This document shows, piece by piece, positions 1 to 64,000 of a stretch of DNA of 64,000 nucleotides; the stretch's first letter is position 1; each line of letters opens with the position of its first letter. A program made the translations under genes and the position numbers. The notes under the pieces are model-generated. The model did no database searches, had not been told where the DNA came from, and saw only the letters and a program-made list of their open reading frames with translations. This DNA is from a candidate division KSB1 bacterium (GTDB taxonomy: Bacteria; Zhuqueibacterota; Zhuqueibacteria; Residuimicrobiales; Krinioviventaceae), in assembly GCA_034521575.1 (NCBI GenBank), contig JAXHMJ010000005.1:2418001-2482000 (forward strand), given 5' to 3'.

Positions 1-136
1 AATAAATATATTAAATTTAGCAAAGAAAAGGGGTTAGTTTTTTATTAAAACTGAAGAGGAGAAATGGAAATGTAAGAATTGTGGTTCGGGTTTGAGTGTA
101 CATAGAGATAATTGTTTAAATTGTGATTACAAATAG
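1..136 (+). CDS. C-terminal end of a DUF3795-like zinc-ribbon protein (partial, frameshifted)
   Basis: The reading frame ending at the TAG at 134-136 encodes a short tail with two CxxC pairs (KCKNCG, then CLNC) spaced like the C-terminal zinc-binding knuckle of DUF3795 proteins. The upstream part lies outside the window. An in-frame TAG at 35-37 lies just before a run of six T; removing one T restores an open frame (KKGLVFIKTEEEKW), so the break is probably an indel. Base composition is strongly AT-rich, as in the next two genes. The stop codon is followed within about 15 bases by an attC-like inverted repeat, so this appears to be the last part of a cassette. Function is not known; family assignment rests on the tail only. 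Confidence 0.45.
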
Positions 137-149
137 AGATAAAAAACGC

Positions 150-283
150 ACGGTAACAAATGGTATAGTGCATGCGGATTTCAGCGGTTTGCGAAGGTAT
201 GGTGCTCGTAAAAAAAGCCGGGGTAAACTGCCAGGTTTTCGCTTTGTAATCCCGCACGACACATATTGCCAACCGTTATGTCA
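150..283 (+). repeat. attC-like imperfect inverted repeat 1
   Basis: The left arm begins near TAAC (154-157) and the right arm ends near CCGTTATG (273-280). The arms pair imperfectly over about 28 bases (TAAC..TGG..GTG..TGCGG against its complement), with a variable middle. It lies between the stop of the upstream gene and the start of the hydrolase gene. Integron attC sites have this build: imperfect palindrome, AAC / GTT outer cores, located after the stop of each cassette gene. The cores match the attC consensus only loosely. Confidence 0.5.
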
Positions 284-310
284 CATTAAATAGACGAATT
301 GCAGATAATT

Positions 311-1339
311 ATGGATATGAAAAAAATATTTAAAATTGCAGGAAAGCTTTTATTAGGATTTTTGATTCTATTGATTTTGTTGTCACTAACATTGTTTTTG
401 ATAACTAGAGGTGATTATTCTGTGCCCTATACCGTTGAAAAGGATACTACAATTCCGCATATCGAAATAGACAATGTTATTTTCCATGCTGAAACATTTG
501 GAAATGATACCAATAAAACAGTGATAGTAATTCACGGAGGTCCCGGGAACGATTACAGATATCTTCTTCCGCTAAAAGAATTGTCAAAAAAATACTTTGT
601 AGTTTTTTATGATCAGCGAGGAACCGGTTTATCTCCAAGAGTAGATGCCGGTGAACACTCTTTAGATAATTCATTGAAAGACTTGGGCAATATCATTAAT
701 TATTACGCGCCCAATGATAAAGTCAATATTATTGGGCATTCGTGGGGAGCCATGCTTGCCACAGGCTATATAGCTCAATACCCTGAGCGGGTCAGCAAGG
801 CCATCATTGCCGAACCCGGCATGCTAACCAGCGAAAAAGGAAAAGAATACATGCAAAAGTTCAAGATTGACTTTGGTTGGAATGTTTTAAAATCAATGAC
901 ATTAATTGTCTTTGAAAGTCTTCACCTGAAAAACACCGACAAGCAAAGTCGTATAGATTATATTTTTGGCAAAATAGGCACTTTGGATGTTAAAGGCAAC
1001 CCTATGCGAAAGTATTTTTGTAATAAAGATATAACCAACGGTTATTTACCATTTTGGAGGTTAAGTGGTGTTGCGTCGCAATCAATAATAAAGAAAGCAA
1101 TGGATGAGAACGGAAACATACAAATAGATTTGGTGTCCGGATTAGAAAATTACACAAATAAAGTATTGTTTATCGTTGGAGAATGCAACCAAATTATTGG
1201 TGAAGAGTTTCAGCAAGGACACATAAAATACTTTCCTAATGCTAAAATGATAGTTGTAAAAGATGCGGGCCATACGATGTTTGGAGAAAAACCCGAGGAA
1301 TGCATTGAGATAATAGAAAAATATTTTGATACAGAATAA
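311..1339 (+). CDS. membrane-anchored alpha/beta hydrolase (proline iminopeptidase-like)
   Basis: Hydrolase of the alpha/beta fold. The N terminus is a single hydrophobic segment (about residues 5-30) that is likely a membrane anchor or uncleaved signal. HGGPGNDYRY is the oxyanion-hole motif typical of the proline iminopeptidase branch; GHSWGA holds the nucleophile serine; a late GHTMFGE supplies the catalytic histidine. An upstream TTG at 299 is possible and an ATG at 317 also fits; none has a clear ribosome site. The gene is much more AT-rich than the rest of the window and its TAA stop merges with the first core of the following attC-like repeat, as in integron cassettes. Substrate is not predictable. 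Confidence 0.8.
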   Translation: MDMKKIFKIAGKLLLGFLILLILLSLTLFLITRGDYSVPYTVEKDTTIPHIEIDNVIFHAETFGNDTNKTVIVIHGGPGNDYRYLLPLKELSKKYFVVFYDQRGTGLSPRVDAGEHSLDNSLKDLGNIINYYAPNDKVNIIGHSWGAMLATGYIAQYPERVSKAIIAEPGMLTSEKGKEYMQKFKIDFGWNVLKSMTLIVFESLHLKNTDKQSRIDYIFGKIGTLDVKGNPMRKYFCNKDITNGYLPFWRLSGVASQSIIKKAMDENGNIQIDLVSGLENYTNKVLFIVGECNQIIGEEFQQGHIKYFPNAKMIVVKDAGHTMFGEKPEECIEIIEKYFDTE

Positions 1340-1343
1340 CGTG

Positions 1344-1473
1344 GCGTAACACGCGGTCATACACAATGCGGGAGAATATAGTAATTTGAACAAGTGCACA
1401 AAAAGCATAACAACGGTTTGATAGGGGATCGCCCTGAAGCCCGCATTGCGCATCATACCATCAACCGTTGTGA
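1344..1473 (+). repeat. attC-like imperfect inverted repeat 2
   Basis: Begins at GCGTAACACGCGGTCATACA and ends at CATACCATCAACCGTTGTG; the arms match best in AATGCGGG (about 1365-1372) against CCCGCATT (1440-1447). The outer cores are AAC and GTT. An extra internal AACGGTTTG (1411-1419) is complementary to part of the right arm. Same design and same positional context (right after a stop, before the next gene) as the repeats at 150 and 2372. Confidence 0.55.
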
Positions 1474-1502
1474 AAAACCAACCAAATTTGGGAGCAAACT
1501 AT

Positions 1503-2375
1503 ATGAAAAAATTTCAAACCAAACCATTGCTTTATTATGTTATTATTACTTATTGCATAACATGGCTATGTTGGATTACTGCCATTTTAATGGGTTATGA
1601 AGAAATATCATTTTTCAAATTGTTTTCCTGGGACTTTAATAATTCGAAACAAATGATACTTTTTTTTATTTTTAGAATAGGTGTTTACGGACCGTTATTA
1701 GCTTCAGTGTTGGTAACTTTTTGGAGATTTAAACGTGATGGATTGAAAAATCTTTGGAGGCGGATAATAAAATGGAACGTCCCTATAAAGTGGTATTTAT
1801 ATCTATTGCTTATTCCCATTGGTATAAATTTATTTGCTGTGTTGGCAGGCGTTTTAACGGGCTTGTCATTTGATGATTTTTTTCAAAGTGAAATTCCCTG
1901 GTCATTAATTTTGATATACTTTTCTTACCAAATAATTACCAGTGGAATGGAAGAACCCGGCTGGAGAGGGTTTGCACTTGGTCATTTACAAAATAAATAT
2001 ACTGCCGAGAAAGCAAGTTGGATTTTAGGGTTAATATGGGCTATCTGGCATTACCCGTTATTAATATCTCTCTATCATAATCAAGCGATAATTTCAATAA
2101 TATTTTCTTTAGCCGGTTTTACAATGGTTATGATTGGGCAGACCATCATCTATACGTGGTTTTACAATAACACAAAGAGTATATTTATTACCATATTACA
2201 TCATGCCTGGGGTAATACAGCAACTGCATTTATTTTAGGAACTGTAGCCACACATAATCCTATGATCGGTCTCCTCTCCGGTATTTTTACCTGGGCAATA
2301 GCAGCCCTGTTATTAAAAATATTTGGCGGGGAAACGTTAACCAAGGATGAGATGATTTCTATGGACTTGACATAA
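1503..2375 (+). CDS. CPBP-family intramembrane metalloprotease
   Basis: Integral membrane protein of about 290 residues with several hydrophobic helices. It shows the three motifs of the CPBP (CAAX protease / Abi) family: EEPGWRG (EExxxR), IWAIWHYPL (second motif with His) and HHAWGNT (HxxxN). Bacterial members cleave or bind substrates within the membrane; some act in peptide maturation or bacteriocin immunity, but nothing here fixes the role. I chose the ATG at 1503 because GGAG lies at 1491-1494; an earlier in-frame start at 1446 would lie inside the attC-like repeat. AT-rich like the preceding gene. The TAA stop forms part of TAAC, the first core of the following repeat. Confidence 0.85.
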   Translation: MKKFQTKPLLYYVIITYCITWLCWITAILMGYEEISFFKLFSWDFNNSKQMILFFIFRIGVYGPLLASVLVTFWRFKRDGLKNLWRRIIKWNVPIKWYLYLLLIPIGINLFAVLAGVLTGLSFDDFFQSEIPWSLILIYFSYQIITSGMEEPGWRGFALGHLQNKYTAEKASWILGLIWAIWHYPLLISLYHNQAIISIIFSLAGFTMVMIGQTIIYTWFYNNTKSIFITILHHAWGNTATAFILGTVATHNPMIGLLSGIFTWAIAALLLKIFGGETLTKDEMISMDLT

Positions 2376-2501
2376 CACCAAATATAGCACAGCGGGGCGA
2401 TTCGTTGTTATTCGGCATTCCATCTCCGTTTTAAAATAATTCTCGATGGAAAAAGACACGTTCCAAAATCCCCTGCCGATGCTATAATTGCGGAACGTTG
2501 A
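2372..2501 (+). repeat. attC-like imperfect inverted repeat 3
   Basis: Left arm TAACACCAAATATAGCAC..GGGG (from 2373) pairs with a right arm CCCCTGCCGATGCTATAATT and ends at AACGTTG (2494-2500). TATAGCA pairs with TGCTATA and the inner CGGGG / CCCC blocks also match. Third repeat of the series; the AT-rich cassette DNA ends here and base composition shifts to the window average. Confidence 0.5.
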
Positions 2502-3142
2502 TAATATACTGAACGTCATTGAAGAGGATGCCAAACCTCATGTCGTTTTTGACCATAAATGTGTGACTTTGCATGTTCGGTCCGGCAGCAGTACTGCCAA
2601 ATGTGCTGAGGGAGTAAAAAGTCCTGTTCAATTATAAAGTTATACGTCATGACGCTGCAAAGGATTACGTAGAACTGGAGAAATGACCGGATAACCAATC
2701 TTGTCGATTATGTACCACTTGAATTTGCGGGACACTCAGAACAAGTGTCTGGTATGCATGCCAGCTCTGTCCGGTGTGCAAAAAGGACTCGAACGTTTGA
2801 TAGGCGTGGATGATACAACCATATGGCGTTTGAACGCTGTATTTTGTTTCAAACGAAAAAGCTTGATTGGTGACCCCCAAAAGCGCCCATAACAGAAGCA
2901 CAGGTTTTTTCATTATTTATTGATCCGGACATTGTCAGACAGGTTTGAGTTTGATATGCATACGGATTCGGCCGCATCAAGTTTCAGAACCCGATTGATC
3001 TGTGTCCTGTTTGTCTCGGCAACAGGCTCTTGCTTGTAAGGATTCACACTGTTTTGACCGCAGACCGCCCCGGAATGAATCAGCCAGATAGATAATATGG
3101 GTCTCCTGGTGAAATTTTCTTTTGCGCCTCAAATGATGCGAT
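2502..3142. other. intergenic stretch with probable gene remnants
   Basis: No intact gene is convincing. On the plus strand, 2512-2637 reads openly for about 42 codons (contains KPHVVFDHKCVTLHVRSG) and then stops; I do not recognise it. On the minus strand a short secreted-protein-like frame is listed separately. From 2935 to 3142 I see nothing coding. The stretch reads as decayed DNA between the cassette run and the polX gene. Confidence 0.4.
2665..2913 (-). pseudogene. possible remnant of a small secreted protein
   Basis: An 82-codon frame whose first 20 residues (MKKPVLLLWALLGVTNQAFS) look like a signal peptide: basic start, hydrophobic core, small residues before a possible cut. The rest has no recognisable domain and contains the tetrapeptide-plus HAYQT twice, about 16 residues apart. 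No good ribosome site is visible. It may be the start of a decayed exported protein or chance. Low confidence. Confidence 0.25.
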
Positions 3143-4870
3143 TTATGATTTTTTCAGCAGTGTTTTCAGCTCGTTCCAGCTGTGGGTGTTGAGCACGTCA
3201 TCCGCTTCGAGCCAGCCGCGCCGCGCCTGACCGATGCCGAAACGCATATGATCGAGATCGTCTGTGGTGTGCGCGTCCGTGGAAATGGCCAGTTTGATGC
3301 CCTTTTCTTTGGCCATGCGGCAGTGCGTATCTGACAAATCCAGGCGAACGGGCTGGGCGTTCAATTCTAAAAAACAGTTGTTGTCCTTTGCCGCGTCCAT
3401 TACGGCGTCCATATCCAGTTTATAGGGCTCGCGTTCTCCGATCAGTCGGCCGGTCGGATGTGCGAAAATATGGAAATGCGGGTTTTGCATCGCCTTGATG
3501 ACGCGTTTTGTCTGTTGTTTTTCGGTCAATTGGGTGTTGTAATGGATGGAACAGATCACGATATCCAGTTCTTTCAGGATATCGTTGCTCAGATCAAGCG
3601 ACCCGTCTTCCAGGATATCTACTTCGATGGATTTGAGAATGCGGAAATCCTCGAACGATGGGTTCAATTTTTCGATGCGCTGCAATTGCTGTTCGAGTTT
3701 TTTGTCATCCAGTCCCCCGGCCACACTGACGCGTTTGGAGTGATCCGTGACCGCCAGGTATTCGTAGCCCTTTTTCCGGGCGGCCTCGGCCATGTCTTTT
3801 AGCGAAAATTTGCCGTCCGAGGCGGTGGTGTGCGACTGCAGGTCGCCTTTGATATCGGACAGGTCGATCAGTTCCGGCAAGTCGTTCGATTCGGCGGCTT
3901 TGAACTCGCCGTTGTTTTCGCGCAGTTCCGGGGGAATAAAAGGCAGTCCCACCTGCTCATAAACCTCGGTCTCGGTTTTGCCGGCGATGCGTTTGCCGCC
4001 TTTATAGACGCCGTATTCATTAATCTTGAATCCCCGGTCCACCCCCATTTTGCGCACGGCAATATTATGGGCTTTGGAGCCGGTGAAATAGTGAAGCGCC
4101 GCCCCGTATCCGGCCTGCGGCACGACGCGCAAATCCACCTGCAGTCCGTTGCGCAAAACCACGGATGATTTGGTGTCGCCGTGCGCCAGAATTCGCTCCA
4201 CATCTTCATACCGGACAAATGGGTCCATGACATCCGCATCCTGCTTCCAGCTCACCAGGATATCCACATCGCCTACCGTCTCTTTGCGGCGCCGATAACT
4301 GCCGGCGATATCGAGCTGTTTGACGCCGTCGATGCCCTGCAGATAATCCTGCAGGGGTTTGATATAGTCTTCGGCAATGGCCCACCTGAAGCGTTGTTTT
4401 TCGCCGCTTTGCTGCAAACGCTCCAACTCGTCCAGGATTTTGTCCTGGGTTTTCTGGCCGAATCCCTTCAGAGCCTTGATCTTGTCCGATTTTGCGGCGC
4501 TTTCCAGATCGGACAGACTTTTGATATTCAGTTTGTCATACAGGGTTTTGACGCGTTTGGGACCCAGACTCTCCATTTGCATCATGCGCGGCAGCGCTTC
4601 CGGGAGCTCGGCTTCGAGTTCTTTGAGCTGTTTCAGGCGGCCGGTCTCTGCGATTTCCTGAATCTTGCCGGCCAGATCCTGTCCGATGCCCGACAGGTCG
4701 CTCAGGTTTTTGCCCTGATCGAGCATGTCGGTTATGTTTTGCGATAATCCGGAAATGGTAGCCGAAGCCTGCCGGTAAGCGCGCACACGGAACGGATTGG
4801 CGCCTTTGATGTCCAGCAGGTCGGCAACTTTGGACAAACTATCGGCAATATCGCTGTTGTGTATGGGCAT
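3143..4870 (-). CDS. polX: DNA polymerase/3'-5' exonuclease PolX
   Basis: A 575-residue family X DNA polymerase joined to a PHP nuclease domain, the usual bacterial PolX size and order. The N-terminal part holds helix-hairpin-helix DNA-binding segments (for example LSGIGQDLAGKIQEI and LKGFGQKTQDKI). The polymerase palm has GSYRRRKETVGDVDIL (about 189-205), containing the GS and DxD metal-binding residues. The PHP domain starts near residue 345 (SHTTASDG) and contains TDHS, HPTGR and STDAH metal ligands. The protein fills short gaps in repair and has 3'-5' exonuclease and AP-endonuclease activity in studied homologues. It is transcribed alone or after the lipoprotein gene, separated by a hairpin at 4950-4980. 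Confidence 0.95.
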   Translation of the reverse strand: MPIHNSDIADSLSKVADLLDIKGANPFRVRAYRQASATISGLSQNITDMLDQGKNLSDLSGIGQDLAGKIQEIAETGRLKQLKELEAELPEALPRMMQMESLGPKRVKTLYDKLNIKSLSDLESAAKSDKIKALKGFGQKTQDKILDELERLQQSGEKQRFRWAIAEDYIKPLQDYLQGIDGVKQLDIAGSYRRRKETVGDVDILVSWKQDADVMDPFVRYEDVERILAHGDTKSSVVLRNGLQVDLRVVPQAGYGAALHYFTGSKAHNIAVRKMGVDRGFKINEYGVYKGGKRIAGKTETEVYEQVGLPFIPPELRENNGEFKAAESNDLPELIDLSDIKGDLQSHTTASDGKFSLKDMAEAARKKGYEYLAVTDHSKRVSVAGGLDDKKLEQQLQRIEKLNPSFEDFRILKSIEVDILEDGSLDLSNDILKELDIVICSIHYNTQLTEKQQTKRVIKAMQNPHFHIFAHPTGRLIGEREPYKLDMDAVMDAAKDNNCFLELNAQPVRLDLSDTHCRMAKEKGIKLAISTDAHTTDDLDHMRFGIGQARRGWLEADDVLNTHSWNELKTLLKKS

Positions 4871-4949
4871 AATGTGTTCTCTTTTATTGCAAAGCTGTCA
4901 TTGATTGTGTTTCATCTGGCGTCTTGTCGCGCTACAGACAAAGTTCAAA

Positions 4950-4980
4950 CGCCCGGGTCCTGTTTTGCCTGACCGGGCGC
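4950..4980 (-). terminator. hairpin downstream of the lipoprotein gene
   Basis: Read on the minus strand, GCGCCCGGTC and GACCCGGGCG pair across a short A-rich loop and are followed by TTTGAACTTTG. The T-run is weak, so termination may be partial. It lies between the lipoprotein stop and the polX start. Confidence 0.6.
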
Positions 4981-4997
4981 TCATTATTAATAACAAA

Positions 4998-5810
4998 TCA
5001 GAGATGGCGCTTTAAAGATGCGCGAAGGTAAGATGCTGATCCCCCCGAGAGACGATATTTACTGCAGGTGTGCACCAGATCCCCGACCTGCGGCGACCCG
5101 TCGACAATTTTGAATGCAATATTGTTATCCAGGGTCTGGATCACCCGGCCTTCTCCGATAGATGCATAGTCGGATTTGCTGCCGCGGACGATTTCACAGA
5201 GTTTGCCTTTGCTGAAATATTCCGGGCGATCGGCTTTGACCAGGAAATAACCTTGTTTGATTTTTAAAATCTCATAAAACAGATCCTCGACCCTCTGTTG
5301 ATCCTGAGAGTCTGCCCACACCGCCTCCGTATCGGAGTCGGCCGGTTCGGGTTCAAAGGCATCTGTTTGCTGTACGGACTCTGCCTGTGCCCCTTGCCGG
5401 TTCACCACCTGGCCGGTGATTACGGTCATCGCGCCATGCCGCATGCCCAGCAGTCCGAGAATCCAGGGACCTTGCGGCGTATAGGATACATGCGCGCCGA
5501 TTAGGGCATCGCCGCCCATCTGTTCAACCTCCGGGATGATCTTGGCGTCAAAAACAAATTGCGGGCTTGCGTTTCCGCTTTTCATAAAGATGCCCAGAAT
5601 GGGGATCGGCAGGTAGGCCTCCTTTTCCACGTGGATCAACTGACCCCGCGGAGAATACGGCGTGGCGCTTTCGCTGCCGGGATCATCGCCCAGGGTGACA
5701 AACAATTCATCGGGAGACGGATAGCCCACTTTGTGGGTGATGCTGGAGGCACAGTTCAATAACAGAGACAGAATGGCAAACAGCACAAGACATAAAGAGA
5801 TGTTTTTCAA
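4998..5810 (-). CDS. hypothetical lipoprotein
   Basis: A 270-residue protein with a lipoprotein signal: a hydrophobic run followed by LLLNC, giving Cys-20 as the lipidated residue, so it is probably fixed to the inner or outer membrane facing the periplasm. The middle (about 95-135) is rich in Gly and hydrophobic residues (MGGDALIGAHVSY and ILGLLGMRHGAMTVITGQVV), a pattern like YbjQ/heavy-metal-binding-type domains or other small beta folds. The C-terminal 90 residues (from VEDLFYEILKIKQGYF) form a separate domain with a GEGRVIQ..NNIAFKIVDG pattern. I do not recognise the family and assign no function. Confidence 0.7.
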   Translation of the reverse strand: MKNISLCLVLFAILSLLLNCASSITHKVGYPSPDELFVTLGDDPGSESATPYSPRGQLIHVEKEAYLPIPILGIFMKSGNASPQFVFDAKIIPEVEQMGGDALIGAHVSYTPQGPWILGLLGMRHGAMTVITGQVVNRQGAQAESVQQTDAFEPEPADSDTEAVWADSQDQQRVEDLFYEILKIKQGYFLVKADRPEYFSKGKLCEIVRGSKSDYASIGEGRVIQTLDNNIAFKIVDGSPQVGDLVHTCSKYRLSGGSASYLRASLKRHL

Positions 5811-6069
5811 TTTGATCTCTCCTTTGAATGATTTGCATTTTCTGTTTTAGCATGCAGTCAAATGTATCAAACGCTATACATTTGAAAATTGTCCAAATCG
5901 ATTAATCTTTTGAATCCAATGCGTCTGGCTCCTGTATGGTCAATCTGTTGGCACGCGCGTATGTATTCACGCTCTGTCAACAGTGTGTATTTCTGTACAA
6001 ATAACCCCGACATTACTCTCCAAACTTAGTATTTTTTATGTTTGAATGCAAGATATTTTTCCAGATAAC

Positions 6070-6831
6070 CTATTCGTACATATTTTCCGGGTCCATACGG
6101 CATAGCTCGAACAGGACGTCCGCGATTTTTTCTGTCACAGCTCTGAAAAACCGCTCCCCTTTGTCTTTTGAGGCATGTTGGGGATTTCCCACACCTGTGT
6201 CGGCTGTGATTTTGGACCACTTGCGTTCGGTCCACAGCCAGTGTTCAGAGAATTCTTTAATTTTGAACGATTTTACTTGTCCGTTTCCCCATTTTTTTTT
6301 GGCAAGCACGAGTTCGGGATTCAGATAGAGCAGCAGGCTGGTTTCCATTTCCTCGGCATGGTCACCCGGGTTTGTAAAAAAATCAGAGCGGTCCAGAGCC
6401 TCGAACCAGTTTGCCGTGCACAGGAACATGTTTTGAAACTCGAGGCCCAGTTCCCGCAGCATGGGTTTGAACTCATTGCCGCCGTGACTGTTGAGCAGCA
6501 TCAGCTTGTGAATACCCTGACGGTTTAATACGGTTACGAGGTCACGCAGGATGGCCTGCTGAGTCGAGGGGCTGAGGTTCATGTCCAGATAAATATCCGT
6601 CTGGCCGGTGTTGACGCCGTAGGGGATGGGGGGCAGGACAATCAGTCTGGCGCCCTTTTCCCAGGCGATGCGGGCGGATTCGGCAGCAATGGCTTTGGAT
6701 TCAATGACGTCACTGGAATAGGGCAAATGATAATTATGGGCTTCAACCGCACCCCAAGGCAGCACTGCCAGGTTAAATTTGGCGTTTTTGATGTGGTGCC
6801 AATTGGTTTCAGCCAGGATATAGGGGCGCAT
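6070..6831 (-). CDS. creatininase family protein (amidohydrolase)
   Basis: Around 253 residues, the size of creatininase / MftE / ArfB-type metal-dependent amidohydrolases. Family signatures are PWGAVEAHNYHLPYSSDV (metal ligands Glu, His and Asp near the N terminus), SHGGNEFK and GDHAEEMETSL (late His and Glu ligands). These enzymes open cyclic amides or trim small peptides; the substrate cannot be told from sequence, and no mycofactocin genes are near, so a MftE role is not supported. I chose the ATG at 6831 because AGGA precedes it by about 7 bases; a TTG at 6864 would add 11 unconserved residues. The stop lies 43 bases after yhbY begins to the right, so they may be co-transcribed (yhbY first). 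Confidence 0.85.
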   Translation of the reverse strand: MRPYILAETNWHHIKNAKFNLAVLPWGAVEAHNYHLPYSSDVIESKAIAAESARIAWEKGARLIVLPPIPYGVNTGQTDIYLDMNLSPSTQQAILRDLVTVLNRQGIHKLMLLNSHGGNEFKPMLRELGLEFQNMFLCTANWFEALDRSDFFTNPGDHAEEMETSLLLYLNPELVLAKKKWGNGQVKSFKIKEFSEHWLWTERKWSKITADTGVGNPQHASKDKGERFFRAVTEKIADVLFELCRMDPENMYE

Positions 6832-6874
6832 GGTCAGGTCCTGTTTTTTACAAGATTTTTGCAAAACATTACTT

Positions 6875-7180
6875 TTATTTTGTTGGCAGATTCACTTTGC
6901 GTTTATCTTCTTCCGGGTGCTGACGGTACAGAATGGCCACATGCCCGATCAGATCGACCAAATGACAGCGCAGTTTTTGGGTGATCTCTGCAACCAGGTC
7001 TTTTTTCTGATCCTTGAACTCCAGAAACCGGATTTTGATCAGCTCATGATCATTCAGCGAATGGTCAATGGCGTCCAGGACTTCAGTTGATAGTCCGTTT
7101 TTTCCGATAACGGCCACCGGGTTGATGGAATGCGCGAGTCCGCGCAGTTTGCCGCGTTGTGAACTGGTGAGTAACTCCAT
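6875..7180 (-). CDS. yhbY: YhbY-type CRM-domain RNA-binding protein
   Basis: A 101-residue protein that is essentially one CRM (chloroplast RNA splicing and ribosome maturation) domain. The start LTSSQRGKLRGLAHSINPV and the GKNGLS loop (RNA-binding GxxG-type turn) are typical; the strand LIKIRFLE follows. Known YhbY binds the assembling large ribosomal subunit. It ends in a short basic tail with KRKVNLP. The gene sits 18 bases downstream of the amidase gene on the same strand, so it is probably read in one unit: nitroreductase, amidase, yhbY, creatininase-like. Confidence 0.9.
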   Translation of the reverse strand: MELLTSSQRGKLRGLAHSINPVAVIGKNGLSTEVLDAIDHSLNDHELIKIRFLEFKDQKKDLVAEITQKLRCHLVDLIGHVAILYRQHPEEDKRKVNLPTK

Positions 7181-7198
7181 AGGTTTGGTCCTTTATAC

Positions 7199-8446
7199 TT
7201 AGGGGTCAATATAGTCGAGTACGCCCAGATAGAGCCAGTTGGCGACGGCCTGACGATTGTTTGCCCGCACGAATCGATCCTGATCGCGTTGATTTTGAAT
7301 GTTGCCCAATTCGATGTAAACGCTGTTGACCTGGCTGTGTTCCAGCATGTACAGGTTGCGGGTGGTGATCAGGCTTTTGTATCCGCGACCGGGCTGGTGC
7401 TCGTCGTATTTGTCGCGTACGGTTCTGTACATGGACAAAGCAAGTGCTTTGCCGATGCGGTCGTTCTGCTTGTAATAATAAAAAATATCCACGCGTTTTT
7501 TCCCGGATCGGGAATCGACGTGCAAAATAATGCTGTATTGATTGCTGCTGCGGAAGCGGTTCTTATGTTTGAGCGCGTTGAGAATATTGGCGCGTTTTTC
7601 GAGACGGTTGATGGTGTAGCGGGATATGGCTTCATTGCCCCAGTAATATTCATCCCGGTCTCCCTTGAGAATGGCATCATCCCGGATGCCGTCATCGGGG
7701 TCGCGGACAATAATATAGACCAGGGCGCCATGTTTGATCAGTTCCCGGCCCAGTCTCAGAGTGATATCATAGGCGTATTCGTCTTCGTGCAGGTGGTAAC
7801 GGCCGCGCTTGCCGATCGCGCCGGGATCGGGTCCGCCATGCCCGCTGACCAGGTAAAAAATACAGTCCTTGAGCCGCTGATCTTCGACTGTCACGCGCGA
7901 ATACTTTGGTCCGAATATAGAGAAATTGTATTCCTTGCCAGGATTTGATTCGCCGGTGTCCTCTGCATCAGAATCTTGGGGTGTTTTCAGTTCCGGATTG
8001 TCCCGAAACCAGTGCAGCGGCACCCAGAGCCGGTTGTCGTCCGTATACAGTTCATCGCGCAGGCCCAGCAGGTGCATGCGTTTGTTGTAACGCTCCAGTT
8101 CCTTTGCCCGGTCATAATCATCGATTCCCAGGGTTGAACGAATGGTTTGTCCGTCAAAACGGACAACAAGGATTGGCATTTGATAGAATTGACCGCGAAC
8201 CAGCGTGTCATCGCCGTCCAGACGGTCTTTATTCAGGGTGCAGAAGGATTCGATGTACGGTTGGGTGGTGGGCAGTTCGTATCGCCGCAACAGCGTATAG
8301 ATTCCGTCTCCGTCCCGGGTGCCGGTCTCTACATAAGTAATCGCATGGGCAGAGTAGGGGCTTGCAAGGAGGAATAACAGCCATATAAATACAAAAGGGT
8401 TCCGGCAGCTGTGTTTCGATTTCAGTGAGCTCTGCATGCGGTTCAT
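7199..8446 (-). CDS. secreted N-acetylmuramoyl-L-alanine amidase (Amidase_3)
   Basis: A 415-residue exported protein. The signal peptide spans about residues 18-35 (FIWLLFLLASPYSAHA). The C-terminal half is an Amidase_3 zinc domain: SGHGGPDPGA gives the first His, HEDEYAYD the Glu, ILHVDSR the second His, and YIELGN the catalytic Glu. It cuts the bond between MurNAc and L-Ala in peptidoglycan, acting in the periplasm in cell separation or wall turnover. The N-terminal 160 residues (GDGIYTLLRRYEL..FCTLN) look like a LysM-like or wall-binding region, seen in FCB-group amidases. Its start overlaps the nitroreductase stop by 4 bases (translational coupling). Confidence 0.9.
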   Translation of the reverse strand: MNRMQSSLKSKHSCRNPFVFIWLLFLLASPYSAHAITYVETGTRDGDGIYTLLRRYELPTTQPYIESFCTLNKDRLDGDDTLVRGQFYQMPILVVRFDGQTIRSTLGIDDYDRAKELERYNKRMHLLGLRDELYTDDNRLWVPLHWFRDNPELKTPQDSDAEDTGESNPGKEYNFSIFGPKYSRVTVEDQRLKDCIFYLVSGHGGPDPGAIGKRGRYHLHEDEYAYDITLRLGRELIKHGALVYIIVRDPDDGIRDDAILKGDRDEYYWGNEAISRYTINRLEKRANILNALKHKNRFRSSNQYSIILHVDSRSGKKRVDIFYYYKQNDRIGKALALSMYRTVRDKYDEHQPGRGYKSLITTRNLYMLEHSQVNSVYIELGNIQNQRDQDRFVRANNRQAVANWLYLGVLDYIDP

Positions 8447-8955
8447 ATCATTCGGATACGGTCGGTTAACAGGTCTGATTCCGGAATACCCGGTTTGTTT
8501 TCGTCCGGATAGCCGATGGCAATAATCGATTCCACTTTAAATTCAGGCGGCAAATCAAGTTTTTCTTTGATATAATCGCTTGCCGATCCGCTGTGATCCG
8601 GCTTGCGCCTGCGGATCTGGATCCAGCAGCTGCCGAGTCCGAGCGACTGCGCGGTCATTTGTAAAAGAATGGAAGCAATTGAACAGTCTTCGATCCATAC
8701 ATCGGTTTTGTCAGTATCCGCGGCAATTACAACCCCCAGCGGGGCGTGCTTGAGAAAATCCGCACCGTGCGGTTTGGCATTGGAGAGAATGTGCAGGTAT
8801 TCGGGATCGGTAATAAAAATAAACGTCCAGGGATGACGGTTGCGTGAAGTCGGGGAGCGCAAACAGGCTTCTTTGAGAAGTTCAATTTTATCGGATTCGA
8901 CAGGTTTTTGCTGAAACACACGGATGCTTCGCCGCCGGCGCAGCAGATCGATCAT
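8443..8955 (-). CDS. nitroreductase family FMN-dependent oxidoreductase
   Basis: A 170-residue nitroreductase-fold protein. Recognisable are the N-terminal RRRRSIRVFQ (FMN phosphate-binding Arg residues), SPTSRNRHPWTFIFIT, the central WIEDCSIASILLQMTAQSLGLGSCWI helix and the C-terminal IAIGYPDE. Such enzymes reduce nitro groups, quinones or similar acceptors with NAD(P)H; the true substrate is unknown. The gene leads the minus-strand unit running to the creatininase-like gene and overlaps the amidase start by 4 bases (ATGA-type). Confidence 0.9.
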   Translation of the reverse strand: MIDLLRRRRSIRVFQQKPVESDKIELLKEACLRSPTSRNRHPWTFIFITDPEYLHILSNAKPHGADFLKHAPLGVVIAADTDKTDVWIEDCSIASILLQMTAQSLGLGSCWIQIRRRKPDHSGSASDYIKEKLDLPPEFKVESIIAIGYPDENKPGIPESDLLTDRIRMI

Positions 8956-9060
8956 GGTTCGGCTCCTTGCTAAAATTCACGTCATTTGGTCTATAATTTA
9001 TAAAAAAATGACAGACATCAAAACCGTTTTTTTTGGAATGCCGGCCTATCGATCCGTAAA

Positions 9061-9085
9061 AGCCCACCGGTACTGCCGGTGGGCT
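9061..9085 (-). terminator. rho-independent terminator of glgP
   Basis: AGCCCACCGG and CCGGTGGGCT form a 10-bp perfect stem with a 5-base loop; on the minus strand it is followed by TTTT. It starts 8 bases after the glgP stop. Confidence 0.85.
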
Positions 9086-9092
9086 CAAACGT

Positions 9093-11647
9093 TTAGTGCC
9101 AGGTGATCAAACCCATTTCGTATTTATTGCCGAGCAGCGGATGGACGGGGATCACCCGGATCGTGAATCCCTGACGGCCGGTACGGTCAGCTGGCACATC
9201 AGTCCGGTAATGGTGGTGTTTGGACTGTCCGTTCACGGTCATTTCTTTAAACTGTCCGTTTTTAATGGACCCCTGTTCATCTACGGATCCGTAAAACACT
9301 TCCACGCTGACATCATCCGGTGTCAGTTTTCCGAGATCAACGGTTGCTTCAATGGTCAGAGATTCTCCCATTAGAATATCGCTGCTGGTTTTTTTAGTAC
9401 TGATAATTTTGACGGAATCCCAGTTGGCGCGTATGTTTTGACACCAGTTGGCCAGTTCTACAGCCGGTTTTTGCTGGTCTGTGTTGATTTTTTCATACTG
9501 TTCCATGGCCGGTAGATAATAATCATGCGTGTACGACTGGACCATGCGGTAAGTGTTGAAATACGGTCCGACCATCTTGATGCTGTTTTTCATCATTTCG
9601 ATCCATTGCACCGGCAGGCCGTTCTGACCGCGTTCGTAAAAGGCGGGAATAACCTGTTGTTCCAACAAGTGATACAGCTCTTCAGACTCGACTCGATCCT
9701 GTTCATCCGGATCATTATACGTTTCGCCGCGTCCGATGGCCCATCCGGATTTGCCGTCCATATAATAGCCTTCGTCCCACCAGCCGTCCAGGACACTCAG
9801 GTTGAGCGCGCCGTTGGCTCCGGCTTTCATGCCGCTGGTGCCGCTGGCTTCACGGGGGCGGCGCGGGTTGTTGAGCCAGACATCAACACCCTGAACCAGA
9901 TCGGATGCAATATCAATGTTATAGTTTTCCAGAAACACAATGCGCGAGCGAAAATTGTCCTGGCGAATGACATTGATGATATCGCGGATAATGCCTTTAC
10001 CGATCTTGTCGCGCGGGTGTGCTTTGCCGGCAATGATGATTTGCACCGGACAGTCTTTGTTCATGAGAATATCGTGCAGGCGGTCCAGATCTTTGAACAG
10101 CAGGAATGCGCGTTTATAAGCCGCAAACCGGCGGGCAAAGCCGATGGTCAGGGCTTCCGGATTCAGCACTTCGTTTGCTTCTTCGATCTCGGCCTGAGAA
10201 GCCCCGGCATTCTGCATTTGGTTTCTCAGATGCTTGCGGCTGAATGCAACCAGGCGTTCACGCCGGCGCTCGTGAGTGCGCCACAACTCTTCGTTGGGTA
10301 TCGCGTCAACATGCTCCCAAACACTTTTGTCAGCCGGATTTCGGTACCAATTGGGTCCCAGATAACGGGTAAACAGCTCTGACATATCTTCGGAGACCCA
10401 GGTGCGGATATGCATGCCGTTGGTGATATGTCCGATGGGCACTTCTTCCTTTAAGACATTCGGCCAGATATAGGACCACATGTCGCGGGCTATGTTTCCG
10501 TGCAGTTTGCTCACACCGTTGTAGGTGCTGGCCATGCTGATGGCAAAAACAGCCATATTGAACTTGCCGTCGGTTTGCTGGTACTGAACACCGCCCAGAT
10601 TTAAAAACTCGTCGTCGGGAATGCCGAGATCTTTGTAATGCGGTTTCAGGTATTGGGTGACAAGATCAGGCGCAAACATATCGATACCCGCCGGAACCGG
10701 GGTGTGGGTGGTGAATACATTGCTGCCGCGTGTGGCCATGCGCGCCTGCGCAAAAGACAGTTCCGGATTTTCCTGCATGAGCATTTTGACGCGTTCCAGC
10801 GCCAAAAAGGCCGAGTGACCCTCGTTCATGTGGCAGACGGTCGGGGTGATGCCCAGCTTCCGCAACGCCTGCATGCCGCCGATTCCGAGCATGATTTCCT
10901 GTTTGATGCGCATCTCATTGTCCCCGCCGTACAATTGCGCGGTGATCTCGCGGGTTTTGGCCGGATTGGTGTCGAGATTGGTGTCGAGTAAATACAGATC
11001 GACCCGGCCCACATGAATCTTCCAGACCCGGGCCGTGACCGCACCATCCGGATAAGTTACATCCACCGTCAAAGGATTTCCCTGGTCATCTGTGACAAGC
11101 ACAGTAGGCAGATTGTAAAAATCATTGATTGGATAGGTTTCCTGCTGCCAACCGTCACGCGAAAGGTACTGCTGGAAATAGCCCTGCTGATACAGCAATC
11201 CGATACCGACCAGAGGCAAACCTAAATCACTTGCTGATTTCAGATGATCCCCGGCCAGTATTCCCAGACCGCCTGAATAAATGGGCAGACCATTGGCCAG
11301 ACCATATTCCATGGAAAAATAAGCAATGGTGACATCTTTTTTGTCGCTGTATTGCTGCTGGAACCAGGTTTTGCGTTCCATATAGTTTTCGAAATTGGTT
11401 TTGACTCGCTGCAGGTACGAGATAAAACCGTTATTTTGGCTGAGTTTGTCAAGGCGTTCCTGGTCGATCATGCCGAGCAGCTTGACCGGATTGCGCTGCA
11501 GTTCTTCCCACAGATCCGGTTCCAGGCGGCGGAACAGCGCCTTTGAGTTGTGATCCCAACTCCAGTACAGATTATAAGCCAGTGTTTCCAAATAGGACAG
11601 CGATTTTGGAAGATTCGGTGGACATGGTATCGCTGGACTGTATACAT
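9093..11647 (-). CDS. glgP: alpha-glucan (glycogen) phosphorylase, apparent frameshift near start
   Basis: A GT35 alpha-glucan phosphorylase of about 850 residues that releases glucose-1-phosphate from glycogen or maltodextrin in the cytoplasm. Conserved blocks include FSMEYGLANGLPIYSGGLGILAGD, HMNEGHSAF, HTPVPAG, GRRFAAYKR-type (GFARRFAAYKRA), NNPRRPREASGTSGMKAGANG (pyridoxal-phosphate region). The best start is the ATG at 11647, behind GAGGAGG. From it MYTVQRYHVH leads to a wrong frame; adding one C in the CC at about 11616 joins it to PNLPKSLSYLETLAYNLYWSW, the usual family start. So a one-base deletion is likely. A LacI-type operator lies at 11707-11720. Confidence 0.9.
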
Positions 11648-11706
11648 GAGCCTCCTCATAATTTTTAAGCTTGAGACTGTGAAAATTTTTGAAATAATGC
11701 AAAACA

Positions 11707-11720
11707 TGGAAACGCTTCCA
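11707..11720. promoter_or_regulatory. LacI-family operator before glgP
   Basis: TGGAAACGCTTCCA, two TGGAA / TTCCA half-sites around a 4-base centre. The half-sites and spacing equal the three operators at the LacI-type regulator gene (58845-58931). It lies 60 bases upstream of the chosen glgP start and just downstream of a possible minus-strand promoter (TTGATT, 17 bases, TACCTT), a position fit for repression. Confidence 0.65.
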
Positions 11721-11840
11721 TGTGCAGCGATAAGGTAATAAAAAGATTAATACCAATCAAGTTGTTTGAGCTTTTATGCGGGAGACAGGTGATTGTCCGG
11801 GTGCATTGCTCGGTCAGAGTGGTGAAGATGAGCAGTAAAA

Positions 11841-11870
11841 AGCCGGAGGTTTGGTCACCTCCGGCTTTTT
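11841..11870 (-). terminator. rho-independent terminator after the dihydroorotate dehydrogenase-like gene
   Basis: AGCCGGAGGT and ACCTCCGGCT pair around a short loop with A-runs on one side and T-runs on the other, so it could work in both directions. It lies directly downstream of the minus-strand gene ending at 11872. Confidence 0.85.
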
Positions 11871-11871
11871 A

Positions 11872-12861
11872 TTATTTGTACTCGTTCAGCGCTTTCATAT
11901 AATTGGCTCGCTCAAACGCCGAAGGTTCGGCGCATGATTTCTGGCTGAGACTTCCTTTGAGAATATCCAGAGAAGCATATTCTTTTGCTTCGAGCCATTC
12001 GTTCATGCCGTTCAGAACGGTTTTCAGGTGTTCCGGGCCCTTTTGCAGCAGAGCTGCGCACAGATTGGCGACATCGGCGCCGGCGGCGATCATTTTCAAG
12101 GCGTCCTGCGCGGTATGCACGCCCGTACTTCCGGCGAAACTGACATTCAGCTTGCCGTACAGAATGGCGAGCCAGCGCAACGGCAGGCGCAGATCGTTCG
12201 ATGTGCTCAACACCACACCGGGTTCCACCTCGAGTTCTTTTAGATTCAGATCCGGTTGATAAAACCGGTTGAACAGCACCAGCGCGTCGGCGCCCGCATC
12301 TGCAATTTTCCGAGTCATATTGCCCAGTGCGCTAAAGAAGGGGTTCATTTTCACCGCAACCGGAATATCTACACTGGATTTTACAGCCTTGACGATGGAG
12401 ATATATTCGTTTTCCACGTCCTGTGCGGTCTGCTTGGGATCTGTTGATAAAAAATAAATATTCAGTTCAAGACCGTCGGCGCCGGCATCCTGCATTTTTT
12501 TAGCGTAATCGATCCAGCCGCCTTTGGTCACGCCGTTGAGACTGGCAATGATCGGAATATCCACAGCCTCTTTGGTTTTACGGATGTGATTCAGATAATC
12601 TTCCGGTCCCAGGTTAAAATCCTGTTCCTGGGGGAAATACTCGAGCGCTTCTGAAAAATGTTCGGCGCCTTTGTGCAGATAAAAATCCAGTTCTTCGGCT
12701 TCAAACGAGATCTGTTCTTCAAACAGTGAATACAGAACAACTGCGGACGCTTCTGCATCCTCCAGCTGCTTGATGCCTTCAACGGTTCGCGACAGCGGTG
12801 AAGCTGACGGGACCAGCGGGTTTTTTAGCTTGAGCCCCATATATGTGGTTGATAAATCCAT
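11872..12861 (-). CDS. dihydroorotate dehydrogenase-like flavoprotein
   Basis: A 329-residue TIM-barrel flavoprotein related to dihydroorotate dehydrogenase / PreA. It starts MDLSTTYMGLKLKNPLVPSAS, has IPIIASLNG, GADGLELNIY, VKMNPF (lysine contacting FMN), GADALVLFNRFY and ends the barrel with FAGSTGVHTAQDALKMIAAGAD (phosphate-binding). Unlike classic PyrD, the residues around the catalytic base are replaced, and family members of this kind are usually found next to pyruvate:ferredoxin oxidoreductase, as here (nifJ is 71 bases upstream). It probably moves electrons between a small molecule and ferredoxin or NAD; the substrate is unknown. Confidence 0.85.
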   Translation of the reverse strand: MDLSTTYMGLKLKNPLVPSASPLSRTVEGIKQLEDAEASAVVLYSLFEEQISFEAEELDFYLHKGAEHFSEALEYFPQEQDFNLGPEDYLNHIRKTKEAVDIPIIASLNGVTKGGWIDYAKKMQDAGADGLELNIYFLSTDPKQTAQDVENEYISIVKAVKSSVDIPVAVKMNPFFSALGNMTRKIADAGADALVLFNRFYQPDLNLKELEVEPGVVLSTSNDLRLPLRWLAILYGKLNVSFAGSTGVHTAQDALKMIAAGADVANLCAALLQKGPEHLKTVLNGMNEWLEAKEYASLDILKGSLSQKSCAEPSAFERANYMKALNEYK

Positions 12862-12892
12862 AAAATTGTCCTCTTTTTGTTTCCAATGCCCT

Positions 12893-12919
12893 AAAGGCGG
12901 CGCCTGAACAGACGCCGCT
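12893..12919 (-). terminator. hairpin between nifJ and the dihydroorotate dehydrogenase-like gene
   Basis: GGCGGCG and CGCCG-type arms pair around a loop with CTGAACAG. No strong T-run follows on the minus strand (CCTTTAGGG), so it may only partly separate the two genes. Confidence 0.45.
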
Positions 12920-12932
12920 CTTGTTTGTTTGA

Positions 12933-15900
12933 TTATTCCTGACCGTTACCGTTGCCGTATTCGATGGCGGCCCATTCTTCGTACAGGTGCCATCTGGATT
13001 TGACGTCTTTTTGCGCCATATCGATGAGCATCTTGGCACGTTCGGGTTTGGATTTGGTGAGCATTTTAAAACGGGTTTCGCGGTAGGCGAAATCTTCGTA
13101 AGAAATACTCGGCGCCTTGGAATCCAGTTTGAGAGGATTCTTGCCTTCTTTGGTCTTGTCGGGATCAAAGCGGAACAGGGGATAATGTCCGGATTCGACC
13201 GCTGCTTTTTGATTGTCAAGACCTTTGCTCAGATCAAAGCCGTGAGCGATACAGTGTGAATATGCCAGAATGATACTGGGTCCGTCATACGCTTCCGCCT
13301 CGTTAAAGGCGCGAAGGGTCTGCATGTCATTGTATCCCATAGCAACGCGGGCCACGTAAATATTGCCGTAGGTCATAAAGATCATACCCATGTCTTTTTT
13401 GGGCAGCGGTTTACCCGCAGCGGCAAATTTGGCCACAGCGCCAAGCGGCGTTGCTTTGGACATCTGACCGCCGGTGTTCGAGTAGACCTCGGTGTCCAGA
13501 ACCAGCACGTTGACATTACGTCCGGAAGCCAGAACGTGATCCAGGCCGCCGTAACCGATATCATACGCCCAGCCGTCACCACCGAGAATCCAGACGCTCT
13601 TTTTGACCAGATAATCGGCCAGAGACATCAGCTGTTTGGCATCGGGCGAGTCAATGTCTTTCAGTTTATCTTTTAGCGTTTTTACGCGCTCGCGCTGTTC
13701 GTAAATACCGGCTTCATCCGATTGATCCGCTTCGAGCAGAGCCGTGACCAGCTCGTCACCGATCTGCGATGAGAGAGTTTTAACCAGTTCGCGTGCAAAT
13801 TCGACAAATTTATCGATGGTCAGACGGAATCCGAATCCAAATTCCGCATTGTCCTCAAACAACGAGTTGGACCAGCTGGGCCCGCGTCCGTTGTCGTCTT
13901 TGGTGTACGGGAACGTTGGCAGGTTGCCGCCGTAGATGGACGAACAACCGGTGGCGTTGGCGATCAGCATGCGGTCGCCGAACAGCTGCGTCATCAGCTT
14001 GACATAAGCGGTTTCGCCGCAGCCTGCACAGGAACCGGAATACTCGAACAAGGGTTTCAGCAGCTGCGATCCTTTGACTGTGCTTACTTTAACGTCACGC
14101 CGATCCATTTCCGGCAGATTCAGGAAAAAGTCGTAATTTTCACGTTCCTGGAAACGAATGGGCGGCTGCTCAACCATGTTGATCGCTTTTTTACCGGGTT
14201 CCTTTTTGTTTTTGGCGGGACAGGCCTCGACGCACAAACTGCATCCGGTACAATCTTCAGGAGCGGTCTGTACGGTATAAACCCAGCCTTCCGGGAAGCT
14301 GCGTCCGCGGGCCTCGGCATGTTTAAAGGTCTCGGGAGCGTTTTCCAGATGCTTGGGATCGTAGGCTTTTTGCCGGATGGCGGCGTGTGGACAGACCAGA
14401 GCGCATTTGCCGCACTGGATACAGACCTCGGGATCCCAGGCCGGTATCTCGAGAGCGATGTTTCGCTTTTCATACTGCGTGGTACCGGTGTCAAATGTAC
14501 CGTCACAGGTAAATGCACTCACCGGAACCTCATCACCTTTGTTGGTCAGGGATTTTTCAGCGACCGTGCGAACAAATTCCGGGGCGTGTTCCGGAATGAT
14601 CGGCGGAATGTCGGAATCGCTGGTCACCTTGCCAGGCACATCTACTTTGTGCAGATGTTCAAGCGTCTGATCTACAGCATCAAAGTTTTTCTGTACAATC
14701 TTTTCGCCTTTTTTACCGTATGTTTTTTTGATGGCGTTTTTAATATACTGAATAGCCTCATCACGCGGCAATACACCTGAAATGGCAAAGAAGCAGGTCT
14801 GCATGATCGTGTTGATGCGCGCACCCATGCCGGTTTTCTTGGCGACTTCGTACGCGTCGATGACGTAAAAGTCAATGTTTTTATTGATGATATCTTCCTG
14901 TACCGGCTTGGGAAGTGTGTCCCAGGCTTCGTCAGGGCCAGCCTGTGTATTCAGCAGAAATGTTGCGCCGTCCGTTGCATTGTCCAGAACATTAAAGCGT
15001 TCCAGAAAAAACTGCTGATGACAGCCGATAAAATTGGCTTTATTGATGAGATAAGTCGAGTGAATGGTTTTCGGTCCAAAACGCAGGTGTGATTTTGTCA
15101 CCGACCCGGCTTTTTTGGAATCATAAACAAAATAACCCTGGGCATAATTGTCGGTTTCCGTTCCGATGATCTTGATCGAGTTTTTGTTGGCGCCGACGGT
15201 GCCGTCAGAGCCCAGACCAAAGAAAATACCGCGGATGACATCGTCACTTTCGGTGGAAAATTCGGGATCGAAATCGAGATTGGTATGTGTGACGTCGTCA
15301 TGGATACCGACCGTAAAGTGGTTTTTCGGGGTTTTTTCTTTCAGATTATCAAACACACCTTTGACCATAGCGGGTGTAAACTCTTTTGAAGAAAGTCCGT
15401 AACGTCCACCCACGATGCGGGGCAGCTTGTCAAGTTTACCTTCGGCATGCGCTTCGGACAAGCCGGCCAGAACATCTTTGTAAAGCGGTTCGCCGTGTGC
15501 GCCCGGCTCTTTGGTGCGATCCAGAACAGAGAGGCTTTTGACGGTTTCAGGCAGAGCTGAAAGCAAATGCTCTATGGAAAACGGACGGTAGAGGCGTACT
15601 TTGATCATACCGACTTGTTCGCCCTGGTTGTTCATATACTCGACTGCTTCCTGAGCAGATTCAGCGCCGGATCCCATCAGCATGATAATGCGTTCGGCTT
15701 CCGGATCTCCATAATAATCAAACAGATGATACTGGCGTCCTGTTAGTCCGGCGAATTGATCCATGGCGTTCTGTACAATTTCCGGGCAGTTCTGATAATA
15801 CGGATTCACAGTTTCACGCGCCTGGAAAAACAGATCCGGATTCTGTGCCGTACCGCGAATTTTCGGGTTTTCCGGGCTCAGGCCGCGCATACGATGCTCA

Positions 15901-16502
15901 AAAACTTTTTCATCGTTGATCATGGCTTTCAGGTCATCCATAGTCAGCTGCTCGACTTTTTGGATTTCGTGTGAAGACCGGAATCCATCGAAAAAGTGAA
16001 TAAACGGCACGCGCGCTTCCAGAGTTGCGGCTTGTGCGATCAGGGCAAAATCCATAATTTCCTGGATCGAGTTGGAGGCGAGCAGGGCCCAGCCGGTAGA
16101 GCGGGTCGCCATGACATCGCTGTGATCACCGAAAATCGACAAGGCATGAGTGGCCACACTTCGGGCCGATACGTGAAAAACCGTAGAAGTTAATTCGCCT
16201 GCAATTTTAAACATGTTGGGAAGCATCAATAGCAGGCCCTGGGACGCGGTGAATGTCGTCGTCAGAGCGCCTGTCTGCAGTGCGCCATGAACAGCGCCGG
16301 AAGCGCCGCCTTCGCTCTGCATCTCAGTCACCTGGGGAATCGTACCCCAAATGTTTTTTTGACCCGCCGCAGAATAGGCGTCAGCCCATTCTCCCATCGG
16401 GGAAGACGGCGTGATCGGATAGATTGCTATCACTTCGTTGAGTTTGTGGGCTACATAGGCGGCCGCTTCATTGCCGTCTATGGTTACCATTTGTCTTGAC
16501 AT
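12933..16502 (-). CDS. nifJ: pyruvate:ferredoxin (flavodoxin) oxidoreductase
   Basis: A single-chain, 1189-residue PFOR that converts pyruvate and CoA to acetyl-CoA, CO2 and reduced ferredoxin. Domains in order: pyrimidine-binding domain I (IDGNEAAAYVAHKLNEVIAIYPITPSS starts it), domain II, the gamma-type domain with GSDGTVGANKNSIKIIG, two 4Fe-4S motifs CIQCGKCALVCP and CTGCSLCVEACP (about 690-765), and the TPP domain with CAGCGET, GDGWAYDIGYGG and NTGGQMSKATP. A further Cys near the C terminus is less clear. Full length compared with the family (about 1170-1200). Points to fermentative or anaerobic pyruvate use. Confidence 0.97.
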   Translation of the reverse strand: MSRQMVTIDGNEAAAYVAHKLNEVIAIYPITPSSPMGEWADAYSAAGQKNIWGTIPQVTEMQSEGGASGAVHGALQTGALTTTFTASQGLLLMLPNMFKIAGELTSTVFHVSARSVATHALSIFGDHSDVMATRSTGWALLASNSIQEIMDFALIAQAATLEARVPFIHFFDGFRSSHEIQKVEQLTMDDLKAMINDEKVFEHRMRGLSPENPKIRGTAQNPDLFFQARETVNPYYQNCPEIVQNAMDQFAGLTGRQYHLFDYYGDPEAERIIMLMGSGAESAQEAVEYMNNQGEQVGMIKVRLYRPFSIEHLLSALPETVKSLSVLDRTKEPGAHGEPLYKDVLAGLSEAHAEGKLDKLPRIVGGRYGLSSKEFTPAMVKGVFDNLKEKTPKNHFTVGIHDDVTHTNLDFDPEFSTESDDVIRGIFFGLGSDGTVGANKNSIKIIGTETDNYAQGYFVYDSKKAGSVTKSHLRFGPKTIHSTYLINKANFIGCHQQFFLERFNVLDNATDGATFLLNTQAGPDEAWDTLPKPVQEDIINKNIDFYVIDAYEVAKKTGMGARINTIMQTCFFAISGVLPRDEAIQYIKNAIKKTYGKKGEKIVQKNFDAVDQTLEHLHKVDVPGKVTSDSDIPPIIPEHAPEFVRTVAEKSLTNKGDEVPVSAFTCDGTFDTGTTQYEKRNIALEIPAWDPEVCIQCGKCALVCPHAAIRQKAYDPKHLENAPETFKHAEARGRSFPEGWVYTVQTAPEDCTGCSLCVEACPAKNKKEPGKKAINMVEQPPIRFQERENYDFFLNLPEMDRRDVKVSTVKGSQLLKPLFEYSGSCAGCGETAYVKLMTQLFGDRMLIANATGCSSIYGGNLPTFPYTKDDNGRGPSWSNSLFEDNAEFGFGFRLTIDKFVEFARELVKTLSSQIGDELVTALLEADQSDEAGIYEQRERVKTLKDKLKDIDSPDAKQLMSLADYLVKKSVWILGGDGWAYDIGYGGLDHVLASGRNVNVLVLDTEVYSNTGGQMSKATPLGAVAKFAAAGKPLPKKDMGMIFMTYGNIYVARVAMGYNDMQTLRAFNEAEAYDGPSIILAYSHCIAHGFDLSKGLDNQKAAVESGHYPLFRFDPDKTKEGKNPLKLDSKAPSISYEDFAYRETRFKMLTKSKPERAKMLIDMAQKDVKSRWHLYEEWAAIEYGNGNGQE

Positions 16503-16692
16503 ATATTTCCTCCGTCAAACAAGTTGTTGTTATAGTAAAAGAGATCCCGAGGTTAATTACGTTAATCTGCAGTTTAAAATTAGTTAAAAAAAAGAAGAGA
16601 TGCAAGGATGAAAACGACCGCAACTTGTTCACATTACAATGAATTACATTTGATTTCGTTTTGAAAAAAAGTTAAAATCATCAAGAAATTTC

Positions 16693-16720
16693 TTGACTAT
16701 TTATCAGATTTTGTTATCTT
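16693..16720 (+). promoter_or_regulatory. promoter of tRNA-Phe
   Basis: TTGACT (16693-16698) and TATCTT (16715-16720) with a 16-base spacer, 13 bases before the tRNA. Confidence 0.6.
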
Positions 16721-16733
16721 TACATTTCTATGT

Positions 16734-16806
<73 letters not shown>

Positions 16807-16810
16807 CTTT

Positions 16811-16843
16811 AAGCTCCTGATGACGATCAGGAGCTTTTTTTTT
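16811..16843 (+). terminator. terminator of tRNA-Phe
   Basis: AAGCTCCTGAT / ATCAGGAGCTT stem with a 4-base loop followed by nine T, directly after the tRNA. Confidence 0.9.
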
Positions 16844-17005
16844 GCCCCCCTGCCGGTCCATACCCTTTTGCTTTTATCAAATAAGAGGAATAAATATACG
16901 TTCTTTCTGTTATAGTAACCCTGTCTCTAATAGACGGGAGCAATGGAGTTAGGGTCTCCTTGTTGAATCCTTTAATAGAGTAGAGGTTGCTCGGAGGTTA
17001 CGGAT

Positions 17006-18718
17006 ATGAAGATAAAAGCGATTATACTATTTGCTCTGATACTGTTTGTGACGGCGGTGCAGGCACAGGTGGTTCCCAACGAGGGTGAAGCTGTTGTAAA
17101 TGGAGATGTTTCGGAATGGACATCTGATGACTATGCCGTTGATCTTTTAAAAGCCTGGGGCAAGGAAAAGCTGGGTGAATTGTATCTGCGTTATGATTGC
17201 GCGGACCAGGTCATGTATGTTTATGTTAAGATGACAGAGGGTGAATATGTTCAGGTTCAAAGCGGAGATGAGGTCTATATTAAGGTCAATGGTAGCAAAC
17301 GCGTCTCAAGTGACGATGCTTCGTTTGCCTGGGTGGCGTTAGACGATAATCAGGCACAGGGCTGGGAAGCATCTTTTACCCTGACTGAAGGCGCTTTTTC
17401 TTTTGATATACACACCAATGTCTGGCAGGATAATGAATCTCAAACCATGGGCTATAAAGATTTTGATGTGCTCATTGAATGTGAATATGATTACGGTGAC
17501 GCCACGGGCACGCCTCCGGCGTATAATGTGATGGATCAGAACAGAATCCGACTGGGCGGCACAGTGGACAATGAAACAGAACAGCAGGAAGACGGTTTTT
17601 GCGCCGGCGGTGACGACGCGCTTGACGGCAATGATGATGAAGATGGAGTAACATTCAAAGAAAACGGTGTCGAGCTGGCGTTCAATAACTATATTATGAG
17701 CTTTCAAAAAGGCAAGACCATGCAGGTGAGTGTAAACGTTTTTAATCAATCCGGAAAAGATGCTGTTCTGCGCGCCTGGGTTGATTATAACGGTGACGGG
17801 GATTTTCGGGACGATCAGGAGGATATCATCAATACGAGTTTTAATCACGGGACCGAGACGGTCTATAATACAAAATTTATCGTGCCGAATGAATCCTTTG
17901 TGGTTGAGGATCAAACCGTATTTTTCAGATTTCGTCTGCAGGCGGTCGGGGCTACTGTACAGACCAACAATACCACAGGAGAAGCATCGACTGTGCTTGG
18001 CGCTGAAAATCTTGCGGCCGTTGAAAACACAGTCGATTCAGAAGGGCGCGGCGGTTACGGGGAGGTCGAAGACTATGGCGTTCAGTTCACCGGCAGCCCT
18101 ATTGCTGTTGTATTGTCGCAATTAGCAGCAGACGTTGAAAATGACCTGGTGCATGTCAGATGGACTGCTGAATCCGAAGTGGATCATGCGGGTTATAATG
18201 TATACCGAAGTACAAAACACAATGATGGGTTTGTTAAACTGAATGAAAAGATGATTTTGTCCTCTCTATTTGATCATCGAGGCAGTTCTTATGTCTACAA
18301 GGATCAGGTCGCTGAGAACGGTGAGTATTTTTACCGGCTGGAAGCCGTGAATCTGGACGGAACATCAAAGCTTTACGGACCTGTAACTATCAAAGTTTCC
18401 GGATTGTCCGTTACCTCGGTAGAAGATCAGTTGTTGACTGAATCCTTCAAGCTGAACAAAAATTACCCGAACCCATTCAATCCGGTGACCACGATTTCCT
18501 TTAATCTGCCGAGTCAGGAAAATATTGATCTTCGGGTCTATGACATTCAGGGCCGGCTGGTCAACACGCTTGTGTCCGGCAGCCTGTCCGCCGGTGAGCA
18601 CCGTATCGTCTGGGATGCAACCAGCCAGACTGGCGAGCCGGTTGCCAGCGGAGTTTATTTTTACCAATTAACCTCCGAATCGTTCAACGATACACGTCAG
18701 ATGACGTTGATCCGTTAA
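17006..18718 (+). CDS. secreted GEVED-domain protein with C-terminal sorting domain
   Basis: A 570-residue exported protein. Signal peptide at 1-20 (ending AVQAQ). Residues about 25-165 form a beta-rich domain (NGDVSEWTSDDYAVDLL; alternate acidic/aromatic residues) like carbohydrate- or calcium-binding modules. Around 230-365 is a GEVED domain: AWVDYNGDGDFRDDQEDI and the name-giving GEVEDYGV. Next comes a fibronectin-III-like part (VRWTAESEVDHAGYNVYRS). The last 85 residues hold NYPNPFNPVTTISFNL..VYDIQGRLV..GVYFYQL, the FlgD-like / type IX secretion-type sorting domain. Probably a surface or released protein. GGAGG precedes the ATG by 8 bases. The 5' leader from 16915 is GC-richer and may be structured. 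Confidence 0.85.
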   Translation: MKIKAIILFALILFVTAVQAQVVPNEGEAVVNGDVSEWTSDDYAVDLLKAWGKEKLGELYLRYDCADQVMYVYVKMTEGEYVQVQSGDEVYIKVNGSKRVSSDDASFAWVALDDNQAQGWEASFTLTEGAFSFDIHTNVWQDNESQTMGYKDFDVLIECEYDYGDATGTPPAYNVMDQNRIRLGGTVDNETEQQEDGFCAGGDDALDGNDDEDGVTFKENGVELAFNNYIMSFQKGKTMQVSVNVFNQSGKDAVLRAWVDYNGDGDFRDDQEDIINTSFNHGTETVYNTKFIVPNESFVVEDQTVFFRFRLQAVGATVQTNNTTGEASTVLGAENLAAVENTVDSEGRGGYGEVEDYGVQFTGSPIAVVLSQLAADVENDLVHVRWTAESEVDHAGYNVYRSTKHNDGFVKLNEKMILSSLFDHRGSSYVYKDQVAENGEYFYRLEAVNLDGTSKLYGPVTIKVSGLSVTSVEDQLLTESFKLNKNYPNPFNPVTTISFNLPSQENIDLRVYDIQGRLVNTLVSGSLSAGEHRIVWDATSQTGEPVASGVYFYQLTSESFNDTRQMTLIR

Positions 18719-18727
18719 CGTTCATAC

Positions 18728-18762
18728 GCGTGCCATGCCTCCCCGGGCATGGCACGCTTTTC
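18728..18762 (+). terminator. terminator after the GEVED protein gene
   Basis: GCGTGCCATGCC and GGCATGGCACGC form a perfect 12-bp stem with loop TCCCCG, followed by TTTT. Confidence 0.85.
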
Positions 18763-19006
18763 AGGGGCGTGTTTTTATTGAATGAAACAGAGTGACGCAT
18801 GGATAATCTCAGCCATTGAAAAGAGGGGCGGGAGAGAGGTTGTGATTCTTTTCGGGGATGGCTTTTGCTGTTGAGACTTTATAAAAAAATGATTATATTT
18901 TATTAAAATGTCTAATCATGTACCCCGTCGTATCCCTGGAAAACAGGAAAATTCCGAGTTCAATATCCGAATCTACAGCGGCACTGAAATAAAGAGGGAG
19001 TCATTA

Positions 19007-21214
<2,208 letters not shown>

Positions 21215-21308
21215 AAACGGAAACATATTTTGTCCTATCAAGTAAAAAATCTTGACTGGGATAAAAATTATAATTAAATTAACAAACTGAATAATGATGG
21301 GTTGACTT

Positions 21309-21533
21309 ATGGCAAAGAAAAAAACACAACAGAATAAGGCGCTCGGAACGCGGAATTATGTGATATTTGGTATCGCGGTTCTGCTGTTAGTCGCGGGCTA
21401 TGTGATTATGGCGCAGGGTTCCACCAACAGTGCCGCAGCGCTGACGGTCGCGCCGATTCTACTGGTGATTGCGTATTGTGTGCTTGTTCCGATTGCAATT
21501 TTGCTGAAACCCAAAAAGTCTTTGGGCGATTAG
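21309..21533 (+). CDS. small two-helix membrane protein (DUF3098-like)
   Basis: A 74-residue protein: a lysine-rich start (MAKKKTQQNK), one helix around 20-38 (YVIFGIAVLLLVAGYVIMA), a short Ser/Asn turn, and a second helix around 48-66 (VAPILLVIAYCVLVPIAILL) followed by KPKKSLGD. The sequence resembles the DUF3098 family of FCB-group bacteria; function is unknown. Oddity: its last codons and TAG stop (21531-21533) lie inside the tRNA-Val gene, overlapping it by 10 bases. A promoter-like TTGACT (21252-21257) with TAAATT 17 bases later precedes it, so gene and tRNA may share a transcript. Confidence 0.75.
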   Translation: MAKKKTQQNKALGTRNYVIFGIAVLLLVAGYVIMAQGSTNSAAALTVAPILLVIAYCVLVPIAILLKPKKSLGD

Positions 21534-21598
21534 CTCAGCTGGTTCAGAGCACCTGCCTTACAAGCAGGGGGTCACTGGTTCGAATCCAGTATCGCCCA
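21524..21598 (+). tRNA. tRNA-Val (TAC)
   Basis: A 75-base cloverleaf: GGGCGAT / ATCGCCC acceptor, D-arm TAGCTCAGCTGGTTCAGAGC, anticodon loop CTTACAA (TAC), T-arm ACTGGTTCGAATCCAGT. No encoded CCA. The first 10 bases are also the end of the upstream coding gene. Confidence 0.97.
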
Positions 21599-21659
21599 CT
21601 GCGGAAAAAAAGCTTGCGATTGGATAGAATATTTACTATTTTTTCAAGCTTTCATATAC

Positions 21660-21733
21660 GGGGTCGTAGTGCAGTTGGTTAGCACACCGGCCTGTCAAGC
21701 CGGAGGTCGCGGGTTCAAGTCCCGTCGGCCCCG
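21660..21733 (+). tRNA. tRNA-Asp (GTC)
   Basis: A 74-base cloverleaf: GGGGTCG / CGGCCCC acceptor (one G-T pair), D-arm GTGCAGTTGGTTAGCAC, anticodon stem CCGGC / GCCGG with loop CTGTCAA (GTC), T-arm CGGGTTCAAGTCCCG, discriminator G. Two altered partial copies follow at 21801 and 22163. Confidence 0.97.
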
Positions 21734-21739
21734 CATTAA

Positions 21740-21771
21740 TAGGAGAATCATTTTTTGGTTCTCCTATTTTT
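21740..21771 (+). terminator. terminator of tRNA-Asp
   Basis: TAGGAGAA / TTCTCCTA stem followed by TTTTTG. The same place after the tRNA-like copy at 22163 holds a variant of this hairpin. Confidence 0.85.
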
Positions 21772-21800
21772 GTTTATAGTGAAGAGATATTTTCATTGGT

Positions 21801-21872
21801 GCGGGCGCAGCTGTTTAGCACATCCCGATGCTCGGGAAGGTCGCGCAAGTCGGGTTCGGCCCAGCCCGAAGG
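21801..21872 (+). repeat. tRNA-Asp-like copy 1 with replaced anticodon arm
   Basis: GCAG..TTTAGCACA matches the D-arm of tRNA-Asp. The anticodon arm is replaced by TCCCGATGCTCGGGA, a 6-bp hairpin with a GCT-type loop. AGGTCGCG then matches the variable region, the T-arm is altered (CAAGTCGGGTTC) and GGCCC matches the start of the 3' acceptor. It cannot fold into a normal tRNA. It shares a near-identical 50-base core with copy 2 at 22163. It ends in its own terminator at 21870-21899. Confidence 0.7.
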
Positions 21873-21899
21873 AGGACCCCCAACGGTCCTCCTTTTTTT
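21870..21899 (+). terminator. terminator after tRNA-Asp-like copy 1
   Basis: AGGAGGACC / GGTCCTCCT stem with a 6-base loop followed by seven T. Confidence 0.85.
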
Positions 21900-21921
21900 G
21901 TTAGGCTAAAAAAGGGGGTCT

Positions 21922-22170
21922 ATGTATTATACTTATATTTTAGAAAACGCTCAGGGGGTTTACTACATTGGACAAACGAATAACCTTAAAGAAAGAATAA
22001 AGCGTCATAATCGTGGTGGATCGCAATATACCCGTGGTAAGGGTCCCTGGCGGCTTGCTTATTATGAAGAATTGCCGGACAGATCGAGTGCAGTAAAACG
22101 CGAGAAGGAGTTAAAAGCGATCAGGAACAAGAAAGTGTTAAAAGAAATAATCGAGCAAAAGAATGGTTAG
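21922..22170 (+). CDS. small GIY-YIG endonuclease domain protein
   Basis: An 82-residue stand-alone GIY-YIG nuclease domain. YYTYIL and YYIGQT are the paired strands that name the family; LKERIKRHN has the catalytic Arg; VKREKELKA holds the metal-binding Glu. Such domains cut DNA and occur in repair (UvrC), restriction and homing enzymes; small ones of the UPF0213/YhbQ type have nuclease activity. Here the gene lies between two altered tRNA-Asp-like copies, and its TAG stop (22168-22170) is inside the second copy, in GGTTAGCACA. That setting suggests a mobile or formerly mobile element at the tRNA-Asp gene, though this is an inference. Confidence 0.85.
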   Translation: MYYTYILENAQGVYYIGQTNNLKERIKRHNRGGSQYTRGKGPWRLAYYEELPDRSSAVKREKELKAIRNKKVLKEIIEQKNG

Positions 22171-22219
22171 CACATCCCGATGCTCGGGAAGGTCGCGCAA
22201 GTCGGGTTCGGCCCCGCAT
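22163..22219 (+). repeat. tRNA-Asp-like copy 2 with replaced anticodon arm
   Basis: ATGGTTAGCACA matches the tRNA-Asp D-arm, then TCCCGATGCTCGGGA replaces the anticodon arm, AGGTCGCG matches the variable region, the T-arm is altered, and GGCCCCGCATTAATAGGAG (22210-22228) is identical to the end and 3' flank of tRNA-Asp. So the 3' junction of the real tRNA gene is duplicated on the far side of the nuclease gene. Confidence 0.75.
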
Positions 22220-22223
22220 TAAT

Positions 22224-22254
22224 AGGAGGATCCATACGGGTCCTCCTGTTTTTG
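22224..22254 (+). terminator. terminator after tRNA-Asp-like copy 2
   Basis: AGGAGGATCC / GGGTCCTCCT stem followed by GTTTTTG. The bases after it (TTTTTGTTTATAG) also repeat the flank of the tRNA-Asp terminator. Confidence 0.8.
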
Positions 22255-22262
22255 TTTATAGG

Positions 22263-25029
<2,767 letters not shown>

Positions 25030-25030
<1 letters not shown>

Positions 25031-25416
25031 GCGTGGTGCAGACCTATCTGGAAACCGAACACATGCTTGAAAAGATTCTCAAAAATTATTCAGAATACGA
25101 TTACTGTTTCTGGAAAGTCCTGAATAAAGTGGATTGAGAATTTCTGGGCATCGCCGGAGTACTCTAACAGAAGATTGAAGGTACGGCGGAGACAGAGATA
25201 TCCTATCGGATCATGCGCAGGTATTGGAATAACGGCTATGCAACAGAAGCAGCCGGGGCATGCAAAGAGTACGGAACGAACATATTAGGCAGGAAAAGGC
25301 TCATATCTCTGATCCGTCCGGGAAATATCGCTTCGAAACGGGTGGCCGAAAAGCTGGGCACCAGCGCATCGGAAATGGTTATTTTTGAGGGTGCTGAACA
25401 TGTGCTTTATCTTTAG
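25030..25416 (+). pseudogene. decayed GNAT acetyltransferase (RimJ/RimL-like)
   Basis: The stretch reads like a GNAT protein: an N-terminal part up to FWKVLNKVD, then after stops EFLGIAGVL, EISYRIMRRYWNNGYATEAAGACKEYG (acetyl-CoA-binding region, normally RGYATEA), and NIASKRVAEKLGT (C-terminal motif). At least two in-frame stops (TGA at 25136-25138 and TAA at 25166-25168) break it. Only the last part from 25213 stays open. A transferred or no longer selected gene is likely; sequence error could explain one stop but hardly both. Confidence 0.65.
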
Positions 25417-25610
25417 AAAAATAAAATAAGACGTTTTGCTGCAGGGAAACACAATTCTAAATATGTTTACAGAAAATCTGAGTTTTAATTGTTTGGAACT
25501 ATATATTTGAAAATTCAGTCATGAAACAGTTTCCGGAAAAGCGGCCGTGTTAACAGAGTTTTCCGTTTCGATAGATATATTGAATTTATTAATCGCAAAA
25601 AGGAGTGTCC

Positions 25611-26147
25611 ATGGAGATTCGTGAAACCACAGATTCGGATACTGGAAACATGTTATGGGTCGAAAAAAGAGCCTTTGGGGAGGACGAAGAGGCCAATCTC
25701 GTAAACGATCTTTTGGCAGATGCGAGCGCCAGGCCGCTTTGCTCCCTGCTTGCATTTGATGGAGACAGAGCCGTTGGTCATATTTTTTTCACCGCCGGGC
25801 GGCTGGAAAACGGTCCGCAGAGCGCTGTTGTATCCATATTGGCGCCGCTGGCGGTCATTCCGGAGTATCAAAAACAGGGGATCGGCGGCCAGCTCATCGA
25901 ACGCGGACTGCAGTTGCTGACCGGGTCCGATGTCGATCTGGTGTTTGTGCTCGGACACCCGGAGTATTATCCGCGTCACGGGTTCAAGCCGGCGGGCGTG
26001 CAGGGATTTGAGGCACCTTATCCGATCCCGGACAAAGACGCGGATGCCTGGATGGTTCAGGAGCTGCAGCCGGGTGTGATCGGCCGGGTGTCCGGCCGGG
26101 TTCGCTGTGCAGAGATGTTGGATAAACCCGAATATTGGCAGGAATAA
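25611..26147 (+). CDS. GNAT family N-acetyltransferase (YhbS-like)
   Basis: A 178-residue GNAT acetyltransferase. It has MEIRETTDSDTGNMLWVEKRAFG, the central LAPLAVIPEYQKQGIGGQLIERG (acetyl-CoA pyrophosphate loop Q-x-x-G-x-G) and LVFVLGHPEYYPRHGFKPA, the pattern of the YhbS group. The acceptor is unknown. The ATG at 25611 has AAGGAG 5-6 bases before it; a GTG at 25605 is less likely. Single gene, no clear partner. Confidence 0.88.
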   Translation: MEIRETTDSDTGNMLWVEKRAFGEDEEANLVNDLLADASARPLCSLLAFDGDRAVGHIFFTAGRLENGPQSAVVSILAPLAVIPEYQKQGIGGQLIERGLQLLTGSDVDLVFVLGHPEYYPRHGFKPAGVQGFEAPYPIPDKDADAWMVQELQPGVIGRVSGRVRCAEMLDKPEYWQE

Positions 26148-26210
26148 GCGTATACATGCTTTGAACAAAAAATCAATGTGCCCCTGGCGCCTATTACAAA
26201 GAGGGTTGTT

Positions 26211-26755
26211 GTGACCCTGGAAATGTTTAAAGAGCAAATTGACTGGCTGCTGCAGGGCGATCCTTCGATCCGCTATTAGGTTCTGCGGGATTTGACCGAT
26301 GCCCCGGAACCCGATGTGCAGCGCGAACAGCGGAGAATCCTTAAAGCGGGCTGGGACAGGCAGCTGCTGGAGCTTCAGGATGAAACCGGAACCTGGTCCC
26401 AGGCTCTGTATTCGCCCAAATGGACGTCGACGTTTTACACCCTGCTGCTGTTGAAGCGGCTGGGGGCGGGACCGGAACCGGCGCTGCAGAAAGCCTGCCG
26501 GGTGCTGCTGGACAAAGGATTTTACGAAAAAGACGGCGGTATCAATTACTGGAAGACCTGGAAACAAGGCGAATGCTGTGTTATTTTCAGATTGACGATC
26601 CCCGCATGCACCGTATGCTGGAATATTTGTTCACCATGCAAATGAACGATCAGGGCTGGAATTGTGAACGTCCCCGGGGCGCGACGCATAGTTCGTTTCA
26701 CACCACAATTTCGGTGCTGGAAGGGTACGCGGATTTGCACGGATTGCTATCATAG
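26211..26755 (+). pseudogene. prenyltransferase / squalene-oxidase-repeat-like protein, broken
   Basis: Translation from about 26211 gives TLEMFKEQIDWLLQGDPSIRY, then TAG (26277-26279) where the family normally has a Gln or Trp, then VLRDLTDAPEPDVQREQ, LYSPKWTSTFYTLLLLKRLG and DGGINYW. Near 26565 the frame shifts by one and continues with DPRMHRMLEYLFTMQM, GWNCERPRG, SSFHTTISVLEGY, the alpha-alpha barrel repeats of squalene-cyclase-like proteins of unknown function. With one nonsense codon and one shift it is probably a pseudogene, although the shift could be a sequence error. Confidence 0.65.
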
Positions 26756-26924
26756 GTCAAGTCAATATCCTGCAATACTCGCCGTCCCTCCGATTCACGA
26801 TTCCTCAATCCCGAATCTCCCAATGTCCGCGGGGCAAAAAACTAAAAAATCCTTTTGATTTTACAGGAATAATCGCTTAATTTCAAAAAATTGTTCAGTC
26901 ACGCGTAAAAAACCGGGAGAACCT

Positions 26925-28391
26925 ATGTACTGGCATTTAATCGTTATTCTGGTCTATTTTCTCATTCTGCTTGGCATTAATATTCATCGATCCAGAAAGA
27001 TCAAGAGTCATGATGATTATATGGTTGCAGGACGCTCTCTGTCCATCCATGTGATGGTATTCACTCTGATTGCCACATGGATCGGCTCGGGGACGTTTAT
27101 TGCCGGCGCCGAGTATGCGTTCAAGGCGGGGTTCAGCTCGCTCTGGATGCCTGCCGGCGCGTGGGCCGGTATCCTTGTTATTTATTTTTTGGCGGCCAAG
27201 ATCCGAACATTCGGACAGTACACCGTCGGCGATATTCTGCACGTCCGCTATGGTAAATTTGCCAGATTGTTTGGCTCTATTGCCATTATCATTGCTTTTA
27301 CCACGATTGTCAGTTATCAGTACCGGGCGGGCGGCTATATTTTGAATATTGTAACGAACGGGGATATCTCGGTTGCGACCGGTCAGGCGATCAGCGCATT
27401 TTTTATTATCATATTTACCGCGCTGGCGGGCATGGTGTCTGTGGCGCATACAGATTTGTACAATGGTATTTTGATCGTCGTGGCCTGTATTGTATCCGCG
27501 CCGTTTGTCATTATGAATGCCGGGGGATTGGAACAGGCGCACGCGGTGCTGCCAGCGGGTCATTTTGAGCTGTTCAGCTCGGATTTCGGCGAATATCCGG
27601 CATTAAAGGCGTTCGGATTTTTCTTTGCGACTCTGATGCTGCTGATGGGCGAACAGTCCATGTATCAAAAGTTTTATTCGGCAAAAAAACCCGGTGATGC
27701 CCGGACCGCAGCCGGATTGTGGATTATCGGTACTATTGTGGTCGAGGTGGTTGTGGTGGTCATTGCCATTTTTGCCGCTGTTAAATTCTGGGGCCAGGAT
27801 ATCGATCCCGCCTCGATTGTCATTCTGGCGGCCAATAACATGGTGCCCGCGCCGGTCGGATTGCTGCTGCTGGCAGCGGCCTGGGCCGTGCTGGTGTCCA
27901 CGGGTATGAATTTCCTGTTGTCGCCGACGACCAATATCATGCGTGATATTGTGGATAAAACATTTCATAAAAAGCTGCCGGAACACCGGAAAATTATCAC
28001 ACAAAAAATACTGGTTCTGGTTTTAGGAATCTGTGCATTTGCTATGGTGTTTATACCCACGGTTTTGAATAAACCCATTTCCGTATTAAAATACGCCTAT
28101 TTTGCCTATACCCTGTACGGGGTCTCGATTACACCGGTTTTACTGGCTGCATTGTCATGGAAACGGGCGACCAAAGCAGCCGGGATCACCTCGATTGTAT
28201 TGGGAGCCAGTTTGGCGTTGTTTTTCGAATTCATTGCGCCCTTTGCAACGCCGGGTATTATTATAGACGGCGATCCCTGGGGCATTCCGTCTATTTTTAT
28301 CTGTCTCTTCTTTTCAGTGGGGTCACTGGTTGGGGTCAGTCTGCTGACGCCCAAACCGGAGGATGTGGTGTTGAACGAGATATTCAACTGA
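26925..28391 (+). CDS. sodium:solute symporter family protein
   Basis: A 488-residue inner-membrane transporter of the SSS family, with about 13 hydrophobic helices. Family marks are the first helix MYWHLIVILVYFLILLG, DDYMVAGRSL before helix 2, ATWIGSGTFIAGAEYAF (sodium-binding region of helix 2), and YTVGDILHVRYG. It likely carries a small organic substrate (sugar, amino acid, carboxylate) into the cell with sodium; which one is not clear. GGGAG lies about 8 bases before the ATG. It appears as a single gene within the accessory stretch, with no enzyme gene beside it to suggest the substrate. Confidence 0.9.
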   Translation: MYWHLIVILVYFLILLGINIHRSRKIKSHDDYMVAGRSLSIHVMVFTLIATWIGSGTFIAGAEYAFKAGFSSLWMPAGAWAGILVIYFLAAKIRTFGQYTVGDILHVRYGKFARLFGSIAIIIAFTTIVSYQYRAGGYILNIVTNGDISVATGQAISAFFIIIFTALAGMVSVAHTDLYNGILIVVACIVSAPFVIMNAGGLEQAHAVLPAGHFELFSSDFGEYPALKAFGFFFATLMLLMGEQSMYQKFYSAKKPGDARTAAGLWIIGTIVVEVVVVVIAIFAAVKFWGQDIDPASIVILAANNMVPAPVGLLLLAAAWAVLVSTGMNFLLSPTTNIMRDIVDKTFHKKLPEHRKIITQKILVLVLGICAFAMVFIPTVLNKPISVLKYAYFAYTLYGVSITPVLLAALSWKRATKAAGITSIVLGASLALFFEFIAPFATPGIIIDGDPWGIPSIFICLFFSVGSLVGVSLLTPKPEDVVLNEIFN

Positions 28392-28406
28392 TTATCTCTA
28401 ATTTTT

Positions 28407-28880
28407 ATGAATTGTTTGTTTTTAAATCATTCTTTTGTTTTATGCTTTGCTGAGTGTGTTGCTTTTGTATCCTCTAAGATATCGATCCCGGCAGTCTCTG
28501 ACAGTACGTACCCGGGTACGTACTGTTCGGAGGGATTTGAGGAAACTACGAGCTACGGTATGATCGGATATGAGGTCCCGCATCGGCTTTATCCCGCAGG
28601 ATACCATGTATCGCCGGATCAGCCGCTGCTGTTTGTTCATCTTGCTTTGCAAAAAAACTATATTGCTTTATATCACATGGGGTTATATGTCATACCGGAG
28701 CTGCTGGAGTGGTTTAAGACGGAATATGCAAAGCACAGCCGCTACAAGCTGGATATGGGCAAGAGCTGTATTCGCTTTAAAAGGCTGGGTGTGATTCCGT
28801 TTAAACTTGTCGGTGTGCTGATGAGCAAAATATCGGTTCAAGACTGGATCAATATTTATGAACAACAACATAAACGCTAA
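28407..28880 (+). pseudogene. DUF1801-like protein, N terminus replaced
   Basis: From EGFEETTSYGMIGYEVPH on (about 28530) the sequence follows DUF1801 proteins closely: YPAGYHVSPDQPLLFVHLALQKNYIALYHMG, ELLEWFKTEYAKHS, LDMGKSCIRFK and VQDWINIYEQ. The usual first 25-35 residues are missing; instead the frame reads unrelated residues and a perfect 26-bp palindrome (28501-28526) stands right at the break. No good start codon or ribosome site is present for the conserved part. Probably a truncated gene; function of the family is unknown. Confidence 0.65.
28501..28526. repeat. perfect 26-bp palindrome
   Basis: ACAGTACGTACCC followed at once by its exact reverse complement, with no spacer. It lies at the point where the DUF1801-like gene loses similarity. 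Confidence 0.9.
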
Positions 28881-29029
28881 ACCGGCGGCTGCCGATTGCA
28901 ATCGGGTAATTTTATCTATATATTTTAAATTGGCAATTTTAACAGAAAACAATGGCAAGTGCAGGGTATTGAACTCATTTGATCCGAGAAATATAAATGA
29001 TTGATGTGAAAAAGCGACAGGATAACGAC

Positions 29030-29635
29030 ATGCTTTATGAGATTCAGAAAAAAGACATTCCTAAAGCCGGTGTTGTACTGGCCGATGCGTTCCAGTTCGA
29101 TCCGCTTTGGAACAAGATATTTGAAGGAGAAGCAAACCTGGAAGCAAAATTCCGCGCCTGTTTTGAAACACCGGTGCGGTTTTGTTACAAATACGGCGAG
29201 GTCTATGCGCCGTCGGACAACCTGGAAGGCATTGCCGCTTATGTCCCGGGGAGTCATTCGAACATGACACCCTGGCGCATGCTGTTGAGCGGCGCTTTTC
29301 TGTCCGGGATGAGAATGGGGACCCATGTCGGGAGAAAAATGGCGCCTGTGTTCAAACCGCTGGATCAGGATCGCAAACAGCATATGAAAAACAAAGAGTT
29401 TCTCTATCTCTTTATCATCGGTGTATCCACGGCTCATCAGGGAAAGGGTTACGGCGGAAAAATGCTGCGGCATTTGATCGAGCAAAGCGATTCAGCTGGA
29501 ATTCCCATCTATCTGGAAACCGAAACCAGAGACAATGTCGCGATGTATGAAACATTCGGGTTCAGGGTATTGAAAAATGGCATCCTGCCGATGATCGATC
29601 AGCCCATGTGGGAGCTGCTGAGGGAACCACGCTGA
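29030..29635 (+). CDS. GNAT family N-acetyltransferase
   Basis: About 201 residues from the chosen ATG at 29030 (AGGA 8 bases before); an upstream in-frame ATG at 28997 would add 11 residues. The family start is IQKKDIPKAGVVLADAFQFDP; the core is LYLFIIGVSTAHQGKGYGGKMLRHLIEQSD (acetyl-CoA loop Q-x-x-G-x-G) and the end is YLETETRDNVAMYETFGFRVL. This group resembles acetyltransferases with a wide acceptor pocket; the substrate is not known. Third GNAT gene in 4.6 kb. Confidence 0.88.
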   Translation: MLYEIQKKDIPKAGVVLADAFQFDPLWNKIFEGEANLEAKFRACFETPVRFCYKYGEVYAPSDNLEGIAAYVPGSHSNMTPWRMLLSGAFLSGMRMGTHVGRKMAPVFKPLDQDRKQHMKNKEFLYLFIIGVSTAHQGKGYGGKMLRHLIEQSDSAGIPIYLETETRDNVAMYETFGFRVLKNGILPMIDQPMWELLREPR

Positions 29636-29756
29636 AGAAATCCAGGCTAACGCATTGGTTGTAAAAACCTGTCGCCTTTTTCCCGCGTTCCTTTACAATA
29701 AAACCGCGTGCCGTGCGTTTAATCTGTTGAATGTTCATGTTCATACGGAGGCGGAT

Positions 29757-31379
29757 ATGCGGAATTTTTACAGTTGTGTTCTGGGGGTGATTGTTATTGG
29801 TTTAGGCGGTTTTGCCGTTCGCGGACAGGCGGCGGGGGAAATCCATTATACGTTTGTACATACAGAGGATATCGGTCATATTGCGGTGCGCCTTGAAATG
29901 CCGGACACCCCGCGCTATTCCGAGGGGGCGCCGGTGGTTGTTGAGGTGTCCACCTGGTTTGTCATGTATAACGAATTTCACCGGGTGAACGATACGCGGC
30001 GCATCGGCGCGGTGACGGTGTCGTATTTGTGGCCGGGACGCCGGGACGCGGCAACCGGGATGCAGAGTGACGGCGAATACGATTACGGCGGACCGGATTG
30101 TCTGGCCGCGCTGCGCGATGTCATCCGGTTTGCCGCCGGCCAAATGCCGGACACGTCCGGACTTTATATCGATGATTACACCGACATGACGGTGCTTACC
30201 GGCAATCTGGGGTTGTTTGCCTCGTCGCACGCCGGGGTGATGGGCACCAATGTGCTGGCGTATTTCGGGCATGAACTGCCGGCTGTGGATTATTTCATCG
30301 GACGCGAAAACCCCACCCGCGACGAAATGTATCCCCTGGAACTCGGCCATTTCGAGGGCGCGCCGCGTCAGTCCAGCAAAGTGCGCAATCCGTTTTTCAA
30401 TGAGGCGGACTATAGCCCGGATACGGTGCAGGTGGATTATTCGACCCTGGACTGGTACGGGCCGGAGGGCAATGACGGCCGGCCGTATTTCAAAGGAACG
30501 GATTCCAAACCGGAATATATCATGGCGCCGGACAAGAATCCGACCCTGTGGGGCAAACGCTGTTATTCGCGCGCTCTGACGCGTGCGCTGCTGGACAACG
30601 GTGTGTTTACCCTGCAGGACTGGCCTGCGGATGTGGCCAAGCCTCGGGAGGCGGATGCCTGGTGGGAGTACCGGACCACGGTGGACAATTATCCGTTGAT
30701 CGGCGAGTATCAGTCCGGCCTGAAAGTGATGCTGGTGTTTTCGCGCTATGATCATGTACAGGCGGCGGACAGTAAACCGCATATTCATCAGGCCTGGGAC
30801 GGGTTTTGGCATACCGCCGGACTTTGGGTGCGTATGAATCCGGACCGCTGTTATGCGCAATCGGTGAACCCGGATTATCGGACCGCGTTTCCCGACAATC
30901 CGGCCAATCACGAGCCGGACGACTGGTTCACGATCGAGGAGTGGGGCTTTCCTGCGGACAATCGGGTGCGCAAAGATATCTGGCTGGCATCGGTGGCGGA
31001 AATGGCGGACCGGGTATACAGCAATGACTGGCGGTCCGATCTGGACCAGCCCGTGCGGCCGGTGCTGGTGGAAGAGGCCGTCAGCGCCGTTCAAAGTGTG
31101 GAATCCGCGCCCGGCGGCATGTGTGCGCTGATCGACAATTATCCGAATCCGTTCAATCCGGCAACCGTGATCCGGGTGTCTGTAGAAAAGTCGGAGCCGG
31201 TTGATATTACGGTCTGGAATATCCGCGGACACTGCGTGGCACGGCTGCATGACGGCTATCTGTCTGCGGGTGCGCACCGGTTTGTCTGGGAGGCGCATGG
31301 AATGCCGGTGGGCGTTTATTTCTGTCGGATGGACGGTGCGTCGGTGTCGGCATCACAGCGCATGCTGCTGGTGAAATAA
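29757..31379 (+). CDS. secreted alpha/beta-hydrolase-like protein with C-terminal sorting domain
   Basis: A 540-residue exported protein. I use the ATG at 29757 (GGAGG before it); the signal peptide covers about 1-26 (CVLGVIVIGLGGFAVRGQA). Residues 30-440 look like a secreted esterase/peptidase-type alpha/beta fold: a strand-rich start (GAPVVVEVSTW), IDDYTDMTVLTGNLGLFASSHAGVMGTN, where Ser-His-Ala-Gly resembles a nucleophile elbow, and SRYDHVQAADSKPHIHQAWDGF as a possible Asp/His region. The last 80 residues have NYPNPFNPATVIRVSV..WNIRGHCVARL..GVYFCRM, the type IX-like sorting domain also seen in the GEVED protein at 17006. Enzyme activity is not proven. Confidence 0.8.
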   Translation: MRNFYSCVLGVIVIGLGGFAVRGQAAGEIHYTFVHTEDIGHIAVRLEMPDTPRYSEGAPVVVEVSTWFVMYNEFHRVNDTRRIGAVTVSYLWPGRRDAATGMQSDGEYDYGGPDCLAALRDVIRFAAGQMPDTSGLYIDDYTDMTVLTGNLGLFASSHAGVMGTNVLAYFGHELPAVDYFIGRENPTRDEMYPLELGHFEGAPRQSSKVRNPFFNEADYSPDTVQVDYSTLDWYGPEGNDGRPYFKGTDSKPEYIMAPDKNPTLWGKRCYSRALTRALLDNGVFTLQDWPADVAKPREADAWWEYRTTVDNYPLIGEYQSGLKVMLVFSRYDHVQAADSKPHIHQAWDGFWHTAGLWVRMNPDRCYAQSVNPDYRTAFPDNPANHEPDDWFTIEEWGFPADNRVRKDIWLASVAEMADRVYSNDWRSDLDQPVRPVLVEEAVSAVQSVESAPGGMCALIDNYPNPFNPATVIRVSVEKSEPVDITVWNIRGHCVARLHDGYLSAGAHRFVWEAHGMPVGVYFCRMDGASVSASQRMLLVK

Positions 31380-31773
31380 ATGCTGTGCAGCAAAAGGCTG
31401 ATTAGCCTCTTTTTGTATTCACGGTCTTTTGCTGCACGTTTTTACAGAATTGTTCTGATACGAGTCGGGTCTTGCGCCGCCTTTTCAGTTGTAAATAGCA
31501 CTCGGATTTGAGCGGACGGTACCGGGCGATCAGGCATATGATGTGCGATGTAATGATGGGGGTATGGCTTCCTGGACACTGAGATCCTGAACGGCAGAAC
31601 TGGAGCCGCGAGTTTTGCGCTGGGGTGGTGAGCGGATATGGCTATTTGACACTGTTTCTTGTTGTGGACTTGCTTTGAAATATTACGGCCAGGAATTTGT
31701 TCCAGTGTTGGAACCTTTTGCAGTTTTGGCGTAAAATAGTAAAGAACTGATAGGATTGACAGGAGGAACGGTA
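31380..31773. other. intergenic region with nested inverted repeats
   Basis: GTGCAGCAAAAG (31385-31396) is the exact reverse complement of CTTTTGCTGCAC (31426-31437). Within lies a terminator-like AGGCT-GATT-AGCCT followed by CTTTTTG. The two hairpins share bases at 31395-31396. From 31440 to 31755 I see no gene, tRNA or clear promoter. AGGAGGAAC at 31760-31768 is the ribosome site of the next gene. Confidence 0.6.
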
Positions 31774-32451
31774 ATGTATTTTTTTCATTGGTCCATATTG
31801 CTTTTGATTCCGGCTTTGATCTTCACGATCATTGCCCAGATCCGGGTCAAAAGCACATTTGCAAAAATGAGCAAAGTCCGGTCTGCGTCCGGTATGACCG
31901 GTCGGCAGGTGGCCGAGGATTTGCTGCGTCGCAATAATATCCATGATGTGCAGGTGGAGCAGGTGTCTGGAAATCTGACGGACCATTATGATTCCAAACA
32001 CAAAGTATTGCGGCTGTCCGAGGGGGTGTATAACTCGTCGTCGCTCGCCGCGGTGGGCGTGGCGGCGCACGAAACCGGGCATGCCATTCAGCACGCCCGC
32101 GCCTATGCGCCGCTGAATATCCGTCACATGATTTTTCCGGTGGCCAATTTTGGCTCAAGATGGGGGATCTGGCTGTTTATCATCGGGATGTTTATTTCCC
32201 AGTTTCAGTTTTTAATGGACGTGGGGATTGCGTTTTTCGCCGGTGCTGTATTGTTTCATATTGTCACCCTGCCGGTGGAATTCAATGCCAGCCGCCGGGC
32301 GCTGGCGCAGTTGTCGGGCAGCGGATATCTGCGCGAGCAGGAAATCGGTGGCGCGCGTTCCGTTCTGAATGCGGCCGCACTGACCTATGTAGCGGCTGCC
32401 GCTATGGCGGTTTTGCAATTGATCCGCCTGCTGATCCTGCGGGACGAATAA
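31774..32451 (+). CDS. YugP-type zinc membrane metallopeptidase
   Basis: A 225-residue membrane protein of the neutral zinc metallopeptidase family (YugP, Zn_peptidase_2). One N-terminal helix (HWSILLLIPALIFTIIAQI) is followed by GMTGRQVAEDLLRRNNI, LTDHYDSKHKVLRLSEGVY, the zinc motif AAHETGHAIQHA, two further helices, and a late EFNASRRAL whose Glu is the third ligand. The substrate is unknown. An in-frame upstream start at 31756 would lie across the AGGAGG ribosome site, so I use the ATG at 31774. The next unit (grpE) has its own promoter. Confidence 0.9.
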   Translation: MYFFHWSILLLIPALIFTIIAQIRVKSTFAKMSKVRSASGMTGRQVAEDLLRRNNIHDVQVEQVSGNLTDHYDSKHKVLRLSEGVYNSSSLAAVGVAAHETGHAIQHARAYAPLNIRHMIFPVANFGSRWGIWLFIIGMFISQFQFLMDVGIAFFAGAVLFHIVTLPVEFNASRRALAQLSGSGYLREQEIGGARSVLNAAALTYVAAAAMAVLQLIRLLILRDE

Positions 32452-32564
32452 GCGCTTTATACCTGACACTTTATGACAATATGGCACACAGTGATTCGCG
32501 GCAGATTTCAATAAAAAATGTCAAGATATTGATAATATTAAATTAAGCAGGGTGTCAACGGCCT

Positions 32565-32580
32565 TGGCACATTCATTGCA
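32565..32580 (+). promoter_or_regulatory. sigma-54 (-24/-12) promoter of grpE-dnaJ
   Basis: TGGCAC, 5 bases, TTGCA: the GG and GC elements are 12 bases apart, an exact match to the RpoN consensus. The grpE ATG lies 47 bases downstream. No CIRCE repeat is visible between 32452 and 32626. Confidence 0.6.
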
Positions 32581-32626
32581 TTAATAAAAAATAAAACGTT
32601 TTTTAAAAGAGAGGGATCTTTGACTT

Positions 32627-33199
32627 ATGACAGATAAAATTCAAGATAATGAAAAAGAACGGACCTCTTCATGCTGATGAAGCGGAAGAGCAAGGTCAGG
32701 AACAGCCCGTGGAAAACGACACAGAAAGGCAGGAAGAACCGGAAAACGAAAAAGACAGCAATTATCTTGAACAACTGCAGCGTTTGCAGGCCGAGTTTTT
32801 GAATTATAAAAAGCGTACGGAACAGCGCATGACCGGCATAAAGAAAATATGACCCGGGAGATCGTGGCGCAGTTGCTGCCGGTAATCGATGATTTTGATA
32901 TATTGTTCACTCACAGTAAAGATGATTCAACGGATAACGTGAGTCTGGACGGGATCAAAATGATATATAACAAACTGCTGGATACCCTGGGCGAGATGGG
33001 GCTGGAGCCCATCGAAGCGGAAAACGAAACGTTTAATCCGGCATATCACGAAGCGGTCTTGACCGAAGAGAGCGATAAAGAGGAAGGAACGATTCTCAAG
33101 GTCTGGCAGAAAGGTTTTACATTTCGTGATTCTCTGCTTCGGCCTGCAAAAGTCGTCACCGCAAAAGAGAAAGAGGCAGAAAACGATAGCGATGAATAG
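32627..33199 (+). CDS. grpE: nucleotide exchange factor GrpE (two apparent frameshifts)
   Basis: GrpE helps DnaK release ADP. The gene reads in three frames. Part 1 starts at the ATG 32627 (MTDKIQDNE) and leaves frame in a run of five A near 32651; part 2 (NGPLHADEAEEQ..YLEQLQRLQAEFLNYKKRTEQ) is the acidic start and the long coiled coil; near 32829 one base seems missing and part 3 continues AHDRHKENMTREIVAQLLPVIDDFD..GTILKVWQKGFTFRDSLLRPAKVVTAKE, the beta domain that contacts DnaK. Each shift is fixed by one base, so sequencing error is the simplest reason. Joined length is about 190 residues, normal for the family. The end overlaps the dnaJ start by 8 bases. Confidence 0.85.
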
Positions 33200-34091
33200 C
33201 AATAAGGATTTATTAAAATATTGGGTGTTCCCAGACTGCGTCTCAGGATGAAATCAAACGCGCCTATCGCCACCTGGCGAAAAAGCATCATCCGGACCGC
33301 AATCCCGGCGAAGAAAGCCGTTTTAAAGACATATCCGAGGCTTATTCCGTATTAAAAGACCCGGATAAACGGTCAAAGTACGACCAGATGCGGAAATTCG
33401 GCGGCGGATTCGGTGGTCAGGGAAGCAGCCAGGGCGGTCAATATCAGACGAACGGATTTAATTTTGAAGATATGGGTTCTATGTTCGGTGGCGGGTCCAA
33501 GCGCGGCGGCGGATTGGGAGTATATTTGATCAATTTTTCGGTGGATCTCCCGGTCAGCAACAGCAACAGCGCTCAGTCAAGGGACAGGATGTGACGGCAG
33601 AAGTTACAGTGCCGTTTGATGTGGCGTTAAAGGGCGGAAAGCAGTCGTTTTCCTACAACAACAAACGTCTGTCCGTCAATATCCCCGCCGGAACCGAGGA
33701 CGGTAAAAAGATACGGCTGCGAGGTCAGGGTCAACAGGGCATGGCCAACGGTCCGGCCGGCGATCTTATCCTCACCATCCGCGTGGCTCCGCATTCGCAT
33801 TTCAGGCGTGAGGGCCGAAATCTGTACACCAGCAAATCCATCAACATGGTTCAGGCGGCCTTGGGCGGCAAAGTCCGGGTGATGACCTATGACAAAGGCG
33901 CGGTGGATTTAAAAATTCCGGAAGGAACGCAGCCTGGAAAACGTTTTAAATTAAAAGAACTGGGACCCGAAATCAACGGGAGGCGAGGAGATTTGTATGT
34001 GGATATTCATATCGACGTACCGCGTAATTTAAGCGCCAAAGCAAGAGCCAAACTTGAAGAATTTGCAAAAGCTGCAAATTTGCCCCATTAA
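33192..34091 (+). CDS. dnaJ: DnaJ-like co-chaperone, CbpA type (apparent frameshifts)
   Basis: J-protein of about 300 residues without a zinc-finger, so closer to CbpA than to classical DnaJ. The J domain (NKDLLK, then [29 protein letters not shown]) includes the HPD motif that triggers DnaK ATPase. A Gly/Phe-rich linker ([12 protein letters not shown]..) follows, then two beta-barrel substrate domains ([20 protein letters not shown] to [23 protein letters not shown]). Shifts near 33217 (A run), 33230 (C run) and 33517 (G run) each need one added base. Overlaps the grpE stop, giving a tight grpE-dnaJ unit; dnaK is separate, 1.8 kb on. Confidence 0.85.
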
Positions 34092-34156
34092 CGCGCCCCG
34101 GATGCGTGCAGCATCTCTCCCGGTCGAAAGCAAAATCAATAATGAAAGGATAACCC

Positions 34157-35644
<1,488 letters not shown>

Positions 35645-35658
35645 TCGTACAAGACAAA

Positions 35659-35686
35659 AGGCGCCGGAGATCCGGCGCCTTTTTTT
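35659..35686 (+). terminator. rho-independent terminator of htrA
   Basis: AGGCGCCGG and CCGGCGCCT form the stem, followed by seven T; it begins 14 bases after the htrA stop. Confidence 0.95.
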
Positions 35687-35831
35687 ACGGGGTTGACGGT
35701 TTGACATCATGTCACACTGACAGAGTGGCAGACCTGAATGACAGGCTTGAAATTGCGCTCTAATTTACCAAAAAAATATAAACAAAATAAAAACAATAGA
35801 TAAAGTAAGATTGATCGGCCGTAATTAATTA

Positions 35832-35847
35832 TGGCATAGCAGTTGCA
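35832..35847 (+). promoter_or_regulatory. sigma-54-like (-24/-12) promoter of dnaK
   Basis: TGGCAT, 5 bases, TTGCA; GG and GC are 12 bases apart, one mismatch to the consensus. dnaK starts 58 bases downstream. The surrounding DNA is AT-rich. No CIRCE element is visible. Confidence 0.55.
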
Positions 35848-35904
35848 TGGATATACAGCAAAGAGGATACTAAACTTATAAATATAGAGAAAGGATGTGT
35901 TTTT

Positions 35905-37824
35905 ATGGGTAAAGTCATTGGTATTGATCTGGGAACGACAAACTCATGTGTAGCGGTCATGGAAGGCGGAGAATCGACGGTTATCCCCAATGCGGAAGGC
36001 GGGCGAACCACACCGTCGATGGTCGCATTCAGCAAAAAAGGAGAACGCCTGGTGGGCCAGGTGGCCAAACGACAGGCGATTACCAATCCGGATAAAACGG
36101 TTTATTCGATCAAACGATTTATGGGACGCCGTTATGCTGAAGTCAAGCATGAAATTGAAGAAGTCCCTTATAAAGTGATAAGTGGTCAGAATGACGTGGC
36201 GCGTGTCAAAATTGATGATAAAGAATACACACCGCAGGAAATTTCCGCTATGGTGCTGCAGAAAATGAAACAGACCGCGGAAGATTATCTGGGTGAAAAA
36301 GTCACCGATGCGGTTGTCACCGTACCGGCCTATTTTAACGACAGCCAGCGTCAGGCGACCAAAGAAGCCGGTGAAATTGCCGGATTGAATGTTCAGAGAA
36401 TCATCAACGAACCGACCGCCGCCTCTTTGGCGTACGGGCTGGATAAAAAAGCCAATGAGAAAATCGCTGTTTTTGACTTTGGCGGCGGTACGTTTGATAT
36501 TTCCATTCTGGAAATCGGCGACGGCGTGTTTGAAGTCAAATCCACGAACGGTGATACACACCTGGGTGGAGATGATATTGATCAGCGCATCATTGACTGG
36601 ATGGTCGACGAATTTTTGAAAAATGAAGGCGTTGACCTGTCCAAGGATCCGATGGCGGTTCAGCGTTTGAAAGAAGCGGCTGAAAAAGCAAAAGTTGAAT
36701 TGTCCTCGACCGCGCAGACGGACATTAATCTGCCGTTTGTCACGGCAACGGATTCGGGTCCCAAGCACCTGAATTTGACGCTGACGCGTTCCAAGTTCGA
36801 ACAGCTCTGCGACGATCTGTTTCAGCGAACGGTTGAACCCTGCAAGAACGCGATGAAAGATGCCGGGTTATCCGCCAGCGAGATTGATGAAGTCGTGCTG
36901 GTCGGCGGTTCAACAAGAATTCCGAAAATCCAGGAACTGGTCAAAGAAGTGTTTGGCAAAGAGCCGCATAAGGGTGTGAATCCTGACGAAGTGGTGGCGA
37001 TCGGCGCCGCGATTCAGGGCGGTGTATTGGCCGGAGACGTGTCGGATGTACTTTTGCTTGACGTGACGCCTCTGTCACTGGGTATCGAAACCCTGGGCGG
37101 TGTAACCACCAAGCTGATCGAGAAAAACACCACCATCCCGACGCGCAAGTCCGAGGTCTTTTCCACGGCAACGGACAATCAGCCTTCTGTGGAAATTCAT
37201 GTGGTTACAGGTGAGCGCGAGATGGCGGCGGACAACCGCACGCTCGGACGGTTTCATTTGGACGGCATTCCGCCGGCGCCGCGTGGCGTGCCGCAGATTG
37301 AGGTGACGTTTGATATCGATGCAAACGGTATCTTGAATGTGTCCGCCAAAGACAAGGCCACCGGCAAAGAGCAGTCGATCCGCATTGAAGCGTCTACCGG
37401 CTTGTCCAAGGACGAAGTGGATAAAATGGTGGATGACGCCAAGGCTCACGCCGCGGAAGATAAACAGCGCAGAGAGATGATCGATCTGCGCAACCAGGGT
37501 GATCAGCTGGTGTATCAGACTGAAAAACAGCTGAACGAGAACGGTGACAAGCTGGATGCTGATCTGAAAAACCAGGTTGAAGCCGGAGTCGGACGCCTCA
37601 AGGAAGCTCTGAAAACCGAAAACAAGGATGAGATCAAATCGTCAATCGATGCATTGACCCAGGTCATGAGTCAGGCCGGACAAAAGATGTATGAGGCTGC
37701 CGGCGCCCAGCAGGGTGCACAACAGGGCGGCGCTCAGCCCGGCGATGAACAGGCAGGCGGCGAACAGAAAACCGATGCTGAAGACGCTGACTATGAAGTG
37801 GTCGATGATGATGATAAAAAATAA
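35905..37824 (+). CDS. dnaK: molecular chaperone DnaK (Hsp70)
   Basis: A complete 639-residue Hsp70. ATPase domain signatures are [36 protein letters not shown] and [16 protein letters not shown]; the linker [19 protein letters not shown] leads to the peptide-binding domain, and the helical lid ends in a Gln/Gly-rich tail with the acidic end [13 protein letters not shown]. It holds unfolded proteins, working with the DnaJ-like and GrpE proteins encoded upstream. AAAGGATG serves as ribosome site. It has its own promoter region and a terminator, so it is transcribed apart from clpB. Confidence 0.98.
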
Positions 37825-37867
37825 GTTGTAAAACAAATATTTCATATAGATTGTATAGGCATATGTA

Positions 37868-37896
37868 AAGGCGGAATGCACAGTTCCGCCTTTTTT
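37868..37896 (+). terminator. terminator between dnaK and clpB
   Basis: AAGGCGGAA / TTCCGCCTT stem with a 7-base loop followed by TTTT. Confidence 0.9.
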
Positions 37897-37918
37897 AGAT
37901 TAGAGAAAGGAAGGCGTT

Positions 37919-40522
37919 ATGCTGTCTTTTGATAAAATGACCATAAAGTCCCAGGAGGCGCTGTCCCAAGCTCAGCAGCTTGCCGGTGAGCACGGACACG
38001 CTCAGATAGAACCGATACATTTATTTCACAGCATATCATCAAGTTCGGAAGGCATTGCCCGGGCCATGTTTAAAAAAGCCGGGGCTGATCCGGAAGCCTT
38101 GTTCAGGCGGGCCGAACAGGAGCTGGCGCGCCTGCCGCGGGTGAGCGGCGGGGTGGGTCAGGTTACCCTGTCCAAAGAAACGGCGGCTTTGTACGAAACT
38201 GCGCACAAGGAAGCCAATCAACTCAAAGATGAATATGTCAGTATCGAGCATGTGCTGCTGGCTATGAGCGAGGATTCGGGAGCGGCCGGCCGGCTGATGC
38301 GCGAAAACGGTGTAAACCGGGATCTGCTGCTGCGAACTCTTAAAGAAATACGCGGGTCCCAGCGCGTGACGGATCAGAATCCGGAAGAGAAATACCAGGC
38401 GCTGCAGAAATATGCGCGGGATCTGAACGATCTGGCGCGGCGCAATAAACTCGATCCGGTGATTGGCCGCGATGACGAGATCCGGCGGGTGCTGCGTGTG
38501 CTGTCCCGGCGTACCAAAAACAATCCCGTACTCATCGGCGAGCCGGGTGTGGGCAAAACCGCGATTGCCGAAGGTCTGGCGCATCGGATCATCGAGGGAG
38601 ATGTGCCGGAGAACCTGAAGAGCAAACGCATTCTGGCCCTGGATCTGGGCGCATTGATTGCCGGAGCCAAATTCAGAGGCGAATTTGAAGAGCGCTTAAA
38701 AGCGGTGATCAAGGAAATTGCTGCGGCCGAAGGCGAAGTTATTCTGTTTATTGATGAAATTCACACGCTGGTCGGGGCCGGAGCTTCAGAGGGCGCCATG
38801 GATGCATCCAACATGCTCAAACCGGCGCTGGCGCGCGGGGATCTGCGTTGTATCGGCGCTACCACTCTGGACGAATACCGCAAGCATATTGAAAAGGATG
38901 CGGCCCTGGAACGGCGGTTTCAGCCGGTATTGGTGCGCCAGCCGAATGTGCATGACACCATTTCCATTCTGCGCGGACTCAAGGAAAAATACGAAGTCCA
39001 TCACGGCGTACGCATCCAGGACAATGCGATCATTGCCGCCTCGACCTTAGCGGACCGGTATATCACGGACCGGTTTCTGCCGGACAAGGCCATTGATCTG
39101 ATCGATGAGGCGGCCTCCAAGCTGCGCATCGAGATCGACAGCATGCCGGTGGAGCTGGATGAAGTGGACCGCAAATGCAAGCAGCTGGAAATTGAAAAAC
39201 AGGCGCTGAAAAAGGAAAAAGACAAAGAATCCAGAGAGCGTCTGGAGCGGGTGAACCAGGACCTGGCGGATTACGAAGAGAAACGCAATGAACTGCGCGC
39301 GCACTGGGAGATTGAAAAGAATCAGATTTCTGCAATCCGGTCTTTGAAAGAGAATCTGGAACATACCAAAGGCGAGGCGCAGCGTGCCGAACGCGAAGGC
39401 GATTTGAATCGCGCCGCTGAATTGAAATACGGCCGGGTTCGCGAGCTGGAAAAGCAGCTGGAAGAGGCCAATCAGAAACTGATTGATGTTCAGAAAGACC
39501 GGAGGATGCTCAAGGAAGAAGTGGAAGATGAGGATATTGCCGAAGTGGTATCCCGCTGGACCGGTATTCCGGTGAGCCGCATGCTGGAAGGCGAGCGCGA
39601 AAAACTGCTGAAAATGGAAGAGCGCATCCATCAGCGGCTGGTGGGGCAGGACGAAGCCGTGACCTCGGTGGCGAACGCCATCCGTCGTGCGCGTGCGGGA
39701 CTGCAGGACAAGGCGCGTCCCATCGGTTCGTTCGTTTTTCTGGGGTCCACCGGTGTCGGGAAAACCGAACTGGCGCGGGCGCTGGCCGAGTTTTTATTTG
39801 ATGATGAACATGCCATGGTGCGCATTGACATGTCCGAGTATATGGAACGGCATTCGGTCTCGCGGCTGATTGGCGCACCGCCCGGATACGTGGGTTATGA
39901 AGAAGGCGGTCAATTGACCGAAGCCGTGCGCAGGCGACCTTACTCGGTGCTGCTGCTGGACGAGATTGAAAAAGCGCATCACGAGGTCTTTAATATTCTG
40001 CTGCAGGTTCTGGATGAAGGCCGGCTGACGGACAACAAGGGCCGCACCGTGGATTTCAGGAATACGATCATCATCATGACGTCGAATATCGGCGCTCAGC
40101 TGATTATGCAGGAATCCGAAACAATCACCGAAGATAATCGCGAGGCGGTGTATGAAACGATCCGGAGTCAGGTGCTCAAAATGTTAAAAGACCAGCTGCG
40201 TCCGGAGTTTCTGAATCGCATTGATGATATCATTGTCTTTCATGCTCTGAACAAATCCGAGATCCGGGAGATTGTCGGTCTTCAGGTTAAATTTGTTCAG
40301 GATCTGCTGGCTGACAAAAATATGATGATCGAGCTGAGTTCCGAGGCCATGGACTGGCTGGCGGAACACGGGTATGATCCGGCGTTCGGCGCCCGGCCGC
40401 TCAAGCGTTTTGTGCAGAAGGAACTTGTGAATCGCATCGCCACGCTGATCCTGGAAGGTCGGTATGAACACGGCGACACGATACGGATCGATATAAAGCA
40501 AAATTTGCTTGATTTTCAGTGA
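37919..40522 (+). CDS. clpB: ATP-dependent disaggregase ClpB
   Basis: A complete 867-residue ClpB (Hsp100). Order: N-terminal substrate domain ([19 protein letters not shown]), first AAA+ module with Walker [14 protein letters not shown] (about residue 206), coiled-coil middle domain (about 405-520, [18 protein letters not shown]..), second AAA+ module with [13 protein letters not shown] (about 608) and [29 protein letters not shown], then the C-terminal domain. It pulls proteins out of aggregates together with DnaK. It sits behind the dnaK terminator, so it needs its own start of transcription or read-through; GGAAGG precedes the ATG. Confidence 0.97.
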
Positions 40523-40611
40523 AAAAAAGAATACTTTGCCTATTCATGTTTGGAACTTTAAGCTACAATAGTCGTTCAATGGACGATCATTATTTAAGGA
40601 GGAAGCTCTAC

Positions 40612-41121
40612 ATGAAACAAAGCGGGATACAGAGTACGATTTTTCTTGTCGCAGGAATGATTCTGGTTATGACGGTTGGCTGCGGAGAACAATTGACAGA
40701 GCAGCAGTTGCTCGCCAAAGTTCAGGATTTTCAGGACAGTCAGCAGTGGGAAAAAGTTGCAGACACTTACGACACACTGCTGCAATCCTATCCAGAGTCT
40801 GATAAAGCTCCCGAGTACATGTATAATTTGGGCATGGTTTACTCGAACAATCTTCAGGATTATGACAAAGCTGTTGAAACCTGGGAACAGTTATTGGAAC
40901 AATATCCGGACAGTCATTTGCTGACCAACACAAAGTTTATGATCGGATACTGCTATGCCAATAACATCCAGGACCTGGACAAAGCGCGTGAAAAATATCA
41001 GGCGTTTTTACAGAAACATCCTGATCATGAATTGGCCCCATCCGTGAAATGGGAACTGGACCATCTCGGTCAGGATATTAGTGACATTGAACTGGAACTG
41101 AACGCTAATGTGACGGAATGA
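40612..41121 (+). CDS. TPR lipoprotein (YbgF/BamD-like)
   Basis: A 169-residue lipoprotein: the signal ends TVGC, with Cys-24 lipidated. The mature part has four tetratricopeptide-type helix pairs (WEKVADTYDTLLQSYPES, DYDKAVETWEQLLEQYPDS, DLDKAREKYQAFLQKHPDH), a build used for protein-protein contact in the periplasm, as in BamD or CpoB. The ATG at 40612 has AAGGAGGAAG about 7 bases upstream; an earlier in-frame start in the clpB end (40519) lacks one. Followed by a terminator at 41168; the Bat operon begins just after. Partner proteins are unknown. Confidence 0.8.
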   Translation: MKQSGIQSTIFLVAGMILVMTVGCGEQLTEQQLLAKVQDFQDSQQWEKVADTYDTLLQSYPESDKAPEYMYNLGMVYSNNLQDYDKAVETWEQLLEQYPDSHLLTNTKFMIGYCYANNIQDLDKAREKYQAFLQKHPDHELAPSVKWELDHLGQDISDIELELNANVTE

Positions 41122-41167
41122 TGTAGAAAACCTTTCCTTTTTACACAAATACAGATTGATTCATGAT

Positions 41168-41194
41168 AAAAGAGCCGAGTTATTCGGCTCTTTT
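41168..41194 (+). terminator. terminator after the TPR lipoprotein gene
   Basis: AAAAGAGCCGA and TCGGCTCTTTT form a perfect 11-bp stem ending in four T. Confidence 0.9.
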
Positions 41195-41222
41195 AAAACC
41201 CAACAGGCAAAATGGAGTCAGC

Positions 41223-42182
41223 ATGTCATTATTGAGGCTGTATCCGACGGGTCTTGTGCTGCTTTTGCTCTGGATTCCTCTGTTCGCACAAGACACCACA
41301 CGCACGCAGACGAACGACACAGGCATAGAAATCACAGCGTTTGTAACGCCCGATCCGGTGGCTCAGAACCGCAGTGCGAAACTGACTGTTCGCTTGATGT
41401 GGTACGGTGATCTGGATCGTTATGACATTCATCCCCTTGACACCCCTATTATTGAAAATTTTGAACTCCAAGGCTCCGGCTCGGCCAACCGCATCAATGT
41501 GCAGGACGGCCGTCGGACGGCGGTGCGTGAATATACCTATACCCTGAACCCTCAGGCCATGGGCATGGCTTATGTGGAAGGTATGATTCTGACCTACACG
41601 GATCTTGAAACGGACACAGATTTTCGACTGGTCACGCAGCGCATCCCGGTTCAGGTTGTAGAACCCGTCAAAGAAAGCGGGGGTTGGCCCTGGACGATGT
41701 GGGTGATACTGGCGGGCGTGCTGGTCGGTGGTCTCGGCGCAGGCGGCTATTTGTACAGGCGGCGCCGGATTGCGGAAACGGGAACGGAAGACGTGTCGGT
41801 GGCGCTCGAACAGGTATTCCAGCAGGAGCTGGTCTCTGAGGTAGATTTGAACGATCCGAATCTGAACACGGCCGAAGCCTATATCTATCTGTCCCGTCTG
41901 CTGCGCCGTTTTTTGTCGCAAAAATTTGATCTGCCCGGACTGGAGGCCACGACACCGGAGTTACTCAACGGGATGCGGTCCAAAGGGTTTTCTGCCTCCT
42001 TTACGGACTCGGTGGGCTCCATTCTTGAACTCGCGGATGCGGTTAAATTTTCCGGAAAACGGATCGGGAAACAGGATATGGATCAGTGTTATCTGCGCAT
42101 CGAATCCATTTTGGACAAGAGTTCAAAGCAGGAAATCGAACAGTTTTTTGAAAACAGTCAAAACAATTCTATAAATGAATAG
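41223..42182 (+). CDS. BatD-like membrane protein, first gene of the Bat operon
   Basis: A 319-residue protein: signal peptide about 1-22 (LVLLLLWIPLFAQ), a periplasmic beta-rich domain (ITAFVTPDPVAQNRSAKLTVRL) like the Ig-type part of BatD, one transmembrane helix around 158-180 (WPWTMWVILAGVLVGGLGAGGYLY) and a cytoplasmic helical domain (AEAYIYLSRLLRRFLSQKF..ELADAVKFSGK). The last domain is similar in pattern to the ends of the proteins at 45071 and 48922. It may hold or tune the MoxR/VWA system encoded next. The ATG at 41223 has GGAG 8 bases before; the moxR start follows within 20 bases. Confidence 0.75.
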   Translation: MSLLRLYPTGLVLLLLWIPLFAQDTTRTQTNDTGIEITAFVTPDPVAQNRSAKLTVRLMWYGDLDRYDIHPLDTPIIENFELQGSGSANRINVQDGRRTAVREYTYTLNPQAMGMAYVEGMILTYTDLETDTDFRLVTQRIPVQVVEPVKESGGWPWTMWVILAGVLVGGLGAGGYLYRRRRIAETGTEDVSVALEQVFQQELVSEVDLNDPNLNTAEAYIYLSRLLRRFLSQKFDLPGLEATTPELLNGMRSKGFSASFTDSVGSILELADAVKFSGKRIGKQDMDQCYLRIESILDKSSKQEIEQFFENSQNNSINE

Positions 42183-42199
42183 TCGGCATGGAGGATAAC

Positions 42200-43189
42200 G
42201 TGAGTATAGACATCAATGCCATCAATGAAAAGATTGAAAAAGAGAGTCAATTTATTGACAAGATCAGGGAAGAAATCAGCAGGGTTATTGTCGGTCAGCA
42301 TTACATGGTGGAACGGCTGCTGATCGGGTTGCTGTCTGACGGCCATATTCTACTGGAAGGGGTTCCCGGTCTGGCAAAGACCATGACAGTCCAAACCCTT
42401 TCAGATACCATCAAAACCCAGTTTCAGCGTATCCAGTTCACTCCGGATCTGTTGCCCGCTGATGTGATGGGTACAGTGATCTTTGAACAGAAATCCGGAA
42501 AATTCCTGGTCAAAAAAGGTCCGGTGTTTTCCAATCTGGTGCTGGCTGATGAAATCAACCGCTCGCCCGCCAAGGTGCAATCGGCTTTGCTGGAAGCCAT
42601 GCAGGAACGCCAGGTAACCATTGGTGACGAGACCTTTAAACTGCCGGCGCCGTTTCTTGTGCTGGCCACGCAGAATCCGATTGAGCAGGAAGGCACCTAT
42701 CCATTGCCGGAAGCCCAGGTCGACCGGTTTATGCTTAAACTCTCGGTTGGATACCCGGATCGAGAGGAAGAGCTGGAGATCATGCGCCGCATGACAAAAA
42801 TTGAAACACCCACCGCCCGTGCCGTGGTGACTCCGGAAGATATCCTGAACGCCAAAAAGATGGTGCACGAAATTTATATCGATCCCAAGATCGAAAATTA
42901 CATTGTTGATATTGTATTTGCATCGCGGAAACCTGCTGATTACGGTCTGGACGATCTGGCCGAACTCGTACAATTCGGAGCGTCTCCGCGCGCCTCAATT
43001 TTTCTGAGTATGGCCTCGCGCGCGCATGCATTTTTACAACGCCGCGGATTTGTCAGTCCCGAGGACGTACGCTCCATCGCCCTGGATGTTCTGCGTCACC
43101 GGGTGATTCCGACATATGAGGCGGAAGCGGAAGAAATTACCTCGGAAGACATTGTGCGCAAGATCATCAACAAGATTGAAGTGCCCTAA
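42200..43189 (+). CDS. moxR: MoxR family AAA+ ATPase
   Basis: A MoxR-type AAA+ ATPase of about 329 residues. Walker A is EGVPGLAKTMTVQ, Walker B VLADEINRSPAKVQSALLEAMQE, sensor 1 FLVLATQNPIEQEGTYPLPEAQ, and the C-terminal lid ends the protein. MoxR enzymes work as chaperones that activate VWA-domain or metal-enzyme partners, which here are encoded downstream. The GTG at 42200 has GGAGG 5 bases before and I prefer it; an in-frame ATG at 42188 overlaps that ribosome site. Second gene of the operon. Confidence 0.95.
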   Translation: MSIDINAINEKIEKESQFIDKIREEISRVIVGQHYMVERLLIGLLSDGHILLEGVPGLAKTMTVQTLSDTIKTQFQRIQFTPDLLPADVMGTVIFEQKSGKFLVKKGPVFSNLVLADEINRSPAKVQSALLEAMQERQVTIGDETFKLPAPFLVLATQNPIEQEGTYPLPEAQVDRFMLKLSVGYPDREEELEIMRRMTKIETPTARAVVTPEDILNAKKMVHEIYIDPKIENYIVDIVFASRKPADYGLDDLAELVQFGASPRASIFLSMASRAHAFLQRRGFVSPEDVRSIALDVLRHRVIPTYEAEAEEITSEDIVRKIINKIEVP

Positions 43190-43219
43190 CAAAGTCGAAC
43201 GGAAATCAGAGAGGTTCTG

Positions 43220-44098
43220 TTGATACCCAAGGAGATATTAAAAAAGGTCAAGCGAATCGAGATCCAGACCCGGGGGCTGGTTAACGATGTGTTTTCCGGT
43301 GAGTACCATTCGGTATTCAAAGGGCGTGGTATGGAGTTCGCCGAAGTGCGTGAATATCAGTACGGCGATGACATTCGCAATATCGACTGGAACGTCACCG
43401 CCCGTCAGAATCATCCGTTTGTCAAAGTGTTTGAGGAGGAACGCGAACTCACGGTGATGCTCCTGGTGGATGTGAGCTCGTCCGGGGAATTCGGCACCTT
43501 TGAACAGATGAAAGGTGAAATTGCGGCTGAAATCTGTGCGCTTTTGGCGTTTTCGGCGATTAAAAATAATGACAAAGTCGGTTTGTTGATCTTTTCAGAT
43601 ACAATCGAGAAATTTATCCCGCCGAAAAAAGGAAAGTCACATGTACTGCGGGTGATCCGCGAAATATTGTACCACAAACCGCGCGGCAGTCAAACCGATA
43701 TCGGACAGGCGCTCGAATATTTATCCCGGGTAACCCGGCGGCATGCTGTGGTGTTTTTGATTTCTGATTTTTTAAGTTCGGGTTACGAAAAGGCCCTGCA
43801 GATTGCCAACCGGCGGCACGATGTGGTGGCTATTACCATTACAGATCCGCGTGAAGTGGATTTGCCGGACGTCGGGTTTATTGAACTCGAGGATGCCGAG
43901 ACCGGTGAAACGTTTTTACTGGATACATCCAATCCGGGTGTGAGAAGTGATTTTACGGAAAAGACCCATACCGCTGTCGCGGAACGGGAAAAGCTGTTCC
44001 GGTCACTGGATGTAGATACGGTGGATATACGGACGGATCAGTCTTATGTGGAACCGTTAATCCGGTTTTTCCGCATGCGCGCCAAGCGGTTCCGATAA
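43220..44098 (+). CDS. DUF58 domain protein (MoxR partner)
   Basis: A 292-residue DUF58 protein, always paired with MoxR. It begins IPKEILKKVKRIEIQTRGLVNDVFSGEY and contains the DUF58 hallmark YQYGDDIRNIDWNVTARQNHPFVKVFEEERE, then a VWA-like fold with LLVDVSSSGEFG, a partial MIDAS (D-x-S-x-S). No membrane helix. The start seems to be a TTG at 43220, after AGAGAGG. Third gene of the Bat operon; likely the direct client or adaptor of MoxR. Confidence 0.93.
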   Translation: MIPKEILKKVKRIEIQTRGLVNDVFSGEYHSVFKGRGMEFAEVREYQYGDDIRNIDWNVTARQNHPFVKVFEEERELTVMLLVDVSSSGEFGTFEQMKGEIAAEICALLAFSAIKNNDKVGLLIFSDTIEKFIPPKKGKSHVLRVIREILYHKPRGSQTDIGQALEYLSRVTRRHAVVFLISDFLSSGYEKALQIANRRHDVVAITITDPREVDLPDVGFIELEDAETGETFLLDTSNPGVRSDFTEKTHTAVAEREKLFRSLDVDTVDIRTDQSYVEPLIRFFRMRAKRFR

Positions 44099-44122
44099 AT
44101 TTGTCAGCATTATGGAGGAAAT

Positions 44123-45046
44123 ATGCGAGCGTTAGTTGTCATCTTGTTATCTGTGGTTCTCCTTTCGAGCTGCGGTGACTCTAAAAATCAGGCGAAAAAT
44201 GGCGATGAGATGCGCGAGTATGCCGGCGCTTTGATCAATAAATCATTGTACCAGCAGGCTGTGGATGTCTATGATCAGTATCTGAACGAATTCGATATAG
44301 ATCCCCAGGAACGCGCCAATGTGAATTATATCATTGCCAATACCTATTTTGAACGCATCAGGGATTATGAAAAAGCTTTGTCCTATTATTTGAAAATCAA
44401 ACACATGTATCCGGAGAGCGGATTTATGGACGAGGTGAACAAAAAAGTTGTGGCCTGTCTGGAACGTCTGGAGCGCACCGAAGATGCGCAGCAGGCACTT
44501 GACGAAGCCGTACAGATGGACGAAGGAGATGTCAGAAAACAGCGTCCGGGTGAGGTGATTGCACGCATTGGTGAACGCGAGATCACCCAGGGCGATTTGA
44601 ATTTCGAACTCGAGCAGCTGCCGCCGAGTGTGCGCAATCAGGTGATGGAAACAGAGCAAAAACGTCAGTTTCTGCGCGAATATATTGCCACCGAGTTATT
44701 GTACGACACGGCCAAACGCGCCGGTCTGGACAAGGACCCTGAAGTGATTGAAGGAACGTTTCAGGCCAAAAAATCGTTGATGGTGAACAAACTGTTGCAG
44801 CAACGTGTGTCGGATAATGTGGATATCGACCGCAATGATGTTGAACTGTACTACAAGGCCAACACGGAACGGTATTCGGAAAAAGATGAGGACGGCAACA
44901 TTGTGCGCGAAAAACCGCTGAACGAGGTATTTGAGCAGGTTCAGCAGGATTTGATGCGGGAACGCACTATGCAGAAATATCAAAATATGATCACGCGCAT
45001 GTTCAATTCGGAAGGTGTAAAAATTTACGAGGACAGGCTGGAATAG
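44123..45046 (+). CDS. TPR lipoprotein with SurA-N/peptidyl-prolyl isomerase-like domain
   Basis: A 307-residue lipoprotein. The signal ends LLSSC (Cys-17). Residues 30-130 form tetratricopeptide-like helices (YQQAVDVYDQYLNEF, DYEKALSYYLKIKHMYPES). From about 145 the sequence VIARIGEREITQGDLNFELEQLPP..QKRQFLREYIATELLYDTAKRAGL is the SurA N-terminal chaperone-type pattern, but the rotamase (parvulin) domain is missing. Hence a periplasmic chaperone is plausible, not an isomerase. GGAGG lies 6 bases before the ATG. It is unusual as a member of a Bat operon. Confidence 0.8.
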   Translation: MRALVVILLSVVLLSSCGDSKNQAKNGDEMREYAGALINKSLYQQAVDVYDQYLNEFDIDPQERANVNYIIANTYFERIRDYEKALSYYLKIKHMYPESGFMDEVNKKVVACLERLERTEDAQQALDEAVQMDEGDVRKQRPGEVIARIGEREITQGDLNFELEQLPPSVRNQVMETEQKRQFLREYIATELLYDTAKRAGLDKDPEVIEGTFQAKKSLMVNKLLQQRVSDNVDIDRNDVELYYKANTERYSEKDEDGNIVREKPLNEVFEQVQQDLMRERTMQKYQNMITRMFNSEGVKIYEDRLE

Positions 45047-45070
45047 CAGCGGGAAAGGCGTTGACGTTTT

Positions 45071-46072
45071 ATGAAGATGCTGGCGACAATACTTTTAATC
45101 TGTCTGAGTCTGGCGGCTCAGGTGTGCGGACAGGTCACGGTTGAATCGATGGTGGACAGCAACACAATACTCATCGGTGATGTCATTACCTATTCCGTGA
45201 TTGTGAAACATGATCCGGATGTGGAACTGGATCTGCTGGAACTGGCGGAGAATCTGGGTCAATTCGAGCTGCGGAATTACGATAAAAAAGAGCCAGAAAA
45301 ACAGGACGGACAGATTGTAGAGCGGATCGATTACGAGATATCAACCTTTGAGAGCGGTGAGTTTGAAATTCCGCCTCTGCAGATCGGTTATCAGCTGCCC
45401 GGCGACAGCACCCGCTACCGGATTAAAAGCGAACCGATATTGATAAGTGTGGAGAGCCTGAACCCGGATGACAGCGGAGATATCCGCGGCATCAAGCCGG
45501 TGAAGACACCGTCCTACAACTATGCCCGGCTGTACCGCAATATTGCGATCGGTATGTTCGGCGCACTGCTGGTTGCAGCGCTGGTCTGGGTGATTCTGCG
45601 CCGCCGGCGCGGAGAATCGATTCTGCCGGGCCGCAACGCGCCGCCGCGTCCCGCGCACGACATTGCGCTTGAACGCCTGACGGCATTGCAACAGTCAACA
45701 TTGATTGAAAATGAACAGATTAAAGATTATTACACGGAATTGTCTGAAGCGTTGAGAGAATATATTGCCAACCGGTATTTTATACACGCTCTGGAAATGA
45801 CGACTCTGGAATTATTGCAGCATATGAAACGCGAGACGATTCAAAGCGAAACCATTGAACAACTGCACGACCTGCTTTCGGTCTGCGATTTGGTCAAGTT
45901 TGCCGGTTTTATCCCGGATGCGGGTGAGCACGAACGCCTGCTGCAGTCCGGATTCGAGTTTGTAAACAATACCAAAATCAGCCTGGCTGTCCCGGATATG
46001 CCGGAGGCGGATACGGAAGAAGCGGAAACAGAGGATGCATCTGCGGCATCCGGGGAGGTAAAGGATGCTTAG
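45071..46072 (+). CDS. BatD-like membrane protein
   Basis: A 333-residue protein. Signal peptide 1-20 (ATILLICLSLAAQVCG), a beta-rich periplasmic domain (VTVESMVDSNTILIGDVITYSVIVKHDPDVELDLL), a helix near 160-178 (AIGMFGALLVAALVWVIL) and a cytoplasmic helical domain (KDYYTELSEALREYIANRYF..LLSVCDLVKFAGF) before an acidic tail. Same build as the protein at 41223. It overlaps the BatA start by 8 bases, so it is translated in step with it. Likely anchors or regulates the VWA proteins. Confidence 0.8.
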   Translation: MKMLATILLICLSLAAQVCGQVTVESMVDSNTILIGDVITYSVIVKHDPDVELDLLELAENLGQFELRNYDKKEPEKQDGQIVERIDYEISTFESGEFEIPPLQIGYQLPGDSTRYRIKSEPILISVESLNPDDSGDIRGIKPVKTPSYNYARLYRNIAIGMFGALLVAALVWVILRRRRGESILPGRNAPPRPAHDIALERLTALQQSTLIENEQIKDYYTELSEALREYIANRYFIHALEMTTLELLQHMKRETIQSETIEQLHDLLSVCDLVKFAGFIPDAGEHERLLQSGFEFVNNTKISLAVPDMPEADTEEAETEDASAASGEVKDA

Positions 46073-47063
46073 GTTCGCGAATCCCGAATTTCTGCTTTTG
46101 CTCCTGGCCGTGCCTGCAATGATTTACGGGTATATCCGGCGGCACCGAGCGCGCGAGGGCGGGGCCACATTGCGGTATTCAAATCTGGGACTGGTGAAAA
46201 AGGCCGGTTCCACAGCGCGGAAAAAATACCGGCACAGTTTGTTTGTGTTTCGGGTGCTAACTGTTATTTTTTTGGTGATTGTTCTGGCGCGTCCGCAATC
46301 CGGACAAAAAGAGACCGAGGTGCACACCGAAGGCGTTGATATTATTTTGGCCATGGATATTTCCAGCAGTATGCGGGCAGAGGATTTCAAACCGAAAAAC
46401 CGTCTGGAAGCCGCCAAGATTGTGGCCACGGATTTTATTCAGGGCCGCCAAAACGATCGGATCGGTTTGGTGGTGTTTGCCGCGCAGAGTTTTACCCAGT
46501 GTCCCCTGACGCTCGATTACGGTATTCTTTTACAATTTCTGGAAAAAATCGAGATCGGTCTGATCGATGACGGTACGGCCATCGGTATGGCGCTGGGCAA
46601 TTGCGTCAACCGGCTGCGCAACAGCAAGGCAAAAAGCAAGGTTATTATTCTATTGACGGACGGGCGCAACAACCGCGGTGAACTGGATCCGCAGACGGCG
46701 GCCAAAGTGGCTGAAGCGTATAATCTCAAAATCTATACGATCGGTGTGGGAAAGCGCGGTGAAGCTCTGTACCCGGTTCAGGATCCGGTGTTCGGCAAAC
46801 GCTACGTGCGCATGCCCGTACAGATCGACGAAGAGCTGCTCGAAAAGATTGCATCGACCACCGGCGGCCGTTATTTCCGCGCCACCGATAAAACCAGTCT
46901 GGAACAGATTTTTGATGAGATTGATCAGCTGGAAAAAACCAAAATTGAGGTCAAGGAATATACCCGTTACCGCGAACTGTTCATTCCGTTCCTGCTCGCG
47001 GCGCTGGGTCTGATTCTTTTGGAAATTGTTTTGGCCAACACTGTTTTTCGAAAAATACCGTGA
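46065..47063 (+). CDS. batA: VWA-domain membrane protein BatA
   Basis: A 332-residue inner-membrane VWA protein. Two N-terminal helices (FLLLLLAVPAMIYGYI and FRVLTVIFLVIVLARP), a VWA domain with the MIDAS motif ILAMDISSSMRAED, later threonine GTAIGMAL and aspartate LTDGRNNRGE, and a C-terminal helix (LFIPFLLAALGLILLEIVLA). BatA and BatB were tied to aerotolerance in Bacteroides fragilis; the molecular task is unknown. Overlaps the upstream gene by 8 bases. Confidence 0.95.
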   Translation: MLRFANPEFLLLLLAVPAMIYGYIRRHRAREGGATLRYSNLGLVKKAGSTARKKYRHSLFVFRVLTVIFLVIVLARPQSGQKETEVHTEGVDIILAMDISSSMRAEDFKPKNRLEAAKIVATDFIQGRQNDRIGLVVFAAQSFTQCPLTLDYGILLQFLEKIEIGLIDDGTAIGMALGNCVNRLRNSKAKSKVIILLTDGRNNRGELDPQTAAKVAEAYNLKIYTIGVGKRGEALYPVQDPVFGKRYVRMPVQIDEELLEKIASTTGGRYFRATDKTSLEQIFDEIDQLEKTKIEVKEYTRYRELFIPFLLAALGLILLEIVLANTVFRKIP

Positions 47064-47078
47064 TGCAAAAGGATGAAT

Positions 47079-48101
47079 ATGCTTAGATTCGGAAATCCCA
47101 CTATCTTGCACTTGCTCTGGCTGCTGCCGCTTTTAATTCTGTTTTACCTGTATGCGTTCAGGATCAAACAGCGGGCTCTGGCGCGCTTCGGAAACCCGGA
47201 ATTGCTCAAAAAACTCATGCGCAATACCAGCAGAAAACGTCAGGTGACCAAAATCAGTTTGATTCTGATTGCTGTTTGCTTTATGATTTTTTCGCTGGCC
47301 CGGCCGCAGATCGGCACCAAAGTCGAAACCGTCAAGCGCGAAGGTATTGATATTCTGGTGGCGATTGACGTTTCCAAATCCATGTTGGCGCGGGATATCC
47401 AGCCGAGCCGATTGGAAAAGGCCAAGCACGAAGTGGAAAGCTTGATTCATCGTCTTGAAGGCGACCGCATCGGTTTGATTGCCTTTGCCGGTGTTCCCTT
47501 TGTGCAGTGTCCGCTGACTCTGGATTATGGCGCTGCAAGTATCTTTCTGGATATTATGGATCCGGCGCTGATCCCTACACCGGGAACCGCTATCGGCGCG
47601 GCTATTGAAAAAGCGATGCAGACGTTTGATCAGAAAGAACGCAAACACAAAGTGCTGATCCTGATTACAGACGGCGAAGATCACAAGGGCAAGGCATTGG
47701 ATATTGCCAAGCAGGCAGAACGCGAAGGCATCAAGATTTATGCGGTGGGAATCGGTTCTCCCAAAGGCGAGCCCATTCCGGCAGCCACCGGCAGTTCCGG
47801 GTTTGAAAAAGACCGGGAAGGTCAGGTGATTATTACCAAACTTGATGAAATGACCCTTGAAAAAATTGCACTGCAGACCGGAGGTAAATATTTCAGGGCC
47901 ACCAGCGGTGAGAGTGAACTGGATCGGATTTATGATGATATTTCAAAAATGGAAAAAAAGGAACTCGGATCACTGAAATATTCGCAATTTGAAGACCGGT
48001 TTCAATATCTTGTTATTATTGCATTGATATTACTTTTGGTTGAATTTGCACTGTCGGAGCGCGTCAAGGTCAAACGTGAGTGGCGCGGACGGTTTATGTA
48101 A
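47079..48101 (+). CDS. batB: VWA-domain membrane protein BatB
   Basis: About 340 residues with the same plan as BatA: N-terminal helices (ILHLLWLLPLLILFYLYAF, SLILIAVCFMIFSLARP), a VWA domain with DILVAIDVSKSMLARD, GTAIGAAIEKAM and LILITDGEDHKGK, and a final helix (YLVIIALILLLVEFAL). I use the ATG at 47079 because AAGGA precedes it; an ATG two codons earlier overlaps that site. The BatA and BatB pair side by side is typical. Confidence 0.93.
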   Translation: MLRFGNPTILHLLWLLPLLILFYLYAFRIKQRALARFGNPELLKKLMRNTSRKRQVTKISLILIAVCFMIFSLARPQIGTKVETVKREGIDILVAIDVSKSMLARDIQPSRLEKAKHEVESLIHRLEGDRIGLIAFAGVPFVQCPLTLDYGAASIFLDIMDPALIPTPGTAIGAAIEKAMQTFDQKERKHKVLILITDGEDHKGKALDIAKQAEREGIKIYAVGIGSPKGEPIPAATGSSGFEKDREGQVIITKLDEMTLEKIALQTGGKYFRATSGESELDRIYDDISKMEKKELGSLKYSQFEDRFQYLVIIALILLLVEFALSERVKVKREWRGRFM

Positions 48102-48126
48102 AGCAGTTAAACGATCGAGTAGGCTT

Positions 48127-48914
48127 ATGATACGATATCAAAAATTATTTATTCTGTGTCTGGTTGTGTTTATGGCTGTGTCTGCCGGTTATGGAGCCCA
48201 GGAGCGTAAAAAAGTGATCCAGGGCAATGACCTGTTTGAACAGGAGAAATATGACGCCGCACTGGATAAATACAGAGATGCATTAACCAGCAACCCGGAA
48301 TCCCCGCTGATCGAGTACAATATCGGCGCTTCGGAATACCGTAAGCAAAATATGAAACCGCATTGGAGCAGTTTGAAAAATCTTTAAAAAGCGATGACAT
48401 TGACATACAGTCGGATGCATATTATAACATGGGCAACGCGCTGTACCGGATGCAGAAATTGCCGGAAAGCATAATGGCCTATAAAAAGGCGTTGGAACTG
48501 GATCCGGAGGATCAGGATGCCAAGTACAATCTGGAATATGTGCGTAAGAAATTAAAAGATCAGCCAAAGGATCAGCAGCAGCAAAACCAGCAGCAACAGC
48601 AAAATCAACAACAAAACCAGCAGCAGCAAAAGAATAAACAGCAGCAGGATCAGCAGAACCAGCAGCAGAACCAGGAACAGCAGCAAGCGGAGGAGCAGAC
48701 ACAGAAACAGCAGGGTGAGGAGCAGCAAGAGCAGCAGAAACAGCAGGAACAGCAATCCGAGCAGCGTCAGGCTCAACCGGCCGGAGAAGAAGAAAAGCTT
48801 TCAAAAAAGGATGCGGAACGAATTCTGCAGGCGCTGCAGGAAGATAAGGAGAAAATGCAGGATGCCCGCAGACGCCAGGTACCGGGCAACGCGCGTGTTT
48901 TAAAGGATTGGTAA
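48127..48914 (+). CDS. batC: TPR protein BatC with Gln-rich linker (apparent frameshift)
   Basis: Signal peptide MIRYQKLFILCLVVFMAVSA, then tetratricopeptide repeats (GNDLFEQEKYDAALDKYRDAL; SDAYYNMGNALYRMQKLPESIMAYKKALELDPED). At about 48352 one T seems missing: the first frame reads RKQNMKPHW, whereas the other frame gives NYETALEQFEKSLKSDD, which completes the repeat. After the repeats comes a run of about 70 residues made mainly of Gln, with Asn, Glu and Lys (48560-48770), then a short helical end finishing ARVLKDW, as BatC proteins do. Joined length is about 262 residues. Located between batB and batD. Confidence 0.85.
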
Positions 48915-48921
48915 ACCCGAT

Positions 48922-50724
48922 ATGAAAACGATAAACTATTTTTGTCTGGTTGTTTTGTTGTTTTATGCAGGTTCAATGAACGCGCAGGATCTGAACGTAC
49001 AAGCCAGTGTGGATCGCACCCGCCTCAGTGTGAATGACCGTTTGACATTAACCGTTGAATTATCCGGAAGTGACGCCCGGCAGGCGGGACGTCCGGATCT
49101 GCCGGATATGCAGGGCTTTTTACAGTTTCTGGGATCCGGAGGCACGTCCCAGAATATCAGTATTGTCAATGGCAAAATGTCGGCGTCCAAAGCATTTACG
49201 TTTTATTACCGGGCATCAAAAGCCGGTTCATTTACCATTCCTGCGATTCAGGTGACGCATAAAGGCCAGACCGTGAGCAGTGATCCCATTCCACTCACCA
49301 TTATGCAGTCGGGAGCACAGCCGAGCCGGACGCCCTCTGATCAGACAGAGGGACTGGACGATCACCTGATGGTGCGCGCGCTGGTGGATAAAAAGCAAGT
49401 TTATCAGCATGAACCCGTGCACGTGACGTATCGGATTTACGCCAGAGTCAATGTAACCAGTTATGGAATTTCGAAATTGCCGGAGCTGACCGGATTCTGG
49501 TCTGAAGATTTTGATATGCCGTCGCGACCGCAAACCCGGCAGGAGGTGATCAACGGAAACCGCTATACGGTGGCGGACATCAAGCGTACGGCGCTGTTCC
49601 CCACGTCACAGGGGAAAAAAACCATCGGTCCGCTGGTCCTGGATTGTGAGATCCGCATGCAGCGGGGTTCGGGGCGCGACGTGTTTGATTCATTTTTCGA
49701 TGATCCGTTCGGCCGAACGGTGCGCAAAAGCATCTCGAGCGAGCCCGTTGATATCACGGTCAAACCGCTGCCGAAAAACGGCCGCCCGCCCGGATTTTCC
49801 GGCGCTGTCGGGCAGTACCAGCTCGACGCTGGTATTGACAAGCGCCAGGTCGAAACCGATGAAGCCATTACCTTGAAAGTGACCCTTTCCGGAACCGGCA
49901 ATATCAAGATGCTGCCGGTTCCGGAACCGGACTTTCCGTCTGACTTTGAATTGTACGATCCGAAAGTGACGCAGACTGTCAACCGCAGCGGGGACCGCAT
50001 CACCGGAAATAAAACAGTCGAATATGTGCTCATTCCCCGATTTCCGGGCGAGCAGCGCATCCCGCCTGTGCGGTTTTCGTATTTTAACCCGAAAACAAAA
50101 TCCTATGAAACGCTGTCCTCGCCCGAGTTTATCATATCCGTATCCAAAAGCGATGACACGTACAGCGCCCCGGCTGCCGGATTGAGCCGGGAAGAGGTCA
50201 AGCTTTTGGGACAGGATATTCATTTTATCAAACTGGAATCAGGTTCATTTCAGCGGCTCGGATCGCATTTTTATAACAGTTTAGTGTTTATCCTGCTGGC
50301 ATTTATCCCGCTTGCCGGTATTGCAGGTACGGCTGTTTATAAAAAGCAGCGCGACAAATTGTCGCAAAATTACGCGTATGCGCGCCGGAAAAAAGCCAAT
50401 GCCATGGCTATGAAACGGCTCAGCCGGGCCAAAGCGGTCATGAATGTGGATACGCAGAAACAGTTTTATTCTGAAATTTCCGACGCCCTGTACGGGTTCG
50501 CCGCTGATAAACTCAATAAGGAAAAAGCCGGGCTGCTCAGTTCAGAGATTGAAAAAGAATTTAAAATCCGAACTGTTCCGCAGGATTTCCGGAACGAGTT
50601 TTTTGATCTGCTCAAGACCTGTGACTTTATGAGATTTGCCCCTGCCGGCGGTACGGAAGAAGATATGGAACAGTTCTATCAGAGGGCAAAAGAAATGATT
50701 ATCAAACTGGAAAAAGAATTTTAA
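48922..50724 (+). CDS. batD: BatD (oxygen-tolerance) membrane protein
   Basis: A 600-residue BatD. Signal peptide 1-21 (ending GSMNAQ). The long periplasmic part has repeated Ig-like units (VQASVDRTRLSVNDRLTLTVEL at the start; AGIDKRQVETDEAITLKVTLSGTGNIKML in the third), followed by a helix near 450-470 (SLVFILLAFIPLAGIAGTAVY) and a cytoplasmic helical domain (KQFYSEISDALYGFAADKLN..LLKTCDFMRFAP). Role in the cell is not known beyond the link with aerotolerance. It ends directly before batE (ATG follows the TAA without gap). Confidence 0.92.
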   Translation: MKTINYFCLVVLLFYAGSMNAQDLNVQASVDRTRLSVNDRLTLTVELSGSDARQAGRPDLPDMQGFLQFLGSGGTSQNISIVNGKMSASKAFTFYYRASKAGSFTIPAIQVTHKGQTVSSDPIPLTIMQSGAQPSRTPSDQTEGLDDHLMVRALVDKKQVYQHEPVHVTYRIYARVNVTSYGISKLPELTGFWSEDFDMPSRPQTRQEVINGNRYTVADIKRTALFPTSQGKKTIGPLVLDCEIRMQRGSGRDVFDSFFDDPFGRTVRKSISSEPVDITVKPLPKNGRPPGFSGAVGQYQLDAGIDKRQVETDEAITLKVTLSGTGNIKMLPVPEPDFPSDFELYDPKVTQTVNRSGDRITGNKTVEYVLIPRFPGEQRIPPVRFSYFNPKTKSYETLSSPEFIISVSKSDDTYSAPAAGLSREEVKLLGQDIHFIKLESGSFQRLGSHFYNSLVFILLAFIPLAGIAGTAVYKKQRDKLSQNYAYARRKKANAMAMKRLSRAKAVMNVDTQKQFYSEISDALYGFAADKLNKEKAGLLSSEIEKEFKIRTVPQDFRNEFFDLLKTCDFMRFAPAGGTEEDMEQFYQRAKEMIIKLEKEF

Positions 50725-51474
50725 ATGAAAACGTTACTATTGATTCTTCTGTTTGCTGTTGGTGTTCTTTACGGACAGCAGCAAGTCGAGTACCTGTTTG
50801 AAAAGGGCAATGACCTGTACAAGGACGGCAGCTATGAGAAGGCCATTGAGGTCTATGAATCGATTGTTGCCAATGATTATGAGAGCGCTGAGTTGTATTA
50901 TAACCTCGGGAATGCCTATTACAAGCTCCGGGATATGGGACATGCGATTCTATACTATGAACGGGCGCGGGAACTGGCTCCCGGCGATGCGGATATTTCG
51001 CATAATTTAAAACTGGCGGAACTGCGGGTTGTGGACAAGGTACAGTCGCCCCCCTCATTTTTGCAGCGCACCTGGCAGACGGTTCGCGATGCGCTGGCTC
51101 TGGACTATGTTGCTGCACTGACACTTTTTCTTCGGATGGTCACGAGTGTGGTGATCATATTGCGGTTATTGATGTCCCGGGCCGGAGTGCAAAAATGGCT
51201 TCGATTTGTGTTTTCGCCGGTTTTGATTCTGTTTGTTCTCTCACTATGTTTTTTTGTTCTACGGTTAAACTATGATGCTTCACATGACCAGGCGGTTGTT
51301 ATGTCCGACAGGGTTGAGATCAAAAGCTCCCCGACGCCGGATGCGCAAACCGTGTTTGCCCTGCATGAAGGCGTCAAGGTTACGATCACCGATCAGGCCG
51401 ATCAATATTACCGGATCCAGCTCAAAGACGGTAAAATCGGCTGGCTGATTCAAAACGCGGTCGAAAAGATATAG
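50725..51474 (+). CDS. batE: BatE: TPR and SH3-domain membrane protein
   Basis: A 249-residue protein: signal peptide (TLLLILLFAVGVLYG), two or three tetratricopeptide repeats (GNDLYKDGSYEKAIEVYESIV; AELYYNLGNAYYKLRDMGHAILYYERARELAPGD), two helices in the middle (YVAALTLFLRMVTSVVIILRLL; FSPVLILFVLSLCFFVL) and a C-terminal bacterial SH3 domain (DRVEIKSSPTPDAQTVFALHEGVKVTI..GWLIQNAVEKI). This is the usual BatE plan and closes the operon. No strong terminator is visible after it. Confidence 0.92.
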   Translation: MKTLLLILLFAVGVLYGQQQVEYLFEKGNDLYKDGSYEKAIEVYESIVANDYESAELYYNLGNAYYKLRDMGHAILYYERARELAPGDADISHNLKLAELRVVDKVQSPPSFLQRTWQTVRDALALDYVAALTLFLRMVTSVVIILRLLMSRAGVQKWLRFVFSPVLILFVLSLCFFVLRLNYDASHDQAVVMSDRVEIKSSPTPDAQTVFALHEGVKVTITDQADQYYRIQLKDGKIGWLIQNAVEKI

Positions 51475-51765
51475 GTTTTGACTGATCCGCCGGGGGATTT
51501 TCAAATGAACTTTTTATTTTTTCTTGTTTTTTTGCATATTTTAGATTAAACTACAGATGGTATCTTTTCTCAATACCTGCTGATAAATTCAAAGGTGAAA
51601 CTCTGGAACACGCGAGTCGTTGCGTTCGTTTCATTATTGCAGGATGGAGAATGAATATTTGTGTAAACAAATTTATTAAAGAGACGTCTAATCTGTGAAA
51701 AGAAGAAAAGAGAGGACAATCTCTTTGTAAACGTCTCGTATGGCAGCGAGCGAAAGGAGAAGGCC
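51475..51765 (+). promoter_or_regulatory. leader region with a long hairpin
   Basis: GAGACGT (51681-51687) pairs with ACGTCTC (51731-51737), and inside it AAAGAG (51707-51712) pairs with CTCTTT (51721-51726). The hairpin sits 30 bases before the ribosome site GGAG (51756) of the next gene, so it may shape the mRNA leader. The T-rich block at 51510-51550 could hold the promoter, but I cannot pick the boxes with confidence. Confidence 0.4.
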
Positions 51766-52884
51766 ATGTATAACAATATGAAACGTAACCATTTGCTGTT
51801 GGCGTTTTTGCTGACGGGCTTGCTGAGTTTCAGCTGTTACACAACCTTTGGTACGCCGGGAATGCGTACCGAAAGTGATTACAGTGATTACTACTCACAA
51901 GACGAAACATCAGAGTACGGCGTGAATCAGTATCAGAACCAGGGTACACATGAAGAAGAGGTATTGTATCAGCAATACGATCACGATTTGTCCCTGTCCT
52001 ATTATGACGCTCCGTTGTATATGGACTCTTATTGGTACGAGCCGTATTGGTATTACACCATGAACAATTGGTGGGATCCGTTTTATTCTTCCCACTATCA
52101 TTTTGGTTATTATGATCCGTTCCGGTTGTCCTACTATCCGTATTTTTACGCACACCGGCCCTGGAATTCATTTTATTTCGGCTTTGGATATTCTTCCAAT
52201 TACGGTTATTACGGAAGCGGATTTTACAATGACGGCTATTATTCTCCCTATTACGGGCACGGCTCATACGTCCGATCTGAACCTTACAAAAAGCGGACTG
52301 TCGCCCGGCGGAGTATTTACACATCAGACCGGCAGCAGCGTACGGTTATGACCAGCACCGGTCCGTCGGTCGTGACTTCCCGGTCCCGTGCCTATGACAC
52401 ATCTGGCAACAGGTCCCGGGACAATAGCGGATCTGTCTATTCATCGAGCCGGTCGCGAACTATATCAACCGGACCGCGTTCCGATGTGGTAACGATCCGA
52501 AAGCCGTCATCCAGCGATAATAACTCGTCACGAACCTATGTGCGGACGCGCAGCTCTAGCCGGACAAGGACATATACTCGAAGCCGTTCATCCGAGCCGA
52601 GATCGTCTGAAACCACAGTAAGATCAGTGGATAACAAGGTGCGTTCCAATCAGAACAGCGCTACACGTTCTCGTATATACCGGCGGTCGCGTTCGTCTTC
52701 GAGCCAGCCTTCGAGTGCCAGACGCTCATCATCGAGCAGCAGTAGCAGATCGCGCTCCTATTCAAGGCCGTCCAGCAGCAGTTCATCCCGGTCTCGATCC
52801 AGTTCGAGTTCAGGCTCAAGCTCGTCAAGAAGTTCGAGTTCCAGTCAAAGATCTTCGTCCAGCCGATCCCGGAGCCGTAATTGA
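51766..52884 (+). CDS. lipoprotein with Tyr-rich middle and Ser/Arg-rich tail
   Basis: A 372-residue probable surface lipoprotein. The signal ends LLSFSC (Cys-24 from this start). Residues 35-170 are very rich in Tyr, Trp, Phe and Gly with little else (for example YWYEPYWYYTMNNWW and YGYYGSGFYNDGYYSPYYGHG), and residues 175-372 are almost only Ser and Arg with some Thr (RSRSYSRPSSSSSSRSRS), ending in RSRSRN. The tail resembles eukaryotic SR repeats, which is rare in bacteria. Tyr-rich lipoproteins are common in FCB bacteria, with unknown function; the basic tail may bind polyanions such as LPS or nucleic acid. GGAG lies 6 bases upstream of the ATG. Confidence 0.75.
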   Translation: MYNNMKRNHLLLAFLLTGLLSFSCYTTFGTPGMRTESDYSDYYSQDETSEYGVNQYQNQGTHEEEVLYQQYDHDLSLSYYDAPLYMDSYWYEPYWYYTMNNWWDPFYSSHYHFGYYDPFRLSYYPYFYAHRPWNSFYFGFGYSSNYGYYGSGFYNDGYYSPYYGHGSYVRSEPYKKRTVARRSIYTSDRQQRTVMTSTGPSVVTSRSRAYDTSGNRSRDNSGSVYSSSRSRTISTGPRSDVVTIRKPSSSDNNSSRTYVRTRSSSRTRTYTRSRSSEPRSSETTVRSVDNKVRSNQNSATRSRIYRRSRSSSSQPSSARRSSSSSSSRSRSYSRPSSSSSSRSRSSSSSGSSSSRSSSSSQRSSSSRSRSRN

Positions 52885-52909
52885 TATTTATCAGATTTGG
52901 AGAATTCCG

Positions 52910-54313
52910 ATGAAAACCTTACGAATCGTATTTTTGTCTGTTTTGATAATCTTTCCTGTCAGCCGTGTCCGGGCTCAGCAGGATGTGTTTTTCTGGGGTC
53001 AGGAACTGGGCGTCGGCGCCCGGGCCATCGGTATGGGGGGCGCGTACACCAGTGTGGCGGATGACTATTCAGGTGTATACTGGAATCCGGCCGGTATTGG
53101 TCAAATGGACCGCAGTGAGTTTCATGTGGGACTGAACCGCAATACCATTGCGACAAAAACTGATTTTTTTGGTAATGAAACTTCAGCTGAGGACGGATTT
53201 ACGCATCTGAATTCTCTGGGTCTGGTTTTCCCCTTTCCAACAGTTCAGGGAAGTTTTGTGATGGGGTTTGGCTTTCATCAGGCCCGCACGTTTGACAACC
53301 ATGTGAACATGGAGGGGTACAATGAGAGTTGGGCTGCTTTCCCGGATTTTTTTGATATGGTCGCTCCGGATAATGAATTTACCACTGTGCTGGATAATGT
53401 ACATCAGACCGAGTCTGTGACTGAAAAAGGCGGATTGAACAATTATTCGCTCGCTGCTTCCGTCGAATTTCAAAAAGAGTTGTATTTTGGAACAACGATT
53501 GGTCTGGTTCAGGGTACGAATGAGTATTCACTGCGTCTCGAAGAAAGCGATATTTATAATCTTCATAATGAAACTTTTGAGGATCAGGACGGCAATATTA
53601 TCGTAGGCGACCTGGATTACTGGACGTATAATCAAAGTATCAATTCGAAATTTACGGGATTGGAAATCAAATTAGGGACACTGTATCGCCTGAACAAATT
53701 AGCCCGGATCGGAGCGGCGGTCACGCTGCCGAGAACGTTAAATATCACTGAAGAATGGAGTGATGAATGGGAAGAGGTTTATGACGATGGTACAACCTAT
53801 ACGACGCCGCCGGAAACATTTGAAAGTGAGTACAAAATCAAAGAACCTCTGGCCTTTTCTATGGGCGGATCGCTCGAACTGCCGTTTGTCGCCAAGTCCA
53901 AGCTGCTGCTGGCCGCCGATATGGAGTACCGGGACTGGTCCGAGGCTGAGTTTAAAACCGATGCTCCGCTGGAAGGTGTGACAAAAAGCGAGGTTAATAA
54001 TACAATTCAGAATGATCTGGGCAGTGTCGTCAATTTGCGTTTGGGCGGTGAACTGTATGTGCCGTTTATCCAGGGAAAACTGCGCGGCGGCTATATGTAC
54101 AACCCCTCACCTTATAAAGATGTCGCTGTAAAACCGGATAAAACCTATTATACTCTTGGGTTGAGCTTTTTGCTGGATCACCAGATCAAGTTGGACCTCG
54201 GATATGTCCGGGGTCTCTGGGAAGTGGAAACCTATGATGGTTTGACCAATACTGTTGCGTTTGAGGATAAATCTCTGGATCAAATTATAGGGACCTTGTC
54301 TGTAAGATTTTGA
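52910..54313 (+). CDS. outer-membrane beta-barrel protein (PorV/FadL-like)
   Basis: A 467-residue outer-membrane protein. Signal peptide about 1-21 (VFLSVLIIFPVSRVRAQ). The mature start GVGARAIGMGGAYTSVADDYSGVYWNPAGIGQMDRSEF is the well-known opening of PorV / FadL-type barrels. Alternating beta strands follow to the final aromatic IGTLSVRF, a normal barrel end. PorV-like proteins act with type IX secretion, FadL-like ones in uptake of hydrophobic compounds; I cannot separate the two here. The chosen ATG has GGAG 6 bases before; the frame extends upstream into the previous gene only by chance. Confidence 0.88.
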   Translation: MKTLRIVFLSVLIIFPVSRVRAQQDVFFWGQELGVGARAIGMGGAYTSVADDYSGVYWNPAGIGQMDRSEFHVGLNRNTIATKTDFFGNETSAEDGFTHLNSLGLVFPFPTVQGSFVMGFGFHQARTFDNHVNMEGYNESWAAFPDFFDMVAPDNEFTTVLDNVHQTESVTEKGGLNNYSLAASVEFQKELYFGTTIGLVQGTNEYSLRLEESDIYNLHNETFEDQDGNIIVGDLDYWTYNQSINSKFTGLEIKLGTLYRLNKLARIGAAVTLPRTLNITEEWSDEWEEVYDDGTTYTTPPETFESEYKIKEPLAFSMGGSLELPFVAKSKLLLAADMEYRDWSEAEFKTDAPLEGVTKSEVNNTIQNDLGSVVNLRLGGELYVPFIQGKLRGGYMYNPSPYKDVAVKPDKTYYTLGLSFLLDHQIKLDLGYVRGLWEVETYDGLTNTVAFEDKSLDQIIGTLSVRF

Positions 54314-54350
54314 CGCGTATAAATTCCGCAAACTCCTTTAATGTTCGTAT

Positions 54351-54386
54351 AAACTACCCGCATGCAATAAATGATGCGGGTAGTTT
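54351..54386 (+). terminator. terminator-like hairpin after the barrel protein gene
   Basis: AAACTACCCGCAT and ATGCGGGTAGTTT form a 13-bp perfect stem with a 10-base loop, ending in TTT; the T-run is short. Confidence 0.65.
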
Positions 54387-54505
54387 ATGATAATAAAAAA
54401 GAAATCTGTTCTTGATTTAGTGTCAAACTATGCCTATCTTTTCAATTGCCTGCCTTGCTCAATAGGAATAAATGATACAAGTGTTTTTGAATGAGTGGAG
54501 AATGT

Positions 54506-55084
54506 ATGCAAAAAACTATCATTTTGATTTTGACGTTGTTGGTTATTCCTTCTCAACTGTTTGCTCAGCGAAGAGGGTCACGGGATATGGGAGGCGGTAT
54601 TTCGTTTGTGGCGCCGTCTGATTCGGCCAAGACACAATTGTTTGTATTCGGCGTTATGGGATATTATATGGATCAAGGGCAGTTGATCGAGTTTGAACCG
54701 ATACTTAATGTCGATTTTTCAGACGGAGAGATTGACCTGACCAGTTTTTTAATTCTCAGCTACTCTGTGCGTGTTTTAACCATGGCTATGGGTGGAGAAT
54801 ATGGCGAAATCAGGCGTCGTTCCGAGGGAGGGGATGAGGCGGGGGTGTATTTTTCCGCCGGAGGCGGTCTGTGGCTGGATTCATATAAAGACCAGCTGGA
54901 CAGCAAGGTTTACAGTGCGCCTCTTTTATCACTGGGGGTTGGGACTCATTCTTTACTGGGATCAATGGCCTCGATGAGAACCCAAGTAAAATATTTATAC
55001 AATTTCCCGACCGGTAAAGAGCACACAGCTCCGTGGAGTACAGTTCTGGTCACGACCAGTTTTAGTGTCTTTACCAAATTATAG
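54506..55084 (+). CDS. small outer-membrane beta-barrel-like protein
   Basis: About 192 residues; signal peptide MQKTIILILTLLVIPSQLFAQ, then beta strands with alternating hydrophobic residues and Gly (TQLFVFGVMGYYMDQGQLIEFEP, YFSAGGGLWLDSY, LLSLGVGTHSLLG) and a final SFSVFTKL, a barrel-end pattern. It resembles small 8-strand barrels. No family is recognised. I use the ATG at 54506, with GGAG 5 bases before; an ATG at 54491 overlaps that site. Stands alone between the barrel gene and the nuclease gene. Confidence 0.65.
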   Translation: MQKTIILILTLLVIPSQLFAQRRGSRDMGGGISFVAPSDSAKTQLFVFGVMGYYMDQGQLIEFEPILNVDFSDGEIDLTSFLILSYSVRVLTMAMGGEYGEIRRRSEGGDEAGVYFSAGGGLWLDSYKDQLDSKVYSAPLLSLGVGTHSLLGSMASMRTQVKYLYNFPTGKEHTAPWSTVLVTTSFSVFTKL

Positions 55085-55242
55085 GTGTTCAAAAAGGTCT
55101 TTGATCCCTTTTTATTGTGGAGCCGTTTTTTCTATAAATTAATCATCAAATCCATGTAATTTTTGAATAATCACAGGCGTTTTCTTGTTATATTTGGTAC
55201 TCATTCTAATTTGCATTTCAAACGCTAAAAAGGGGTTCTATT

Positions 55243-56188
55243 GTGATAAAAGATCTAAAGTCTGGTGATAAAATAGACGACAAGTTTGTCGTGCGAAAGA
55301 AAGAATTGCGGTCCAGAAAAGATTCCAAAGTAAAATTTCTATCCATCGAACTGGGAGACTCTTCGGGGCGCATGTTCGGAACCTTGTGGGACAAGGTAGA
55401 ACGAACCAATAATAAAATAAATGTCGGGGATGTGGTTCATGTAAAAGGTTCGGTAATCGACTGGAAAGGCAGGAAACATATAACCATTGAAAGCGTCGAA
55501 CCGGACGAAAAAAAATCGGAAACCGAAAAGAGAAGTTTGTGCCCAAATCCGATAAAGATATCCCGCAGGTAACCCGGGATTTTCTGGCACTTGTTGATTT
55601 GATAAAGAATGAACATTTGAAAAAGCTGCTCGAGTCCATTTTTACAAATGAATCGGTTCTCGATTGTTTTCAGACCGCAGCGGCGGGAAAATTATGGCAT
55701 CATAACTACAGCGGCGGTCTGCTTGAGCATTCGTACAAAGCGGCAAAAATTTGTCTAAAGCTGGCAAGACTGTATCCGGACTGGATCAGGATTTGCTTTT
55801 GACCGGAGCCATGCTGCATGATATCGGAAAAATGAAAGAATATGACTGCAAAGGATTTATAGATTACAGTGATGACGGCCGTTTAATCGGCCATATCATG
55901 CTGGGATACGGGTTTGTCAAATCCTATATTGACAAGATAGATGGTTTTCCGGAAACACTAAAACGTGAATTGCTGCATTTGCTGATATCGCATCAGGGAA
56001 AACGGGAAAAAGGGTCCCCGGTTGAGCCCATGATGCGGGAGGCCTTTGTGCTCTATTATGCAGATGAGTTGGATTCAAAGCTTGGCGCTTTTGACCGAAT
56101 CTACAAACGTGAATATGAAAAAGGAAAATCCTGGAGCAGTTATGTCAAACTGCTCAACCGATTTCTGTATTTTGGGGATGATAAATAA
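55243..56188 (+). CDS. YhaM-type 3'-5' exoribonuclease, OB-fold plus HD domain (two apparent frameshifts)
   Basis: When joined, about 315 residues. Part 1 is an OB-fold (KSGDKIDDKFVVRKKELRSRKDSKVKFLSIELGD..GDVVHVKGSVIDWKGRKHITIE). Near 55530 the frame shifts in a GAGAAG run and part 2 continues KFVPKSDKDIPQ..LLEHSYKAAKICLKLARLYP; near 55770 a second shift leads to LDQDLLLTGAMLHDIGKMKEY..LLHLLISHQG..REAFVLYYADELDSKL. The HD-domain ligands (HNYSGGLLEHS, MLHDIGK, HLLISHQ, ADELDS) all match YhaM. This enzyme trims RNA or single-stranded DNA. Start is probably the GTG at 55243, after AAGGGG. The shifts look like indels. Confidence 0.85.
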
Positions 56189-56207
56189 GTTCTGCAGCTT
56201 TTTCTGC

Positions 56208-56236
56208 TTGACATTTAGTTGAAAAAAATTTATATT
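56208..56236 (+). promoter_or_regulatory. promoter of tRNA-Asn
   Basis: TTGACA (56208-56213), a 17-base spacer and TATATT (56231-56236), 23 bases before the tRNA. Confidence 0.8.
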
Positions 56237-56258
56237 ATGAAACTTTATTAGATAGTAT

Positions 56259-56330
56259 TCCGGTGTAGCTCAACGGCAGAGCGGGTGACTGTTAATCACT
56301 AGGTTGTAGGTTCGAATCCTACCACCGGAG
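56259..56330 (+). tRNA. tRNA-Asn (GTT)
   Basis: A 72-base cloverleaf: TCCGGTG / CACCGGA acceptor, D-arm GCTCAACGGCAGAGC, anticodon loop CTGTTAA (GTT), T-arm GTAGGTTCGAATCCTAC, discriminator G; CCA incomplete. Confidence 0.97.
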
Positions 56331-56335
56331 CCTGT

Positions 56336-56369
56336 AAAAGGCTGAATGCAACGCATTCAGCCTTTTTTT
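56336..56369 (+). terminator. terminator of tRNA-Asn
   Basis: AAAAGGCTGAATGC / GCATTCAGCCTTTT stem, small loop AA, followed by further T. Confidence 0.95.
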
Positions 56370-56456
56370 ATGTGTTTTCCGATTTTTCTTCCCTTTTTCC
56401 TTTAAAAAGTGTATCATTAGCAAATTTAAAAGACAATGCTGATCGAGAGGTGTATC

Positions 56457-58727
56457 ATGTATCGTATTCTGCTTGTAATTTTGATTGGTTTTGCCGGTTT
56501 TCTAAAGAGTGACGAACTTTACACGGTAGCGTTTGATTTTCAACCCATGATTTCCGGAGTAGAGCAGGTTTATCTGGCCGGCTCTTTTAATGACTGGAAA
56601 TCCGGTGAGCTGTTAATGACGGATCCGGATCAGGATGGTATGTTCCAGACCCATATCACTCTGCCTCCCGGGAGGTATTTGTACAAGTTTGTGGTGGATG
56701 GAAAATGGCTGACAGATCCGAATGCACAGGATTATGAATCGGACGGACACGGCGGCCGCAATGCGGTAATTCTTGTGGACTCAAGTTTTGCCCGAGTGAC
56801 TTTTGAACGGGGAGACGGCAGCATTCTGACAACAAATATTCCTCTTGACGTCAGTTACCGCATGATCCATCCGTTTTCACCGGATTCTTTTTATTTTCAA
56901 ATCCCCGTACATCGCAAGGATATACAGAGCGCGGAACTCTATATAAGCAAAAAGGGCGAGCGGATGCAGTATACGCTGCGAAAAACCGGACATGATGAAA
57001 AATTTGAATACTGGGGGACGCACCTTTCGGTTCAGGCGCCTTTTTCTTTTACATTTTTATTGACAGACGCTGATGCGGAGGTCTATGCCACTAAAACCGG
57101 CTGGAATTCGGTTCCGGCAGCGGATTCCATGTGGCTGGATTGTGATTCGAATAAATTGCCCACGTTTTTTGTGCCGGACTGGGTGCAAAGCGGTGTGTTT
57201 TATCAGATTTTTCCGGAACGCTTTCGAAACGGAAATCCGGACAATGATCCTGATTTTACCGAGCCCTATTACCAGGGTCATACCGAACTGCCTGCTGATG
57301 GAAAGACGAATGATGAATATTACCATTTGATCAGAGACTGGTATGATATCGATGGATTGTCAAAGAGTCCGTATCGCACGGACGGCAGACCAGATTATTA
57401 TTCGTTCTACGGCGGCGATATACCCGGTGTGCATGAAAAGCTGGATTATCTGGTCGATCTGGGTATCACCATCATTTATTTCAATCCGCTCAATGCCGGA
57501 AAATCGAATCACAAATATGATCCGGTTGATTATCTGACCATTGATCCGCATTTTGCCACAGAAAACGAGTTTATAGATTTTGTTAATGCGGCTCACAAGC
57601 ACGGTATCCGGATTATTGTCGATATGGCTTTTAATCACACCGGCGATTGGCATTATGCGTTTGTGGATACGAGGGAAAAAGGGCCGGAATCCCGGTATTG
57701 GCACTGGTATGAGTGGAACAAGTGGCCCCTGCCGCCCGAGGGCTGTCCCACACCCTGTGACTATTACGATTGCTGGTGGGGGTTCCCGCTGCATCCAAAT
57801 TTGAATTTTGATCTGAGCCGGCCCAATGATCAGGAAAATGATTTTTATGACATCTGTAAAGCGGAACCCAATCAAGAGGTTGTGAATTATATTCTAAATG
57901 TTGCCCGCTATTGGCTGGGTTCTCTCGGAATTGACGGATTTCGTCTGGATGTGCCCAATGAAGTCCCGTTCTGGTTTTGGAAAGAGTTCAGGGCTGTGGT
58001 GGATTCGGTGAATCCGGATGCGTTTCTCATCGGTGAAATCTGGGGGGATGCACTACCCTGGCTGGGGCAGGATTGTTTCCACGGCACTATGAATTACAAA
58101 TATTTTCGCGAGCCGGTTCTTGATTTTTTTGCACGCCGAACAATCGATGCACAGATATTTGTTCGCAGACTGGCGCCTGCGCAATTTTCTTATCCGTTGC
58201 AGGCGCGAAGAGCCATGATGAATTTAATGGGAAGCCATGATACGAAACGCTTTATAACACTGGCTGATGATAATATCCGGCAGGTCAAACTGGCGGCATT
58301 GTTTCAGATGAGTTATGTGGGCGTGCCGCATATATACTATGGGGATGAAATCGGATTGCACGGCGGCGCTGATCCGGATAACCGTCGTACATTTCCCTGG
58401 AATTGGAAGAAAGATGACTGGCGACGTGGATTGTTCGAGTATTATCAGCAGTTGATCGAACTGCGCAGGAATCATGCTGCTCTGGTTACCGGCACCTATG
58501 AGCCGCTGTTTGCGCAGCGTGGACTGGTGGCATTTGCGCGCCGTTCTGATTCCGAGAGGTTTGTGATTGCCTTGAACAACTCGGCGGATTCCGACACTCT
58601 GCGTTTAAGCGAACGGGATATGGGAGCATCGCGTTTAAGCGATTTGTTGTCTGAAATTACCTATAAAGCGGTCGGAGATACGCTTGTGCTGCCGCTGCAG
58701 CCTTTTGAGGGGATGCTGTTAAAATAG
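56457..58727 (+). CDS. secreted GH13 glucan hydrolase with N-terminal CBM48-like domain
   Basis: A 756-residue GH13 enzyme of the neopullulanase/cyclomaltodextrinase type. A signal-like start (RILLVILIGFAGFLKSDE) is followed by a CBM48-like domain (VEQVYLAGSFNDWKSGEL..GRYLYKFVVDGKWLTDPN) and a second N-domain, then the barrel (VFYQIFPERFRNGNPDND). Catalytic residues: Asp in DGFRLDVPNEV (about 497), Glu in LIGEIWGDA (about 525) and Asp in MGSHDTKRF (about 593). It probably cuts alpha-1,4/1,6-glucans in the periplasm or at the surface. The ATG at 56457 has GAGAGG 6 bases before. The LacI-type regulator and TonB-dependent receptor genes follow on the same strand. Confidence 0.92.
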   Translation: MYRILLVILIGFAGFLKSDELYTVAFDFQPMISGVEQVYLAGSFNDWKSGELLMTDPDQDGMFQTHITLPPGRYLYKFVVDGKWLTDPNAQDYESDGHGGRNAVILVDSSFARVTFERGDGSILTTNIPLDVSYRMIHPFSPDSFYFQIPVHRKDIQSAELYISKKGERMQYTLRKTGHDEKFEYWGTHLSVQAPFSFTFLLTDADAEVYATKTGWNSVPAADSMWLDCDSNKLPTFFVPDWVQSGVFYQIFPERFRNGNPDNDPDFTEPYYQGHTELPADGKTNDEYYHLIRDWYDIDGLSKSPYRTDGRPDYYSFYGGDIPGVHEKLDYLVDLGITIIYFNPLNAGKSNHKYDPVDYLTIDPHFATENEFIDFVNAAHKHGIRIIVDMAFNHTGDWHYAFVDTREKGPESRYWHWYEWNKWPLPPEGCPTPCDYYDCWWGFPLHPNLNFDLSRPNDQENDFYDICKAEPNQEVVNYILNVARYWLGSLGIDGFRLDVPNEVPFWFWKEFRAVVDSVNPDAFLIGEIWGDALPWLGQDCFHGTMNYKYFREPVLDFFARRTIDAQIFVRRLAPAQFSYPLQARRAMMNLMGSHDTKRFITLADDNIRQVKLAALFQMSYVGVPHIYYGDEIGLHGGADPDNRRTFPWNWKKDDWRRGLFEYYQQLIELRRNHAALVTGTYEPLFAQRGLVAFARRSDSERFVIALNNSADSDTLRLSERDMGASRLSDLLSEITYKAVGDTLVLPLQPFEGMLLK

Positions 58728-58808
58728 CCGATGTTATCCCCGGGAATTCTTCCGGGGATAAAAAAAGACCGGAATTAGAGTTTTCCAGGCCAATTTTAAA
58801 AATTTTTC

Positions 58809-58837
58809 TTGACAATAATTATTAAAATGATTAGTAT
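58809..58837 (+). promoter_or_regulatory. promoter of the LacI-type regulator gene
   Basis: TTGACA (58809-58814), 17-base spacer, TAGTAT (58832-58837). The first operator starts 8 bases after the -10 box, over the expected transcription start. Confidence 0.75.
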
Positions 58838-58844
58838 AAGGCTG

Positions 58845-58858
58845 TGGAAGGGCTTCCA
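58845..58858. promoter_or_regulatory. LacI-family operator O1
   Basis: TGGAAGGGCTTCCA, palindromic half-sites; at the expected transcription start. Confidence 0.8.
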
Positions 58859-58875
58859 CTTTTTGGGACTGCAGA

Positions 58876-58889
58876 TGGAAGCCCTTCCA
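58876..58889. promoter_or_regulatory. LacI-family operator O2
   Basis: TGGAAGCCCTTCCA, the reverse complement of O1; centre 31 bases after O1 (three helical turns). Confidence 0.8.
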
Positions 58890-58917
58890 AGCGTGCGAGA
58901 GTTTTTTTATTGATGAA

Positions 58918-58931
58918 TGGAAGGGCTTCCA
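58918..58931. promoter_or_regulatory. LacI-family operator O3, touching the start codon
   Basis: TGGAAGGGCTTCCA; its last base is the A of the ATG at 58931. Centre 42 bases after O2 (four helical turns). Confidence 0.8.
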
Positions 58932-59956
58932 TGGCCGGAGCCAGTGAAAAACCGACAATTTATAATGTTGCGACTAAAGCCGGGGTGGGGATCGGGACCG
59001 TGTCGCGGGCTCTGAATAACAGTCCCAATATATCTCCGGACACCAAAAAACGCGTCCTCAAGGCGATTGAAGAATTGCATTATCAACCGCATGCCATGGC
59101 CAGGGGATTGGCCCGACGCAAAAGCCATATGGCTGCTATTATGCTTCCGATGTTTACCGGCTATTTTTATATGGAACTCATGCAGGCGATTCAGGAACAG
59201 GCCTCGCGTCATGAATATGATCTGATCATGTACAGTATTGACAAACCTTCAAAATCTAAAGATTATCTCAAGCGCGTTCTTCAGGAAAACCGCGTTGACG
59301 GCATCATTATGATTTCGTTGAGAATGGATGATAAATATGTGCAGCGGTTTGTTGATTCTGAATTTCCTGTGGTGCTGGTTGACAGTTATAACAAAGATCT
59401 GGATTCGATTACAGTGAAAAATAAAGAGGGCGCCTATAAAGCCGCCTGCCATTTGATTCAACAGGGACATCGAAGGATTGGTATGATTGACGCCCAGCTG
59501 AAAAGCTTTCCCGCACAAATACGGCTGGATGGATTCAAGCAGGCTCTCGATGAATATGGTATTCCTTTTGAAAAAAATTATTTGGTAATCAGTGATTCGA
59601 TTACTGAACGGGATGGGTTTAACCGGGAGGCTGGATATGATGCCATGCAGAATATTTTGTCATTGAAAGACCGCCCCACTGCCATTTTCGTCGCCAGTGA
59701 TATCCAGGCCGCCGGAGCCCTGCAGGCCATTCGGGAGGTGGGACTCAAAGTGCCGGATGATATTGCTTTGATCGGATTTGATGATATCGAATTGGCAAAA
59801 TATCTTGGCATTACTACGATGAAACAGCCCTTGTTTCAGATGGGAACACTGGCTTTTCAGAGGTTGATGGAAAAAATGGAAACGCCGTCTTTGCCGCTCT
59901 TGCATAAAAGCTACAACACTGAACTGGTGATCCGGCAAACATGTGGCGCGAAATAA
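58931..59956 (+). CDS. LacI-family transcriptional regulator
   Basis: About 341 residues. The N-terminal helix-turn-helix reads PTIYNVATKAGVGIGTVSRALNNSPNISPDTKKRV with the hinge helix PHAMARGLARRKS; the rest is a periplasmic-binding-protein-like sugar sensor (AAIMLPMFTGYFYMELMQAIQEQ, VDGIIMISLRMDD, TAIFVASDIQAAGALQAIREVG, IALIGFDDIELAKYLGITTMKQP). Position between a GH13 enzyme and a TonB-dependent receptor suggests an alpha-glucan or maltose-type inducer. The ATG at 58931 fits the family start; an in-frame ATG at 58913 is also possible. Three operators cover its promoter and start, so it most likely controls its own gene. Confidence 0.9.
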   Translation: MAGASEKPTIYNVATKAGVGIGTVSRALNNSPNISPDTKKRVLKAIEELHYQPHAMARGLARRKSHMAAIMLPMFTGYFYMELMQAIQEQASRHEYDLIMYSIDKPSKSKDYLKRVLQENRVDGIIMISLRMDDKYVQRFVDSEFPVVLVDSYNKDLDSITVKNKEGAYKAACHLIQQGHRRIGMIDAQLKSFPAQIRLDGFKQALDEYGIPFEKNYLVISDSITERDGFNREAGYDAMQNILSLKDRPTAIFVASDIQAAGALQAIREVGLKVPDDIALIGFDDIELAKYLGITTMKQPLFQMGTLAFQRLMEKMETPSLPLLHKSYNTELVIRQTCGAK

Positions 59957-59980
59957 CGGGTTAATTTTTGGAGACACAAT

Positions 59981-62900
59981 ATGAAGTGTACTCGAATAGC
60001 GTGTTTGATTTGTGCTTTTGCTGTTGTTATGGTGGCAATTTTGCCTCTGCATGCTGCCACCACGGGCAAAATTACCGGAACGGTTACCGATTCCGAGACG
60101 GGGGAGCCGTTGGTCGGTGCCAATGTCATCGTGCAGAGAACGAGTCTTGGCGCAGCTGCTGACGCTGACGGGGATTATGTCATTTTGAATGTCTCCCCGG
60201 GTCAGTATACACTCGTTTTTCGTATGATGGGGTACACCCCGAAACAGGTGCAGGAGGTGAGAGTGTCCTCAGATTTGACCACCACTATTGACGTCGAATT
60301 GTCCCCCACTGTGTTACAGGCCGGCGAGGTGGTTTCTGTGGTTGCGGAGAAACCTCTGGTCACCCGCGATTTGACCGCATCTACTTCAATGGTGAACGCG
60401 GAAGAGTTTGATAAACTGCCCGTCACCGAAGTGGGTGAAGCCCTTGAACTGCAGGCCGGTCTGATCAAGGATGCCTCAGGGGCGCTGCATGTGCGCGGCG
60501 GACGCGCCGGTGAGGTCAGCTACTGGATTGACGGTGTGCCGGTCATGGATGTCTATGACCGCAATACCGTTGTTGATGTCAACAAGGATATGGTTCAGGA
60601 ACTGCAGGTCATCAGCGGCGCGTTTAATGCCGAATACGGACAGGCCATGTCCGGAATCGTAAATATCACCACAAAAGAAGGATTTGACCGGTTCGGCGGT
60701 TCTGTTACCTCGTATATCGGCGATCACGTCAGCACCCATAAAGAAAAATTTCCGCACATTAGCAAAATCAATCCGTTTGCCATTCGTAACTTTGAGGGCA
60801 GTCTGTACGGACCGATTATTGATGAAAAACTATCCATATCCCTGAACGCACGCCATATTTATTTTGACGGTTGGCTGAGCGGGACCAATGTTTACAATCC
60901 CGGTGCAGTGACCGGCAATCTTGTTTTACCTCAGGATTTTATTGATGAATATTTGCCGGAATACTCTGAAAGCGGTTCTATGGTGGATTCTGTGAACCGG
61001 GGATTCCCTTATATCGTCGGCAGTAATGACTATATGGATAGTCTGGTTGTGATGAGTGAACTTGACAATCCGGATTCTGTGAGCTTTGCCGCCCATTATG
61101 ACAGTCTGAAATCTCTGCATCCGAACGGCAAGGGCGACGGTGACCCGGTTCCCATGAACTGGAACCGAAAGCTTTACCTGCAGGGTAAAATCAATTATCG
61201 CTTCACGCCGTCCATGAAGCTGGATTACACCTACATTCTGGATGACGTCGAATACAATGATTATGACCGCAATTATTTTCTCAATCCCAAAGGCGATCTG
61301 GACCGGTTCCGGACCGGAGAAACCCATATCCTCAGGTGGACGCAAACGCTGAGTTCCCGGACCTTTTACAAGCTTTCCATGTCTTATTTTACCAAAGAAT
61401 ATAAACATTCAACGTATGAAAATCCGCACAGTCCGTTGTATGTGCACCCGGACCTGTCGGTTCAGGATCCATATAGTTTCAGAACCGCAGGGACGAATAA
61501 CAATCGTCTCAGACGTCAGACCACGACAATGCTGGGCAAGATGGATCTGACCAGTCAGGTCACCAAACGGCATCAGATCAAAACCGGTCTGGAGTTCCGG
61601 CAGCATGATCTGACCTATAACAATATTACCCTTCGCCCTGTTGCTTCACAGACCAGTATGAATTTTTTGTGGGAAGGGCCGTATATCGACACCCGTATTT
61701 TGCCGGACACTACGATTTATGCCAGCAGCTATCGCCATAAACCAGTCGAGTTTTCGGCGTATATCCAGGACAAAATGGAATACAAAAGCATGATTGTGAA
61801 TGCCGGCATCCGCTTTGATTATTTTGAGCCGGACGGCAGGATGCTGGCAGATGAAAGTGATCCCACGATCACCAATCCGATTCGCCCGGAAAATCGTTAT
61901 CACGACTGGGGCACGGACGGCGAGCCGAACACGTTCGATCCGGATGGTTCGGAAAACAATGGGTTGCGGGATCCCGGTGAACCGGCGGTTACCTTATCCG
62001 AACGCCGTGAATACTGGTATGAAAATGCCACTCCCAAATTTCAGATCAGTCCGCGGCTGGGAGTTTCATTTCCCATTACCGCACGCGGCGTCATTCATTT
62101 TTCCTACGGGCATTTTTTTCAGATTCCGCGGTTTGAGCTGCTGTATCAAAACCCGGATTTTGAGCTGGATTCCGGCACCGGGAATATCGGTCTGATCGGA
62201 AATGCCGATCTTGAACCCGAACACACGGTGAGCGGAGAAATCGGCTTGCAGCAGCAGATCACCGACAATATATCACTGGATGTGACCGGATATTTCCGGG
62301 ATGTACGAAATCTGGCCGGTACACGCGCAGCGGAGATCGAGATTTACGGCGGTTCCGCCACTTATAGCAAAATCATCAACAGTGATTTTGGATTTGTCAA
62401 GGGGCTGATTTTGGCATTAAACAAACGATTTGCCAATCACTTTGGCTTTTCTGTGGATTATACCCTGCAGGTGGCCAAGGGAACCAACTCGAATCCCGAA
62501 CAAGCACGAAATGCATTGCTGGGCGGATCTCTTCCTGAAGTGCAGTTGACGCCGCTGGAATGGGATCAGCGCCACACGGTGAACATGTCCGCCACCTATG
62601 GGTATGACACCTGGGGTGTGAGTGTCATTGGTCAGCTGGGAAGCGGATTGCCTTATACACCGCGGGCCAGTCAGGATATTACCACATTATTGACCAACAG
62701 TCAGAAAAAGCCTATGACCTATAATCTGGATCTGCGGGCGTTTAAAGATTTTTCCGTGGGTCCGGGAAATTTGAATGTATTCTTGCGGATTCTCAACCTA
62801 TTGGATGTTATGAATGCTGTCTATGTGTATGATGATACCGGAAAACCCGGATTCACCCGGGACGAGGATATTGCCGCTGCCACCAATCCGCCTGAAACTG

Positions 62901-62986
62901 TCAATTCACTGGACCGGTGGTTCACCAATTCAACGCATTTTTCAGAGCCTCGTCGTATTGAATTAGGTTTTACTTACAGTTTCTAA
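59981..62986 (+). CDS. TonB-dependent receptor with carboxypeptidase-like N-terminal domain
   Basis: A 1001-residue outer-membrane transporter. Signal peptide about 1-26 (LICAFAVVMVAILPLHA). Residues 30-115 are a CarboxypepD_reg-like domain (KITGTVTDSETGEPLVGANVIV), followed by the plug (VTEVGEALELQAGLIKDASGALHVRGGRAGEVSYWIDGVPV; SGAFNAEYGQAMSGIVNITTKEG) and a large barrel ending RRIELGFTYSF. No SusD gene follows, so it is closer to oligopeptide/OmpR-type than to SusC/D systems. It lies 24 bases after the LacI-type gene and probably shares its transcript, so glucan-type import is likely but not shown. Confidence 0.9.
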   Translation: MKCTRIACLICAFAVVMVAILPLHAATTGKITGTVTDSETGEPLVGANVIVQRTSLGAAADADGDYVILNVSPGQYTLVFRMMGYTPKQVQEVRVSSDLTTTIDVELSPTVLQAGEVVSVVAEKPLVTRDLTASTSMVNAEEFDKLPVTEVGEALELQAGLIKDASGALHVRGGRAGEVSYWIDGVPVMDVYDRNTVVDVNKDMVQELQVISGAFNAEYGQAMSGIVNITTKEGFDRFGGSVTSYIGDHVSTHKEKFPHISKINPFAIRNFEGSLYGPIIDEKLSISLNARHIYFDGWLSGTNVYNPGAVTGNLVLPQDFIDEYLPEYSESGSMVDSVNRGFPYIVGSNDYMDSLVVMSELDNPDSVSFAAHYDSLKSLHPNGKGDGDPVPMNWNRKLYLQGKINYRFTPSMKLDYTYILDDVEYNDYDRNYFLNPKGDLDRFRTGETHILRWTQTLSSRTFYKLSMSYFTKEYKHSTYENPHSPLYVHPDLSVQDPYSFRTAGTNNNRLRRQTTTMLGKMDLTSQVTKRHQIKTGLEFRQHDLTYNNITLRPVASQTSMNFLWEGPYIDTRILPDTTIYASSYRHKPVEFSAYIQDKMEYKSMIVNAGIRFDYFEPDGRMLADESDPTITNPIRPENRYHDWGTDGEPNTFDPDGSENNGLRDPGEPAVTLSERREYWYENATPKFQISPRLGVSFPITARGVIHFSYGHFFQIPRFELLYQNPDFELDSGTGNIGLIGNADLEPEHTVSGEIGLQQQITDNISLDVTGYFRDVRNLAGTRAAEIEIYGGSATYSKIINSDFGFVKGLILALNKRFANHFGFSVDYTLQVAKGTNSNPEQARNALLGGSLPEVQLTPLEWDQRHTVNMSATYGYDTWGVSVIGQLGSGLPYTPRASQDITTLLTNSQKKPMTYNLDLRAFKDFSVGPGNLNVFLRILNLLDVMNAVYVYDDTGKPGFTRDEDIAAATNPPETVNSLDRWFTNSTHFSEPRRIELGFTYSF

Positions 62987-63026
62987 TTCTCCTGAAACAG
63001 GAATAGAGAGAAACAGGAGCTTGACA

Positions 63027-64000
63027 ATGAAAAGATCAGTTTTAACATTATTTGTACTTTTATTAACCGTTAATATTGTTCGGGCACAAAGCGGCCAGGA
63101 GTTCAGACGCTCTTCCATTATGCGCGGAAATCTGGTAAAATGCGTGTTTGGAAACTGGGGTGTTCTTGGACAACCGGCGACCAAGGGGGCGCGCGGTGCC
63201 TGGATTTATGAAAATAACGGATACATCGGTGATGTCAGTCCCATGGTGGGCGCTGAAATTACCGTGGACGGTAAAACATTTCATTCCGTTGAAATCTGTC
63301 CGGCCGCCAGGCCTTCCCTGGACGCAGAAGTTTCTCCTTCCAACAAGCCCTGGGGATTTGAACCCAAGGCCGGGTATTTCAATGAATCTCAGCAGGGCGT
63401 TGCGCTTTACAGTGATCCGGCATCCTGGCCAGCGTTCTGGCCGGATAAAATGGATGATCCGGAAGATCCGGGCTGGTCCGGCTCCTGGAATGGATTCGCC
63501 GGCAAGACCACCACGGCATCCGAGGAAACCTATTTTGTGATGGATGACAATAACGACGAAGAATTTAACTTTGCCGATAATAATGTTCATAATGTGGCGT
63601 TCAAACCGGATTCCACCAATCCGAGCCGCAATGGATTGGGACTGGAAGTCCGGGTTCGGGGGATGCAGTGGTCCGATTTTCTGGCCCAGGACTGTATTTT
63701 CTGGCTGTATGAAATCACCAATACCAGTAAAACCGATTACGACAAGGCTGTTTTTGCCATGCTGGTCGGCACCTATGTGGGCGTGACCTCTACTGAAGAT
63801 TTTGGCGAATACAATGATGATTATTCTTTTTTCGATGTGGAGAGGGATTTGACGTATACGGCTGATTTTGATAATAGCGCCAAGCGCAATCCCAATTGGA
63901 CCGGTGATGTGGGTGTGGTCGGTTATGCTTTTCTGGAAAGTCCGGGCAACCCGTATGACGGCATTGATAATGACGGTGATGCGGCCGATAATCCGTTGGT
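63027..64000 (+). CDS. secreted protein of unknown function, cut by window end
   Basis: Open from the ATG at 63027 (AGGAG 9 bases before) to the end of the window, at least 324 residues. Signal peptide MKRSVLTLFVLLLTVNIVRA. The mature part starts SGQEFRRSSIMRGNLVKCVFGNWGVLGQPA and has patterns seen in large FCB-group surface proteins: WIYENNGYIGDVSPMVGAEI, DCIFWLYEITNTSKTDYDKAVFAMLVGTYVG, and near the cut NPYDGIDNDGDAADN, an acidic DxDxD calcium-binding-like motif. Such proteins usually end in a type IX-like sorting domain, which would lie outside the window. It follows the TonB-dependent receptor by 40 bases, so it is probably part of that operon. Confidence 0.75.
   Translation, partial: MKRSVLTLFVLLLTVNIVRAQSGQEFRRSSIMRGNLVKCVFGNWGVLGQPATKGARGAWIYENNGYIGDVSPMVGAEITVDGKTFHSVEICPAARPSLDAEVSPSNKPWGFEPKAGYFNESQQGVALYSDPASWPAFWPDKMDDPEDPGWSGSWNGFAGKTTTASEETYFVMDDNNDEEFNFADNNVHNVAFKPDSTNPSRNGLGLEVRVRGMQWSDFLAQDCIFWLYEITNTSKTDYDKAVFAMLVGTYVGVTSTEDFGEYNDDYSFFDVERDLTYTADFDNSAKRNPNWTGDVGVVGYAFLESPGNPYDGIDNDGDAADNPL

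Follow-up and report, generated by a model that had tools for sequence, protein, structure and literature searches.

The tRNA-Asp locus studied here, from a candidate division KSB1 bacterium, probably harbours a small selfish chromosomal element: a free-standing GIY-YIG homing-type endonuclease, akin to the SegB protein of phages, that would target a tRNA gene (in this case tRNA-Asp) and that is accompanied by tRNA remnants disarmed by palindromes. We assign to this reading a probability of about 0.66. The window, i.e., the whole stretch of DNA that was analysed, comprises 64,000 nucleotides, and the positions given below refer to it. Three observations carry the argument. The remnants are partial copies of the adjoining tRNA with a palindrome in place of one of its arms, which is usually the anticodon arm (nt 27-43); the nuclease gene is linked to tRNA genes across many phyla; and the nuclease lineages, as judged from sequence trees, track the tRNA isotype and not the host phylum. 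From these we infer that the nuclease cuts tRNA genes.

The tRNA-Asp locus and the altered tRNA copies

The components of the locus are listed in Table 1. The intact tRNA-Asp gene is the sole good match in this genome, where no second full-scoring tRNA-Asp was found. In both altered copies, the 15-nt palindrome TCCCGATGCTCGGGA stands where the 17-nt anticodon arm CCGGCCTGTCAAGCCGG would be; the motif TTAGCACA-TCCCGATGCTCGGGA-AGGTCGCG occurs exactly twice in the window, at 21815-21845 and 22167-22197, and a whole-genome search confined the combination of D arm and hairpin to these two places in 5.26 Mb. Both copies have an altered T arm (GGTCGCGCAAGTCGGGTTCGGCCC versus GGTCGCGGGTTCAAGTCCCGTCGGCCC); copy 2 retains GGCCCCGCATTAATAGGAG and the flank ATTAATAGGAG, together with its acceptor end and a terminator. 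The nuclease ORF terminates in a TAG (22168-22170) that belongs to the TTAG in the D arm of copy 2. A previous sequence-only reading of this DNA had described the swapped anticodon arm, the rearranged T arm, the gene lying between the copies with its stop codon inside the second one, and the conserved 3' flank and terminator, all of which were found again; its statement that both copies derive from the 3' part of the tRNA holds for copy 2, whereas copy 1 also keeps a degenerate 5' half from approximately 21798 (around 18/25 bases match, by eye). The sequences flanking copy 2 are similar to those around the intact tRNA, a resemblance that suggests local duplication more than import and counts against the main reading. 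An Rfam scan of the window returned tRNAs only, with no other known RNA family and no group I or group II intron.

Table 1. Features of the tRNA-Asp locus (positions within the window)
Feature	Position	Strand	Evidence
Intact tRNA-Asp(GTC), presumed target	21660..21734	+	ARAGORN, Rfam
Anticodon arm of the intact tRNA-Asp (nt 27-43), CCGGCCTGTCAAGCCGG, 17 nt; swapped out in the copies	21687..21703	+	sequence; edges measured
Terminator 3' of tRNA-Asp	21738..21768	+	predicted stem
Altered copy 1: 5' half (degenerate), end of the D arm, palindrome, T arm (disturbed), part of the acceptor end	21798..21866	+	
Palindrome TCCCGATGCTCGGGA of copy 1	21823..21837	+	motif search
Terminator 3' of copy 1	21868..21895	+	predicted stem
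GIY-YIG nuclease gene, 82 aa, single catalytic domain	21922..22170	+	Pfam, AlphaFold2, PDB match
Altered copy 2: D loop to acceptor end and 3' flank; holds the nuclease stop codon	22165..22220	+	
Palindrome TCCCGATGCTCGGGA of copy 2	22175..22189	+	motif search
Terminator 3' of copy 2	22221..22250	+	predicted stem

A second GIY-YIG gene of the same genome adjoins tRNA-Met(CAT) (L003, G000:C2:521026-521238); its 3' end enters a tRNA-Met piece with the palindromes TCCGCCAGTAGGCGGA and TCCGCCAACCGGCGGA, which are linked by CCTG.

Altered copies are a recurrent feature of other loci as well. When intact tRNAs were used as bait to seek palindrome-interrupted copies, 90 such copies were detected in 49 loci (a few being counted twice where loci overlap) and the reversed bait, used as a control, gave 0; therefore, chance is excluded. 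The interruption lies in the anticodon arm in 53 of the 90 copies and in the T arm in 15, and for 37 of those 53 the edges fall at nt 25-28 and 42-45, i.e., the arm alone was replaced. Upstream copies tend to contain the 5' portion of the intact tRNA, to about nt 50-60, and those located downstream start near nt 14-21 and extend to the acceptor end. Likewise, when 82 genomes were searched for one palindrome in the context of the D arm and the variable loop, 12 matches in 6 genomes were obtained (0 with the reversed pattern), and a nuclease gene was found near four of the five clusters of matches on contigs long enough to judge. The exception is L208 (G023:C21:62300-64200), where tRNA-Arg(TCT) is followed by 2.5 tandem tRNA ends with palindrome arms and terminators and no nuclease gene; these copies would have multiplied either without the nuclease or once it had been lost.

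It is very improbable that the copies work as tRNA-like RNAs, each with its own terminator, for instance as decoys or by regulating the nuclease or translation. The copies do keep their terminators, and those of the window have fold energy z-scores of -2.4 and -3.9; however, these values are mostly due to the terminators themselves, the predicted folds are not cloverleaves, and both palindromes and breakpoints vary among close relatives at the same site. Most copies at other loci lack the 5' or the 3' acceptor strand, and on account of this incompleteness the structured-RNA reading was rejected. Among the three readings previously offered for the copies, the best fit is that of cut-resistant remains of the target, since it is a tRNA arm, mostly the anticodon arm, that the palindrome replaces.

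The nuclease and its linkage to tRNA genes

The window protein matches PF01541 (Pfam, E 3.7e-18). In the nuclease alignment Y5, Y15, G17 and R25 are invariant and E61 is nearly so, and the AlphaFold2 model (pLDDT 90.8) is that of a confident single GIY-YIG domain; both the fold and the conserved Tyr, Gly, Arg and Glu residues that characterize the GIY-YIG superfamily are thus present. The folds nearest to the model are UPF0213 and SLX1, and the best PDB match, by sequence as well as by fold, is the UPF0213 protein 1zg2. The UPF0213/URI-type small GIY-YIG proteins (1zg2, 1ywl) have the size and fold of the window nuclease; they are uncharacterised, and the available part of their documentation describes no tRNA-linked element for them. 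In four of the five nuclease pairs with unsaturated dS, dN/dS is 0.09-0.15, values which indicate that the gene is kept under purifying selection; the fifth gave 0.46, which counts against the main reading. Seg proteins have a DNA-binding part beyond the catalytic domain; Pfam and AlphaFold2 detected none in the 82-aa protein, which counts against the main reading, and because of this missing extension the element is not filed in the Seg family, its cleavage and homing activities being putative. Mobile genomes gave few relatives: no close relative of the window protein was found in viral contigs, where the Lys-type profile detected 21 weak ones, plasmids and phages gave distant matches only, PHROGs gave no match, and PADLOC gave only weak partial matches.

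A scan of species-representative public genomes with the Lys-type profile provided 80 relative loci from Patescibacteria, Ignavibacteriota, Bacteroidota, Nitrospirota, Planctomycetota, Verrucomicrobiota and other hosts. A tRNA gene, of diverse isotypes, lies <=150 bp away in 37 of them versus 2.5 expected from the tRNA density 500-2000 bp away within the same loci (binomial P 5.7e-34), and in 36 of these 37 the nuclease and the tRNA are on the same strand (P 2.8e-10). The nearest homologues of the same phylum adjoin tRNA-Lys, tRNA-Asn and tRNA-Ser, with the same build as in the window. In a search of 395 Bacteroidota genomes with the Asp-linked profile, 64 showed a match at E <= 1e-20, and a tRNA gene is located at <=150 bp, always on the same strand, in 26 of the 29 best loci. 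Furthermore, in many loci the 3' end of the nuclease gene is fused to the D arm of the matching tRNA. As is the case for SegB, the gene adjoins tRNA genes and stands outside any intron or intein.

The units formed by the nuclease gene and an altered tRNA piece can stand in tandem. In the Bacteroidota locus L262, five units come after tRNA-Asp with a period of 315 bp, each made of the nuclease, a tRNA end with a palindrome and a terminator, and in L263, from the same phylum, three tandem units precede tRNA-Ser; two tandem GIY-YIG genes stand beside tRNA-Lys in L008/L063, each ending in the tRNA-Lys D arm and ATCCGCCTNAGGCGGAT. In L007, copies of tRNA-Lys with ATCCACCTTTGGTGGAT in place of the anticodon arm are located both before and after the GIY-YIG gene. 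tRNA genes are usual attachment sites, which would favour an integrase-type island attached at the tRNA 3' end. Nevertheless, such an island is contradicted by the size of the units, which measure merely 0.3-0.4 kb, and by their gene content, as no integrase-like ORF was found in the local list of ORFs around the site (judged by their neighbours); the breakpoints moreover fall in the anticodon or T arm instead of at an att core of the 3' end. We regard this explanation as extremely improbable.

Another Bacteroidota locus, L241, shows many copies of tRNA-Asp and tRNA-Gly in a row, several palindrome-bearing tRNA-Asp copies and a GIY-YIG gene alongside; this may be a SegB-like amplification of intact tRNA. 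A large clade of Patescibacteria nucleases is mostly devoid of altered copies (L083, L085, L090, L099-L105, L113, L114 and similar loci), and some of its members lie 100-600 bp downstream of tRNA-Gln; possibly, this clade represents a stable, non-mobile branch.

The relationship between the nuclease and the isotype of the adjoining tRNA was evaluated on the nuclease tree, which is short and has many forks without resolution. On this tree the isotype changes 17 times versus a mean of 30.2 for shuffled labels (the lowest of 1000 was 25). When vertical kin were dropped by keeping one row per phylum and isotype, 13 changes were counted versus 19.6 (lowest of 2000, 16), and the phylum label carried no signal (16 changes versus 15.8). 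The addition of the Bacteroidota rows gave 36 changes versus 54.4 (lowest 47), and the Bacteroidota alone 18 versus 24.5 (lowest 19). Given that isotype changes are fewer than with shuffled labels and that phylum is without signal, the nuclease sequence follows the adjoining tRNA across hosts. Asp-linked nucleases of Nitrospirota and Flavobacteriaceae form a group with the window nuclease in the smaller tree (SH-aLRT 94); in the larger tree with Bacteroidota this Asp-linked group was not recovered as one, although two of its members are still the nearest rows to the window nuclease. Contrary to prediction, the loci that the Asp-linked profile fetched in Bacteroidota were not exclusively Asp-linked, as 6 of the 29 best loci are of this kind; therefore, this profile is not a clean isotype recogniser, a result that counts against the main reading.

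These data also bear on the possibility that recombination-prone tRNA loci just accumulate pseudo-tRNAs, palindromes and passenger genes, with the nuclease gene as a bystander. Such a view is already unlikely, given the strong and strand-biased linkage, the tracking of isotype, the fusion to the matching D arm and the purifying selection on the gene; in its favour, some copies have no nuclease gene in their vicinity (L207, L208, L211, L212). The sequence-only reading had stated that the element idea would fail if related genomes showed the nuclease and the altered copies apart from each other. This separation is found in part, in the four loci just mentioned and in the many Patescibacteria nucleases without copies, and it weighs against the main reading; nonetheless, it looks like decay or action in trans and not like the lack of any connection.

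Orthologous sites and dispersed palindromes

The tRNA-Val/tRNA-Asp locus is conserved across the order to which the window belongs, so that different states of one orthologous site can be compared. The full element is present in the window, and G012:C53 contains a 5'-truncated nuclease remnant with two copies upstream and one downstream. Copies alone were found at the sites of G004, G006, G007, G013, G015 and G016, and the sites of G001, G003, G005, G010 and G020, as well as a second Val-Asp locus of G012 (G012:C27), are empty. The palindromes at this locus differ between genera. This mosaic of full, decayed and empty sites is only suggestive, in terms of sequence comparison, of preferential inheritance into sites without the gene. 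Recoding of the intact tRNA was not seen, since the occupied site of the window and the empty site G012:C27 have the same anticodon arm; this counts against the main reading. The earlier proposal that an element enters a tRNA gene or targets it, for which a comparison with empty sites had been advised, is strongly supported by the adjacency to tRNA genes, by the isotype-tracking nuclease lineages and by the full, decayed, copies-only and empty states of this site.

A different view assigns mobility to the palindromes. According to it, the GIY-YIG protein would act on hairpins in single-stranded or cruciform DNA, much as RAYT acts on REP sequences, and would swap or insert palindromes at natural hairpins such as tRNA arms. 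We consider this a minor but real possibility. A foot, TCC[C/G]...[C/G]GGA, is common to 46 of 60 distinct palindromes from many phyla, and the palindrome often exchanges exactly one hairpin for another. The window palindrome TCCCGATGCTCGGGA is a dispersed repeat of its own genome, with 51 matches versus 5 for the control, and forms long arrays far from tRNA genes. Bacteroidota genomes that bear the nuclease are richer in such palindromes than those without it (median 13.5 versus 4, P 3e-8), a correlation that ignores kinship, genome size and the palindromes within tRNA copies. In addition, one nuclease clade is inserted in-frame in protein genes, between palindromes. On the other hand, palindrome arrays occur far from any nuclease gene, recognition of palindromes alone would not be expected to leave an isotype signal in the nuclease, and we know of no GIY-YIG protein that acts as a transposase. 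The reading of a nuclease that targets the tRNA gene is preferred here.

Several arrangements of these palindromes deserve description. In the genome of the window, arrays of 15-bp palindromes (TCCCGATGCTCGGGA and its sisters), joined by CAGGC with a 20-bp period, are located at G000:C2 292000-302000, 389000-398000 and 413000-424000 (L057, L058, L059); they sit within higher-order repeats of 400-500 bp that are rich in other hairpins, and no tRNA or nuclease gene is nearby. In a Bacteroidota genome, TCCCGATAGCTATCGGGA appears three times at an exact spacing of 403 bp (G151:C44:277431-278254), possibly another palindrome array. GIY-YIG domains with palindromic flanks were found in-frame within genes for alanyl-tRNA synthetase, HsdR, HsdS and a protein of unknown function (L094:1170-3395, L098:63-3608, L069:1200-2867, L093:2-1795); these four form one clade with a support of 99, and no intein or intron was seen at these loci.

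Proposed mechanism, known systems and meaning

In the mechanism that we propose, the nuclease would cut its cognate tRNA gene at or near the arm that is found replaced, usually the anticodon arm, and recombinational repair would then copy the nuclease gene and a stretch of the tRNA into the locus, multiplying the units in a way that resembles the SegB-driven tandem amplification of tRNA-segB units. The surviving copies would be those in which the target arm was overwritten by a host palindrome; only these would persist, because they are neither cut again nor able to act as a faulty tRNA, and one intact tRNA would always be retained because the cell needs it.

SegB is a free-standing GIY-YIG homing endonuclease of T-even phages (PMC13096335; PMC2988022). 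Its cut sites were mapped inside tRNA genes, and its activity leads to tandem repeats of tRNA and truncated segB through homology between the tRNA and the end of segB (PMC13096335). The motif RAWTSGAAC from that study (PMC13096335) reads, in our own interpretation, as the complement of the conserved T loop. The phage system shares with the loci described here a GIY-YIG gene beside tRNA genes, tandem units of tRNA and nuclease, and a linkage to tRNA over many homologues (PMC13096335; PMC2988022). It differs in that SegB is phage-borne and larger than 82 aa, whereas the present element is chromosomal and consists of the catalytic domain only; in that no preferred isotype was reported for SegB, in contrast with the isotype tracking of the present nucleases; and in that its repeats carry intact tRNA, with no palindrome-altered copies reported, and not disarmed tRNA pieces (PMC13096335). 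SegB is the closest experimentally known system, and the present loci look like its chromosomal counterpart. The sequence-only reading knew of no named system with this build and did not mention SegB; as for a bacterial system, the open-licence PMC literature yielded no description of a bacterial GIY-YIG/tRNA association or of palindrome-altered tRNA copies.

Two other systems share some of these traits. As in REP/RAYT (TnpAREP), there are small dispersed palindromes with a shared foot and an adjoining small nuclease gene; however, RAYT is an HUH/Y1 transposase (PMC2817692; PMC8266576) and the present gene encodes a GIY-YIG nuclease, and the foot of REP is GTAG or CGTC (PMC3733652), whereas here it is TCC[C/G] and the palindrome lies within tRNA copies. 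In the rRNA genes of CPR bacteria, GIY-YIG genes were likewise described as insertions into a structural RNA gene that are not introns, and the insertions in those rRNA genes lie mostly at the top or the base of a stem-loop (PMC11270868); that case concerns rRNA and not tRNA, and the available part of the article reports no palindrome-altered copies or tandem arrays.

A wider interpretation, which we offer tentatively and consider doubtful, is that of a mobile-element class new to the literature and spanning phyla, composed of a one-domain GIY-YIG nuclease and the palindrome family with the above foot; the hairpin arms of tRNAs would be swapped for palindromes that mark and immunise the cut site, and the same machinery may explain the dispersed palindromes and the in-frame nuclease insertions.

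Bacteroidota and Patescibacteria commonly encode small GIY-YIG proteins, most of which are uncharacterised. If the main reading is true, a large share of them would be selfish nucleases specialised for single tRNA isotypes, and cells would have to cope with an enzyme directed against one of their essential genes; this would explain the tandem remnants of tRNA that lie next to many tRNAs. A candidate enzyme could also become available for the short dispersed palindromes of these genomes, and the tracking of isotype would offer a ready set of natural nucleases with differing target specificities.
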